Of a DNA stretch of 64,000 bases, positions 1-64,000 are shown one piece after another; the first letter of the stretch is position 1; the number at the start of each line of letters is the position of its first letter. The notes beneath the pieces are model-generated. The model had not been told where the DNA came from. It did no database searches and saw nothing but the letters and a program-made list of their open reading frames with translations. A program made the translations under genes and the position numbers. This stretch comes from Sphaerolaimus hirsutus (taxonomy: Eukaryota; Nematoda; Chromadorea; Monhysterida; Sphaerolaimidae): contig OZ038453.1 in the NCBI GenBank assembly GCA_964036195.1, positions 25,258,352-25,322,351 on the forward strand, in the 5' to 3' direction.

Positions 1-269
1 GACAGTTGATTACATGCAATGTGAAACCTCCTGCGAAAGAAATATTTAATAAGAATGAAAATTAGTTCGTCAATTTACAGTGTCATTACAATGGCTGTTA
101 ATTAGCTTTTTTCTAGGTACCGTAAAAACCGGTGAATATTTTAATTAATTAATTTCAATTAATTTTAATTAATTTCAAAAATAAATTTCATTTTCATGTT
201 TGCATTTTCATTTTCATTTTAGAGTCTTTCATTCCTTTCCGGTTTATTTACACCCATATTAATTAAATG

Positions 270-664
270 TACCGTATTACCTCGAAATACCCCCATGGGG
301 GTTTATTACTTCGCCAGCAAAATTTGAGGGGGGTTAATTCGAGGGGGGGTTATTATTTCGTCAGAAATTTTCGTAAAGATCGTAGTGAAAAGTGGGCATT
401 TGCGTACCCAAAACAGGTAATAAATGTGTCCAAACGGGATATATTTGGACATAAAAACGTAGATAGCTACACAAACTAGTCTATGTGTAGCTGCAATGCA
501 AATTAGCAGTAATATACATCATGTACATTGTATACATGACGTATTTATTATGTACATGACCTACATCATTCCGAAGGGGGGTACTTCGAGGGGGGGTTTA
601 TTATTTCCCCAAGCCATTTTGAGGGGGAGTAAATTCGAGCGGGGATAATTCGAGGTAATACGGT
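270..664. mobile_element. Family A element
   Basis: Ends TACCGTATTACCTCGAAATA and its inverse, flanked by TA. The interior repeats TTCGAGGGGGGG / TTATTTCGTCAG blocks several times. Confidence 0.8.
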
Positions 665-793
665 AGTCCCACTGCTGCATTCATTGAATAACTGTTGAAG
701 GTTCATATTTTTTTAATAATGGCATACTCGGCGGACCGCAAAGTATGCGCCAAAATTACTTATGTCGTAGTCGATAACGCGCCAGCACGATAC

Positions 794-1159
794 CGTAGTT
801 GTTAAAACGTATTTACTTTTACTCGATAAATGCGTATACTCGAGTACAGTGTAAATACGTATACGTTTCCTCCGAAAAAAGTTCTGGTACTCGATTTTAC
901 GTATACTTTTTGAAAGTACTCGAATACAGAAAGCGTATTTTAGATCATCTTTTAGGTTTTTAAAGGCATAGAATGGAAAAAATGAGATAAAAAGACAGAA
1001 AAATTGGTATAGAACCAAAAATATAGTCAAAAATTGCGCAAAATACGCAAAAAGTGATTAAAATGACTGATTTTGAGCGACATTTCTTGAAAAATTTGGC
1101 GACATTTTTCAAAAGTACTCAAAAAATTTGAAAAAAGTTCAGTACTTTTAACAACTCTG
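794..1159. mobile_element. Family F element with 8-bp target duplication
   Basis: Ends GTTGTTAAAAC and TTTTAACAACTCTG, interior rich in ACGTATTTAC and TACTCGAGTA. The 8-bp duplication cacgatac flanks it (786-793 and 1160-1167), as expected for hAT-type insertion. Confidence 0.82.
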
Positions 1160-1171
1160 CACGATACTTAT

Positions 1172-1607
1172 GTACCGTATTTCCTCGAAATACCCCCCGG
1201 GGGTGATTGTTTTATAGTGGTCCCGAGAGGGGGGGGGGTTAAACGAGGGGGGGGTATTTCGAGGGGGGGGGGGTTATTATTTGACAAGAAAATTTTTGAA
1301 AACCTTGTACGAAATTGTCGTCTGAAACGTACGCAGACGTCGAAAAATGCAACAAAAACCGCCATTTATAAGGTTCTGTCGACTAATATTAGTATGTAGA
1401 TGGTATGTACACTGTTCTAACGTGACACCGACATTGTTTTAACGTGTGTTCTGCAGTACACAGAACACAAACTACAGTTATTGTCATGTACGTTCCCTTT
1501 ACACTCAATTTGGGGGGGGGGTATTTCGAGGGGGGGGTGATTGTTTCATAGTGGTCCCGAGAGGGGGGGGGGGTCAAACGAGGGGGGGTATTTCGAGGAA
1601 ATACGGT
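1172..1607. mobile_element. Family A element (TTTCGAGG subtype)
   Basis: TACCGTATTTCCTCGAAATA end to inverse end. It contains several TTTCGAGGGGGG and GTGGTCCCGAGAGG blocks in both orientations. Confidence 0.8.
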
Positions 1608-1609
1608 AT

Positions 1610-1800
1610 GCACTTTTAGAACACGAAAAAGGAGGATGTCGCGTCGAAGCGACGAATGGTTTTTCCTGAAACGTATTTTCTTTTCTTGCTAGAACGATTT
1701 TGATTTTATTAACGATGACGTCATGATGGAGTGTTTCCTTCAGAAAAATGCATAGCGTGCGGTCCGGCGAGTATACCACATTCACATTTATTTTCATGAA
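1610..1800. repeat. Family H repeat fragment
   Basis: The segment with CATCATGACG and TTTCTGAAGGAAACACTCC recurs in other orientation near 3,690-3,760 and 14,340-14,405, so it is dispersed repeat and not a gene. Confidence 0.55.
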
Positions 1801-1850
1801 TTCATCACGATTTTTCTAGGATTCTGACTGAAAAGAAATTACTTCGTTTT

Positions 1851-2205
1851 TATGTGGCGCCAGGAACAAGACGCCTGGCTCTGGCGCTTGGCGCTAGCGC
1901 CAAAGTAAAAAGCCTGGCGCTTCCTGCTTGGCACCATATTTTCCTCTGCCACCATTGGCGCTTGGCGCTGGAGTTCGGAAAGGCGCCATGGCGCTTTTGG
2001 CGCTTGGCGCCAAAGTCCTGGCGCTTTCTTACCATCACTAGCCAGAACACACTGCCAAATTGCCACATTAAGCTGGTGATTTATAGCGCCAAAGCCAGAG
2101 CAAAAGGCACCATGGCGCATGTCGCTTGTGTTCAAAACAGCGCCACACGACGCCGCTGGCGCCTGGCGCTATTTCACTCTATTGGTTCTTTGGCGTTTTA
2201 CATCA
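1851..2205. mobile_element. Degenerate family C element (GGCGCC arrays)
   Basis: Dense GGCGCC, GGCGCTTGGCGC words with a right end TTTTACATCACT. The left end is eroded. Confidence 0.7.
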
Positions 2206-2748
2206 CTGGCTGCGATTCAAAACCGAAAATTGTCAAAAATGTCTATAACGGTCGTCCCACTGGGTGGACAACGAGAACCTGTAAAATGAAATATAAAATG
2301 ACAAGTGAAAATTTGTAAAAAAGTCGTGTGAGATGTCATGTTTTCTTCCAATTATACATTGGACATGATATTTTACAGGGTCGAGGAGTGTCATCCGTAG
2401 CCAGTTGCGACAGTTGTGACAACCGATGGATAATTAATGCATTTTCATGAATTTTCTGGCGAAATAATAACCTCCGCCTAATAAGCCGCACCTCCCCTCG
2501 AATAAACCCCCCTCAAAATTCGCTGGTGAAATAATAAACCCCACGCGTGTAGGTATTTTGAGGAAATACGGTAAATAGTGTTACCGCTAAAAGCAAATTC
2601 AACAACTCAATTTGTAATCCATCACGCTCAAATATTTCATTGGATCCAGTCATGAAACGGAACTCTTGACTAAATTACGTCATAATCATAACAGCAAGCA
2701 CACATTCTTACTTACCGCATGGCACCTTGACAAGGAATACAGGGTGGC

Positions 2749-2887
2749 CCAGACCCTGTATAATGTCAAATGTCATGCAAAATGCCCTGCAAAATGGCAA
2801 CCGAGTTGCCATTTTGCAGGGAATTTTTACATGACTTTTGAAACTTTGCATGACATTTGACATTTTACAGTGTCTGGGACTGCCCCC
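2749..2887. mobile_element. Family B element
   Basis: Starts GGTGGCCCAGACCCTGTATA and ends TTTTACAGTGTCTGGGACTG; the interior is a near-palindrome of ATGTCAAATGTCATGCAAAA words. No exon was found beside this copy. Confidence 0.8.
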
Positions 2888-3827
2888 AGGGTGGCCCAGT
2901 AAAAATGTAATTTTTAAGAGAATTCACAAAATAATGTGAACACTGTATTTCCAAAATTATTTTATCCAAAATTCACTTTTCAACCTCAAAAAAATCAAAT
3001 TCAAAATGGACCACCGGGTGACACATTAGCCAGTGTACACACGAATGCGGCAAAGCATATGCTTCCATAATGGGAGTGTTCATGCGGAAAGCTCGTGAAT
3101 ACCTTCTAGGAGTGCCAATGTGCTACAGTAATCTTTGAAATAAGGCCATCATTGTAGATTATAAACTGGTGCCCATTCCACAAATTGAGATTTCAAGTCA
3201 TTTTACTGAACTAAACAAATGATAAAAAAGTGCTAAACTAAGTGATTACTGTAGCTATAAGTGTAAGGGAAGTTTTTTAACTTTTAGTGACAGTACTTTT
3301 TTTACAAATTTACTACACACATTAAAGTTTACTTGTCACTTGACATAACCCCTGTATATTTACTGTTCATTCACACTATGACTTTTATTTATTGGCACTC
3401 GCCCAATTCCGTAACTAAAATAAAATATTTTAGGGCTAATTGTCTAAAAAATAATAAACAATAAAACTTTACTTTTCGAAAAACAGTTAGCTATCTACAC
3501 ATTACTCAAATTACGGTAGTCCCATGAAGGTTTCTAGTCCACAGGGGGAACTCATTAGCTTGCAACGGAATACACATTATAAGCATAATGTTTACTTTCT
3601 TTTAGTAGAGGTATGTAGATTTGTGGAGAGATTTCCCTGTGATTACTATATTCCCTTCTGTAGGAAGGATTAAAATATTAATTCTACTACACAGACTGCA
3701 TGCTATGCATTTTTCTGAACGAAACACTCCATCATGACGTTATTGTCAATAAATTAAATAAAATAAATTATTTCAGTCACCAAACATAATGTTGGTTGTA
3801 CTTGACACCGGCTTTCTCGTTTTAAAA
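2888..3827. other. AT-rich sequence without recognised genes
   Basis: No exon with good splice sites and no long open frame was found. A family H fragment sits near 3,690-3,760. Confidence 0.5.
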
Positions 3828-4254
3828 TACCGTATTTCCTTGAAATACCCCCTTGAATTAACCCCCCCCCCTAGAAATACCCCAGGTGTTTTCGAGCTGA
3901 GGAAATAAAAAAACCTCCCCTCGAAATAGTCCCCCTCTGGAATAAGGTACATCATGTATGCAAGGAACATGATGTATTTATTGCGACCATTTTGCATGGC
4001 AGTTATACGTATGCGCTAGTTTGTGTAGCGATGTACATACATTTACGTCCCTGTTATGTCTTATATACCTTATTTGGTCATGTATATTACCGGTTTGGTG
4101 TATGTAAAAGCGTATTCTTTAGTATCACTTTCCGAACATTTCTGACAAAATAATAAACACCCGCTCGAATAACCCCCCCCCCCTCGAAATACCCCCTCAA
4201 AATTTCCACTGTGAAAAAATAAACCCCCTGGGGGTATTTCGAGGAAATGCGGTA
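3828..4254. mobile_element. Family A element
   Basis: TACCGTATTTCCTTGAAATA to the inverse GGAAATGCGGTA, with iterated CCCCTCGAAATACCCC blocks inside. Confidence 0.78.
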
Positions 4255-4729
4255 CTTTTCTTTTTGTGAAAGTGTGTGCATAAGTATGGTGATAGTGCAT
4301 TTGCGCGTAAGACAGAAGTATCTGCTGGTGCATACTCTGTTGTCCAAGGAGGTTTTTTATAACTATTGGTATATTGCACATTTTAATACTCGTGATCAGA
4401 ATGTTTGAATCTCGAAAAAAAAAAATACATCCAGTTTATTTCCCGCACCCCTTGAATTTTCCCCACTAAGAATGATGGAAAATCAAATTCACAATTGTTC
4501 TTTGATCGGACGCATTGTTTATATTTCCCGACTCCCCAAATTTTTCTGGAACACCGATACATTGTAAAATGTGTTCAGTCGATACGTATGGACAAGTAAT
4601 TATAAAAAAATGTTTCATACCAAACCTGTGCCCAGCTCTCAATCCGACAACTTAATCAAAATTTCAGAAACATTGACTCGCTAAGTCTCGGGTACCCGAC
4701 AAAGTTTCGGGTAAAGTAGATCTTCTACC

Positions 4730-4945
4730 AAGGGCAGACTCAGATAAGATACAATGCCCTGTAAAAGTTCAATGTCATGCACGGTATCAAAAGTCATGTA
4801 AAATGCCTTGTAAAATGTAAAATGTCATGCAAAGTGTCCAGACTCATGTAAAATGCTGTAAAATGAAAAACGCACGTTTGCCATTTTCCAGGACATTTTC
4901 CATGACATTTCACAATTTACAGAGTTCGAGACTGCCCCCAGAGCA
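4730..4945. mobile_element. Family B element
   Basis: Iterated CCTGTAAAA / ATGTCATGCAAAGTGTC words with a degenerate left end and a right end TTTACAGAGTTCGAGACTGC. A CCCGA-rich repeat lies just upstream (4,680-4,715). Confidence 0.7.
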
Positions 4946-5984
4946 CATGCTCACAATAAGCATGTGAAGCATGCGTTCCGCACACAGAAATTCAATCTTA
5001 AGTCCACAAAATTCAGTGACAGTGACTCATAAGTATTGGGGAGACCTTGACAATTTCTATACACCCCCAAAGGATGTATATTTATAAGCCCCCCACCAAT
5101 GTTCAGTGTTTGGTTCTGAATTTATAAGCATGTCTCATGCATTATAATGGATTTGCGGCGAGTTTCAATTGAATGGGGGTGGCAAAATTTTGGAAATTAA
5201 AATATTTTATGTTTATTTTTGATATGGTATATTTTGAAGGATATTTTATTGGATTTCCAGATAGAGCTTGGTGATGAATGATTCTTTTATTTTAAATTAT
5301 TAAAACAGAATTATCATAATGTATTTACACTTGATAGGCTTAGATTATTCATATTTAGGTATTCATATTTAATGGTTTTTGATTCTATTTAGATGAGGCT
5401 TAATTCATACATTTCAACAATTCATACAATACAAATTCAAATAATATATTTGATGATTATTGTTTTGAAGATGGCTGCTTACGATTTATGGAAAACCAAA
5501 CAGTCACCCTATAGCATGCATACAGCACACTTTCCATGAAATCTACCATATCACATCTTATTGAAAAACTGAATACTAAATGTCTTTCTCAAAATAGTAC
5601 ATTGGTTTACCAGTGGCACAGATTCTATCACAGGAATTAATTCATCAGATCTCGGTAACATTCCATGCAAAAGCATACAGCCTACAGCCATACACTGCAT
5701 AAGATTTTGTTTAATTTTAATTTTGAAATCAAAATGAACAAAAATGAATAAAATAGAAATGAAAAACAACCAACAAAAACCTAAAGTTCAAAAAAAAATA
5801 TTAAAAAAAATAAAAAATCTCAACACCCAAATCCACTTACCACCACTAACCCCATTCCACTGCGACCAAAATGCATACATACACATAAATACATATTGCA
5901 ATCACACTGGCTGCGAGCACTGTAGATTTGCAAGGGCACGTGACACATTTAGAGGAAAGTCTACATGCTTGAACAATGAATACG
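4946..5984. other. AT-rich sequence without recognised genes
   Basis: Contains only short open frames with no support. A Cys/His-containing frame at 5,860-6,015 runs into a family D end and was not accepted as a gene. Confidence 0.45.
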
Positions 5985-6195
5985 CTCTGTGCATAGGGAC
6001 ACTAGTACAATGTTGATATTTGGGCAACTCATAAATCTGTTTTGAGTATATTTTTGAGTTGACCAGAATGGATTGTTTTTGATCTCAGTCAACTGTAGTT
6101 GACAGACTTCTCATTCTGGTCAACTCCAATGTGTTCAAAGCAGATTTATGGGTTTCCAAAATAACATTGGTGTACTGAAGTGTGCGCAGCGCCAT
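5985..6195. mobile_element. Family D palindromic element
   Basis: Inverted repeat of about 200 bases centred on CAACTGTAGTTG, outer words CATAAATCTG and GTGCGCAGCGCC. Other copies lie near 7,190, 10,932, 11,950, 16,370, 20,230, 31,040, 49,830, 53,213, 55,590 and 62,820. Confidence 0.75.
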
Positions 6196-8311
6196 TTGTG
6201 CTTATTGTGCTTTGAATTGCTTGAGTTTGTGCAGTTTGATATAGTTTTAAAGGAAGTTCGGAGTTGAGTTCGGTTTTATTGAACTGTTTTATATGGACAC
6301 ATTTTTCCACTTTTTTTTGGTTGAGCTGATGCGTTTTGAAAGTGTTAAATTGATTTATGCTCTATTTCTAAATTGTCGCGTCGCAAATTGTGCGTTTTAT
6401 CCATTCTCGAGTGGCAATTTTTTCCTTACCTGAGTGTGGACAAATTTCTCAAACAATTTTACAAATTTCTTAATTCACTTCGATTTACATGTGTAAAGGG
6501 ATTTGTAAAAATCGATCTGCCGCCAACCGCGCATATTTCGTTTTACTTAATGTATTGGGCCTACACAGTACACACAGAAAAAAAGTTCACAGCCAAAAAT
6601 GGCAAAACTGATTAATCTCTTAAATTATATGCATTGGAGCTGATTTCACTACTGTTGACGGTGATCGAAAATTATTCATTCCGGTAAACTCAAATGTGTT
6701 TAATACAGACTTATCAGTTTCCGTGGTTTAGGTTGTCAACTAGTAATTTTTCACGGAATTCCACAGTGCAAACTAAATTTTCTTTGTAAATTAATTAGCT
6801 GTATTCTGAACAAAATCTAAGCGATACCAATTTGTGGAGTTCCCCTTTATTTGCTTGTATTATATCCCCACCATTAGATTTTTTAAATCTTATGCAATGG
6901 AACGGAAAAATTTGCGAATTTCATTTTAAAAAGAAATCTTGCGAAGCCGATGTTCTTAATCCGAAATGAACTGTTTATTCAGATCGAATTTCAATTTACT
7001 TGCGGTTTGCCTAAATAAATATCGCTATCAAACACTTTCGAATGAGTTCCAGCCTCAAATAACCCTTCCTGTAGGCGACTTGAGAAAACGTCTGCTTGAA
7101 TAACTCCCCCATCAAAATTTATCAGTAAACAAACACCTTGGCGATTCCTACACATTCTAGTTTTCAATGATAATTTCAAACAACATGGAAAACTCATAAT
7201 CAGCTTTGAACGCATTTGAGTTCACCAGAATGAGGTGTCTGTCAACTGCAGTTGACGGAAATCAAAGATGACTTATTCCGGTGAACCTAAAAGCGTTCAA
7301 ACCCGATGTATTTTTCAATTTTTCCAAAAGTTCAGCAGAAAACTAGTGCGTGTAGATGTAGGTAGGTACTTTTCAAAGGGAACTCATTCACAAAAATACG
7401 GTAGACACCCAAAACACCCCGGAACCCAATCTTAAAGTATCCATAAATATATTTATATTCCGCACACGCAAAAGACAAATTCCCTCACAAACTTCGAAAC
7501 TGTTGAACACATAAATCCATGCTTCAATTTGCCCCAAAATGCATGAAATCTGTGCCATCACATGCAATAAGCTCAAAATGGCACCATAGAAACATGGAAT
7601 TGTTGTAGACCACTCGGCTACGTGGAGTACGTGTATATGGATATAAATACAGTGTGGTCCACTTTGAAGGGATTTTTTGTTATTTATTTTTCTATGTCTT
7701 TTGTCAAAGTCAAATGTGGCAAAGTTAGGTATTTGAAATACGCAGTTTTCAGTTTTCAGTTTTTTTTCAGTTTTTTTACGCAAACTTGGGTTAACTGAAT
7801 ATTTTTTCAATCTAGGCTACAGTTACACCCCCTTGAAAAATTCCCACCGTCATGCATATCATAAATTTGCTGTGTTGAATTTGAACAAAAATGGCATATT
7901 ATTTTGGCAATCAAGCATATTTTGTGAAATAATGTGGTAAAAACATGCTTGCAAAATTTGACGCAATAATAATCCCCCTTGAATAGCTCCCCCCCCCCCC
8001 TCAAAAATAATTCACCAGGGAATTATTCAAGCAAATACTGTAAATTTTACAAAATAAAAGTTCTACAACAAAACAAAAACCCCACCCAGTTCCCCGAACC
8101 ACCCCTTAAACCAAACCAATACAAATTCAGTTCGCAGAAATGCAACAAGCGACCGCTTAATAGACTTTCGCTTGCAAATTGCCATACACACTCACAACAG
8201 AAATTGCTGTGTGTTCTCCCGGGCGGCGATATATTTCAAATTGTATATTTACAAAGCTACCACCAATATACATGGGCAGCGATTTGAAAAGGCGCATGTT
8301 TGAGGTTGACA

Positions 8312-10204
8312 CCCATTGTGGCCGCGACATTGTGGCCGCGGACGTTGTGGCCGCGCCGTTGTGGCCGCGGGACACGAAGGCCGCGGACGTTGTGGCCGCA
8401 GGACACGAAGGCCGCGGCCACGAAGTCCGCGGACACAATGGCCGCGACCCCATTGTGGCCGCGGACGCGATGGCCGCGCGTACATACCTAATTACAAAAC
8501 AGACGCCACTGCACGCTTTTCATTGTTTGTTTTTGGCTAATTAAAGAGAAACAAAAATGGCCTATGTGCAGGAGTGCCTGTAGCAGGCGCGTGAAATTGC
8601 ATTATGCAGGTAGACGTACAGTGTGTATCAGTGATGTAAGATCAAAGGCAATTGATGGCTAATCTGCATTTGAATGGAAGTACCCAGGATAAAACCCATG
8701 AATACCTTGTTGATGACAGTGAGCGCAATTAATCTTGGGATTATATGAGAAAAACAGTTAGATGATAAATTTTTTTGAGCTAAAAATGGAATTTCTTTTC
8801 ACACAACTCAATACATATTTTTATACAAATCAAAATTTTGATTTTCAGACATAAATAAATATTTATTTGCAATGAATGAATATGCTTTTGCAAATTGATA
8901 TTTCAATCTCCAGGTGTAAATAAATTGTGACATGTCAACTGAAACCCATATGTGTAATGCTGTGACCCCCACATCTGTTATGCTATTTGTTCATAGTGTG
9001 TGAACTCTTGACATGTAAATTTCTACTTATGTGTAAGTGTCAATGACATGTAAGTGACATGACACCTCTTGAAGTGTACTTTATGTATTTATTTGAGCTA
9101 CACATTGTATTTACATAAATATTTGTAATGAGAATTGTATTTTGTCACAGGTAATGATGGCAAACTCTCTGGAAAAATTTTTAAAATTTGTAATTGTTTT
9201 TTTTTTCTAAAATGACTAAACAAAAAAATTTTGAAAATGGTTTTAGAATTTTAAAATTTAATTTAATTTTTAAAGTTTTAATTTTTTATTACTTTAAAAA
9301 AAATTTGATTTAAATTTTAAATCTTAAAAATAAAAAATTTAAATTCAGAATGTTTTTGAGTTTTCGAATTCTCACTGAACATGGTTATAACACTTTAAAC
9401 ATTTTAAAATCTTTTTGATTACTTTTATTTTTTATTACTTTTTGAATTTGAAAAACTAAATTTTCAAATTTTAAAACTCAAAAACAAATTAGTGAACACA
9501 TTTTTGCATATTTAAATTTAGATTTTAACATCTAAATGAATGTCTTTGCAATTCAATCAAAATTGCAATTTGCAAAAGAATACAATTTATTTACATCTGG
9601 AGATTGAAATATCAATTTGCAGAAGCAAATTCATTCATTGCAAATGCATATTTATTTATGTCTGAAACTCGGAAATTTGATTTGTAAAAAATATGTATTG
9701 AGTTGTGTGCAAAGAAATTCCATTTTTAGCTCAAAAATTTATCATCAATATTTTCTAATTGTTTTTCTCATATAATCCCAGGATTAATTGTGCTCACTGT
9801 CATCAACAAGGTATTCATGGGTTTTATCCTGGGTACTTCCATTCAAATGCAGATTAGCCATCAATTGCCTTTGATCTCACATCACTGATACACACTGTAC
9901 GTCTACCTGCATAATGCAATTTCACGCGCCTGTTACAGGCACTCCTGCACATATGCCATTTTTGTTTCTCTTTAATTAGCCAAAAACAAACAATGAAAAG
10001 CGTGCAGTGGCGTCTGTTTTGTAATTAGGTATGTACGCGCGGCCATCACGTCCGCGGCCACAATGGGGTCGCGGCCATCGTGTCCGCGGACTTCGTGGCC
10101 GCGGCCTTCGTGTCCTGCGGCCACAACGTCCGCGGCCTTCGTGTCCCGCGGCCACAACGGCGCGGCCACAACGTCCGCGGCCACAATGTCGCGGCCACAA
10201 TGGG
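8312..10204. mobile_element. Large foldback element with GGCCGCGG-type end repeats
   Basis: Two arms of about 620 bases (8,312-8,931 and 9,586-10,204) are near-perfect inverted repeats round an AT-rich spacer of about 650 bases. The outer 170 bases of each arm are iterated TGTGGCCGCGGACG-like units; the inner part of the arm is unique. No transposase frame is present, and no flush target duplication could be confirmed. Open frames in the arms are by-products of the iterated units. Confidence 0.9.
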
Positions 10205-10339
10205 CTCATACCCATGTTTGAATGGGTAGCGAAATGAGGTGGTAGGGTTGGGAAATTTTGGGCGACTAGGGGTGGGAATTTAGATTGATTTATTTGTGTT
10301 TGATGTTGAGAGTGGTGTTTGGATGTTTCGCATAGAAAT

Positions 10340-10550
10340 CTGGGGTAAATTCCGCAAGTGGGGAAGTGAAAAACTATTTGAAAAGTGGAATGCTAAGTGA
10401 GAAGTGATAAGTTAAATTGAAGTGAAGTGAGAAGTGAGAAGTGAAATGAAAAAGTGAAATTTTAGTTAAATTTTGACTTTTTTATTTCTTATTTCATTTC
10501 CCACTTCTCAAATGGTTTTTATACTTCTCCACTTGCAGAATTCACCCAGA
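10340..10550. repeat. Family L inverted repeat (CCGCAAGTGG ends)
   Basis: Left TTCCGCAAGTGGGGAAGTG, right CACTTGCAGAATTCACC; the interior is GAAGTGA repeats. A cleaner copy is at 26,790-26,966. Confidence 0.6.
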
Positions 10551-10931
10551 TTCCACAATCTACACAAAATATGAAGTACCCAAAATCTAATTATATTTCA
10601 CTCCAAAATTCCCCATTCTACACTCTTAAATCAAACCGAACAAACTCCCCCAGGATAGCATAAAACGTATTTAAATTGGTTGTAGTCTCTAAGCCAAACT
10701 GAAGAATGCACATGCATAGAAATTTAGAATCTGTATATGCATGCATGCCACAAGTGAAATTTGAATGTATGATATCTTGTGGTGAAATCTTGAGTGGCTT
10801 AATCTTTATGCTTCATGGTATTTTATCTTCTATTTGTATATTATCTGCAATTCTAAATGATGTCATGGTCAGAGCAAAGGTCATTCATTTCAGCTATCTA
10901 AGTGGTGCATTCAAAGATCCTGCCCTACATG

Positions 10932-11202
10932 ACTAGTTGACAAGAACACCAAATGTCAACTGGTTCCCATCCCAATTCAAAGCTTTGCTGATGAGTGACA
11001 TAATGTATTATTGTATATATTATACATAAATATATTTACATCATTCATGCCGCACTTTTCGCAATTTTTGTTTCAACACTACAGCTTCATTTGCAACATG
11101 ATTTAACACTTTTTGCATTTGTCGACTCGTGAGCAAGCTTTGAATTGGGACGGGAACCAGTTGACATCTGGTGTGTTTGTCAACTAGTGTGCGTAGGGCC
11201 AG
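10932..11202. mobile_element. Family D element, long-arm form
   Basis: Arms GACTAGTTGACAAGAACACC and its inverse near 11,180, plus CCCATCCCAATTCAAAGC, form an inverted repeat ending GTGTGCGTAGGGCC. Confidence 0.75.
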
Positions 11203-11507
11203 TCTCCATTCGTTTCGTATTTATTTTCCACTCTTTTTGGCCCGCTTTTGAATCTTTTATTTCTGAACAGAAATATTGATAAAAATTTCCAACCAGCCAT
11301 TCAGCGTACACGCTCCGGAAAACTTTCCAATTTCATAAATGCACTTCGCTTTTCATCTCGCTTTTCCTTAAAATGCGCATCCCACTGGATCACATGCATT
11401 TCTCTGCACTGCCACCTTTTTCATGCATGAATCACTAATTTGGAAGGGCTGATAAAAGATGCCGCCTTGATTCAGATGATACGCGTTTGTGTTGACTCAG
11501 ACTCGTT

Positions 11508-11917
11508 TACCGTATTTCTTCTAATAGAACGGCACCTCCAATAGAACGGCAGGTTTTGGCACATTTTGCGCTCACGAAAACAATAGAACGGCAGCCTCCA
11601 ATTGAACGGCAGCTACAATAGAACGGCGGGTAGAAATTATGTTGGGAGTGTGCCAAAAAACAAAAAATAAGTAGAAAATGGATGGTGAGAACTTTCAAAC
11701 CATTCAAATAGCTGTTAAATGTCAAATTAATATCTTACATTAAAATTTTGCTCATACTTCATTGAAAATTAGGCTCATGTTCACATGAGAAATGTGTGAG
11801 AAAATTGGTGAAAAAATAGAACGGCAGCCTCCAATAGAACGGCACATCCAATAGAACGGCAGGTGAAAAAGTTTACGAAAAAATAGAACGGCGCTATTAT
11901 ATTAGAAGAAATACGGT
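11508..11917. mobile_element. Family A element (AGAACGGCA subtype)
   Basis: TACCGTATTTCTTCTAATAG to its inverse. Inside, CAATAGAACGGCAG recurs many times, i.e. the same word that follows the end. A second copy of the subtype is at 60,510-60,910. Confidence 0.8.
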
Positions 11918-12339
11918 ATGTGGCGGATTACCGTAATTTGTTGAACTTCCCGCACACGCTGGTTTACTAATGATAATCAAAAAAATTTGTAAGCTCATGA
12001 ATCAGCGTTGAACGCATTTGAGTTGACTGGAATGAATTTTATTTACCCTTTGTCAACTCTAATTGACAAACACCTAATTCCAGTAACCTCAAATTCCATT
12101 AAAAGTTGATTTTCAAGTTTACAAATATTTTAGTTTATCGCCAGTTAACTACATAGTGTGCGCAGTGCCATTTCAACCCACGGCATGTATCCGCCAAAAA
12201 AATCGGGAACTCGCATGCAAGCAACATTTTTCCCTTTCCAAACTGTTCTATGTTCTGTTTTTTTTGCCTGTGAATTTTGTTGCTCACATATTTTATTGGC
12301 GCCGCCAATAAGTCATTATTAACCTGTGGCCATTTCCAA

Positions 12340-12515
12340 ACCTTGTAAAATGTCCTGTTTGATGTCAAATATGATTCATCTCATGTAAAATGTAAAATGT
12401 AAAATTTGCTTAAATTTTGATTTACCGGACGTTTGACATAGGTATTTCATTACATTTTACAAGACTTTTGACACTTTCAGACATGACATTTTACAGGGCA
12501 TTTTACATTCTGCGC
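12340..12515. mobile_element. Family B fragment
   Basis: CCTTGTAAAATGTCC at the left, CATTTTACAGGGC at the right, with ATGTAAAATG words between. Confidence 0.6.
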
Positions 12516-12671
12516 TTCATTCGTTTGTCTGTTCTGCGATATTATTTATGTTTGTTACACCCTCTGCATGAACATAACCAATGTGTATGTCATACTCATC
12601 TCAAAAGTTGGGGAGAACGGGGGTACTCAAAGGTATACTCGGCAGACATGATACTCTGCCCTCGCACCGAT

Positions 12672-12845
12672 TGATGTATCGTGTTGGAAGCGTGCCAATG
12701 ATTGTTAAATCATGCGATTTCCATAAAAAGATGTAAAAATGTATCGATGTGAATATGTTAATGAATAACATTATAACGACAATCAATTTTGTGATCTTTT
12801 TATGAAACTCGCACGTGTTAACCATCGTTGGCACACTTCCAACGG
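12672..12845. mobile_element. Family J inverted-repeat element
   Basis: Ends GTTGGAAGCGTGCCAATGAT and an inverse near 12,820-12,843. A second copy is at 55,211-55,382, and an end fragment lies at 30,488-30,553 just before a coding exon. Confidence 0.72.
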
Positions 12846-13607
12846 GAACCACGCGTGCAAGCTGTTAAGTAACCGGAGTATAACGATTCAACATAAAGTT
12901 TCTTACAATGCGGGGGGGGGGGGTCTTATTCGAGCTGGGGCCCTTCCACAATCAATGTCAACTCAACATTTGATCTTGCATGCCAAATGCACATGCACAT
13001 GCTGAGTCATATTCACAAGTGCACAGCCAAATTACAGCCCTCTGGGCCTAGTGTCATGTCTTGATTAGCATATACAGAGAGCAGTCTTTAGCGGCTAGTC
13101 ATGCGTGACATTCATGCTCGAGTCTTATCAATCTACCGTAATTTGGGGAATAGAATGTGGTTTTGGATGATTGCCAAGTGCTGGGGCGTTTGAAAAATTG
13201 AATTGAAAATGATCTGATGAGTGATGAAGAGTGAAAATGAAGTTGTGTGAGTACAGAATTTTGATGGTTTGTGGATGATATTTTGTGATACATAGCCACA
13301 CAACTTCCAGCCACACAGCTACATAGCTAGACAAATTTACACACGAATCCTTCAAACCTCATTTCACCCCCCCCCCCAATTTCCCAGTCTACTGTAATCA
13401 TAGCGGTTATGATGTCACAATTTGAGCAAAACGCCCCCGCTTGGGGGGGGGGGGGTCACAGAAATTCCATGTGCATCCGCGTGTGATTTGTTATTGTGTC
13501 ACACGCAGAGGGCCACAGGTTCGCGATTGAAACCCGACCCGGAAAATGGACTAAAACCCGAAAATTCTGGAACTCGAACTACTCGGACTACTCGAAACTA
13601 CCTTCAG

Positions 13608-14093
13608 ACCCTGTGAGATGTCAAATGTCATGCAGTGTCAAAAGCTATGTAAAATGACCTGGAAAATGTCAAAAGACCAGTTTACATGACAAATGTCAAA
13701 ATTCTACAAACTCCACAACTTCACAAAATTCCACAAATGACAAATGTCAAAATGTCAAGACCACAATGTCAAAAGATAAAAGAAAATTTTGACAGTTTAC
13801 ATGACTTTTGACAGTTTACATGACTTTTAACAGTTTGCATGTCATTTGACATTTTTTGACTTTTTACACTTTGCATGACATTTTACATTTTACATGGCTT
13901 TTCACACTTCGCATGAAATTTTACATTTTACATGGCTTTTTACACTTTGCATGACATTTTACATTTTACATGGCTTTTGACGCTTTGCATGGCAGTTGAC
14001 ATTTTCTGACTTTTGTCACTTTGCGGTTTGATGACATTTTACATGAATTTTGACATTTCGCATGATATTTCACATTTTACAGGGTCTAGGACT
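13608..14093. mobile_element. Family B element inserted in a CCCGA-rich repeat
   Basis: CAGACCCTGTGAGATGTC to TTTTACAGGGTCTAGGACTG with many ATGTCAAA / TTTTACATGGCTTTT words. CCCGA-rich sequence continues on both sides. Confidence 0.75.
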
Positions 14094-15024
14094 GATGTCC
14101 CGCAACCCGACACAACTTTCGGGTCTGGTTTCATATTCCGGATCGGGTATAAAACCCGAAACTGTGGCTCTGATTTTCTGCCGGGTTGTGTTTTGAACCC
14201 TAGCTACAGGTTCAATTTTGGGTCAGTAGTGCACCGCGCCCAGTGCAATGCTAAATTGAGTATATGCATTCCTTGGGGCTATTGATAAGGTTCAGATTGA
14301 AATTTTATGCAGTGAGATTTTCATTGGCACATAATTATACTAGGCAAACCGCATGCTATGCACTTTTCTGAAGGAAACACTCCATCATGAGGTCATTGTA
14401 AGTAAAATGAAAGTTTTTCCACAAAACAAAAAAAAACAGTGTTCCAGGAAGAAAAGATTAACCGCTTGTAATAAACTCCGCCTTTTTCTTTTTAGTCAAA
14501 GTGAGTACATAGCATAACTATCCCGCCCACGGATTGTGTACTAAAGACATAAGTATTTTTAGGCGCATACTTCGCAGTCAGCCGAGTACTCAAACACGCT
14601 GGAATTATGCTTCATTAGCGCTAATGTAGACATTTACATTTGTGATTTCACCGCAATATTTACCCGATTTCATAATATTCAATGTTTACCTAGCTTCAAT
14701 TCAGTTTATTCCCATTTTGCGTGCCCATAGGGCAGGAAGGAAGTGCATTAGGCAAATAGATTTGATTTCATATATTTATGGGAATTTCATCTCTCTTCTT
14801 ATCATAATGTGGGGAGGAGTCAAATTCTATGTGTACTGGAATTTCGTGACTGCGTAATGCTTGCATAATTTTTGGTTTTGATGTTCGGTTGGGTAAGAAA
14901 TGTTAGTGCGATAATTCCTAGATCGCGAATTGCCCGACATTTTTTTCGGGTTACCCGATTCCTATTTAAGGTATATCGCGCTCCACTACACGATTCTATC
15001 TTAGGGACCTTTATTCTTCCAGAC

Positions 15025-15421
15025 TAGTGATGTAAAAGCGCCACGCGCTGGCGCCTGGCACTAGCGCCAAGCTTTTGACGCTTGGCGCTATCTTGCTATG
15101 GCGCCATTCTCGATTGGCGCCATACCCACGAAAAGCGCCATGACGTTTTTGGCGCTTGGCGCCTTTTTTGGCCGGCGCCAGGAACACTTTTGGATACTTT
15201 CTGATTCTTCAGTAAAGTTTAAGCTGGTAAACGCTTAAACCGGGGCGAGGTGCTGGCCATAGCGAACAAACAAATCTCATGAACCATTATACGGGGATTT
15301 TTGGCCAGGCGATAAAAGCTCGCCAACCAGCTAAAAATTGGTTTATACAAAAAAACTCTTAAAATGCCTGGCGCTGCCGCTTGGCGCTAGCGCCAAAGTC
15401 CTGGCGTTTTTTACATCACTA
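15025..15421. mobile_element. Family C element, 8-bp target duplication
   Basis: TAGTGATGTAAAAGCGCC to TTTTTTACATCACTA, flanked by ttccagac at 15,017-15,024 and 15,422-15,429. The target is the first bases of a family B end (15,422-15,560), so C landed in B. Confidence 0.9.
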
Positions 15422-15559
15422 TTCCAGACCCTGTAAAATGTCAAATGTCATGTAAAGTTCCAAATGTCATGTAAAATGGCCTGTAAACTGTCAAATGTCA
15501 TGCAAAGTGTCGAGTTATGTAAAATTTTCTTTTATATGGCTTTTGACACTTTGCCGGAG

Positions 15560-16280
15560 TTATCAGTTTCCAAAATTTCGGCTGTCAACGATTGTGTAGA
15601 GAGAGCAATTTTACGTCAAAAATATGAGTAGGGGCTTTCGAAAAAACGTGTCGGGAACATGAAAGTCGTGGTAGAAAAGTTTACATTTGTAACCATGTCA
15701 GATTAATCAGACATACTCCAATATATAAGTATTTCAATTTCAATTTTATACCCTAGCATTAATATTATCTCAAATGAATTGGTTTGGTTCTGTACTTCTG
15801 CAACTTTCATTTGCCATTCCAAACTTTCATTACCTACCTAGTTTCAATTTCTCGTGGTCAATATTATTTAGTACGTTTCTATTTTAAGTGCCTATACATT
15901 CTTAGAATTTATGCTTCACGTGACATTTGTTGGGCACTTTACTTTGAAAAATTATAGCTTCAAAATATATATATATATATATTTGATACTCAAAACCAAT
16001 GAAAAAATCTCAAAACTTCAATAATGATTTACATAAGTTTTTTTAGTCAGTCAATGTTCAGATTCAAAAATCGAAAAAAAAACCCAAAAATGTAAATAAA
16101 TCAAATATGCCAATCACAAACAAAGATCCAAAACAAACCAAAGTGCTCATTCCAAGGAAACAATCCAATTAGAGGAAATTTTCACCACTGGAAACACAAA
16201 TTGCATAACATAAGCCCACATAATCTGCTAAATATATGCGTGCACAGTGTAACAAACAAGTGAAGAATGGCCATAGGGGT
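15560..16280. other. AT-rich sequence with a (TA)n tract
   Basis: A short TA microsatellite lies at about 15,965-15,980. No coding exon or element end was recognised. Confidence 0.5.
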
Positions 16281-16569
16281 TGGAAAATGAGTTGACCCGA
16301 GATGAGATTTAGTTGACCGAAATGAATTTTGGGTTGACGGATTTATTGTATAATGTGTATTTGGAATTCACGGTACAAGTTTGGAAACAATGTGCCTACA
16401 CACACTAGTTTTCAACCGAAATTTAGGAAACTCATAAAGCATCTTTGAATGTATTTGAGTTTGCGGGAATGAGTTCTTTTGGAAACCCAATAAACTGTAG
16501 TTGATGGACACCTCATTTAAGTAAACACCAAGTCGTTCAAAGCTGATTTATGAGTTTTGAAAAAGTTTA

Positions 16570-19500
16570 TGAGTTTTCAAAATTCCATGTTTCCAAATGC
16601 ATAAAACATGAAATTTCCGCACAAAAACGTTATCTCTAGTAGCCAATTTTTGCATCCCGGTTCCAAATATCTTTCCATGCTTCCCAACCTCAAATCCATG
16701 CATCATCATTAGTCCAAAATTTAATTAGTCACGCGCATGTATGATTGCTCTTTACTCCCAGTTTAGTCATTTTGCATGTGCATGTAATGCATGATTTTGC
16801 ATGATTTCATTTGCACAGCCCAATCAAAGGTTGGATATTTACTTGGCTCGACATTTGTCTGTGCAAATTGCATTTTGTGCCGGGTCAAAATTGAGTTGTC
16901 CATTTATTTTAAATTGTTTGTGGTGTTGTTTGGATCAAATGTGAGATGGCCTTTGCAAATGAATTTAGAATTTGGTAAATGTTAAGCTAAGTTTCAAGTT
17001 GTTGAAATTCTTTCATAGAGTGTAAAAGATTACAAAATTTGGAATTTTTAATCCGAGTGTATTGCAATTTCTGGAAGAATGTTTAAAGTATACTTGCTTG
17101 TTTCCTATAAAGCAATTTGAAACTTTATCTGAAATTTGTCACTTGAAATTTAACAAACTATGGCAGGCGTCTCCTACAATTTCATTGTATACGTTTGTTT
17201 ATTCAAGGTGTGACCGTGTGATGCTATATTAATCCTGTCATATGGGTGGGACATTTATTTTCCAATGACATATAAATAAAATACAATATGTTACCTTTGT
17301 AATTTAAAAACTAATGTTTGTATTTACCTGGTTCTATGGATATTTCTAACGGGCGCTTATTTTTAGTTTGAAATTCACAATTTAGTTTGGCATCTACTTT
17401 TACTCCCAGTTTTTTTTTGCCTGGAAAATCACAGATAATTCAAAGTATTATAACACCTTTCATTACACTGGTTCCTTCACTTTATTTATTTACAATGTTC
17501 CTTTAAATATTTTTTGTTAAAAACTCCACTTTTTGCAACAGTTCAAACGAAAAGAACAACTAAAAATCGCCCCCATTGATGACTTTTCAGTTTCTGAAGT
17601 GCACACTTTTGAAACGCAATGCAAAATAAAGTGTGAAATGTGATACTTTTTCTATTGCATTACATTACAGTGACCTCCTGATTATAAAAGTGAGACATTT
17701 TTGTTTATGTAAATATCAGCTTATAAGTATCAAAATGCATCTAATTTTCTTATTTTAGAATTTAAATTGTAGTCAAAATTTGTGATTTTACTCCATATGT
17801 GATTAGAAAGCGACAAGCTGCAATGGGCAAAAAATATATAAATACAGTCAATTTTATTTTTTGTCTTATGGTAGGGTGTAGCCAGCTGATTCGTGCAACT
17901 AAATACATATATATCACACTTCTTTAAAATTTAGTTTTCCGCTCCTATTTTTTATCTTGAGAACACATTAAGTGGAAAATTATTCCATCGCCCGGCCAAT
18001 TTTTTATTTATAAACTCCCTGAAATCCATATCAATTTCAGATAAGTGTATACAACTACACAGGTATATCATTTTTATCTCACCGTTCTTATGAATCCAAT
18101 TACTTTGTTTAATTTTTAACCAGCGAGAAGTTGTCCTCAATATACACTATTATATTTTGCAGAAAAATGTCTGACCCGACACGCTTATCGGGCACCCCGA
18201 TACAATATACCATTAAAATTAAATGAATATGAATCATAATCCAAGCATGCATCATTTAAACAGCATAATTCAAGCAAAAGTATAAAAAATCAAAACAGTT
18301 TTCAACTGCTTTTAATTGAGCTAAATCCAAGCAAAAATCAGGCAAAATCCAAACACTATGACACATAATCAAAGCACCTTTCATCTGATGAAGTCTGATG
18401 CAAGAATTTGCTTCCTTTTGGTATAAAATGAATCACTAATTAAAAAAATAAGCCTCATAGTGTTTGGACATGTGTGCATCATATTGTGCCACAAGTTCAT
18501 AACAGACAAACTGTTTTTTTCTGGCAAAGTGCCAACTGTCAGCTTCAATGTCATCTAGCTGTCTTGTTTAATTTTTTACATCATTACTATTAAATTGCAA
18601 TTGCCACCTTTGTCAATTGTGGATAATCAGACAACTGCAACAGTAATCACTGGGGTAATGAAGGTGCTAGTTTAGATTCTAGCTATTTTTGCATTCCTGC
18701 TTTTTGTCACATTATATTACTATTCAATCAATCATTCACATGGTTGCATTGCTGGCTGCTGATATTCTGGTATCAAACAACCACAATATTTATGTTAATA
18801 AATACAATAATTCTGCACAATGAATAATAATAGGATACACAATGTGAGTGTTTGGATTTTGCCATATTTTTGCTTGGATTTCAACTTACATTTGGTTAGA
18901 TTTTGCTGCAGTTGGCAGCACAAAAAACTGCTTGGATTTTGCACCATATTTAAGTGATTGGATTATTGATGCTACGAAACTGTTTGGATTATGCCTTATG
19001 GGATTACATATTTTATGTTTGAATTGTTTTTTACCTGATTACAGAATAACTTTAATCGGACATGACATTTTCACATTCAATAAATCGGACTGTCCAAGAA
19101 AAGTCTAATTAAATCTTATCATTACTTTAAGCATGAGAACCAATTTTCTTTGAAAATACCTCATCCCCCAAAACTGAAACATGGTGTACAAATTGATTTT
19201 TTGTTAACAAAATATTCTTTAAAATGGACCACCCGTTAATAATTTCACCATACTGAAAGTTCAGGATCTATAATTAGGTTTGTTCCAAATAAAATAGAAT
19301 GGATTCCGTCTCGGTATCCCACAGCGATGTAAAACACTAAATTGCATTTCAGTTTTAGCTCAATGTTTTGTATTTTTTCCCATTTTGCATACTTATTTTT
19401 TATGTAAATATGTAAAATGTAAATGGTTTTGTTCCACAATGCTTTTTCGTTGCAATTATATTTAGATCGAAAAAGCCATGAAAATTAATTGGACATTTAT

Positions 19501-19585
19501 CATTTCCTATCCACATTGTTGTCAATTTATTTTTTCTCAACATTTTTCGAAAGGTGCAAATTTGAAAATATTGTTCCTACGAACG
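16570..19585. other. Three kilobases without recognised genes or elements
   Basis: AT-rich single-copy-looking DNA. Frames here are short and lack coding bias or splice sites. TTGGATTTTG words recur around 18,850-19,020. Confidence 0.5.
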
Positions 19586-19945
19586 GGGGGCACTCCCAGA
19601 CCCTGTAAGTCAGATGTCATGCAAATTGTAAAAAGATATGTGAAATTACCTGTAAAATGCCGTGTAAAGTGTCAAAAGCAATGTAAAATGTTCGACGTCA
19701 TGCAAAGTATCAAAAGTCACGTTAAATTACCTGTAAAATATAATGCAAAGGGTCAAAAGACATGTAAAATCGTTCGTTGAGTCATGCAAAGTTTCAAAAG
19801 TCATTTAAAATGTCACACTTTATATTTTTCTGGATGTCACACTTTATGTCACACTTTATGTTCTTGACATTTTTCGTGACATTTTACATGACTTTTGACA
19901 CTTCGCATGACATTTTTAAGTGTCTGGGAGTCGTACCCGGCGCCG
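19585..19945. mobile_element. Family B element
   Basis: GGGGGGCACTCCCAGACCCTG at the left and GTGTCTGGGAGTCGTACCC at the right, with TGTAAAATG / TTTTACATGAC words between. Confidence 0.8.
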
Positions 19946-21159
19946 GCGCCAATGTTCTAGCCATAAATTGACGCGTGTAATCAAGTAATTTTTAATTCAA
20001 AGTGACATGATGAACTTTTGTTACATGCGCGTCCCGGGGCAATTTTGATCACATTTTCACATTTTCAATGTCGGGGCCTAAACATTTTCCCATTTTTCAC
20101 ATGGCCAATACAAATGGGATTAAACTTGTCGGCGCCTGGTTTAATTGAATTTCGTTTTGTTACCGTTCGATGGATTTTATTTACTTGGTTCACATGAAAG
20201 TTTACATGTACTCATCTAGATGTTTTGTAGCCCTGCAAACTATTTAGTTGACGGCCGAATTTTCAACAACTGTTTTCCACACAGTTGAGTTTACCTGAAT
20301 AGATTATTTTAGATCTCCGTCAACTACTGTCTACTCAATTTCGGTCAACTCGTTCCGGTAAACTCTTCGCGGACAACCCATTCCGGTAAACTAAGTGCGT
20401 TCAAAAATGTTTTAACAGTTTACGAACTTTCTGCCGCAAATTAGAATGTTTTATGGCCATTTTTTGCACAATACTTAGTCTTTTAACTTATTTCAACAAG
20501 TTTACCAAGCAATATGCAATTAGTATTAATTATGCAATCAAAAAACACTCACTATTTTTGAATTCACTTTCCTCCCTCCTAAACCAATCTCTCTATGTTT
20601 AAATATAACCAAAGTCAAACTCAAAACTGTAAAAACATCCGTGAAGACACTGGTGCATCTTTACATGAGATGCCTGTTGCATTGCTTCGACATGTCCCCG
20701 GGGCATTATTTCGCCCTGCGCTTCTGTGTGCTACTCGAATTTAAACCCGACTCGAAAACCCCGGAAGTTTCGGGTCGGGTCGGGTCGAAATTCTTGTTTT
20801 TGGATTCGGGACTAGTGATAGAAAAGGCGCCATGACTTGGCGCCAAGCGCTGAAAAATTTAAAGCGCCATATATAGCTGAAAAATTTTCTGGGGGGGTTG
20901 GGGGGGTTTGTGGGGGGGGGGTTCGCGGGGGTTCAATATGTAGGCATAGAAGGGAAGAAAAGGAGAGAAATCGCTGAAAGTAGGTGAAAAATGGCTAAAA
21001 ATGGGTATATAAGGACATATAGTACTAAAAATAGCTGAAAATAGGCAGTTAGATGCATGAATTTTGGAGGTGAAAATCTATATAAAGGTTTGAAAAATAG
21101 CGATTTTGAGCGAAAATAAGGGTATAGGTTCTCAAAAATCGCTCGAGATAGGTAGCAGG

Positions 21160-21510
21160 CTGACCGCGAGATATAATATATTTCATTATAACACGTAACA
21201 CGCAAAAAATTGCGGCTATAACCCGCGCAAGACACGATCGTTATTTGTTTACGTTAAAAGAGGTCACCTGGAGTCGGTATATGACCCGTCTGAATGAACG
21301 ACCCGCTAATTGCGCGCACAAAAAAACGCTATTATTTAATGACACGCAACGCGACGGGTTATACTCTAATTACGTGACAAAAGGTCAAGGCCGTAAAGTT
21401 GATGCGGGTAAACCAAAACTCATAACGCGGACTAAATTCGGGTTATACCGAATTTATAACACGTTACGTTTGTTCTACAAAGGAACTATTTTTTTGTAGC
21501 TCCATCTGGC
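21160..21510. repeat. TTATAACACG-rich element
   Basis: Shares AACACGTAACACGC-like words and a CTGACCGCGAGATATAA end with 36,170-36,470, where the inverse TTCTCGCGGCCAGCC occurs. Probably one more transposon family; no gene seen. Confidence 0.5.
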
Positions 21511-21567
21511 TGTGGCGCCATTTTTATTTCCCTTTAGTAACTACTTATAATTAAAATAGTGCATGTA

Positions 21568-22420
21568 CCGTATTTCTTCGATTTTATTGACTGTTCATTT
21601 ACATTGGCTTGCTCGTTTACTCTGCCGGGTCTGTGGGGCATCCGAAAAATACATTGCCATGTTCAAATACATTGGTGTATGAAAATATCGATGTATAATT
21701 ATCCCATTAATCCTTTATGTTTGCCACTTTCGGAGTCTGACAACTCCACCGCTGCGACAATTTACCTAATTCATGATGAATGTAACGTGGAGTTTACATT
21801 AAAAATATTTCACATTCATGTTTACTTTACAAATGCACATGAAAAATAGATTCTGGAACATACATTGCCATGCTCATTCACTTTGCCATGCTCATTTACA
21901 TTGCCCCCCACCAAAAAGCTTACGAAACAATACATTGCCGGTCAAAAAAATCGAAGAAATACAGTATTTCTATTTTTCTGGGTAGGTATTTTACGTTTGT
22001 TCTACAAAGGAATGTAAAAACAATCAATTTTTTCACACATTTTTCATCTGAACAACATGCTGCGCGACTGCGCCAGCGACATGGCGAGCTTAGCGCTATA
22101 TTGCTGTGGCGCTTGGTGCCACACCCATGAAAAGCGCCATGGCGCCAGGAACAAAACGTCTGGCGCTGGTGCTTGGCGCTTGCAACATACATTGCCATGC
22201 TCATTCACTTTGCCATGCTCATTTACATTGCCCCCCACCAAAAAGCTTACGAAACAATACATTGCCGGTCAATAAAATCGAAGAAATACAGTATTTCTAT
22301 TTTTCTGGGTAGGTATTTTACGTTTGTTCTACAAAGGAATGTAAAAACAATCAATTTTTTCACACATTTTTCATCTGAACAACATGCTGCGCGACTGCGC
22401 CAGCGACATGGCGCCGGCAT
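21568..22420. mobile_element. Family A element (ATTGCC subtype) with internal direct repeat
   Basis: Starts ACCGTATTTCTTCGATTTTA. A segment of about 218 bases (21,866-22,083) recurs at 22,192-22,412, each ending in ACATGCTGCGCGACTGCGCC. The word CATTGCCATGCTC is iterated. A family C patch lies between the two repeats. Confidence 0.7.
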
Positions 22421-22683
22421 GCACGGCCCACACTATCATTTTATTTATAATATAGCCAATTCGTTGAAAAGACATGAATTCATTTGCAATTTGTATCACA
22501 TCACGTGTCGCATGGGGGCGTTTTTCATTTTCGTTTTTCGTTTTTACGCACTATGATGCACTGTGGCACAAGTGATGTGTGTAATGTATGTACGTATGAG
22601 TAAAAAATAACATTTTGGCGCCCTTTTTGGGCAGGGCGCCACGCGCCACGGTTTTCAAGGGGTTCAGTGTTTTTTAGTTAGGG

Positions 22684-22904
22684 TCATTTAATGACCCTAA
22701 CCGTCAAATAGTAATATTCACCACGACCCTGCGGCGGCTCCGGCCGGTCCGCGAGACATGGCAAAATATAGTCTCCAAGACGAACATCCAATACAGTTTT
22801 AGCCTGGTCGTCAAAAGCGTTCGAAACATAAACTTTGCGGGTTCGAGTCTCAATGTCAATGTAAGACGCGTGGGCGTGGCCGTGGGCTATTCCTGTTTGG
22901 ATTT
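22684..22904 (-). CDS. Conserved small coding piece, copy 1 (apparently intact)
   Basis: Minus-strand open frame with no ATG inside, containing YIDIETRTRKVYVSNAFDD, then QAKTVLD and a Tyr-rich end (EYYYLTVRVIK) stopping in the flanking palindrome. The other copies keep the same frame in this core with mainly conservative changes. It may be an exon, with AAACAG| as a possible acceptor. No family recognised. Confidence 0.5.
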
Positions 22905-23218
22905 AAGTCACGTAAATCGCTGCATGGATACGTAACCCGCAATTTATATATATTGTGGGTTCACTAGTCCACTGCTACACAACTAAACAATTCGCCATGG
23001 CGCTTTTGGCATACGAGCGCCAAGCGCCAATGGTGCCGCAGCAAAATAGCGCCAAAAGCGCCATGGCACCCAGTTTCAGTTGATATTTTAAGCACTATGA
23101 TGCACTGTGGCACAATGTACGTATGAGTAAAAAATAACATTTTGGCGCCCTTTTTGGGCAGGGCGCCACGCGCCACGATTTTCAAGGGGTTCTGTTTTTT
23201 TATAGTTAGGGTCATTTA

Positions 23219-23417
23219 ATGACCCTAACCGTCAAATAGTAATAATTTCCCTGCGGCGGCTCCGGCCGGTCCGCTGGGCGGAATAAACTACATCTCGACG
23301 AACACGAGCATCCAATACAGTTTTAGCCTGGTTGTCGAAAGCGACCGAAACATAAACTTTGCGGGTTCGAGTGTCAATGTCAATGTAAGCCGCGTGGGCG
23401 TGGCTCGAGTGCATCAT
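23219..23417 (-). pseudogene. Conserved small coding piece, copy 2 (frame changed)
   Basis: Same core as copy 1 (YIDIDTRTRKVYVSVAFDN) but the frame shifts near RDVVYS, so the Pro-rich and Tyr-rich end is lost. It starts at two consecutive ATGs at a head-to-head boundary with the plus-strand frame at 23,455. Confidence 0.45.
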
Positions 23418-23618
23418 AGTGCGTAAAATATAAACTGAATCTTAACACCGAACCATGCCACCTCAGAAGGACCGGTCGCCGCGGTCGGACATGAGCAAGT
23501 CGAGCATGAGCGGCGCGAGCGGCAGCGACTAGTCCGACGGCGAGACGCAGGCGGCCAATCGCCGGCATGGCCATCCACTGGCCGAAGACACGATATGCAC
23601 TGTGTTTTTTAGTTAGGG

Positions 23619-23839
23619 TCATTTAATGACCCTAACCGTCAAATAGTAATATTCACCACGACCCTGCGGCGGCTCCGGCCGGTCCGCGAGACATGGCAAA
23701 ATATAGTCTCCAAGACGAACATCCAATACAGTTTTAGCCTGGTCGTCAAAAGCGATCGAAACATAAACTTTGCGGGTTCGAGTCTCAATGTCAATGTAAG
23801 ACGCGTGGGCGTGGCCGTGGGCTATTCCTGTTTGGATTT
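23619..23839 (-). CDS. Conserved small coding piece, copy 3 (duplicate of copy 1)
   Basis: Part of the second 935-base unit and almost identical to copy 1, with the frame intact to the stop in the palindrome. Confidence 0.45.
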
Positions 23840-24160
23840 AAGTCACGTAAATCGCTGCATGGATACGTAACCCGCAATTTATATATATTGTGGGTTCACT
23901 AGTCCACTGCTACACAACTAAACAATTCGCCATGGCGCTTTTGGCATACGAGCGCCAAGCGCCAATGGTGCCGCAGCAAAATAGCGCCAAAAGCGCCATG
24001 GCACCCAGTTTCAGTTGATATTTTAAGCACTATGATGCACTGTGGCACAATGTACGTATGAGTAAAAAATAACATTTTGGCGCCCTTTTTGGGCAGGGCG
24101 CCACGCGCCACGATTTTCAAGGGGTTCTGTTTTTTTATAGTTAGGGTCATTTAATGACCC

Positions 24161-24352
24161 TAACCGTCAAATAGTAATAATTTCCCTGCGGCGGCTCCGG
24201 CCGGTCCGCTGGGCGGAATAAACTACATCTCGACAAACACGAGCATCCAATACAGTTTTAGCCTGGTTGTCGAAAGCGACCGAAACATAAACTTTGCGGG
24301 TTCGAGTGTCAATGTCAATGTAAGCCGCGTGGGCGTGGCTCGAGTGCATCAT
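24161..24352 (-). pseudogene. Conserved small coding piece, copy 4 (duplicate of copy 2)
   Basis: Second-unit equivalent of copy 2, with the same frame change and one residue difference (Arg to Cys) in the region after the core. Confidence 0.42.
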
Positions 24353-24389
24353 AGTGCGTAAAATATAAACTGAATCTTAACACCGAACC

Positions 24390-24644
24390 ATGCCACCTCA
24401 GAAGGACCGGTCGCCGCGGTCGGACATGAGCAAGTCGAGCATGAGCGGCGCGAGCGGCAGCGACTAGTCCGACGGCGAGACGCAGGCGGCCAATCGCCGG
24501 CATGGCCATCCACTGGCCGAAGACACGATATGCACCAGTAGGCCACAGTCAGGCCGAAAGCAAAAGCTTATTGATTACTTCGATTCGAAGCCAGGGCCGG
24601 GGACAATGTATGAATTAATGAGACTAAATGAGTTATTTTTGTGA
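24390..24644 (+). pseudogene. Ser-rich open frame with in-frame TAG and PIP-like end
   Basis: From ATG after a TATA-like stretch, this reads MPPQKDRSPRSDMSKSSMSG, a TAG at codon 26, then open again to RKQKLIDYFDSKPGPG and a TGA. KQKLIDYF resembles a PCNA-interacting (PIP-box) motif. The first unit (23,455-23,600) holds the same start and the same TAG but is cut off. It is either a pseudogene, a readthrough frame, or spliced around the TAG. Confidence 0.35.
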
Positions 24645-24940
24645 TTGTGTATAAAAAATGTGCCCATTATTCGTGAATGTTTGTGTTCATTTTATGATTG
24701 TAAATAGTGCTCTACTGCTCTTCTCTCCTCAGGTAAAAATGTATATTCATACTTCATAAATCATATTCATGCGACTCGTTATATTCAATTCATGCTATTT
24801 ACAACAAATATAATGAGAGAGATAAAATGATGACACAATGATCGAGTTAATAATGCAATTTAAAAGGTATCAGAGTGCGGAAAAAATGTAAGGCAAATCA
24901 AATCGCGACTACGAAATACTTCCTACAAATGCATGACAAT

Positions 24941-25069
24941 TTACCGGGTACTAGAACTGAACGAATCACTTTTATGACCGTTACAGCATTTGCCGCACAG
25001 CGCGCATCGTTCAATGACGACCTTGAGACAGCTTTCCTCGCGCTCGACGACCACATCGATCTGCCCGTC
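24941..25069 (-). CDS. Zinc-finger gene exon 7: Cys/His cluster and stop
   Basis: Acceptor TGTTCATGCAG|GAC, phase 0. It encodes an acidic/hydrophobic strand (DGQIDVVVEREE), then CALCGKCCNGH, then a Ser-rich end and TAA. An alternative donor, AACG|GTCATA at 24,978, would continue the gene leftward. Confidence 0.7.
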   Translation of the reverse strand, partial: DGQIDVVVEREESCLKVVIERCALCGKCCNGHKSDSFSSSTR

Positions 25070-28000
25070 CTGCATGAACAGGGGTGAAAATAGTATTCGT
25101 GGTCATCACTCTACCCCCGGGGGTGGGGGGTATTTCGAGGGGGGGGCGGTTTTTTGTTTCACAGGAAATTTTTTGAAATCATAGTACAAAATCGTGGTTT
25201 GTGATGTGCGCTGGGCAGGGTTGGTTTTATAAAAATTCATTTTAGTAAAATTGTATAAAAAATTGTATAAAAATTTTATTTTTATTTTATTCTTGTTTCA
25301 TTTTATTTTTTATTATTCACAAAAGTCATTAATAAAATAAAATGAATGACACATTTTACAAAAATTTTACAAAAAATCAGAATCATGCATGCAAGGCCAG
25401 AAAATTTTTAATTTAGACCTATACATGAAAAACGTGTGACAAATTTTTCCCTTACTTTTCAAAAGTAAGTATTGTCTGTTGTTTTAAGGGGTTTAACCGA
25501 AATCGTCATACCAATGCTTTTGCCACCACACCACAGGCAGACATCAACATGCATTCCCCCCACCCCACTCACTTTGACAGAGTCGTTCAACCAGGACTGG
25601 TGTGCAGGGCAACCGTGCGCCGCATTGAGATGGATGTCGAAACTAATCGTGTCATAAATATAGACACCACAATGCCAGCACTTGTAATAAATGGGTTCCT
25701 GCGGCTTGGGAACGTGCCGGTGCCTAGTAGTACTACCAGACCCTGTAAATTGACGTGTAATATGTCAAATGTCATGCAAAATGTCAAAATTCGTGTAAAA
25801 ATACCCTGGGAAAGGTAAACATACGTAGCCTTTTCCAGGGCATTTTCCAGGCCGTTTGACACTGCATGACATTTAACAAAAATTACAGGGCGATTTACAG
25901 GGTATGGGAGTGCCACCTGTACCACTTATGGATATCATACAGTGTTGGGCTAAGGTTGTCCCAGCTAATGCCACATGAGCATACGTGTTCGTAATCGTAT
26001 ACGACAACGGTGAGCTCATCCATTTTGCGAGAATTATTTTTGCGAATTCCTGTGAATAGAACATCTAAGTTGACAGTGAGTCGTATTCTATGTTTTGGGA
26101 ATTGCGAATGGGAATTCTAATAGTGATGTGATGATGGAATGGCTCTGGCGCCATTTGAGGGCGCCAAAGGGCACAGCGCCATGGCGGCATTGGCGCTTGT
26201 CTCCCCTTATTCTGTGGCACCACTGGCGTCTGTCAGCCACTTTCGATTGGCGCTTGGCGCATTTTTTGCATTGCCCCATTACATCACAATGACGTTTTTG
26301 TTTTTTTTCCACATAAAAATTTATTGGAAAAATTGGTGCCTGGCGCGGCGCGTACATTCCGAATCCGAATGACGCCCTTTTTCTGTGGCGCCCTTGGCGC
26401 TCATCGCCCAATTTCAGAAATGGCGTCATTGACCTATTTTGGCTCATTTCCATCACTGGGGTCTAATTCAAGGATGTTCGGTATCGGTAATACACTTCGA
26501 AAAATGTCAATTCCCAAATATAGAATCACTCGTATTTGATACACGGTATTGAAAACAATCAAATAAGGAAAATATCGATATTATAAATAATAGCACCATA
26601 ATTAGGCGCGAGGGACATGGAAATGACCCGATAGATATTATTTAACAATTGATTTCAACATTTGCCATGGACAGATTTATTTTAATACGGCTCATTACAT
26701 ATAAATGTAAGGAAAATTTCAAACTAATATGTGTCAAAAACCAGCAAAAACAGTGCTAAGTCAGTGCCAACGCAAAAAAACATAATCCTGGGGCCAGTTC
26801 CGCAAGTGGAAAAGTTAAGAGTTAAAAGTGAAGAGTTGAGTAAAATGACAAACGATTTTACTCAACTCTTAACTTTTAACTTTACTCTTAACTTATCATT
26901 TATCATTTCACTCAACTCTTAACTTTTAACTCTTAACTTTTCCACTTGCGGAACCGGCACCAGGGCCCAGGCTAGTCATGTAAAAAGGCACTCGGGGAAA
27001 TGGCACCGCACCGCCCACCGGTGCACCAATCCCGCCCGGTACCCCGGTGCCTTTCCATCACTAAACCTGGCATTTCAGACTCAGAGGTTGTACACATTTT
27101 TTTCAATACGCTCTAATTGGATGTGCCAAACTACATGTCAAACTACCGTATTTGCTTGAATAATCCCTCTGGGGGATTATCATTTCGTCAGACTTTTTGA
27201 GGGGGGAACTAATCGAGGGGGGGGGGGAATTATTCGAGGGGGGGATTATTATTTCGTCAACAATTTCAACCATGTTTCTATCAACTCATTTGATGAAATA
27301 TGCTTTATTCACACAAAAACGTGCTATTTTTGTTCAAATTGGGCACAATAAATAGAGCAAATCTTGTAAGGGGGGGATTATTCGAGGGGGGGAATAATTA
27401 TTTCCTCACTCGTCTTACAGGGGGGAATTATTCGATGGGGGTAATTATTCAAGGGGGGGTATTATTCAAGCAAATACGGTACATACCGTATGGGATTATT
27501 CGAGGGGGGAATTATTTTTTCGTCAACAATTTCAACAATGTTTCTATCAACTCATTTGATGAAATATGCTTTATTCACACACAACGTGCCATTTTTGTTC
27601 AAATTGGGCACAGTAAATTGAGCAAATCTCTTAAGGGGGGGGGGATTATTCAAAGGGGGGGAACTATTCAAGCAAAAACGGTAGTTTATGTCACTGAGTA
27701 AATGACATTGTACAAGACATTTTGAACAGCCTTCAAAGTGACCACACGAGTTTTTATGAGAAATACCCAAACTAAGAACTGAGGAATACCCATACACAAA
27801 ATCAAGACAACACTTAGGCATTAGCGCATAGCAATAAACATTTCAATGTCTGTACCTCTTCCTAAGTCCACATCCGCATTCACACATTTTCGCACCATGC
27901 AGATTTCTCATCATTTTCTTAAAGTTGGCGTTGGAAAGCCCGCTGTGTGCCCGCATCGCAGGAAACACCGCGCGATCCATGGCCTCGAGTTCGGATGGCC

Positions 28001-29684
28001 TGCGGGGCAAGGGAAGGGGGCTGAGGTGAGCTCAATGTAAAATTGAATGGATGGAAATACATATGGCTGTGATGTAAAGTGGCAGCCATTAAAACATCAT
28101 ATTCATTGCAAAACATGATGTATGTACCTTATTACACACACACGGGGGTGTCGAGTGGGGTTTATTTTTCTCCCAGCTCGCGCAGACCTGAGGTATTTCG
28201 AAGGGGACTTAATTCAAGTGGTATTTGGAGCAAAAACGGTAACGTATTGCTCTTATAAAAAAGCTTCTGTTATGATATACCTGCTAAAATAGTGTCTTAT
28301 TGTTGGCGCCATTTTGGCGCCCGGCGCCATTTTATTCTGGGGCCCTTTAGCGCCCGGCGCCATTTTCCTTGGCGCCCGGCGCCATTTTCCTTGGCGCCCG
28401 GCGCCGTTATTTTGAATGACACCAGGGGGCCATTGGCGCCTGGCGCTATTTTTCCTGGCGCTTTTCCATAACTAGTCCCCACACCACTGACAGCTGATTG
28501 TCAAAAATGTACAAAAACGAGTTGCCTCACTTGAAGAACTTTCTCATGCTATCGGCGAGCGATACCAATATCCTGTACGCGCTGACCTGCCCGTTGACCG
28601 AGCCATGACCACCAGCCAAACGTTTTTTCCTGCAGGAAAAAGGGGTTTGGATCAGCTCATACAAATGCACAATGCATTTAATACAAATTCATTTAACGAG
28701 GTGACTCACTCAATCGCTCTGATCCTAGTGTCGAGGGAGCGCCGGTCTACTATCTGGATCACTTTGACCGCAACAGGCATCCTGCTAGTCAGTCTCATCA
28801 GGTACGCTTTGCCGTTGCACACTACAATCTGCGGTGGATATTCATATGATGGATATGAAAATGGCGCGATCTTAAAAGGTCAATCCCGATCCCTTTCCCA
28901 AAACTTTGAAAATCCAACAAGTTCGGCAAAAACGTGTATACCGTATTTACTCGAATAATGCCCCCCACTTGAATAATTCCCCCCTCGAATAATTCCCCCA
29001 CTTGAATAGTTCCCCCCCCCCAATGACGGAAGGTAGACAATGCACATTCTTTTAACAAAAAAACAATCCATGAAGTCAAAGCATGCAAAAGATCTGTACT
29101 TTGAATCATGGAATGGAAATGTGGTACATCGGAGTGTAAAGCTGCAATGTTAGGTATGTGCAGTTCCAATGGAAACAGGGCATACATGTGTATGTAATGT
29201 GATAAAAACATGCTTAAAAATTGTGTCGAAATAATAATCCCCCTACTTGAATAATTCCCCCCTCAAAAATGTCTGACGAAAAAATAATTCCCCGGGGGAA
29301 TTATTCGAGTAAATACGGTATTTGAATGTTTTCAAAAATTACAATCCCGAAAAAATACCCAACAATCCCAATTCCGAAGGGTCAATCCAGATCCAGAAAT
29401 ATAAAATAGCAATCCCGATCCCGAAAAGTCAATCACGTCAAGAACACACGTCACAAACATGATCAAACAATCACCTTAAGGAAGCCTCAAACTTAGCTAA
29501 ATAAACCAACCGAATCATCCGCATTGATCTCGTAAATGTGTCCGTGGCCTGGAAGATATTTATCGGTAGAGTAATCGGGCGGGAGAGAGCTCAGAAACTG
29601 GATCATCGGCTCCAAGGGGGAAAGCTCGTTGACCGTCCCAGACATGATGTTGATGCTGAACGATTGACCTTGATGCTGATGCTG
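24941..29684 (-). CDS. C2H2-type zinc-finger protein gene, seven exons
   Basis: Minus-strand gene with exons 29684-29511, 28828-28710, 28629-28531, 27999-27896, 26049-25917, 25723-25573 and 25069-24941, all phase-compatible, giving about 290 residues. The N-terminal half has no recognised domain. Two zinc fingers follow: a variant (C-x-C, then H-x4-H: CSCGISWDN and DIHKWYRH) and a regular C-x2-C-x12-H-x4-H finger (YKCWHC to HLNAAH). A Cys/His cluster (CALCGKCCNGH) lies near the end. A nucleic-acid-binding role is inferred from the fingers only. The start codon is either ATG at 29,645 in the first listed exon or in an unseen upstream exon. The stop is TAA at 24,943-24,941; a donor at 24,978 could instead extend the gene. 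One intron is exactly a family B transposon. Confidence 0.78.
25100..25185. repeat. Family A fragment
   Basis: TATTTCGAGGGGGGGCGG block with no opposite end; lies just upstream of the last zinc-finger exon, in its intron. Confidence 0.6.
25573..25723 (-). CDS. Zinc-finger gene exon 6: canonical C2H2 finger
   Basis: Acceptor ACTACTAG|G, donor GTCAAA|GTGAGT. It completes finger 1 (His) and holds a full C-x2-C-x12-H-x4-H finger at YKCWHC to HLNAAH. Confidence 0.85.
25724..25916 (-). mobile_element. Intron consisting of one family B element (introner-like)
   Basis: The whole 193-base intron between the two zinc-finger exons is a B element. Read on the minus strand it starts GTGGCACTCCCATACCCTG, ends ATTTACAGGGTCTGG plus a short ACTACTAG tail, and its two ends are inverted repeats. 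The flanking exons complete a zinc finger across the junction in phase, so the element is removed by splicing. Confidence 0.82.
25917..26049 (-). CDS. Zinc-finger gene exon 5: variant finger 1
   Basis: Acceptor CTATTCACAG|GA, donor GGTACAG|GTGGCA; phases 1 and 2. It contains the variant finger C-x-C with the His pair completed across the next splice junction. The intron starting here is a family B element. Confidence 0.82.
26120..26455. mobile_element. Family C element
   Basis: TAGTGATGTGATGATGG at left, CATTTCCATCACT at right, GGCGCC/GGCGCTTGGCGC arrays between. Lies in an intron of the zinc-finger gene. Confidence 0.75.
26790..26966. mobile_element. Family L inverted-repeat element
   Basis: GGGGCCAGTTCCGCAAGTGG to its inverse at 26,940-26,964; the stem is built from AACTCTTAACTTTTAAC repeats. 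Confidence 0.75.
27144..27685. mobile_element. Two adjacent family A elements (TTGAATAATCCC subtype)
   Basis: TACCGTATTTGCTTGAATAA and inverse CAAATACGGTA, then TACCGTATGGGATTATTCG to CAAAAACGGTA. The two share a 100-base inner block (TTTCAACAATGTTTCTATC) and iterated ATTATTCGAGGGGGG words. Confidence 0.78.
27896..27999 (-). CDS. Zinc-finger gene exon 4
   Basis: Acceptor CTTGCCCCGCAG|G, donor CTGCATG|GTGCGA; phases 2 and 1. Helical sequence with FKKMMRNLHG, similar to the helix half of a zinc finger, though no Cys pair precedes it. Confidence 0.72.
28303..28475. mobile_element. Family C element, short
   Basis: Arrays of GGCGCCCGGCGCCATTTT ending in GGCGCTTTTCCATAACTA. Sits in intron 3 of the zinc-finger gene. 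Confidence 0.72.
28531..28629 (-). CDS. Zinc-finger gene exon 3
   Basis: Strong acceptor CCCTTTTTCCTGCAG|G and donor TTCAA|GTGAGG; phases 2 and 2. It encodes KKRLAGGHGSVNG and a helix-like segment (LVSLADSMRKFF). Confidence 0.75.
28710..28828 (-). CDS. Zinc-finger gene exon 2
   Basis: Acceptor ATCCACCGCAG|ATT, donor ATTGA|GTGAGT, phase 0 in and 2 out. It encodes a basic/hydrophobic segment (VVCNGKAYLMRLTSR). Intron 1 before it holds a complete family A element. Confidence 0.72.
28938..29321. mobile_element. Family A element in the first intron of the zinc-finger gene
   Basis: TACCGTATTTACTCGAATAA to the inverse GTAAATACGGTA with iterated TTGAATAATTCCCCC blocks. Confidence 0.8.
29511..29684 (-). 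CDS. Zinc-finger gene exon 1 (N-terminal)
   Basis: Acceptor ATTCACTTTCAG|CAG and donor GATTCG|GTTGGT, 58 codons in phase 0. A His/Gln-rich start precedes an in-frame ATG at 29,645. The sequence after it (LSPLEPMIQFLSSLPPD) looks like ordinary coding DNA. Confidence 0.72.
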
Positions 29685-30045
29685 CTGAAAGTGAATTATT
29701 GTAAAAGTGATTTCGCGTCGCAGACAAAATTAGACATCATACATAAAACAAGACATCATACGTGGTGCGATTCTTTTGAACAATGATTCATAAATGTATC
29801 AATTATATGACATCATTTTTAGCTTCGTGGAGAGAAATAAAAATTTTCTTGAATTACAAAAAATAGAGACTAGCTATGAAACCTTTTTGTGTAAATATTT
29901 GAGCTGATTTGATGCTGCCAGAAAATTTTTTAACTTCATTGCTCATTTCTGTAATGAGAAACAACACAAAGAAACATAACTCCAGCTCTGTACGAGTGTT
30001 TATGTGTGCGAAAACTTTCGAGCGTCATTTTCGAGCGTCAATTCA

Positions 30046-30123
30046 GGGCCCCTTCGGACTTTGAGAAGATTACCGAGGCGATTAACGCCAACTCGCTGCC
30101 GGAAAAGGACCACGCATATTGGG
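30046..30123 (+). CDS. Exon-like fragment upstream of the membrane-anchored gene
   Basis: After acceptor GTCAATTCAG| an open frame encodes PSDFEKITEAINANSLPEKD and ends TGG GCT TGA. Composition is coding-like against AT-rich surroundings. A stretch of about 40 bases from it recurs at 30,366-30,412 and inverted at 30,421-30,462, so part of it has been copied within a rearranged region. It may be a first exon of the next gene or a remnant. Confidence 0.4.
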
Positions 30124-30317
30124 CTTGAGATTTGCATGTTTGGTTTATTGGTGTGAAAAAGCTGGCAGGGTGTCCAAAAACAGGGCGCCGACGTTTTTCA
30201 CACCAATAAACCCAACTGCAAATTTTAGGCTGTAAACAAAATTCGGTAAAGAAGTCTATCTATATACTATCTTTCTATCTACCTATCTACCTAATATCTA
30301 TACCAATATCTATATCG

Positions 30318-30372
30318 ATTGCTACGCGCTGCAGCTGGCGTTTGACATCGCCACCATTCGATACTCTTAATT
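30318..30372 (+). pseudogene. Possible exon fragment
   Basis: A GC-rich island reading DCYALQLAFDIATIRYS then stop, between a TATC microsatellite and a copy of the 30,080 sequence. It looks like coding sequence but has no good donor site. Presumed to be a displaced piece of a neighbouring gene. Confidence 0.3.
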
Positions 30373-30563
30373 GCCAACTCGCTGCCGGAAAGCACCACGC
30401 ATATTGGGCTTGAGATTGAAATATAAATCTCAAGCCCAGTATGCGTGGTCCTTTCCGGCAGATATAAATATATTTATATTTGCTTATAGATATACTCGGC
30501 GTACGTGATACTCTGCCCTCGCACTGATTTATGTCTCGTGTTCGAAGCGTGTTCGTGTTTCAG

Positions 30564-30737
30564 GAGGCGTCCACCAGCGGCGGCGCGGCGTCGACGGGCT
30601 CGGGTTCGGGGGCCAGAGAGAAAGAGAAGGACTACCCCGAAACGAGCGTGTTCCGGCTCAACACCAAGTTTACCAAGCCGCGCGTCAAGATCGACTTGAC
30701 CAAGGTGGTCATCAGCACCGACCAGCGCGTCGAGCAG
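30564..30737 (+). CDS. Membrane-anchored gene, exon 1 of model
   Basis: Acceptor TTCGTGTTTCAG|GAG, donor GAGCAG|GTCAGC, 58 codons, phase 0. GC-rich and strongly codon-biased, encoding a Gly/Ser/Ala stretch then FRLNTKFTKPRVKIDLTKVV. A family J fragment lies directly upstream of the acceptor. Confidence 0.75.
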
Positions 30738-33700
30738 GTCAGCGTTCGGTTTGTTGTCTTTGGCGTTCGGTTTGTTGTCTTCAGCGTTCGGTTTGGTTTG
30801 TTGTCTGGTACTGGCCCGGCAAATTGGAACATTCCTTTCACTGTGCAGCGGAAGTGTCCTAATGTGTAAAAATACTGGGCGTGAGCATGACATTCAAAAA
30901 ATTTGTCTGACATTATATTGCGTCTCGACATTGGGTGGGTGTATTTTTTGGGGTGAGAGGGTTACCCGACTGCAACATTGGTATTATACTCTAGTTGAGA
31001 GCGGAAATGTCCGAAGTTGAAAAATCTGTTTTATACGTATGAATTTACTGGAATGAATAATTTTTAATCTCGGTCGTCCCGGTCTTCTCATTCCTGTAAA
31101 CTCAAATGCGCCAGACAGATCCATCAGCCTTGGCAGTTTGCCACCGTCAACTAGTTCGCGTATCATCAATGTCCGTTCACCCAATGTGTGTTGACCAATG
31201 AGCAACCTCTGTCCGTGTCGCAGGAGAGCGTGGAGAAACGAAGGACGCAACGAAAAGAAGAAACAATGTGTACCACTACATTGCCTGAGCCGACCAACCA
31301 GACAACCCCCAATTTTTGATTGAAACTGGTACCATTCACAGACACTGTAAAATGACTTGTAAAATGTAAAATGACACTGTAAAATGACATTGTGTGTAGG
31401 CAGGCATGGTTGGCTGATGTTTTTTTAAAAACGTTTTTATTTAAAAAAACGTGTTTTTTAAAACATGGCTTCCGAATTTTTTTTTTAAAAACATCGACCG
31501 AAATTTTTAGTACTAAGCACTAGGTATTTTGCAAAATTTTTGCGTGCAAGCGCGCAATTTCACACCCAAATTGACATTGGTGGTTGTTTTCATTGGTTTT
31601 GTGGCATTTTTAGTATCAAAGTATCCATTTTTATATGCTACCATGGGTTAATAAGCTGTCATATGTCGGTGTAGTATATAATATTGAGGTAATGTGCTTC
31701 CATATACCTCCACAGAGTGTAACTTCACTCCCAAAGTAACAACCTCCTTTTTTAACCTTGTTTCATCACTATTCCGTGCCAAACTTAACCTGAAGTCACG
31801 AACATTCGACTATAACATATATAACATCACCGAGTATTGCCACTGTCTGATATACCTATATATGTTGACACAAGGTCATATCTGGGAGCGTTTAAAAAAA
31901 ACGTTTTTTTATTTAAATAAAACGTTTTTTATTAAAAAACACGTGTTTAAAAAAACATGGAGTTGAAAAAAAAACGTTTTTTTCAAACCCTTATTGTGTG
32001 TTAAAAGTCATGTGTCAAAAAAGTGTTGGAAGTCATGGAAAATATCAATTTTGATTTTAATTTGTCATGACGTTTTTCATTTTGACAATTGACATGACAT
32101 GCAAAACATTTTACATTTGACAGCGTGTTTACTGTTCAGGGTCTGTGAGTGGCACCTGGCTGTATTGATTGTTGAGTGGCTCACACTGTGTTCCCACATT
32201 GTTTCCAACTCCCAGACCCTGGAAAATGTAAAATGTCATGAAAAATGTCAAACCACCGGTAAAAAGTATTACGATGTGACATTTTATGAAACGTTGTACA
32301 TTACTTGACACATTACAGAGTCTGGGACTGGGAGTCGCACCTGATATGCATTTGCAAAATTCAATTTGCACTATCAGCACTGTCTTGCTATGTGCTATTT
32401 TGTCACATCTTTTTGTTGTTGTTTGTGTTGTTGTTGTGAGTGTAATTTGGTATGGTGTTTCTATTCGAATGAAATAAATTTTGTGCAATTCAAATGTGTT
32501 TGAATAAAATAAAATGTTGTCAATATTGTATTTTTGTTTATTTATGCTAACACTTGCTTGGTGGCATGTATTGTGCACTTATTGTTTAATTAATTTTTGC
32601 TTAGTTTTTTTTGCTAGGGACTAGGGTCCAAGCGTGATAACCATCCCGAGATCTCCTTCAGGCTAGATCCGGTTATCTAGTCAATAGTCAACCCTAACAT
32701 GTCTTTTTTGCACTGTGTGCTTTTTTGCACTGAACTGTGTTGTTCTAACATTCCTACACTAACAATTTCTGAAAATCTGCCATTTTGTCAAAGAAGCGAT
32801 AGTAAGAATGAAACTTGCATCTGACTGTGTTTTAGGTCTTTTTATGAATAATTGGTGAAAAAACATATTCCAATGCTGATATCAAAATTACAAAAAAAAA
32901 CAGCCGTAGCCCCTCAATCCCTGTCAGAAATCTGACAAAGTCAATACCATTTGAACCGTGTTCCCCATCCCTAATTTCCAAAGTCTTAATCCCCTATCCC
33001 GAAATCCCCCAAAAAAACTAGCTTGATGCCTAAAACTCTATCCCGCTTGAATCCTGGCGGTAGTCTCAAGACCTGTTAAGTGTCAAAAGTTCCAAAATAG
33101 GTACCTAGTGCATGTGTGCATTTGACACTTTACACGGCTTGGGATTGCCACCTAGTCTTAGTGCTAGTGGTGATAGTTAAATGGTGTGTCGTGTCGTGTG
33201 TAACAAATAACACCCCTATTTTCACAGTTTTTAGTTTCTACAACCAACAAGATCTCACCAGTCAAGTCACCAAAATGGTCAGAATCGCGCCCGTGAACTG
33301 GAACCAGCGTCAGGAAATGGGTGTTCTAGTCAATGATGGTGCGTTTTGGTATTTGTGTGTGATGCCGTTTTTGTGTTGGTGTTTTTGGTGCGTATCCAGC
33401 ACAGCAAGTCAAGTGGGCTGCAATGCAACCCCTCGTCCCCCTTGGAAATACCGATTCACCAATACTGCGTATTGCACGTACGTAATTAGCTGCCCATAAG
33501 TGCCGCGAGTCAAGTAACTTATACCTTTTGATTTTGCCACTGTATACTTTGCATTCGCATCTAAACGTTACACGCTGACAGTTCACTGACAATAAGCTGA
33601 CATGCATTTGTTTACGGTTGTCAGCGTATGTCATCCGTCTGTCAGTGCACTGTCAGCGTATGTCATCGAGAATGCTTTGCATACAACATACAGCTGTCGG

Positions 33701-34738
33701 CTAGCTGCAGCATGCAGCAATTCAGCTGTCAGTAAGTTGATTGTATTTGTCACCAGCTCAAATGTTTTTTTGATGTTTTTCAAGCAAAGTGTCAGCAAAC
33801 TGTCAGCGTGTAACGTTTCACTGGAATTAACCTGCGGTGGCATGTGCAATTTGTTGTTACTTTTGTTGTGTAATAAGTTTTGTGCAACACTGCAATGCCG
33901 TGTGCAATGTGCAATGCGTAGGATCCCCCCCCCCCCGCCCCCCCTCCCTTGACGGGATGACACTTCAAAATGTCAGAATGCAGCTTTTCCTTTACATTTT
34001 TCATCGTTGCTCCGAAAATTTATTTTGAGTCCGAAAATGCTATTCCTGTAAATAATCCTCCAGCTGGTGGCAGCCTGGCGCAGCCGCTGAACCCGCCGCA
34101 GGGACGTCAGCAGGATGTATGTCTGGTGGTCGACCCACCAGCAAATAACCCAGACATACGTTTCCGGTTCAAGGACGTGGGCTGCAAAATTTCTACCACG
34201 CAGGTGAGTAGGTGAACACAGATCCGTACGCCGCTTTGCGCCATTTTATGACATTTGCGATTGGCGTTAGGGGTCGGAAAAGCGCCAAGGCGCTAGGCGC
34301 AAAAGTTCTGGCGCTTTTAACATCATCAGTTAAATGGTAAATTATTTTCAAAATGGCGTTTGCCTGAGCATTTTCCCACTTTCCACAGACTGCCATCGAG
34401 ATGGAGTGCGGCCGCGTCCACAGGCGATCGGAAATGGGTGTGGACATGAACAACAACAGCGGCTACGAATGCAGCTGCAGCACTGGGGTCGGTTTGGGTT
34501 TATTCTTTGTGTTTGGCTTTTTAACACATTTGGATTTTGGCTATCGGTAACACAAGATTTTCACTGTCAAATACCGATACTTATATGAATTTGGGATTAT
34601 GGTGATTAAGAGTAAAACCCATTTAAACTTATAAAATTTATCACAACGTATATTTTTTTTCAGGCCAAGGTGATCATTTGTTGTGTTACAATCGCGATCA
34701 CAATCTGCTTGATTTTTATCATTGTGATGAAAAAGTAA
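30564..34738 (+). CDS. Six-exon gene for a C-terminally membrane-anchored protein, family unknown
   Basis: Plus-strand model with exons 30564-30737, 31224-31267, 33235-33338, 34064-34203, 34389-34487 and 34664-34738; phases agree. The protein has a Gly/Ser/Ala-rich start, a basic region, a middle segment (PVNWNQRQEMGVLVND), a Pro/Asn-rich part, a Cys-containing part (YECSCSTG), and a final hydrophobic helix (VIICCVTIAITICLIFIIV) followed by MKK and stop. It is probably anchored by that helix, with most of the protein on one side of a membrane. No homologue was recognised. The upstream start exon is not placed. Exons 2 and 3 are the least certain: exon 2 could instead be a last exon ending at 31,319. 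Confidence 0.5.
31224..31267 (+). CDS. Membrane-anchored gene, exon 2 (3' end uncertain)
   Basis: Acceptor GTCCGTGTCGCAG|GAG in phase 0. It encodes ESVEKRRTQRKEET. Donor ACAAT|GTGTAC gives the phase needed for exon 3. Without it the frame runs on to a TGA at 31,317-31,319, which would make this a terminal exon. Confidence 0.5.
31327..33155. mobile_element. Cluster of family B copies and AAAACG hairpins in a large intron
   Basis: B copies or fragments at about 31,327-31,395, 31,985-32,150, 32,210-32,345 and 33,058-33,155, each with a CAGACCCTG or CTTGGGATTGCCACC type end. Two A/T homopolymer hairpins of the AAAACGTTTTT kind lie at about 31,415-31,480 and 31,895-31,990. Confidence 0.65.
33235..33338 (+). 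CDS. Membrane-anchored gene, exon 3
   Basis: Acceptor CACAGTTTTTAG|T (alternative at 33,228), donor GATG|GTGCGT. It encodes FYNQQDLTSQVTKMVRIAP and then NWNQRQEMGVLVND. Confidence 0.65.
33565..33818. mobile_element. CTGTCAG-repeat element
   Basis: Ends CGTTACACGCTGACAGTT and the inverse AACTGTCAGCGTGTAACG; the interior repeats CTGTCAGCGTATGTCA and CAGCTGTC words. Confidence 0.75.
34064..34203 (+). CDS. Membrane-anchored gene, exon 4
   Basis: Donor ACGCAG|GTGAGT is strong. Acceptor CCTCCAG|CT fits the phase; another at 33,981 also would. It encodes a Pro/Asn/Gln-rich stretch, then CLVVDPPANNPDIRFRFKDV. Confidence 0.7.
34389..34487 (+). CDS. Membrane-anchored gene, exon 5
   Basis: Acceptor CTTTCCACAG|ACT, 33 codons in phase 0, donor ACTGGG|GTCGGT. 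It encodes TAIEMECGRVHRRSEMG and the Cys pair in YECSCSTG. Confidence 0.7.
34664..34738 (+). CDS. Membrane-anchored gene, last exon: TM helix and stop
   Basis: Acceptor TATTTTTTTTCAG|GCC, then about 19 hydrophobic residues, MKK and TAA. The very short tail places nearly all of the protein before the membrane segment. Lys at the last two positions might act as a retrieval signal, but this is only inference. Confidence 0.75.
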   Translation, partial: AKVIICCVTIAITICLIFIIVMKK

Positions 34739-34909
34739 GATACCGTAATTGTGGACTAACATTCCAAAAGTTAAGGCTATGCTTTCTCGCTCAAACATGG
34801 CGCTGTTGACCAGCGCGTCAGACCTTTGCGATGTATAAAATTCGCAAAACTTTTGGAATGAAAGTCACCATTTACTTGAATATTCACCCTCAAAAAAGTG
34901 TTTGTATAC

Positions 34910-35067
34910 CGTATTTGCATGAATAATCACCACAGGTACAAGCGTGAAACTTTTACCCTCTTGATTATACCCAGGTGCCAGGTGATTAGTCAAGCAAATT
35001 GTACCCCGGGTGATTAGTCAAGCAAAATTATACCCCGGGTGATTATCTAATCAAGCAAATACGGTAC
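34910..35067. mobile_element. Family A element (GGTGATTA subtype)
   Basis: TACCGTATTTGCATGAATAA to the inverse GCAAATACGGTA, inside iterated CCCGGGTGATTAGTCAAGC. Confidence 0.8.
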
Positions 35068-35479
35068 ATTCTATAACTGTTTTTAACATGTCTTTTTGCC
35101 TCGATCTCCTTTTGAAGTTTCACTTAGCATAACGCTGTGATGACGATATTTGCACATGCACATTATACACCCCCCCCCCATGTTTGCCTGGGAGTTTGAG
35201 CTGGCAATCAGCATTTACAATACACAACAATACACAATGATTAACTGTAGCAAATATCGTCAAAACATTACATTACACCTCAACTCATATGCAACATAAT
35301 CCTCAATCTATGCAATATGGTGCTGTAACATTTCATGTTCTTTCATTGTTCTTTGTCCAAATCACGCACGCAGCTCTGTCTGTTGTTTTTTGCATGTATA
35401 TATGCATTGGCTGTACAGTTTTTCACGGGTTTTTTCAACTTCTAAAAAAGATATTATGTCAGATCCAGATGTATATCAG

Positions 35480-35605
35480 CAGGGACGTATCCAGGATAAT
35501 TTAGCCTGGTTTATGGTTCTCACAGCAATGGAATGGCGCCAGGTGTTTTTTGGTCATACACGCTTGTACCCCGCTCCCCCACACGCTGGATACGGCCCTG
35601 CCCTT
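35480..35605. mobile_element. Small hAT-like element, 126 bp
   Basis: CAGGGACGTATCCAGG at left and CTGGATACGGCCCTG near the right end; tatatcag occurs at 35,472-35,479 and 35,606-35,613 as a target duplication. Confidence 0.72.
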
Positions 35606-36839
35606 TATATCAGATGTTTTCATTAAAATTTTGATTTCTGTAGGTTTTTTGTGCTAGTGTTTTCAACTTTTTAAATAGATTGAATTTAACTTTTTTATAC
35701 GATTTTCCATTTTGATTTTGTAACTATTGATTTACATGTGCGGTTTTTAAACTGTTTACAATTAGTTGATTTGAGATTTTTGTAAGATTTTTCATTTATG
35801 TGCGAAAATAAATATGCACAAGTAAAGTAATAATCACTCAATTATCTCACGAATATCAAAAGTCGCGCCGCGCATATATGAAGGGTGTGCTTCTAAAAGT
35901 ACTACAAAAATGCGATTCACTAATTTTTTATCGGTACATTGATGTAATTTACGGTACATTTAGAAGAACACTCTTCATATTTACACACTAGTTGACGACG
36001 ACACCCATCAACTAATAGTTTACTCCATGACACGAATATCAAACGACGCCCGTCGCACATATATTTACATCGCGCCTTACGATGTGAATAGCACCAGTCA
36101 AGCGCCAGCTAGCGCCAGGCATTTTTTTGAAGGCATAGATCAGAGACAGTTAACATGACGAAAACCTTGATTGATTTTGGTACTTCGATTATTGCCAATT
36201 ATAACACGTGAAACACGACAAAATGGGTTCAGTGCGGGTACCAGTATTTTTGTAGCACGCTTTCTATATGTCATTCGAGTACCAAAAAATGCCTAACACG
36301 CAAAAACGACTGACCCCTAACCCGTCTGCCCGCGTTAACCCGCATTTTGTCGCGCAGTCTACACAAATGTAAACAATGACGCGCTAATAGATATAAATGC
36401 GGGTTTTGCAAAAACAACTGCCCGCCGCTTATAACACGCTTGTATAACACGGGTTATATTCTCGCGGCCAGCCTGCCCCCCCCCTCGGAATACCCCCCTA
36501 AAATTGAGTGTAAAGAGAACGTACATGACAAATACCGCAGTTTGTGATCTGTACACTGCATAATACATGTTAAAAGTGATGATCAAGTGACGTTAGGGAA
36601 GGGCTTATGTGTATATACAGTTATATTTATATACCTATAAAAACATATACATCTACGTAATTGTTCGATTTTTCTACGTCTGCGTATGGGGAATTTCCGA
36701 AAATTTCTGGCGAAATAATAGACCCCCCCCCTCGAATAAACACCCCCCCCCCCCTCTCGAATTATTCCCCCCTACAAATTTTGCTGGCGAAATAATAAAC
36801 CCCCTGTGGGTATTTCGAGGTAATACGGTATGTAGATTT

Positions 36840-37880
36840 TTACCCCTACAGACGTACACTCTACAGTCCTACCATGTAAATTCAAGACATTACATTTTGT
36901 AAATCTGCAGGAAATGTGTTTCCTTTATCATTCATGAAAATGTAAATGTGTATTAAAATACAAGACCATGCCAAATAATTCAACATGTATTGTGGTGTGC
37001 TGTGCTCTGATTAATTTATTTGTGCGGTGCAGTGCAATATCAAGTGGCTCCATGGGGCATTATCACATGAATCGGCTATCTCAGTGAAGTGTTGAGCGGC
37101 ATCAACATGAATACACTTCCCTTTCCACACTTCCATGCACTTATTTTTGCTGTGAGGTTCCCATATGGAGCAGACTTTGAAGGAATGTATCATATCAACC
37201 AACCAAAACATATAATTTTTACCTCAACAATATGCCATGTTTCATATAAACCAAGCAAAAACATTGTTATTATACTTTAACAAGATTTGCCATAACATTT
37301 GCTAAATATGTACTTTTATATAATGACAGCACAGGGGATAACAGGAAGCTATGTGCCACCCAATTAAAAACTTTTTTTTACTCTTCCACAAATTCCCTGT
37401 AGATTTGGACAATCAGTGCTCCGATAGATGGTGACAAAGTTGTTAAAAAGTAATGAATTTCATCAATGTAAATATATGCATACAGAAAACAAAAAGTTGT
37501 TGCAGTATAAAAAGTGAGCATTTTGACAGTTTTCTACTTAGGAAGAAATAAAAGAAACACAACAGTATTTTCCTGATAAATGTAAAAAATTAGATTGTTT
37601 TTACTCTTTACTTGTTATTGAAAATTTAGTGTGCATTGCATTTACTTTGTAGCTTGCACTTTCAATTTTGCATGTCGGCACAGCCCTTTTATTTGCAACA
37701 TGCGGTCAGTAATACTATCAAAAAAACAAATGCATCATTTCATCATTTGATGTGTTTCATCACTTTCATAGTGTGGGTTAAATTTCATAGAAACTAGTAA
37801 ACACTTAAGGTTTCAATAGCGAGAAAACGTTTTTATCTAGCTAAGGTTAAAAAATTACTGAACTCCTTGTGCATTGCAAT
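36840..37880. other. AT-rich sequence without recognised genes
   Basis: No coding exon with splice sites and no inverted-repeat ends were found. Confidence 0.5.
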
Positions 37881-37884
37881 GTAA

Positions 37885-38245
37885 GCAGAATACAGGAGCA
37901 TATGACCCTAAATAGAGACATAGTCAATGTTCACTTCATTCCATGTGGAAAAAAAGAGGTAAAGTCACATTAGTTTTTTTCTGGAAAGTGTCCAAATGTG
38001 GGTTGTGGTAGATTTCAAGTATCTGTATCCAAATCTTATACAATATCTGAATAGAGATTCAACCATTGCAGTATTGTAGATGCAAAGTGAATTCATTTCA
38101 TACTGACATCAGTCCCCATTCTACCATAACCCACATTTGAACACATTCCATAAAAACAAATTTGGCTTTACCTCTTTTTCTCCACTTGGAATGAAGTGGA
38201 CATTAACTAGGCCTCCGGTAGGTTCAAGGGCACCTGTATTCTGCT
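37885..38245. mobile_element. Family K inverted-repeat element
   Basis: Arms with GCAGAATACAGG, CATTCCATGTGG and AAAGAGGTAAAG and their inverses. A similar copy with GACGTCA-rich arms is at 48,107-48,480, inside a receptor intron. Confidence 0.72.
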
Positions 38246-38448
38246 CAAAGTAAAATAACATCATGATGATGCCCCATAAACAGAAACACTATGCATCACA
38301 TACACTCCATGGGCCAGATTTAATTATCCCTACGGATTTGTAGGGTAGGGCGTACGCCCGATAGATTTTTTAAAGTTCAGCCGCATCGACGCACATGCAC
38401 CAAGAGCAAGGCGGTTTGTAAAATATACGAAACCATCCCTTAAGGTTG

Positions 38449-38815
38449 CCGATATTGCAATATGACGTATTTCACTTCGATTTTGGCACGGAAATCATGA
38501 TTTCGTCATTTCTTGGCCGTCGGCCAATTCGTTTTTTATTTTTTTTTTGTCGGGCGGGTTACTCGCATAAGTCGCGCTTTTGTGTAGTCAGGTGGTCACT
38601 TTTTTAGTGTTTACATTCTGCAACCGAAACCATGAGGGCAGCGACAAGAAAGAAATGCATGCACGAGCGTACAAAAGCGCGACTTATGCGAGTAACCCGC
38701 CCGACAAAATAAAATAAAAAGCGAATTGGCAGACGGCCAAGAAATGCCGAAATAGTGATTTCAGGGCCAAAATCGATTTGATATACGTCATATTGCAATA
38801 TCGGCGACCTTACCG
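38449..38815. mobile_element. Inverted repeat with GCCGATATTGCAATATGACG arms
   Basis: The arm at 38,449-38,545 returns inverted at 38,715-38,812 with TTGGCCGTCGGCCAATTCG; a TAAGTCGCGC pair lies inside. It ends exactly where a family A end (TACCGTATTTC) begins at 38,815. Confidence 0.75.
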
Positions 38816-39170
38816 TATTTCTCCGTGTAAACCACCCGGGCGTTATACAAAACCGAGGCACTTATCGGTAACCTTTTTTAAAAACTTGTATAACGCCCGG
38901 GCGTTAAATCATTGCGAGGAGGGCGCTATGCAAGGAAAATGTTTGCTTAAAAATTTACATACTTTGTGTTCCCTCCCAGTGTGCACCGAATTCGATGGAA
39001 AAACGTGTATTCCGCAGAATAACAATGCGTGCCGCAAGGCAAAACGTTCAAATAGTTCAAACCAAGTGGACCTTTCATTACCATTCAGCTTGATTTGTCC
39101 TGAAAATATTTCCACTTAGCTAATGTTTTTGGAACCAAGCATAGCGCCCCGGGAGCGCTATACAGCTGTA

Positions 39171-39885
39171 TAACACTTTGTATAACAGCTGTATAACACT
39201 GTGTAAGTTCTCCAAAAAAAACACTTTCTGTGTTTTGAGTTTTTCAAAAATGAATATCTGTGTTTTGAGTTTTTCAAAAATGAATATCTGTGTTTTGAGG
39301 TTTTTATCGAAAAAAAACTTGAGCAACTCTGTTTTTATTTCAGTGTTTTTTTGTTAAAACCCACGTTTTTTAAGTTTTTTTCCTAAAAAACTCGAGTTTT
39401 CCCGCAAAAAGTTCTGATTTACAGCATTTTGATGTGGAAACAGTGGTTTTCCTATAAAATATTGGTTTTGCACATGTTTTAACCCCACATAACATATGTG
39501 TATTCATTCAAGTGTTGAAAAAGTCCATAAAACAATGAGGACAATGATGTCCTCATTGAGGACGTTTTTATGGACTTTTTCAACACTTGAATGAATACAC
39601 ATACGTTATGTGGGGTTAAAACATGTGCAAAACCAATATTTTATAGGAAAACCGCTGTTTTCACATCAAAATGCTGTAAATCAGAACTTTTTGGGGGGAA
39701 AACTCGAGTTTTTTTAGGAAAAAACTCAAAAAACGTGAGTTTTAACAAAAAACACTGAAATAAAAACAGAGTTACTCAAGTTTTTTTCGATAAAAAACTC
39801 AAAACACAGGTATTCATTTTTGAAAAACTCAAAACACAGAAAGTGTTTTTTTGGAGAACTTACCCGTCGTTAGGTTCCATTCTCT
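39171..39885. mobile_element. Family E large palindrome
   Basis: Near-perfect inverted repeat centred at about 39,545 with TGTTTTGAGTTTTTCAAAA iterated at both ends. The right end, ACTTACCCGTCGTTA, matches the left end of the 45,163 copy. It interrupts a family A-like element whose inner word is ATAACGCCCGGGCG (38,815-39,170). Confidence 0.78.
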
Positions 39886-40213
39886 GTACAGCAACGACTA
39901 CGATCAGTAGACTATAGTAGCAATGGTAGCTTGTAGTGAATTAAATATTTTATCATTCATTTGTAATCATTGTAATTGCTCGATAAAAGTGATCGCCACA
40001 TTATTCCGATCATTTTAAGTGCCCAACCATCAAAATCGGTTGAAAATTCATGGTTACCGTTTTTCCTCGAAATACCCCCCGGGGGGTGATTGTTTCATAG
40101 TGGTCCCGAGAGGGGGGGGGGGGGGGGGGTTAAACGAGGGGGGGGGGTATTTCGAGGGGGGGGGGTTATTATTTCACAAGAAAATTTTTGAAAACCAAGT
40201 ACGAAATTGTCGT

Positions 40214-40413
40214 NNNNNNNNNNNNNNNNNNNNNNNNNNNNNNNNNNNNNNNNNNNNNNNNNNNNNNNNNNNNNNNNNNNNNNNNNNNNNNNNNNNNNNN
40301 NNNNNNNNNNNNNNNNNNNNNNNNNNNNNNNNNNNNNNNNNNNNNNNNNNNNNNNNNNNNNNNNNNNNNNNNNNNNNNNNNNNNNNNNNNNNNNNNNNNN
40401 NNNNNNNNNNNNN
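40214..40413. other. Assembly gap of 200 N
   Basis: Exactly 200 unknown bases, the usual placeholder size. It follows the G-rich half of a family A element and precedes a family G element, so the missing sequence is probably repeat and its true length is unknown. Confidence 0.98.
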
Positions 40414-41190
40414 CGCAACCCCCCACTACCCCACATGAATAAATGGGGCAGCGGCGACTCACTATAGAGGGGGTCACCATATATGTGAAAAAAGTTTGCA
40501 GCGTTTTCACTGTCCCGCACAGGTCCGGCCCCCAGTTGATTTCTTACACTGCGGGTCCCGTATCTCCAGCTGTGGGAGGGGTATAGATCTAAAATTTTTC
40601 GGGATGTGTCGCCAACACCCCTCCCCTACTATACACTGGCCAGGCGGTTTTTGGCAACTCACCACAGTGTGGGGTGCAAAGTTTAAAAATTTTTAAAATG
40701 TTACTGTCCCACACAAGTCCAGCATCCAATTGAATCCGATGCTCCATCCGATGCTGTACTTGTGTGGGACAGTAACATTTTAATAAATTTTAAACTTTGC
40801 ACCCCACACTGTGGTGAGTTGCCAAAGACCGCCTGGCCAGTGTATAGTAGGGGAGGGGTGTTCGGACACATCCCCAAAATTTTAGATTTATACCCCTCTT
40901 ACAGGTGGAGGTACGGCACCCGCAGTGAAAGAAATCAGTGGGGGCCGGACCTGTGTGGGACACTTAAAAAGCTGCAAATTTTTTTGCACTCGGCGACCCA
41001 CCCTGTAGGGGGTCACCGCGACCCCTTCAATTCATGAGAAGTAGAGGGGGGTTGCGCCAATATCTACCCCAAGTTTCAGCTTCTGGCGCGTCCTAGAACA
41101 GGAGATAGGACGTCAGAAGTAAAATAAAAAATTGGGGGCCGGACTTGATCGGGAAGGTGTTTATATCGAGTCCAAAATATGATGCTAAAG
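40414..41190. mobile_element. Family G element with internal inverted repeat
   Basis: CACCCCTCCCCTACTATACAC and a stretch through CAGTGTGGGGTGCAAAG return inverted at 40,745-40,865. The end GGGAAGGTGTTTATATCG is shared with copies near 46,190, 52,050 and 63,830. Confidence 0.72.
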
Positions 41191-41884
41191 CATCATTAAT
41201 TCTCGAGTTATAAATTTTACATCAAAATTTCACGATTTGTTGACAATTCCAATGAAAGATGTAGTCGACAAATATTTAATTTGTCATTTCATTTTTTGAC
41301 TAAATTTGACTGAATTTGTCATTTCACCATTTATTTGCCGTTCTGCTGTAAATCCGCATTAATGCTGTACAAATGCGATGTGTATTTACATTATGTAAAT
41401 GTGCGTTTCAATTTATCATACACCTTTAATTAGTCCCATCCTTGAATAGTCCCCCCTGTTAGCTGACTGAGGAAAGGACCCATCCCCTTTAAATAGCCCC
41501 ATTTTTATGGTACACATTTATGTCTGCAAAAATCAGTTGATGAGGTCATAATTAGTTATTGAAAAGCGCCATGGCGCTGGCGCCAAAGCAAAAAACGCCA
41601 TTTTCTTAGCGCCATTTTGCTCCAGCGCCATTGGCGCTTGGCGCTGGGAGTAGGAAAAGCGTCATGGCGCTATTTTTCTGTAGTGCAAGGAACAAAACGC
41701 CTGGTGCCTATTCAAGGATATACGTCACTGCTGTACAAAAGAACGTGGCACTTGACTAGATACTATCAGGGAAATTTGAGCATCTATTAGAAATTATGTG
41801 CAAATTTGTCCCGTTTAATTCACCTTATTCAATTTATCACCATGATTTTAAAAAAACACGAAAAAATAAAAAAATCAAATTTGT

Positions 41885-41955
41885 TCAACCAGCGTTTTCG
41901 CTCGTTCCCCATTTGCGAGTTTCATTTTCAAACTTGACTGTCGGTATCGCGGCAT
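41885..41955 (-). CDS. GPCR exon 12: last residues and stop
   Basis: Acceptor GACGCACAG|AT, phase 1 as required, encoding about 22 residues and then TGA. No AATAAA was seen close downstream, so the polyadenylation site is unplaced. Confidence 0.72.
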
Positions 41956-44900
41956 CTGTGCGTCTGTGTGACAAGTTTACGTTACAGTTTTTGCTGGAAT
42001 AATTCCCACCCTTGAATAATTCCCCTTGTAAGATGAGTGAGGAAAACATACTTCCCCCTTGAATAATTCCCTCTTAAGGTACATACTATCAATTTGTTAT
42101 GTTCTATTCAAACAAAAATGGCACTTTTATTTGTTAATAGAGCATATTTAGGTAATGGAATGAGTTGACAGAAATACCGTATTTCCTCGAAATACCCCCC
42201 GGGGGGTGATTGTTTCATAGTGGTCCCGAGAGGGGGGGGGGGTTTCGAGGGGGGGGGGGTATTATTTCACAAGAAAATTTTTGAAAACCATGTACGAAAT
42301 TATAATTCCTGCCCTTGAATAATTATAAATAATTTTGATGAAATTATAATTCCTCCCCTTGAATAATTCCCACTCGATAGTTTCCCCTTCGAAAAAGGAG
42401 AATGATTCAAGCAAATACACCATCTTAAATTTTTTTATTTTACGATGAAAACTTTGGACAAAATCTTTTACCTGTAATCACATTTGGTTTATTCTCCGTT
42501 AATGGGTCATTTGTTCCATTCGGTGACTTTGGCAGTGAACATTTTTTCTGATAACTGACATGCTTTGCGGGATTTGAATCGAAAGCCGCGTTCCTTTTAG
42601 CACTGTTGCTGTAATTTAAAAAAAATGGTTTTCAAGTGAATTTTACAAAAAATTTTTTAAAAAACACTCACTTTTTATAAACACTCTGAAACATGCTGGT
42701 TCTTTTTCGTCTCATTTCAGTCAGGCGATTTTTTGCGAATCCACAATGGCAACCCTTGGCGAACAAATTCAATAATGCCATTTGTATTTCCGCATTTCTG
42801 GCCGCATAAACATATGCATTTGTTGCTGTTTTTGCGATTATCAATGCATTGACTAGGGTGCCCAGAGCTGTAAATTTGGTGGTTTAATAGAAATTTACGA
42901 CGTAAAATTCCTTTAAAATGCCTGTCACGTCAATCACTTCCGTAAATGTGTAAATAGGCCAATAGTTGTTTAAACGGCCCTGTGCCGTTACGCATGTAAA
43001 CCCATCACACATGTAGAGCCAGCAGGCATTTAGCTATACCCGGCATGCTGAAAATATGCAATAAAACACATGACCTAGTGATTTTAAATGTGAAAATCGA
43101 TCAAAAGTATGAAAATTAGCGACTTTGGGTGAAAATTAGGGTAAAATTGCTCAAAAGCACTCCAGATAGCTAGCTAGCTAAGCAATTTGCAGGGGATAAC
43201 GATGGCAAAAAAATATTCGAAAATTCGAAAACATTTTCGAATATTCGAATTTTTTCGGAATTTTTTCGGAATTTTCGAATTTTTATTTCGCCCCTGGAAA
43301 AAACACTTAAAAATCGATTTATTTTTCAAAAAATTCGAAAATTCGAAAATTCAAAAATAGTTTTCGAATTTTTTAGGGAATTCAAGGTAACAAAACACAC
43401 TGTTAAGTTCAACGTGCTAAATAAATCAACAATTGATACGCGGCTAGTGATGGAAAAGCGCCAGAAAAAAAGGCGCCAGGCGCCAATGGCGCCATGGCGC
43501 CATTTGGAAACTGGGCGCCAAGCGCCAAGGGCGCCACAGAAAAAGGGCGCCAGGCGCCAAGGGCGCCATGGCGCTATTCGGAAAGTGGGCGCCAGGCGCC
43601 AATGGCGCCACGGAAAGAGGGCGCCAAGCGCCAAGGGCGCCATGGCGCCATTTGAGAAATAGGGCGCCAGGCGCCAATGGCACCAGGATAAATTAGAGCA
43701 TACAATAGCTTGTGTGTGCGAAAATGTATCTCCAGCACTATAATGCACCAATACACTTAATTATTCAAGTTCTCCAGGATTTATTCAACAAAAACAGGAC
43801 TAGGAACAAATTTATTTTGCATAAAATCATACTTACACATGACATTAATTTCATAAACAATGAGAATTGTCATTCTACAGAACTATGCATTCTCATTTCA
43901 AATGGATTTTTCCAATGGATGTTTTATTGAAGGGAAAAAAGGGATTTCATTATTTAACCTAATTTTAATCCGTTGACGTACGGGTTTGCAAGTTATACAG
44001 TCCACAATTCTCAGCTTTTTATCTGTCAGACGTTTCTGATAAAACTTTCAACGAAAGATTTCTGTCCACTCGCACCACTACGTCCATTTTCAGGTGTTTT
44101 CGTCTCTATTTTTTTCCCATTTTGTTTCATTTTCACAGCAATCACCTTGAAAAACTGCTGGCGCCATTTTGGCGCCCTTTTAGGTCAGGGCGCCAGGCGC
44201 CAAGGGCGCCACGGAAAAAGAGCGCCAAGCGCCAAGGCGCCATGGCGCCTTTCAAAATGTGGGCGCCAGGCGCCAAGGGCGCCACGGAAAAAGGGCGCCA
44301 AGCGCCAATGGCGCCATGGCGCGGCGCCCTTTGGCGCTCCCAAATGGCGCCAGCGCCATGGCGCCATTCCATCACTATACGCGGCGCGTATGGAAAAGCG
44401 AAACCTAACAAAAAAAACGTTGAAATGTCATCCACGGCGGAAGAGGCGGACTTCGACACATCCGTTTTTTATACTGCATTTTCTCAAAATATCCCCCCCC
44501 CTCGAAATACCCACCTCAAAATTTACACTATTAATTTATAAACCCCCCTCGAAATACCACCCCCCCCCCTAATTTGGTGTATAGACTATAGTTAACGTAA
44601 TGCAGTTTGTGATCTGGGAAACACAGAACACACGTTAAAAACAATGACTGTGTTGTGTAGAACAGGGTTTGTACCATCTACGTACTTAAATAAGTAAGTA
44701 TATAGAGTCTTATAAAAAGCAGTTTTGGTTGCATTTTTTGACATCTGTGTTACCTACAAACAACAATTTAGTACTGGGATTTTGGAAAATTTCTGGCAAA
44801 ATAATACACCCCCCTCGAAATACCCACCCTCGTTTAACCCCCCCCCCCCCAAGTTTCCACTCTATAAAAATAATACGGTACTTAAAGCCAATTTTGTATT

Positions 44901-47900
44901 TTATGCTGATATTTTATTTGATGCCAATTAAATTGTTGTTTTTAATGCCTTTGCTCTGTTGGTGAATTAAATAAATTAAATAAATAATTGGGGGGTGGTG
45001 TTTTTTTAGAGAATAAAAGAATTTTTTAGAAATTATTCACATTTATCCCACATTATTGAATAGTGTATAGTAGGGGAGTGGTGTTGGTAACACATCCCCA
45101 AAATTTTAGATTTAAACTCCTCCCACAGCTCAGAAATCGGCGGGTGCCGGACCTGCTGTGGGTAACGATGGGTAAGTTCTCAAAAAAAAAAACAATTTCT
45201 GTGTTTTGAGTTTTTCAAAAATGAATACCTGTGTTTTGAGTTTTTTTATCGAAAAAAACTTGAGTAACTCTGTTTTTATTTCTGTGTTTTTTGTTAAAAC
45301 TCAAGTTTTTTGAGTTTTTTTCTAAAAAACTCAAGTTTTTGTCCAAAAAACTCGAGTTTTCCCCCAAAAAATTCTGATTTACAGCATTTTGATGTGGAAA
45401 CAGCGGTTTTCTTATAAAATATTGGTTTTGCACATGTTTTCACCCCACATAACATATGTGTATTCATTCAAGTGTCGAAAAAGTCCATAAAAATGTCCTC
45501 AATGAGGACATCCACCCACATCACAACACCAGCATCAACAAAATGCTCACAAACGACAATTTACGCAGTACTCCAAAATTTTTCAATGGATGTGCACTGT
45601 ATGGAAGACTACAGAATTGATTTGAACTACAACTATATTTAAACATGTCCACCAGGAGATGTGCATGCCATCTTTAATTTATTTTTCGTTCCATCATAAA
45701 ATATGAATACATTATGTACATATTCACATGCATTACATGCATATCTTATCTCGTTTAACTGAATTCATGTGTGTTCTGAAAATGTGTTCAACCACATCGC
45801 TGAAAAAAACTCAAAAAACTTTTCTGTGTTTCCGTGTTTCTGTGTTTCTGTGTTCTCCAAAAAAAACTCATTTGAGTTTTGAGTTTTTCAAAATTTGTGA
45901 GTTTCCGTGTTTCTGTGTAAAACAAAAACACAGAAACTCAATGAGTTTCTGTGTTCAATTTCTGTGTTTTTTCCATCGTTGGCTGTGGGGCACATCAAAA
46001 GCCTAAATAAAACTTGCACTTGGGGCGACCCACCCTGAGAGGGGTCGCCACGACCCCCCAAATTTATGCGAAGTAGAGGGGGGTTGCACCAATACCTCCT
46101 CAGAGTTTCAGCTTCTGGCGCGCCCCAGAACTGGAGATAGGGTGTCACAAGTAAGATCAAAAATATGGTGCCGGACGTGACCGGGAAGGTGTTTATATCA
46201 ATGTGTGAATTAAATGAACACACTGCATAGCGCACTGCATTAAATGTCACTGCACACTGCTTTGCATAACTCATTCCACCATTTTTTAAGCTAATTTATG
46301 GTTAAAATAAGGTCAAAACAACTGAGCAGAACATGAAGACAGTCCAAATTCTGTGTTTAGAGCAAGATTCAATATTTTTCCAAAAAGATTCGAAAATTAT
46401 TTGAAAAAATTCGAAAACTAGCCAAAAAAAATTGGAAATTGCCAAAAAAGATTTGAAAATTCAAATTCGAAAATTAAATCCAAAATTCGAAAATTATTTT
46501 GAAGAAAAATTCTAAAATTCGAAAATTCATTTCAGAAAAAACACTTAAAAATTTAAATACTTTTTTTTGACTGTTTGCCATCGTTAGCAGGGGAGGGGGC
46601 TGTTCAGGGGAAAGTAACCAAAAAAAATTACCTATGTGATAGATGGATACCAAGGCGGTTTGGGGTGGGGTTACCCGCCTCCTTTCTTATCCCTGTGGGT
46701 AAAATGTGTCTAAAATGGGTATACATGCGTAATGGGTTTACATGCGTAATAGGCCTGACCCGATAAAACGTATTTACTGAGTAAATACGTTTCCTCTCAA
46801 AATAGTACCTCTACTCGTTTTACCTATACTTTTTTGAAACTACTCAAAACATATTTAAGATAATTAACGAAAAAGTTTGGAAACATGCCAACAAACCGAT
46901 AGTCAACACGGGTGATGCGTGCGTCCATTGCTCCAAGTTGATCGGACAATCTGCACAAATCAGGACAAAAAAGAAAACACTTGGCAGCCAGCCAATTACA
47001 AAAAGTAACACGTATAGACCGGTAGTACTGGCTGCTCGAATGTTTCGTCGAGTTACCTGGAAATTATTATTTTTTAAATGATGCATGGTCCATTATTGCG
47101 AGAAATTCCTTTAAGCAGCGTTTACATTTACATCACCCTCGAATAACGCCAGTCCTGTACACTGTAAAGTCTCATGAAGAATGTAAAATATCATGTAAAA
47201 TGGAAAATTTCAGTAAAAGGAAACAAGATAAAATATTACTGTGATTGACATTTCACATGATAGTTTACATGACATTCTACAGTTCCCTTGACTCTCATCG
47301 GCACCATCCGTCAACTGTCCGTCAACTCACTTTAGCCAACTCATTAGCGGCAGCAGAAGAAGACCTTTGCGGTTTGGCACCGGCTGCACGAGCACCGGTG
47401 CCCTCAGCGGCACCAGAGGGCACCATGGCACCAATGTGGTTCAAACTGTCCACCGGCACCATGTGGTGCGTGGTGCGGCTGAGCAGATGCGCGGCGAAAC
47501 TGGACTTTTTGGCACCGGAATGTTTCGGTTGCGCGTTGTGGTGCGGTGCGCAGCTGGCCTGTTTTGAGGGGGGTGTTTGGGGGGTTTTAGATCACCGGAT
47601 TTTCTCGGAATAGCCCCAAGGGTTTTTTTAGATACCAATTTTTTTTTGGGGGGGGGGGGGGTAATTCGAGGGGGGGGGCATTTCGAGGGGTTTTTTTATT
47701 CTGCCAGATTTTTTTGAAATTCTACTAATTCGCTCTTCACGAAGACATAATTTCATGAATCCAAAACCTTCACGAAACTTCGCAAACCCCACACAAATGA
47801 AGAAATTGGCATATATCTCACCTGTGTATGTCTCCTATTCTTCAGAACAACCATCGATTCCTTAGTTCCATTCTTATTTACATCGTCATTTTCACTCTCC

Positions 47901-50900
47901 GCAGTTTTGCAACCATTCCCACAAGTGGAAGTTATGTCTGGAACGAGTGTGGTCCCTTGCGCATCGACGGGTTGACTTCTGGTGCTTACATTCGTACCGC
48001 TGGTGCAGGAAAATTGCCTGTGAACATAAACGATAGTTACAGATTTGTAGTCTGGCTATTCTGAATGACATGTGAGGAAACTTTTGAATAGGTCCCGGCC
48101 CGGGAGCAGAATATGAGGAACCCACCACACCAAGGTTAATGTCCACCTCGTTCCAGGTTATGGTATGTGAGGTATGACGTCATATATTTTTCCGGAAAGT
48201 GTCCGGAAAGGATCACGGTAGCTGTGGTGACGTCATGATGTTATTGTTCATGTGCGTCTACCATAATCCATCAAAAGAATTATGGTAGCTGCAAATGACG
48301 TCATTACAACAAAGACATAACTGCCAACAATAACATCAGGACGTCACCACAGCTACCGTAAACCTTTCCGGACACTATCTGGAAAAAATATATGACGTCA
48401 TACCTCACATACCGTAACCTGGAAGGAGGTGGACATACCTTGGGTGGTGGATTAAAGGTTCCTTATATTCTGCTCCCGGGAGTGTTTTGTTGTTTCATTG
48501 GATGAGTCAGGGACCAAAACAATTTTCATGGGTCATTTCGGGGGAATTTTTCCGGAGGGGGGAGGCTTATATTCAGGGGTCTTTTTCCAGTGGGGACTTA
48601 TATTCACAAACATTTACAGTCGATTGCAAAACCGCACCTTTTTGCATTCACCACTGCGCCACCATCAACAATACATTCATTAACACAATCTTCAATTTGA
48701 GTCACATTATTTTTGTCCGAATTCAATCTCTGCTCTTTTCTTCCATCGCCATTAATAGGCATACATCCGTTTTTGGTTTGAGTGTCAGTGAGGGTCAAAG
48801 TAGAAGAAGTACCAGGGGGCAGTCCCAGACCCTGTAAAATGACATGTAAAATGTCTAATGTCATGCAAAGTGTCAAAATTCTTGTAAAATGCTTTGTAAA
48901 ATGTCAAACGTCCTGTAAAATTCACAGTAAGAGGTCAAATTTCATGCAAAGTGTCAAATGTCCTGTAAAATGACCTTGAAAATGTCAAATGTCATGCATG
49001 GTCAAAAAGTCACGCAAAAAGTCCTGTAAAATGTCAATAACCATGCAAAGTGTCAAAAGTCATGTAAATGCCCTGGACAATGTAAAATTTTACATATCAT
49101 TATAAATACGAGACGTTTTACACTTTGCATGACATTTGACCTTTACTGGGCATTTTACATGCCGTTTGACACTTTGCACCGCGCATGACATTTCAGAGTT
49201 TACAGGACATTTCACATGCCTTTTCGCATGACATTTTTCATCTTACAGATCATTTTACAGGACATTTGACGTTTGACATTTCACAGAACCTACAACATGA
49301 ATCTTTCCACTTTGCATCACATTTTACATTCTCCACAGCATTTTACAGGGTCCGAGAGTGGCACCAGCTTTTCTACGCGGGTTAATATCGGCTCTTCCCA
49401 ATTGAAATCCCCCGGATTTGTGCAGCAGTATGGAGGCGATTTGCACGTACAGAAGGAGCATGATTATCAAGGGGAATAAGATCGCAGTGCCCACTACGAA
49501 ACGGTAGCTGTGTAGGGGGTGGATTTTATGTTTAAGTTTGAGTTATGGCGTGACATATACCGTATTTCCTCGAAATAACCCCCGGGGGTTGATTGTTTCA
49601 GAGTGAGAATTTTGAGGGGGGGGGTTAAACGAGGGGGGTATTTCGAGGAGGTGGGTAATTATTTCATAGTGTCCATTTTGAGGGGGGGGGTATTTCGAGA
49701 CGGGGGTATTTCGAGGGGGGGGGGGGTATTTCAAGGAAATACGGTAAGTGGATGAACGCAATGTATTGTTGTAAAACGTAATTACGTTTAATCGATCAAT
49801 ATGTATACTCGAGTACTGCATAAATTTGGAAATTTCATAAATCAGCATTGAAAGCATTTGAGTTGACTGAATTTTTTTGAATCCCCATCAGCTGCAGTTG
49901 ACAGACACCTCATTCGAGTAAACTCAGGTGTGTTCACAGCTGATATATGAGTTTTCAAAATTGTTCATTTTTCTTCAAGTATAGCTCTGTAATTTGTCAT
50001 GTTGAAAATACTAATTAATAGCCAGGTAATGTTATAGAATGAGCCAAATCTTATGCAAAAGAACTTGAAATGACTATTATTACCAATTTATCATGTGATT
50101 TTTATATTGTAATATTAAATATGGTCCCGAGCAAAGCATGCAGAAAATCCTGCCCTATAAAAAGAGTATAACAAACCTTGCTTTAAAATAGAACTTTATC
50201 TCACTGCAGTACTCTGATCTGAATGCCTGATCAGGCACAGAGAAGAAAAATATGGCAAATGCCATTGGGGGAAGTAGCCACAAACAGATGCACAAAAGTA
50301 GAGATTTTGATGCTGATGCCTGGGTGTAGAGATTTTAATTTGATATGAAAGTCTGTTAAGCTTATGTATGTTTACCTAATTATTTACTATATAAACACCA
50401 TAAAAATGGATCTGAATTTTTATTGATGTATAGCCAACACTACCCCACCATACACAAGCATGGCAGGTGCCACAACTATGAAACTTTTTTTGGGACTGCC
50501 AAACTTGTCTTGTAGTGCCATGCCGAAAATCCCCCCACTAAGTGGCAGACGAGTGGCAGACGCACAGTGGAAAAGCAAAAAAATTGTTGCATATTGGTGA
50601 CTCACCCAGTAGTGATTTGCAGTGCCCCCAAATCCATGCAATGTAATGTAGTGGGTTGCACAGTTGTTAAAATGTACGTACATTTACTCGAAAAATACGC
50701 GTACGCGAGTACGCAGTAAATACATTTACATATACTTTTGAAAAAAATTAATGTACTCACTTTTACGTGTACATTTTAAAAGTACACGCGTACAAAGAAA
50801 ATGTATTTTGTTGCTAAATTTAGGGTTCGGATGATATATCGTATCGAATATCGAATATCGGATATCGACTATTTTTTCATATCGAATATCGAATATCGGA

Positions 50901-53579
50901 TATCGACTATTTTTTCATATCGAATATCGATATCGAAAATTTAAAAAAAATATTGAATATGGATATCAAATATCGACCATTTTTTCGATATTCTATACTC
51001 CCTGGGCCTGACGTCAAATAAGCCAAGAATGGCACTATTAGAAGGCGATTTCATAAGCAATACTAACAAATTTTGCACGCAAGCGCGCACTTTGCTCTCA
51101 CATGACAGGTATTTTTGTTTCAGCACTTGCGGCAGCATCAAATCTTGTGCAAATGCTCTCTCAGATGTTCACATAAGAGTATATGTATGTTAAATAGCTA
51201 CTTACACAATGGAAACATCAGTGGCACCATGGCATGGCACCTATAAATTGGGCTGGCACCTTCCTTACCACATCTGTCACATTTTTAAATCATTTTACCA
51301 TTTTGACCATTTTACCATTGTGTGCCATTTAAATTTGTATCATCTACTTTTCAGTAGAGATGATCAGTTGGGTTTGTGATCAGATGGGAATGCAATGTGC
51401 CAAATGAGATATGCCCTGCTATACCACAAGCAAAATATCGAAATATTGAAAATACCGAAATATCGATATCGAATATCGAGCATTTTTTAATATCAATATC
51501 GAGGGTCCATATCGTATCAATATCAAATATCGAGTTTCAGAAAAAATATCGATTATCGATATGGAAAAGTCATATCGTCCCAACCCTGGCTAAAATCACA
51601 TTTTCTGTTGCTAAAATAACAAAATTTTGAAGAAAACATATCATTTTTCTAAAAAATAGAATACGATCACTAAAAACAACGACATCTATTATGCCTTTCA
51701 GAGTAAAACTGACACTCTCACGTGTAAAGTAGTAGCTTTTACGTTTTCCAGGGGAAAAGTACTAGCTTTTACATTTTTCTGGGGAAACAAGTATTTTACT
51801 CACATTTACACATGAGTATGAGTAAAAAAAGTATTTGACATTTTCTATACTTGGTGATGAGTAAAAATAAAATACTTACATTTACTAGACTTTTTAAAAA
51901 AGTTCAGTAATTTTAACAACTCTGGTGGGGTGTTATGCACACACATATGTCAGCTATTTCCCCAAATATCAGCTCCTTATCCCCCCACAGCAGGAGATAT
52001 GGTTTTCACAGTGAAGTCAAAAACCGCCTGCCGAACTTGACTGGGAAGGCGTATAAAACGCTATTCCCCCAATCACCCCCCCCCCCCCAACCCAACCTTC
52101 TGCGCCAATCTAAGGGGATGTCTGATGGCCATGTGGTGGTTGTGAGCGAGCGCGAGCAGGTGCAGCACGCTGGTGACCATGGCGCCCAGCCGCACAGACT
52201 CCAGCCCCAGCCCCCAGCACGTCTCCCACGCACCCGCCCACCGCACTGAGAGGACCTGGGGGGGGGTTGATTGATAGAGTGAATTTGAATTATGGTGTTT
52301 GGTTGAATGATTCCCACTTTGAATAATTCCCCCCTTTTGTACAACCCCCCCCCCCTGTAAGACGATTCCCAGAAAAACAATTCCCTTGAATAATCTCCTT
52401 CAAGGCACATTGTTGTGTTGACAATTCAAATTTGAACTAAAATGGCATATTATTGTGTTAACAGAGCATATTTTATATAATGAGTGGATAGAAACATGCT
52501 TGATCATTTTGACAAAATAATAACCCCTACCATTGAACAATTCCCCCTAGAATATAGTTCCCCCTCGAATAGTTCCCCTCTCAAAGAAGTCTGACAAAAA
52601 GGAAATTATTCAAGCAAATTTGGTACACTAAAATGTAATTTCCAAAAACTGCAGTTTATGACCTGTGTAATGTCGTTATTCTTGCATTTTTCTAAGTGTG
52701 TGTGCGTTACAAACCATGAATAAATAAGTACGGGAGTTCAAAAAACATTGACAAATGAATAACACCCTACAATAACCCCTCGAATAACCCCCTCAAAATC
52801 CGCACTCTGAAAAAATTACCCCCGAATCGAAAATCGAATAAATACGATAAATCTCCCAAATCAACACCCCCCAAACCTGTGGCAACAAACTCTGTGTAAA
52901 AAAACCCGCAGCCAATGCAACACTAAGCCACGCATCCGCGGCACAAAGTGACAATGTAAAAACCATTGGTTGTTTAGGGGGCCAATTCGGTAGAAAACAC
53001 ACTGCCGACATCAAAATTAGACCATTTAAACCGGCGGAAAATAGACAAAACAGCATTAAAAGTGGCACCACGATTACGTAGTAGCGTTTTTTTAGCAGTT
53101 CGTAGCGAGTGCTGTCGTTCGATGTCGAGTTGACATCTGAGCGGGTTGAATTTGAGTTTGCGGTAAGTTTAATTGTCAACTGGGTGCTTGTGAAATGGGG
53201 GTAGAGATTCGATGGTCCTACACACGCCAGTTGACAATGACATCGGGTGTCAACTGGGCCGACTGGTTTCCATTCAGATTTTAGTTGACGGGTAGTCTAA
53301 CCATGTTCAAATGCACAAAATTCCTTCCTTTTCGATATTGCGTTTTCGATATGCACTTGAAAATTGCCTTGTTACCCGTCAACTAAAATGTGAATACATG
53401 GTAACTAGTTGACACCCAGTGTGCGTAGTGCCAAAATGTCACACACCTTTAAACTCAATTGTCTGATTAGCCTTTTTTTCAATCCCATATACCTTTGAAG
53501 TTTCTTCAGAGCTCTGACATTGTGTAAACCAAATCGCCAAAAATGCAATTGCAAAAATCACATAGAATTTTTTTGTCAT
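41885..53579 (-). CDS. Orphan class A GPCR, 12 exons, complete gene model
   Basis: Seven-helix G-protein-coupled receptor of the plasma membrane, read on the minus strand. Exons: 53579-53447, 53136-52877, 52255-52097, 50319-50177, 49507-49365, 48854-48638, 48017-47822, 47558-47331, 47056-46897, 42867-42672, 42608-42472, 41955-41885. Reading phases agree at every join, and the model runs from ATG to TGA, about 680 residues. Features in order: signal peptide; N-glycosylation sequons; TM1 with Asn; TM2 with LSLCAAD; TM3 after Cys; TM4 with Trp; second outer-loop Cys; TM5 with FP; a third inner loop of roughly 230 residues over several exons; TM6 with GWLP; TM7 and helix 8 with NAYVY. Long loop 3 resembles amine receptors (family knowledge), but the ligand is unknown. 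Odd: NHH replaces DRY and NAxxY replaces NPxxY. The join at 49365/48854 is the least certain, because a family B element fills that intron. Confidence 0.88.
42472..42608 (-). CDS. GPCR exon 11: cytoplasmic tail
   Basis: Acceptor TTTAAATTACAG|C, donor GATTACAG|GTAAAA, phases 2 and 1. Polar tail sequence with Ser, Lys and Asn. The preceding intron is only 63 bases. Confidence 0.78.
42672..42867 (-). CDS. GPCR exon 10: rest of TM7 and helix 8
   Basis: Acceptor AAATTTACAG|CTCTGG, phase 1. It encodes TM7 with N-A-Y-V-Y where NPxxY is usual, then helix 8 (AARNAEIQMALLNLF) and Cys residues that could be palmitoylated. Donor TAAAAA|GTGAGT. If this donor were not used, translation would stop at once with TGA. 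Confidence 0.85.
43445..44377. mobile_element. Long-ended family C element (933 bp), perfect 8-bp duplication
   Basis: TAGTGATGGAAAAGCGCC to GCCATTCCATCACTA; each end is a GGCGCC array of over 200 bases, the middle is single-copy-like and matches that of the 56,923 copy in patches. The duplication tacgcggc is at 43,437-43,444 and 44,378-44,385. Confidence 0.92.
45163..45981. mobile_element. Family E element nested in a family G element
   Basis: TAACGATGGGTAAG to TTTCCATCGTTG flanked by gctgtggg (45,155-45,162; 45,982-45,989). The flanks rejoin as a family G element. The left half is the TTTTGAGTTTTT palindrome arm. Confidence 0.82.
46897..47056 (-). CDS. GPCR exon 9: TM6 and start of TM7
   Basis: Acceptor TTTCCAG|GTAACT. 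It encodes the basic TM6 start (RRNIRAAST), TM6 with GWLP in place of CWxP, outer loop 3 and the first turns of TM7 (SPVLTI). Donor ATCG|GTTTGT, phase 1, joins in frame to exon 10 about 4 kb away. Confidence 0.85.
47150..47306. mobile_element. Family B element inside a receptor intron
   Basis: CCAGTCCTGTACACTGTAAAG at one end and ACATTCTACAGTTCCCTTGAC at the other. It fills more than half of the 274-base intron between exons 8 and 9. Confidence 0.72.
47331..47558 (-). CDS. GPCR exon 8: Ala/His-rich end of inner loop 3
   Basis: A 76-codon exon, phase 0 at both sides, acceptor CTCAAAACAG|GCC and donor GCTAAA|GTGAGT. GC-rich, encoding a low-complexity segment rich in Ala, Ser, His and Gly. The opposite strand is also open, but only this strand has good splice sites that fit the receptor frame. 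Confidence 0.7.
47822..48017 (-). CDS. GPCR exon 7: inner loop 3, second part
   Basis: Acceptor TGTTCACAG|GCAATT and donor CACAG|GTGAGA, phases 2 and 0. It encodes a polar, acidic loop ending in a basic patch (LKNRRHTQ). No repeat sequence lies within it. Confidence 0.8.
48638..48854 (-). CDS. GPCR exon 6: inner loop 3, first part
   Basis: Open frame encoding a polar Ser/Thr/Asn-rich, Cys-containing loop. Donor AAAAAG|GTGCGG in phase 2 fits exon 7. The 5' edge is uncertain: frame agreement points to TTAG|AC at 48,855/48,854 inside the family B element. Removing the element exactly would join the codons as well but would end the intron in TG instead of AG. Confidence 0.6.
48816..49364 (-). 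mobile_element. Family B element filling receptor intron 5
   Basis: On the minus strand it starts GTGCCACTCTCGGACCCTG at the splice donor and ends TTTTACAGGGTCTGGGACTG just before coding sequence resumes. The interior is iterated TGTAAAATG / CATGACATTT words. Confidence 0.8.
49365..49507 (-). CDS. GPCR exon 5: TM5 and start of loop 3
   Basis: Acceptor CCCCCTACACAG|C. It encodes TM5 with the conserved Pro in ILFPLIIMLLLYVQI, then a basic start of inner loop 3. The donor, GCTG|GTGCCA, is at the very end of a family B element, so the intron begins where the element begins. Confidence 0.83.
49559..49746. mobile_element. Family A element in receptor intron 4
   Basis: TACCGTATTTCCTCGAAATA to GGAAATACGGTA, with TTTCGAGGGGGG and TTCATAGTG blocks. 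Confidence 0.82.
50177..50319 (-). CDS. GPCR exon 4: TM4 and second outer loop
   Basis: Acceptor CACCCAG|GCATCA, donor GCAAG|GTTTGT. It encodes the short inner loop 2, TM4 with the conserved Trp (CLWLLPPMAFAIFFF) and the outer-loop Cys (SEYCSE) expected to pair with TM3. Phase 0 in, phase 2 out, matching its neighbours. Confidence 0.85.
50659..51924. mobile_element. Family F element in receptor intron 3, split by another element
   Basis: CAGTTGTTAAAATG at left and TTTTAACAACTCTG at right, with near-matching duplications gtgggttg / gtggggtg. The interior is interrupted at 50,821-51,588. Confidence 0.72.
50821..51588. mobile_element. CGATATCG-rich hAT-like element nested in family F
   Basis: TAGGGTTCGGATGATATATCG-like left end and ATATCGTCCCAACCCTG right end; duplications gctaaatt / gctaaaat (7 of 8). 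The interior is iterated ATATCGAATATCGATATCG. Confidence 0.78.
52097..52255 (-). CDS. GPCR exon 3: TM3 with noncanonical NHH motif
   Basis: Acceptor follows a C-rich tract, CCCCAG|GTCCTC, phase 0; donor CAGAAG|GTTGGG. It encodes the conserved TM3 Cys (ETCWGLG), helix TM3 (MVTSVLHLLALA), then HNHHMAIRHPL where D-R-Y is usual. GC-rich and free of repeat, unlike the flanking DNA. Confidence 0.88.
52877..53136 (-). CDS. GPCR exon 2: extracellular N-terminus, TM1, TM2
   Basis: Acceptor CGCTCAG| and donor CCACAG|GTTTGG. It encodes sequons N-S-T and N-D-S, then TM1 (hydrophobic run with the conserved Asn in GLNG), then TM2 containing LSLCAADAWLS with the conserved Asp. An earlier donor 14 bases upstream would break the frame with exon 3. 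Confidence 0.88.
53213..53431. mobile_element. Family D element in receptor intron 1
   Basis: GGTCCTACACACGCCAGTTG to CACCCAGTGTGCGTAGTGCC, with GACGGGTA arms inside. Confidence 0.75.
53447..53579 (-). CDS. GPCR exon 1: start codon and signal peptide
   Basis: Begins ATG ACA AAA and encodes a basic start followed by a hydrophobic run (FYVIFAIAFLAIWF) typical of a signal peptide, then a short polar stretch with an N-Q-T sequon. It ends AAAG|GTGTGT in phase 1, which fits the phase of the next exon. The intron after it holds a family D inverted repeat. Confidence 0.8.
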
Positions 53580-53703
53580 TTTAAAACAATAAATAGAGCG
53601 GTTTTTATCTGGAATTTTTAAATTGATTTTGTGTGAAATGTTTCTGGAAGAACATTTAAAGTGCACGTAAATAACGCGTTATTTAGAGATGGTTGGATGC
53701 AAA

Positions 53704-54183
53704 CAGAGTTGTTAAAACTCGATAAATACGTATACACGAGTACTGCGTAAATACGTTTACGTTTCCTCCGGAAACAATACCGGTACTCACTTACTCGCGT
53801 ACATTTTGAAAATACGCGAGTACTGAAAACGTATTTTAAGGAGTCATAAAGTTTGGATATTTCAAGTCAAACTTTGGAAATTTCCCAAGAAATAATTACC
53901 AGGAGGTAAAAATTCACATATTTGATGTATTCCAGAGTAAAAATTGTAAAAAATTACTCCCTGTTACGTTTTCTGTGAAAGAAAATACCAACTTCTACGT
54001 TTTCTGTGAGAAAAATACCAACTTTTACGTTTTACTGTGAAAAAAGTATTTTACTCACGTTTTACGCAGTATAAATATAAAAACTATTCACTTTACGTTT
54101 TCTGTACTCACCAGTGAGTAAAATAAAGATACTTTACATTAACGTGTACTTTGAAAAAAGTTCAGTATTTTTTAACAACTCTG
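53704..54183. mobile_element. Family F element, perfect 8-bp duplication
   Basis: CAGAGTTGTTAAAACTCG to TTTTTTAACAACTCTG flanked by gatgcaaa (53,696-53,703; 54,184-54,191). Located directly upstream of the receptor start codon, so it may lie in the promoter region. Confidence 0.9.
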
Positions 54184-54350
54184 GATGCAAAATACAGCAG
54201 ATGTGTTCGGGAACAATTGAATAAGTGCATGTATGGGTGAACTGGAGACATACTGAAATGTACATAGAAGTGGGTAGATTTTGATTTTTTCAAATTACGA
54301 ATTTAATGAATATTGCCATGACCTTTAACTGAATATATGAAAACATCATG

Positions 54351-54785
54351 CCGTATTTACTCGAAAAACCCCCCGGGTGGTGATTGTTTCAGAGTGATAA
54401 TTTTGAGGAGGGGTTAAACGAGGGAGGGGGGGTATTTCGAGGGGGGGGGGGCTTATTATTTCGCCAGAAATTTGTTTGAACCCCCAGTACTAAAATGTTG
54501 GTTGTAATGTACGCAGACGTCGAAAAATGCGACAATAAGCACCATGTATACGGGTCTATACACTTATTTTAGTATGTAGATGGTGTAAACCCTGTTCTGA
54601 CGTGACACAGTCATTGTTTTTAGCATATATTGCGCATTGCCAGATCACAAACCGTAGTTTTGGCATGTACATTCTCTGTGCACGCAGGGGGGGGGGGGTA
54701 TTTCGAGGGGGTGGGTAATTATTTCATAGTCGCCATTTTATGGGGGGTATTTGGAGACGGGGGGGTATTTCGAGGAACAACGGTA
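54351..54785. mobile_element. Family A element
   Basis: GCCGTATTTACTCGAAAAAC to GAGGAACAACGGTA with internal TTTCGAGGGGG blocks. Confidence 0.72.
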
Positions 54786-55782
54786 GACCGATTTTCAGCT
54801 ACACATTTTCAAACCGGTTGAAAACGATCTAAAATTCGAATTAGCTGAACGGCTTCCATTCGTCAGTAGTTAATTTGATTCATTCCTATCTATTTTAGCA
54901 AACTTAAACTATTTATGTTAAATCTTTTTGTGTAATCGAATGCTAATCAGCATTTGTAAAATGATCTAGCATTTTTTGGGCTCACAAAATGATGTTCCAA
55001 AAATACTGGGACACCGTGTACTGGAGCTAATGGAAAAGTATGATAGATAAATAAATCTATTTATATGCAATAGTCATTGAAACAAAAATTGTTGCGCATA
55101 TCAATGCCAGATTTCAGCCGATACTCACAGAGAAAGCATTCATCTTATTAGTTTGAGCTGCAGTGACATCATATATATGACTTTTTGCACGCGTAGTTAC
55201 TTGTGTATCATGTTGGAAGCGTGCCAACGATAATAGATGCATGTGATTTTCATAAAACTATCAACGAATAAATTCATCGATGTTCAAAAATTAACGTAAA
55301 ACGTTATAATATCGATGGAGCGTCTCATAATTTAGGAAAACCGCGTGTGCTAAAAATGGTTGGCACGCTGCCAACGTAAACGCCGCTTGCAAGGTGTAAC
55401 GTCACTGGAATCTGAGAATGTGCCATGCTAATCAAATTTTGTCGACCCAAACATGCAAGAAAATCACCTGATTTCTGCTGTATGTCCCATTTGAGAAACT
55501 TTGCGCAGAATCCTACCATAATTTCACAAATAAAATCGTATGATAAATTTTGTAATTTACTACTCCATAGTAAAAACGGAATATTGTGTCTGCGCACACT
55601 AGTTTTCACACGAAATTTCGAAAAGTCACAAAATAGCTTAGAACACATTTGAGTTTTCCACAATGAGGCGACTGTCAACTACAGTTGACGGAGATTAAAA
55701 ATGACTCATTGTGGAAAACTCAAACACGTTCAAAGCTCATTTATGAGTTTTCGAAATTTCGTGTGAAAACTAGTGTGTGCAG

Positions 55783-56155
55783 CATAGGCGGCGTAAGTGC
55801 TTGTGCGCTTGTGAATGTCACAAGCGGAATTTTTGGTGTTACAAGCAGAAATTTCACTGTCACATTGTGACATTCACAAGCGCGTATTGTACAAACAAGA
55901 GTGAAAGCACAAAATTAGCTCAAAATTGCTAAAATTTGCTCCATTTTGCCAATTTTCACCTTTATAATCACTATTTTCATCTATACACATGATTATATAC
56001 CTATTTTTGGCCAATTTTTTTATATTCATGGCGATTTCGAAATATTTGGCTGGCTGCCAACTTGACATAAAAGCTCAAATAAGAAGGTGTCACAAGGTGA
56101 AATTTTGACTTGTGTGAATGTCACAAGCGCAAATTGGGACTTTGCGCCACCTATG
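55783..56155. mobile_element. CATAGG element nested in a family D palindrome
   Basis: CATAGGCGGCGTAAGTGC to CTTTGCGCCACCTATG with CTTGTGAATGTCACAAGCG hairpins. Duplications gtgtgcag / gtgcgcag (7 of 8) at 55,775-55,782 and 56,156-56,163 are the end of the D element. Confidence 0.78.
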
Positions 56156-56848
56156 GTGCGCAGGGCCATTATGATGAAAAAAACTATAATTTTTGGTTTA
56201 TTATTCAGATGGGTTATGGTAGGTGTCCATACTAAGTGTGATGTCCCCCTGGGATACTGAGAGTGGGGATTATGTTCTATTTGTCTATTTGTATTTGTCT
56301 AATTTAGGGCGAAATTAGAACACCTCCAACTAAAGCCGAGATTTATAGACAGACAAAAATAGATCGCCCCAGCTATTTAGGAAGACAAAAAGTTAAAGCT
56401 TAGATGTCTATGAAAGTTAAAAGATTGTCAAAGAAACGTAAGTTTCGCTCATTAGCCCCCATTCACTGATTATGGACTAACAAGACAGTTTTTTACACGT
56501 AAAATAGGTTCAGTTTGTCCGAGAATTTCTGCCCATTGTGAATTATGGATCAATTTGTTTTCCTTACCCAGTCAAAAAAAACGATTGAAAACTTTATCAA
56601 ACCGCTAAATTTGGCTATTTTCTAGCAAAATTTTCCGACGGTCAATAAAAACAATAATCGTCCTTTTAAAAGTAGCGCATTTTCACAATGAACATTGGAT
56701 TTTTTAAGCAACTGTGCCAATTGGCAGTTTTTTGGCAGTGAATTGTTTTTGGCAGTGTGCCAAAACACAACAAAAGATAAAAATGGATGGCGAGAAGAAC
56801 ATCCATAGCATTCAAATAGATATTATATTTAAAATTGATGCTCTGATA

Positions 56849-58089
56849 AAGTGATGGTAAAGCGCCATGGCGCTTCTGGCGCTTGGCGCCATTTTGCTCT
56901 GGCGCCATTGGCGCTTGGCGATTAGTGATGGAAAAGCGCCAGAAAAAAGGGCGCTAGGCGCCAATGGCGCCATGGCGCCATTCGGAAACTGGGCGCCAAG
57001 CGCCAAGGGCGCCACAGACAAAGGGCGCCAGGCGCCAAGGGGCGCCATGGCGCCATTCGGAAAGTGGGCGCCAAGCGCCAAGGGCGCCACAGAAAGAGGG
57101 CGCCGAGCGCCAAGGGCGCCATGGCGCCATTTGAAAGATAGGGCGCCAGGCTAAAAGATGTGCGTACGGCACCTAAAGTGTGCTAAAAATATCTTTATAG
57201 CACTCTAACGCACACATTCATATCTTTACTCACGTTCTCCAGGATCTAATCATCAAAAATAAGATTAATGAGACAAAAAAGTCAACCATAAAATCATACC
57301 CCCACATGACATTCAATTCAAACAGAATGAAAATTGCCATTTAACAAAAATGGCTATTTACACAGGTCCCGGCCGGAGACCGGGACCCGGCAAAAAATAA
57401 TTTTTTTCAAAATGAATAATTGACGTGTATGGGTTGTTTGCATGTTAATTAGGTGAATTATCACCAAATTAGCATGCACAAAATTGTTTTGAGACGGTTA
57501 CACGCGCTGATGCATTTTCTTTGGGGGAGTGTATAATTTTTTTTTGCATTTGTCTGAATTTTTGCATGTGAGTACTCCATCGTTTAGTTAGCGCAAATTA
57601 TGTTTTATTGGTTTCTGCTCGCAAATGTTTTCTTGAAGTGGACAAAAACACAAATGCGAAAATTTGAATCTATTGATCCATGGGTTTGCAAGTTCGACGG
57701 TTCATCTTTCGCAGTTTCTGATCGGTCAGACGCGTCTGATGAACCCGTTGGACGAAAATTTATATCCAATAGCGCCAATTTGTACATTTTTATGGTGAAT
57801 TTTGATTATCTACAGACGGTCACCTTGAAATCATACTGGCGCCATTGTGGCGCCCTTTTAGGGCAGGGCGCCAGGCGCCAAGGGCGCCACAGAAAAAGGG
57901 CGCCACGCGCCAGGGGCGCCATGGCGCCTTTCAGAATATGGGCGCCAGGCGCCAGGGGCGCCACAGAAAAAGGGCGCCAAGCGCCAATGGCGCCATGGCG
58001 CGGCGCCCTTTGGCGCCCTCAAATGGCGCCATTCCATCACTATTGGCGATGGGGTTTGGATAAGCTCCATGGCGCTTTTTCCATCACTT
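56849..58089. mobile_element. Outer family C element split by a second family C element
   Basis: AAGTGATGGTAAAGCGCC to GGCGCTTTTTCCATCACTT, flanked by ctctgata (56,841-56,848; 58,090-58,097). Its interior holds the complete insertion 56,923-58,042. Confidence 0.9.
56923..58042. mobile_element. Long-ended family C element (1,120 bp) nested in another C
   Basis: TAGTGATGGAAAAGCGCC to GCGCCATTCCATCACTA with a perfect duplication ttggcgat at 56,915-56,922 and 58,043-58,050. It has the same build as the 43,445 copy, including the matched middle (GGGTTTGCAAGTT, GTCACCTTGAAA). Confidence 0.93.
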
Positions 58090-58444
58090 CTCTGATATTA
58101 AAATATTCCTCAAGCTTCATTAAAAAATAAGGCTAAGGTTCAAACGAAAAATATGTGATAAACTGGTAGAAAAAATAGAAAGGCAGGTAAAAAAGTTGAT
58201 GAAAAAGTTGGACGGCGCTCTTCAAGTAGAATAAATACTGTCAACAATTTTTAGAAATTGATATCGGATGAGCTGCAACGTGAAAAACTAAAGAATGTTT
58301 TGAAACAACTCATCTGGCAAATGTATTTCTTATGGACAGGAATTACAAAATATAATGCCGAGACTCTAAATTCCAGCTCGCAAGTAATTGACATTTGCAT
58401 TGTACAGTACTTCGTAGAATTGACCCCTTGAATTATCTCTATCG

Positions 58445-58950
58445 TGATACCCTCAAGTAAAATGCCACTGTAAAATGTCATGTAAAGTGCGAAACTTCAT
58501 ATGAAATATCATGCAAAATGTCCATGTCCAACACAATAAAATTTCACATTTCACATTCTACAGGCTGAGGGAGACCGCGTGCACCCAGACCTGTAAAACA
58601 TCAAATGTCAAAAAGCTGAATGTCCGGGGGCAAGTTGTCCACGGGGGAAAAGTACCTGGAATCCAGTAAAACTATAAAAGAAAATGTGACATTTTGACAG
58701 ACATTTTACATGACTTTTGACACTATGCATGAGATTTTACATTTTACAGATCATTTTACAAGACATTTTACATGACTTTTGACACTATGCATGACATTTG
58801 ACATTTTACATATTATTTTACATGACATTTTACACTTTAAAGGACATTTCACATGACATTCTACAGGACATTTTACATTTTACAGGGTATTTTACATGAC
58901 ATTTTACAGGGTATTTTACATTACATTTTACATTTCACAGGGCTTTGTAA
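58445..58950. mobile_element. Family B copies in tandem
   Basis: One copy about 58,445-58,575 and a larger one from ACCCAGACCTGTAAAAC to TTCACAGGGCTTTG, made of TTTTACATGACATTTTACA iterations. Confidence 0.68.
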
Positions 58951-58959
58951 TCGCCCCTG

Positions 58960-59760
58960 AATACCTAAATATTTATGTCAGTGCAATCATTTGGCAATAG
59001 ACTTCATGAAAATACTCCTCAAATAATTCCCTGTAAATGTGCCAGCGAAATAAATCACACCTTGGCTGCACAAATGGACAAATTAAGAGTATTGTGAAGA
59101 GTAAAAAAACGATAAATGTAAAGTTGAGAGTTACAAGAAGCGTTAAAAGTTAAAATATTGAAAGCTTCTTGCACAACTGGCTATTTCAAAGAAATACACC
59201 CCTGAGAAAATCTGACTCGATGGACTTTAATCATTAACTCAACATAACCTACAGACAGACAAGTAAAAAATGCTTCCATAATATAATACCTAAATACGTA
59301 GGTACCCACATTTTCTTTCGCAATCAGTGGAATTCAGAAGATTAATGGTGTAATTATAAGATTCACTTGCATCGCTTTAGGTTTCAAGTAAATATAAAAA
59401 ATGCGCAGCGGCGGAAAATTTCGTCAAAACCTAGGAATTTTTCGTTCGGATTTTTCTTTGGGAGTGTTTTTAAAAAATATATCAAAAATCACGGAAGCAC
59501 GTTGGATTTTTAATAAAAATAACTTGAAACGTTGTTTCGATGCATATTGCTCAATAAATTGTTTCATATCAGCTAAATAACAACAAAGTCTGTGGCAATT
59601 TGTGACGTGTGAACCTGTATTTCGCAAGATTACGAATATACTGTAATCCAATTTTTTCATTATCCATTTTTCCATTATTACTTTTGAATTTCCATTATTA
59701 CCATATTTGGGTATGTAAAGGCCTATTTTTATCACGCTCCTTTACAAAAATTCCTGATGA
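58960..59760. other. AT-rich sequence without recognised genes
   Basis: A minus-strand frame of 103 codons at 59,424-59,735 has AT-driven composition (Lys, Ile, Asn, Phe) and no splice or homology support. Confidence 0.45.
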
Positions 59761-59769
59761 ACATGTTAA

Positions 59770-60316
59770 AACCCCCTCGAACAAGCTCCCCTTCGAACAA
59801 CCCCCCTCGGATTAACCCTCCTCAAAATTTGCTAGGAAAATAATTTACCCCCAGGTGCCAATCCCAAGCCCTGTAAAGTGTAAAGTAAAATGTCAAATGT
59901 AAAGTAAAGTGTCAAGTCAACTGTCAAATGTAAAGTAAAGTGTCAAGTCAAATGTCAAATGTAAAGTCAAGTGTCAAGTCAAATGTAAAGTAAAGTGTCA
60001 ATTGTGTATCCAAATCTTTTTTTTCGTATCCAAATCATGTTTTTGTATCCAAATCTTATTTTTTTGACATAAGATTTGGATACAAAAATATAAGATTTGA
60101 ATACGAAAAATAAGAGTTGGATACACAATTGACACTTTACTTTACATTTGACTTTACATTTGACACTTTACTTTACATTTGACATTTGACTTTACATTTG
60201 ACACTTTACTTTACATTTGACATTTGACTTGACACTTTCGTTTACATTTGACACTTTACTTTACACTTTACAGGGCTTGGGACTGCCCCCTGGGGGTATC
60301 TTAAGGAAATACGGTA
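59770..60316. mobile_element. Family A element carrying an inserted family B element
   Basis: CCCTCGAACAAGCTCCCC at left and GGAAATACGGTA at right. B (59,865-60,295) runs from GGTGCCAATCCCAAGCCCTG to CTTGGGACTGCCCCC, with a GTATCCAAATCTTATTTTT hairpin at its centre. Confidence 0.75.
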
Positions 60317-61522
60317 AAAGCGTTTTATTCTAGCATTCACTTCGAAAATAAAATCAAGGATCGAATTCAAAACATGGTTTCCCAATATTTCATTTCCCTC
60401 GCTGCTCACATGGGAATGCCAGTTATTTATTTTTACCGGGTGGAAACATTGCCACGGGCGAACTTTCGTGAATTATAGCTGGGGAAATAAGTGTGGTTAA
60501 CTTATTGGATACCTTATTTCTTCTAATATAACGGCATTATGATAGTAGAAGGGCACCTCCAATAGAACGGCAGGTTTTGGCAAGTCTTTGCACTGACGAA
60601 AACAATAGAACGGCATCCTTAAATATAACGGCAGGCAGATATTACTTTGAAAGACGGCCAAAACGCAAAAATATATTGAAAAATGGATGGTAGAAATGTT
60701 GAAAGTATTTTTTAAACGATTTTTAAGAAGCATTATTTGTTTTCATTTTGAATTGATACTCCAGATCTTGATGCAGCTTTATTAAAAATAAACTAGGTAT
60801 GTTCAAATGGAAATAGTGTAAAAAATTGGCAAAAAAACAAACAGAGGTCGGCAATAGAACGGCAGCTCAAATTGAACGGCAGGTAAAAAATATAACGGCA
60901 CACTTCTAATGTGCGGTGTAAAGTCAAGTGTCAAATGCCATGTAAAATGCCGATCAAAACAAAAGTACTAAGATTTTTTACTGAACCTTGCTTTGCCTGA
61001 CACTTTGCATGACAATTGACAAATTTGTATGACATTTGGCACTTGACTTGACTTTACATGGCTTGGGACTGGCACCCGGGCGTTACAGGTTTACTTGTGA
61101 TTCGTCAGGACACTCCAATCTGATTTTTCAATCTATTTCAAATCTCATGTAAAGTGTCATATAAATTTGTCAAATATCATGTAAAATGTTAAAAATTCAG
61201 TACAGAATCTTTTCTGTTTTATTTTGATTGACACATTGCATGAGACTCGAGAATTGTAGTGTGTCAACTTTCCGTTTTAAATTTTCCGTTTCCACTTTCC
61301 GCAGGCAAATTTCTTTCCGTTTCCGTTCCGTTATCCCGCAAGTGCAAAAATTTTTCCGTTTTCGTTTTCCGTAAAAAAATTGCATGGCACTTTACAGGGT
61401 GCGGGACTGCTACGTGACGCCGCAAACGACATGAATGCTTCAAAATTCATTTCCTGATTAATCACTGGAAAAAATATATTCTCGCGTGTTTCCATAAATT
61501 ATGACAAGAATGCATTTTTATA

Positions 61523-62418
61523 CCGTATATCCTCGAATAATAACCCCCTTTGATAACCCCCCCCCCCCTGTTGGGCGAGTGAGAAAAAATTACCCCCCCC
61601 CCCCTTGAATAACTCACTTACTCACCCCCTCACCCGCCCACTTGAATAACTCATCCTCTGCGATACATGGAAAAGACATTGGGTCAATTTGAGAAACAAT
61701 CAATGAAGTCAGACAGACAAAAAAAAGCAACGCCAGGTGCCACCCTCAGACCCAGTAAAAAACCCTGTAAAGTGTAAAAAACCTGTAAAATGTCATGTGT
61801 CATGTAAAACACCCTTTAAAGTGTCATGTGTCATGGAAAGGTCCCTGTAAAGTGTCATGTGTCATGTAAAAGACCCTGTTAAGTTTCATGTGTATCCAAA
61901 TCTTATTGTATCATATCCAAATATTATTTTTGGTATCCAAATCGTATGTCCAAAAGTACGATTTGGATACGAAAAATAAGATTTGGATAAAAATTTTTTT
62001 TGGATACACGTGACACTTGACAGGGTATTTTACATGACACATGACATCTTACAGGGTCTTTTACACTTTGCATGACATTTGACACTCTACAGGGTCGTTT
62101 ACATGACACGTGACATTTTACAGGGTCTTTGAAACTTTACAGGGTCTTTTACAGTGGTCTGGGAGTGACGCAGTGTTGCAAATGCAGTGCACTGTGTGAA
62201 ACGCAAAAATACAAAAAAAATATCAACCTACGGCAGCGACAACAGATACATAATGTAGTTCTGAGGAAAAAATAACTCCCCCTGCCCTTGAATAACTGAT
62301 CTCCCTTGAATAACTCCACCCCCCATTGAATAACTCATCTCCCTTGAATACCCCCCCCCCCCTACAAAAACTCTGACGAAAAAATAACACCCGGGGTCTT
62401 ATTCGAGGATATACGGTA
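61523..62418. mobile_element. Family A element carrying an inserted family B element
   Basis: TACCGTATATCCTCGAATAA to the inverse GGATATACGGTA. B lies at 61,735-62,170 and has a CATATCCAAAT hairpin at its centre, as in the 59,865 copy. Confidence 0.75.
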
Positions 62419-62532
62419 CATTATGACACAAATGCAACACACGAGTGGGTGGAATCAATTTTCTCATGTGTTTTTAGCTTATCGGTTGCTAAAATGGTAT
62501 GGTAACTTCGGTCAATCAGATAAATTGGAGAT

Positions 62533-62692
62533 TCACGATTAGTGATGTAAAATGTGCCACTACTTTGGCGACAAGCGCCAAAATCCGCCAGTGCCAAGAG
62601 TCAATGGCGCCAGACAAAAATGGCGCTCGAATGGCGCCATGGCGCCATTGGCGCTTGGCGCCATATTTCTGGCGCTTTTCTACCACTATTCA
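62533..62692. mobile_element. Family C element, short
   Basis: TAGTGATGTAAAATGTGCC to GGCGCTTTTCTACCACTA; the flanks share only the first bases of a possible duplication (ttca). Confidence 0.72.
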
Positions 62693-63059
62693 TGGGTCCT
62701 GACTCACCATTTTAAATAAATAAATCAATCAATGCAGTGCCATCTATGGCATATGTCGTGTAAATGAATACTTTGTGTTTTTAATGATGAATTTTCTCTA
62801 TGATTATGGATGATCTTACACACGCTTAAATAATTTGAAAATTTGAGTAAACTCATAAATCTGACTTGAACGCATTTGAGTTTGCTGGAATGCGAGTTTT
62901 TTTCTCTGTCAACTGTAGTTATACTGACAACTAAATCTACACGACATCACCCATTGATGTCACAACAATTATAGAAGCTAAAATGCTTAGATAAACACCT
63001 TTCAGATCAAGTTCAGCTCCCCAAACAGGGATATTCACTGTGGCACAAATGTTGCCAAC

Positions 63060-63446
63060 GGGGAATGCCTAATACGCACATTTGCCCGTTGCGCACATTT
63101 GCCCGTTTTTTCACTTGACACTTTTTCAAGTGATATTCAGATGTGACTGAAGTGGAGATAAGTTACACAATGACATTAGTGAACTTTTTTCACTTCATTC
63201 ATATCTGAAAATCACTTGAAAAAGTGTCAAGTGAAAGAACGGTCAAAAATAGTTATTTTTCACCGTTTTTTCATTTGACAATTTTTCAAGTGATGTTCAA
63301 ATATGAGTGAAGTGAAAAAAGTTCACTAATGTCATTGCGCAACGTTTTTTCACTTCACTCATATCTGAAAATCACTTGAAAAAATGTAAAGTGAAAAAAA
63401 CGGGCAAATGTGCGTAATGGGCAAATGTGCGTATTAGTGCACCCTT
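63060..63446. mobile_element. Double-hairpin element with 9-bp duplication, nested in family G
   Basis: Ends with CCTAATACGCACATTTGCCC and its inverse, flanked by gttgccaac at 63,051-63,059 and 63,447-63,455. Two internal inverted repeats share TTTTCAAGTGAT / ATCACTTGAAAA arms. Confidence 0.8.
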
Positions 63447-63838
63447 GTTGCCAACACCCCCCCCCCTACTATACACAAGCGTCAAGCAGGGTATGGGCCA
63501 GAACTGCCGAACTTGTTTTAAACTAAAAGTTGAGTAACTTGTTGAGTACTACAGTACTCCCAAAAATGTCCACCCCCAATCAAACAAAAATTTACTTTCT
63601 GCAAATTATTTGTTAGACACTCGAAATGCTGGTTTACAAAAAAAAAATTGCTGCATATACTGTGACCATCCTGTATGAGTTGCCTCGATTCCCCCATTGA
63701 TGCGGGGTAGGAAGGGGGTGTCATGACTATATAGCATCAAGTTTCTGCTTTGTAACCCCCCACAACCAGAGATAGAGCAAACAAAGTGTAAACAAATTTT
63801 GGGTGCCGAACTTGGATGGGAAGATGTTTATTTATATC
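63447..63838. mobile_element. Family G element fragment
   Basis: CCCCTACTATACACAAGCG through TTGGATGGGAAGATGTTTAT, with the same order of words as at 40,414, 45,060 and 52,000. Confidence 0.65.
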
Positions 63839-63851
63839 GTGTCTTTTCCAG

Positions 63852-63927
63852 TGGACGCAGAATATTTATAAACGTTCGAAAGATTCTCGAAAAGATCACA
63901 GATAATGGCGTAGCGTGCCGCAAAGTG
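63852..63927 (+). CDS. Single exon of a gene that continues off the right edge
   Basis: Strong acceptor CGTGTCTTTTCCAG|T and strong donor AAAGTG|GTGAGT frame 25 codons (GRRIFINVRKILEKITDNGV then ACRKV). Only this frame is open. Entry phase 2, exit phase 0. The sequence just upstream is the end of a family G element, so the acceptor lies against a transposon boundary. Function unknown. Confidence 0.68.
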
Positions 63928-64000
63928 GTGAGTAATCTTCTAACGTCTAGTCCAAATAATGTTTTTATAAATATCCTTGACTCAAGCTCAAATTTTCAAA

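Follow-up and report, generated by a model that had tools for sequence, protein, structure and literature searches.

The locus raises the question of whether a complete intron of a protein-coding gene can be a single mobile element. The window (the whole stretch of DNA that was analysed, 64,000 nt long) had been read from its letters as holding such an intron in a zinc-finger gene; the proposed intron is on the minus strand. Analysis of the window together with the whole assembly favours this reading: with a probability of roughly 0.84, a MITE (a non-autonomous DNA transposon with inverted repeats) that targets CWG was inserted into an exon and became the intron. The element, family B, apparently carries splice signals on its ends, so that copies in genes can be spliced out, and the flagged intron appears to be one worn copy among many.

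Structure of the proposed intron: The minus strand reads ...GGTACAG/GTGGCACTCCCATACCCTG ... CAGGGTCTGGTAGTACTAC/TAG/GCACCGG across the intron (slashes mark boundaries). The 193 bp were resolved into the element (190 bp, 25727–25916) and one 3-bp copy of the target-site duplication (TSD; 25724–25726), with no intron base outside these two; the acceptor AG thus derives from the duplicated target. The claim that all 193 bases are element, from the first to the last, was therefore correct for the edges, which coincide exactly with element plus TSD, and needed correction at one end, where the last three bases are a TSD copy. The terminal arms (25727–25761 and 25882–25916) are 80% complementary over 35 nt. 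The window copy is the most diverged of 27 aligned copies, differing from the majority sequence at 20.1% compared with 4.2–11.6% for the others. Positions are collected in Table 1.

Table 1. Positions of the flagged intron, its gene and the longer family B members in the window.
Feature	Position	Strand	Remarks
Proposed intron, GT...AG	25724..25916	-	193 bp; joined frame open; not in paralogous exon L038
Element B copy, near-palindromic	25727..25916	-	190 bp; 25916 is the donor tip (GT), 25727 the tip on the acceptor side; from 27-copy alignment and inverted arms
Inverted-repeat arm, acceptor side	25727..25761	.	35 nt
Inverted-repeat arm, donor side	25882..25916	.	35 nt
Target-site copy CAG, closes upstream exon part	25917..25919	-	family TSD is CWG
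Target-site copy TAG, gives 3' AG	25724..25726	-	differs from CAG by one change
Upstream part of interrupted exon	25917..26049	-	follows acceptor CTATTCACAG; aligns with L038
Downstream part of interrupted exon	25573..25723	-	precedes donor GTGAGT
Second exon of flagged gene (...CECGCGLRKR)	27855..27998	-	conserved in paralogs: 67% in L030, L031, L032, L034
First coding exon (MSGTVNELSP...)	29511..29645	-	conserved in paralogs: 56–68% in L024–L034 copies
Duplicated block containing flagged gene	21155..29732	.	near-identical on contigs C13 and C238
Longer B relative	31329..32155		~827 bp; family tips beside CWG
Longer B member	48816..49364	-	549 bp; family tips; CAG and CAG flanks on plus strand
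Longer B member	59855..60289	+	435 bp; CAG/GTGCCA...TGCCCC/CTG

Interrupted exon and its paralogs: In a tblastn search of the genome, the matches included three near-identical copies and, on contig C2, a paralogous exon without interruption (L038). The joined window exon and L038 were aligned end to end (53.4% protein identity over 88 columns, no stop), and L038 carries no insert; its start follows a CAG acceptor in the equivalent position, both exons end in ...K/GTGAGT, and L038 is shorter by two codons, near the junction. The predicted joining of the exons in phase was thereby borne out, since the frame is open once the element and one target copy are removed and the product aligns with an intronless paralog. 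The zinc finger said to be completed across the junction fared less well: its C and H positions are conserved in the paralog, but the joined protein matched no Pfam family at E 0.05, so the name describes a C and H pattern only. In the fetched DNA of the paralogs L029–L034 no counterpart of the interrupted exon was found, though exons 1 and 2 are present.

The identical 193 bp occur at three places in the genome because the gene lies inside a duplicated block (21155–29732, 8.6 kb). The block recurs on C13 and C238 at 99.9% identity; its edges are sharp, and no target duplication is clearly seen. The three copies were rejected as independent evidence and are counted once. Internal tandem copies were seen in this block around 22–24.5 kb, as well as a different palindromic element at 26787–26964 (70-nt inverted repeat with 91% complementarity and a 38-nt spacer). 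The paralogs L030, L031, L032 and L034 lie in a second repeated unit (98–99% identical over ~7–9 kb; contigs C470, C314, C15 and C6), an arrangement that points to a gene family that is mobile or was duplicated recently.

Family B in the window: The estimate of about 20 copies agrees with the 21 similarity clusters that were found, of which only the flagged copy spans both ends of the ~190-bp form. Terminus-like sites numbered 17, compared with 0.02 expected by chance. Three longer members share the family tips beside CWG (Table 1), and other clusters are fragments in non-coding DNA. An open frame resembling part of a G-protein-coupled receptor was noticed by eye on the minus strand at 52793–53296.

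Family B in the genome: The 348-Mb assembly (762 contigs) was searched, and the window copy was aligned with copies from 26 other places. The family begins GTGCCACTCCCAGACCCTGTAAA and ends TTTACAGGGTCTGGGAGTGCCCC, and in most cases CAG or CTG adjoins it at either end. Apart from L050 and L060, which are one locus seen twice, the flanks in this alignment are unalike, and similarity stops at the exon edge. Exact donor (GT) tips were matched 1,161 times after CAG (601+560) and 978 times after CTG (483+495), 2,139 times in total; a reversed-pattern control gave 0 in each case. The layout of the window copy recurs across the genome in hundreds of exact-ended copies.

Among 568 full-length exact-ended copies, the TSD on the far (acceptor) side was CAG in 364 and CTG in 204 (p=1.9e-11); on the near side it was CAG in 305 of the 568 (p=0.085). 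Copies with matched TSDs were divided into 279 CAG..CAG and 178 CTG..CTG (p=2.7e-6), and those with mismatched TSDs into 85 CTG..CAG and 26 CAG..CTG (p=1.7e-8). Because mutation at the middle base affects both strands alike, these imbalances are difficult to account for unless AG is selected, and the 85:26 ratio is as selection for a 3' AG would predict. A CTG..CAG copy presents AG at its 3' side on either strand; the reading with GT first is consequently based on the contrast of 279 with 178.

The tips also differ consistently: one is GTGCC, and the other, next to the second target copy, is GCCCC. CAG-flanked copies had a GT donor tip and a CCCC acceptor tip in 279 cases, two CCCC tips (GG/CCCC) in 2 and two GT tips (GT/GGCAC) in 11. 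The two ends of the near-palindrome thus diverge just where the splice signals would lie; inheritance from a single asymmetric ancestor could look the same.

Copies in recognisable genes: Forty-five places were sampled, namely the window copy, 26 places found by similarity to it and 18 taken as every tenth listed pattern match on contig C1 (nine of the CAG type and nine of the CTG type). Five of the 18 were dropped when the second end was not found, which left 40 located copies; two of these, L050 and L060, have common flanks. GT stood first in 37 of the 40, and the TSDs were CAG..CAG in 14, CTG..CTG in 12, CTG..CAG in five and CAG..CTG in two, while in seven at least one TSD was not CWG. For a Pfam scan, 35 GT-first and 32 reversed joined frames were used, part of them chosen by eye and the rest being the longest for each orientation. 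Domains crossed the junction at or above the cut-off in 6/35 GT-first frames compared with 1/32 reversed frames, a preference of orientation that is suggestive only.

In ten of the sampled copies the flanking sequence encodes a recognisable protein domain that becomes continuous, in phase, once the copy is taken out; of these, seven are GT..AG, two are GT..TG and one is reversed. Pfam matches at or above the cut-off were obtained for five GT..AG copies, in Peptidase_M13_N (peptidase M13; L048), Sulfate_transp (sulfate transporter, SLC26; L052), COMM (L053), Lustrin (L055) and PRMT5_TIM (PRMT5; L068), for one GT..TG copy with a CTG end in Neur_chan_LBD (nicotinic receptor, nAChR; L016) and for one reversed element in a DNAJC2-like Myb/SANT domain (L051); comparison with PDB sequences gave no gap at the junction in L016, L051 and, weakly, L068. 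An ASC channel (L049, GT..AG) was matched below the Pfam cut-off, and a potassium-chloride cotransporter (KCC; L059, GT..AG) and a class B GPCR (L058, GT..TG with a CTG end) were matched by PDB sequences. Removal of the exact-ended copy restores the conserved domain in L048, L052, L053, L055, L059 and L068, where the putative introns were deduced by us and not taken from an annotation. No in-frame GT-AG pair was found by hand in L016 or L058, and the boundary GT is missing from reversed copies, L051 among them; these three of the ten either splice otherwise or are broken alleles. A glutamate receptor match (L047) ends two residues short of the junction, PDB sequences gave no match for L063, and L066 was rejected as a domain-crossing case when its SIRT6 homology was seen to stop before the junction. 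The nicotinic-receptor exon (contig C14, local positions ~4448–4928 of the oriented stretch) contains two close B copies: the full copy is CTG..CTG, with the join INIA/WFPF, and a shorter one just upstream is CAG..CAG, its removal giving IWRP/DVLLYNSAD by eye.

Phase was examined in the 40 copies by counting frames with 30 aa or more free of stops to either side of the exact join and of joins shifted by 1 or 2 nt. GT-first copies with a 3' AG were open in 18/21 cases at the exact join, compared with 13/21 and 10/21 when shifted; with a 3' TG the counts were 7/15, 6/15 and 5/15. Copies read in the reverse sense also showed a phase signal when they had a 3' AG (15/19 exact versus 10/19 and 9/19 shifted); with a 3' TG the counts were 8/20, 8/20 and 7/20. 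This signal, like the slight preference of orientation, weighs against the GT-first reading. Reversed insertions on CAG sites, like L051, may hence also lie in the coding sense.

Taken together, the fit of intron to element plus TSD, the intronless paralog, the rejoining of domains in phase elsewhere and the genome-wide excess of AG on the acceptor side uphold the proposal that one transposon probably supplied the whole intron, that is, acted as an introner.

The exact position of the donor is a less certain part of this reading. The donor at the boundary (GTGGCA/GTGCCA) is weak, and a GTAAA donor sequence stands in frame 18 nt inside the element. Splicing might instead start from CCT/GTAAAT, 18 nt inside, which would leave six element codons in the mRNA, or from TG/GTACAG, 6 nt upstream. 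In either case the intron would still be a product of the element, though not from its first base. The inner site draws support from an offset of 18 nt that keeps the frame and is free of indels in the alignment, from a family tip that is free of stops in three frames (by hand) and from the reversed copies, such as L051, that lack a boundary GT. Use of the upstream site would remove 6 nt more and give the same length as the paralog L038. Against both stand the retention of GT at one specific tip in 37 of the 40 located copies and the rarity of copies with two acceptor tips (2 versus 279), and pairing with U1 is expected to favour CAG/GTG over CCT/GTA, which counts against the inner site. We consider a donor away from the boundary to be unlikely, if the strongest of the competitors.

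Less likely again is an insertion that is not spliced at all, in which the gene copies would be broken or hardly expressed and the open frame would be left from a recent or tolerated insertion. The flagged gene does belong to a multicopy, duplicated family and lacks a Pfam match, and CTG..CTG copies occur in coding sequence too; yet the copy is 20% diverged while the exon halves are open and 53% identical to the paralog, and the enrichment of AG on the acceptor side is genome-wide. Somewhat lower still we rate the idea that family B merely prefers GC-rich coding DNA with CWG, with the excess of AG arising as a side effect when target copies are formed or repaired by the transposase. CTG..CTG copies are indeed common (178) and some lie in coding exons, but a strand-symmetric process gives no reason for 279 versus 178 or 85 versus 26, and the phase signal is found in copies with a 3' AG and hardly in those with a 3' TG. 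That an ordinary older intron later received a B element whose edges coincide with it by chance is very improbable: elements do insert into introns, and other clusters in the window are fragments in non-coding DNA, but nothing of such an intron is left outside element and TSD, the paralogous exon has no intron at this position, and the exact fit recurs in other genes.

Under the introner reading, a MITE transposed into a CWG target within the exon, presumably mobilised by a NuwaI-like transposase (PHIS superfamily). The sequence itself shows that the element starts with GT and that the 3-bp target was duplicated: CAG closes the upstream exon part, and beyond the far tip lies the second copy, which now reads TAG. 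The outcome, CAG/GT...TAG/, is in phase with the reading frame. The GT tip would then serve as donor and the second target copy, when CAG, as acceptor, and the spliceosome would remove the element and one target copy exactly, keeping the old coding sequence. Retention in genes would favour copies whose far target copy is CAG. The copy in the window is old, as its 20% divergence suggests, and was later carried along in the block duplication.

A broader version of this scheme is put forward tentatively, as something we would not bet on at present. NuwaI-type tips would act as a dedicated donor and a dedicated acceptor, completed by the CWG copy, in hundreds of introns and in both orientations. 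GT-first copies would be spliced exactly; for reversed copies on CAG sites only the GTAAA donor 18 nt inside would be usable, which would leave six codons. Some CTG-ended copies would splice at TG until T changed to A in the target copy and mended them; the 85:26 ratio would thereby be explained.

Intron gain in animals is poorly documented, and the 2022 survey found introners in only two animal groups. Family B brings together, in a single animal genome assembled to chromosome scale, far more than a thousand donor tips, and its copies in conserved genes include both canonical and non-canonical ones. It would allow a direct measure of which features (target copy, tip, orientation) turn an insertion into an intron, and would tie intron gain to a named transposon group.

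Introners derived from DNA transposons are known, the two animal groups having been found among 835 animal and land-plant genomes according to the account cited (PMC9860276). In Chrysochromulina, as the legend of Fig. 2C has it, the element brings the 5' splice site and a 4-bp TSD the 3' one (PMC9860276). The suggestion that a B-type introner is new must accordingly be narrowed, since element-made introns, including those with a TSD-supplied 3' splice site, had been described in that source; what stands is that a literature search, which did not extend to a 2025 introner survey, found no introner with CWG sites or tied to NuwaI. Family B resembles the introners of that account in being a repeated element whose ends are the intron ends, with terminal inverted repeats (TIRs), short TSDs and insertion into exons; it differs in its 3-bp CWG target, its near-palindrome with two differently specialised tips and its animal host, and whereas the introners described there are supported by RNA, the B introns are proposed here from genomic sequence (PMC9860276). 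That the host is an animal is indicated by its nAChR, class B GPCR, KCC and ASC-type genes.

The NuwaI group of PHIS transposons is described as having the TSD 5'-CWG-3', TIRs that usually start with GGG and a length of ~4.5 kb, and has been reported only from animals; the paper itself states that its methods may miss MITEs (PMC4482050). Family B shares the CWG target sites; one of its tips is GGGGCA and the other GTGCCA (GTG for GGG), and its members, as seen, measure 113–827 bp compared with ~4.5 kb (PMC4482050). Target sites and tips fit a place near the NuwaI group of PHIS/Harbinger transposons. Autonomous members of that group have a DDE transposase and a Myb/SANT partner. At least 163 matches to the Harbinger-like transposase domain DDE_Tnp_4 were found in the genome; the one copy fetched as a possible autonomous partner was without B ends, and among the matches listed on contig C1 none was seen by eye near a listed B tip. 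In many matches of this transposase family (G000, for example L062), 147 aa are spread over 633 nt, and in-frame stops recur in the same number; introns are the probable cause.

A further parallel is the tunicate Fritillaria, where 95% of introns do not follow GT/AG and where a possible source is named in introner transposons that carry weak splice sites (PMC13326754). Introns outside GT/AG are thus possible in an animal; unlike in Fritillaria, as portrayed there, ordinary introns inspected here by eye have GT/AG ends, and another rule would be needed only for some B copies, those that are CTG-ended or reversed (PMC13326754).
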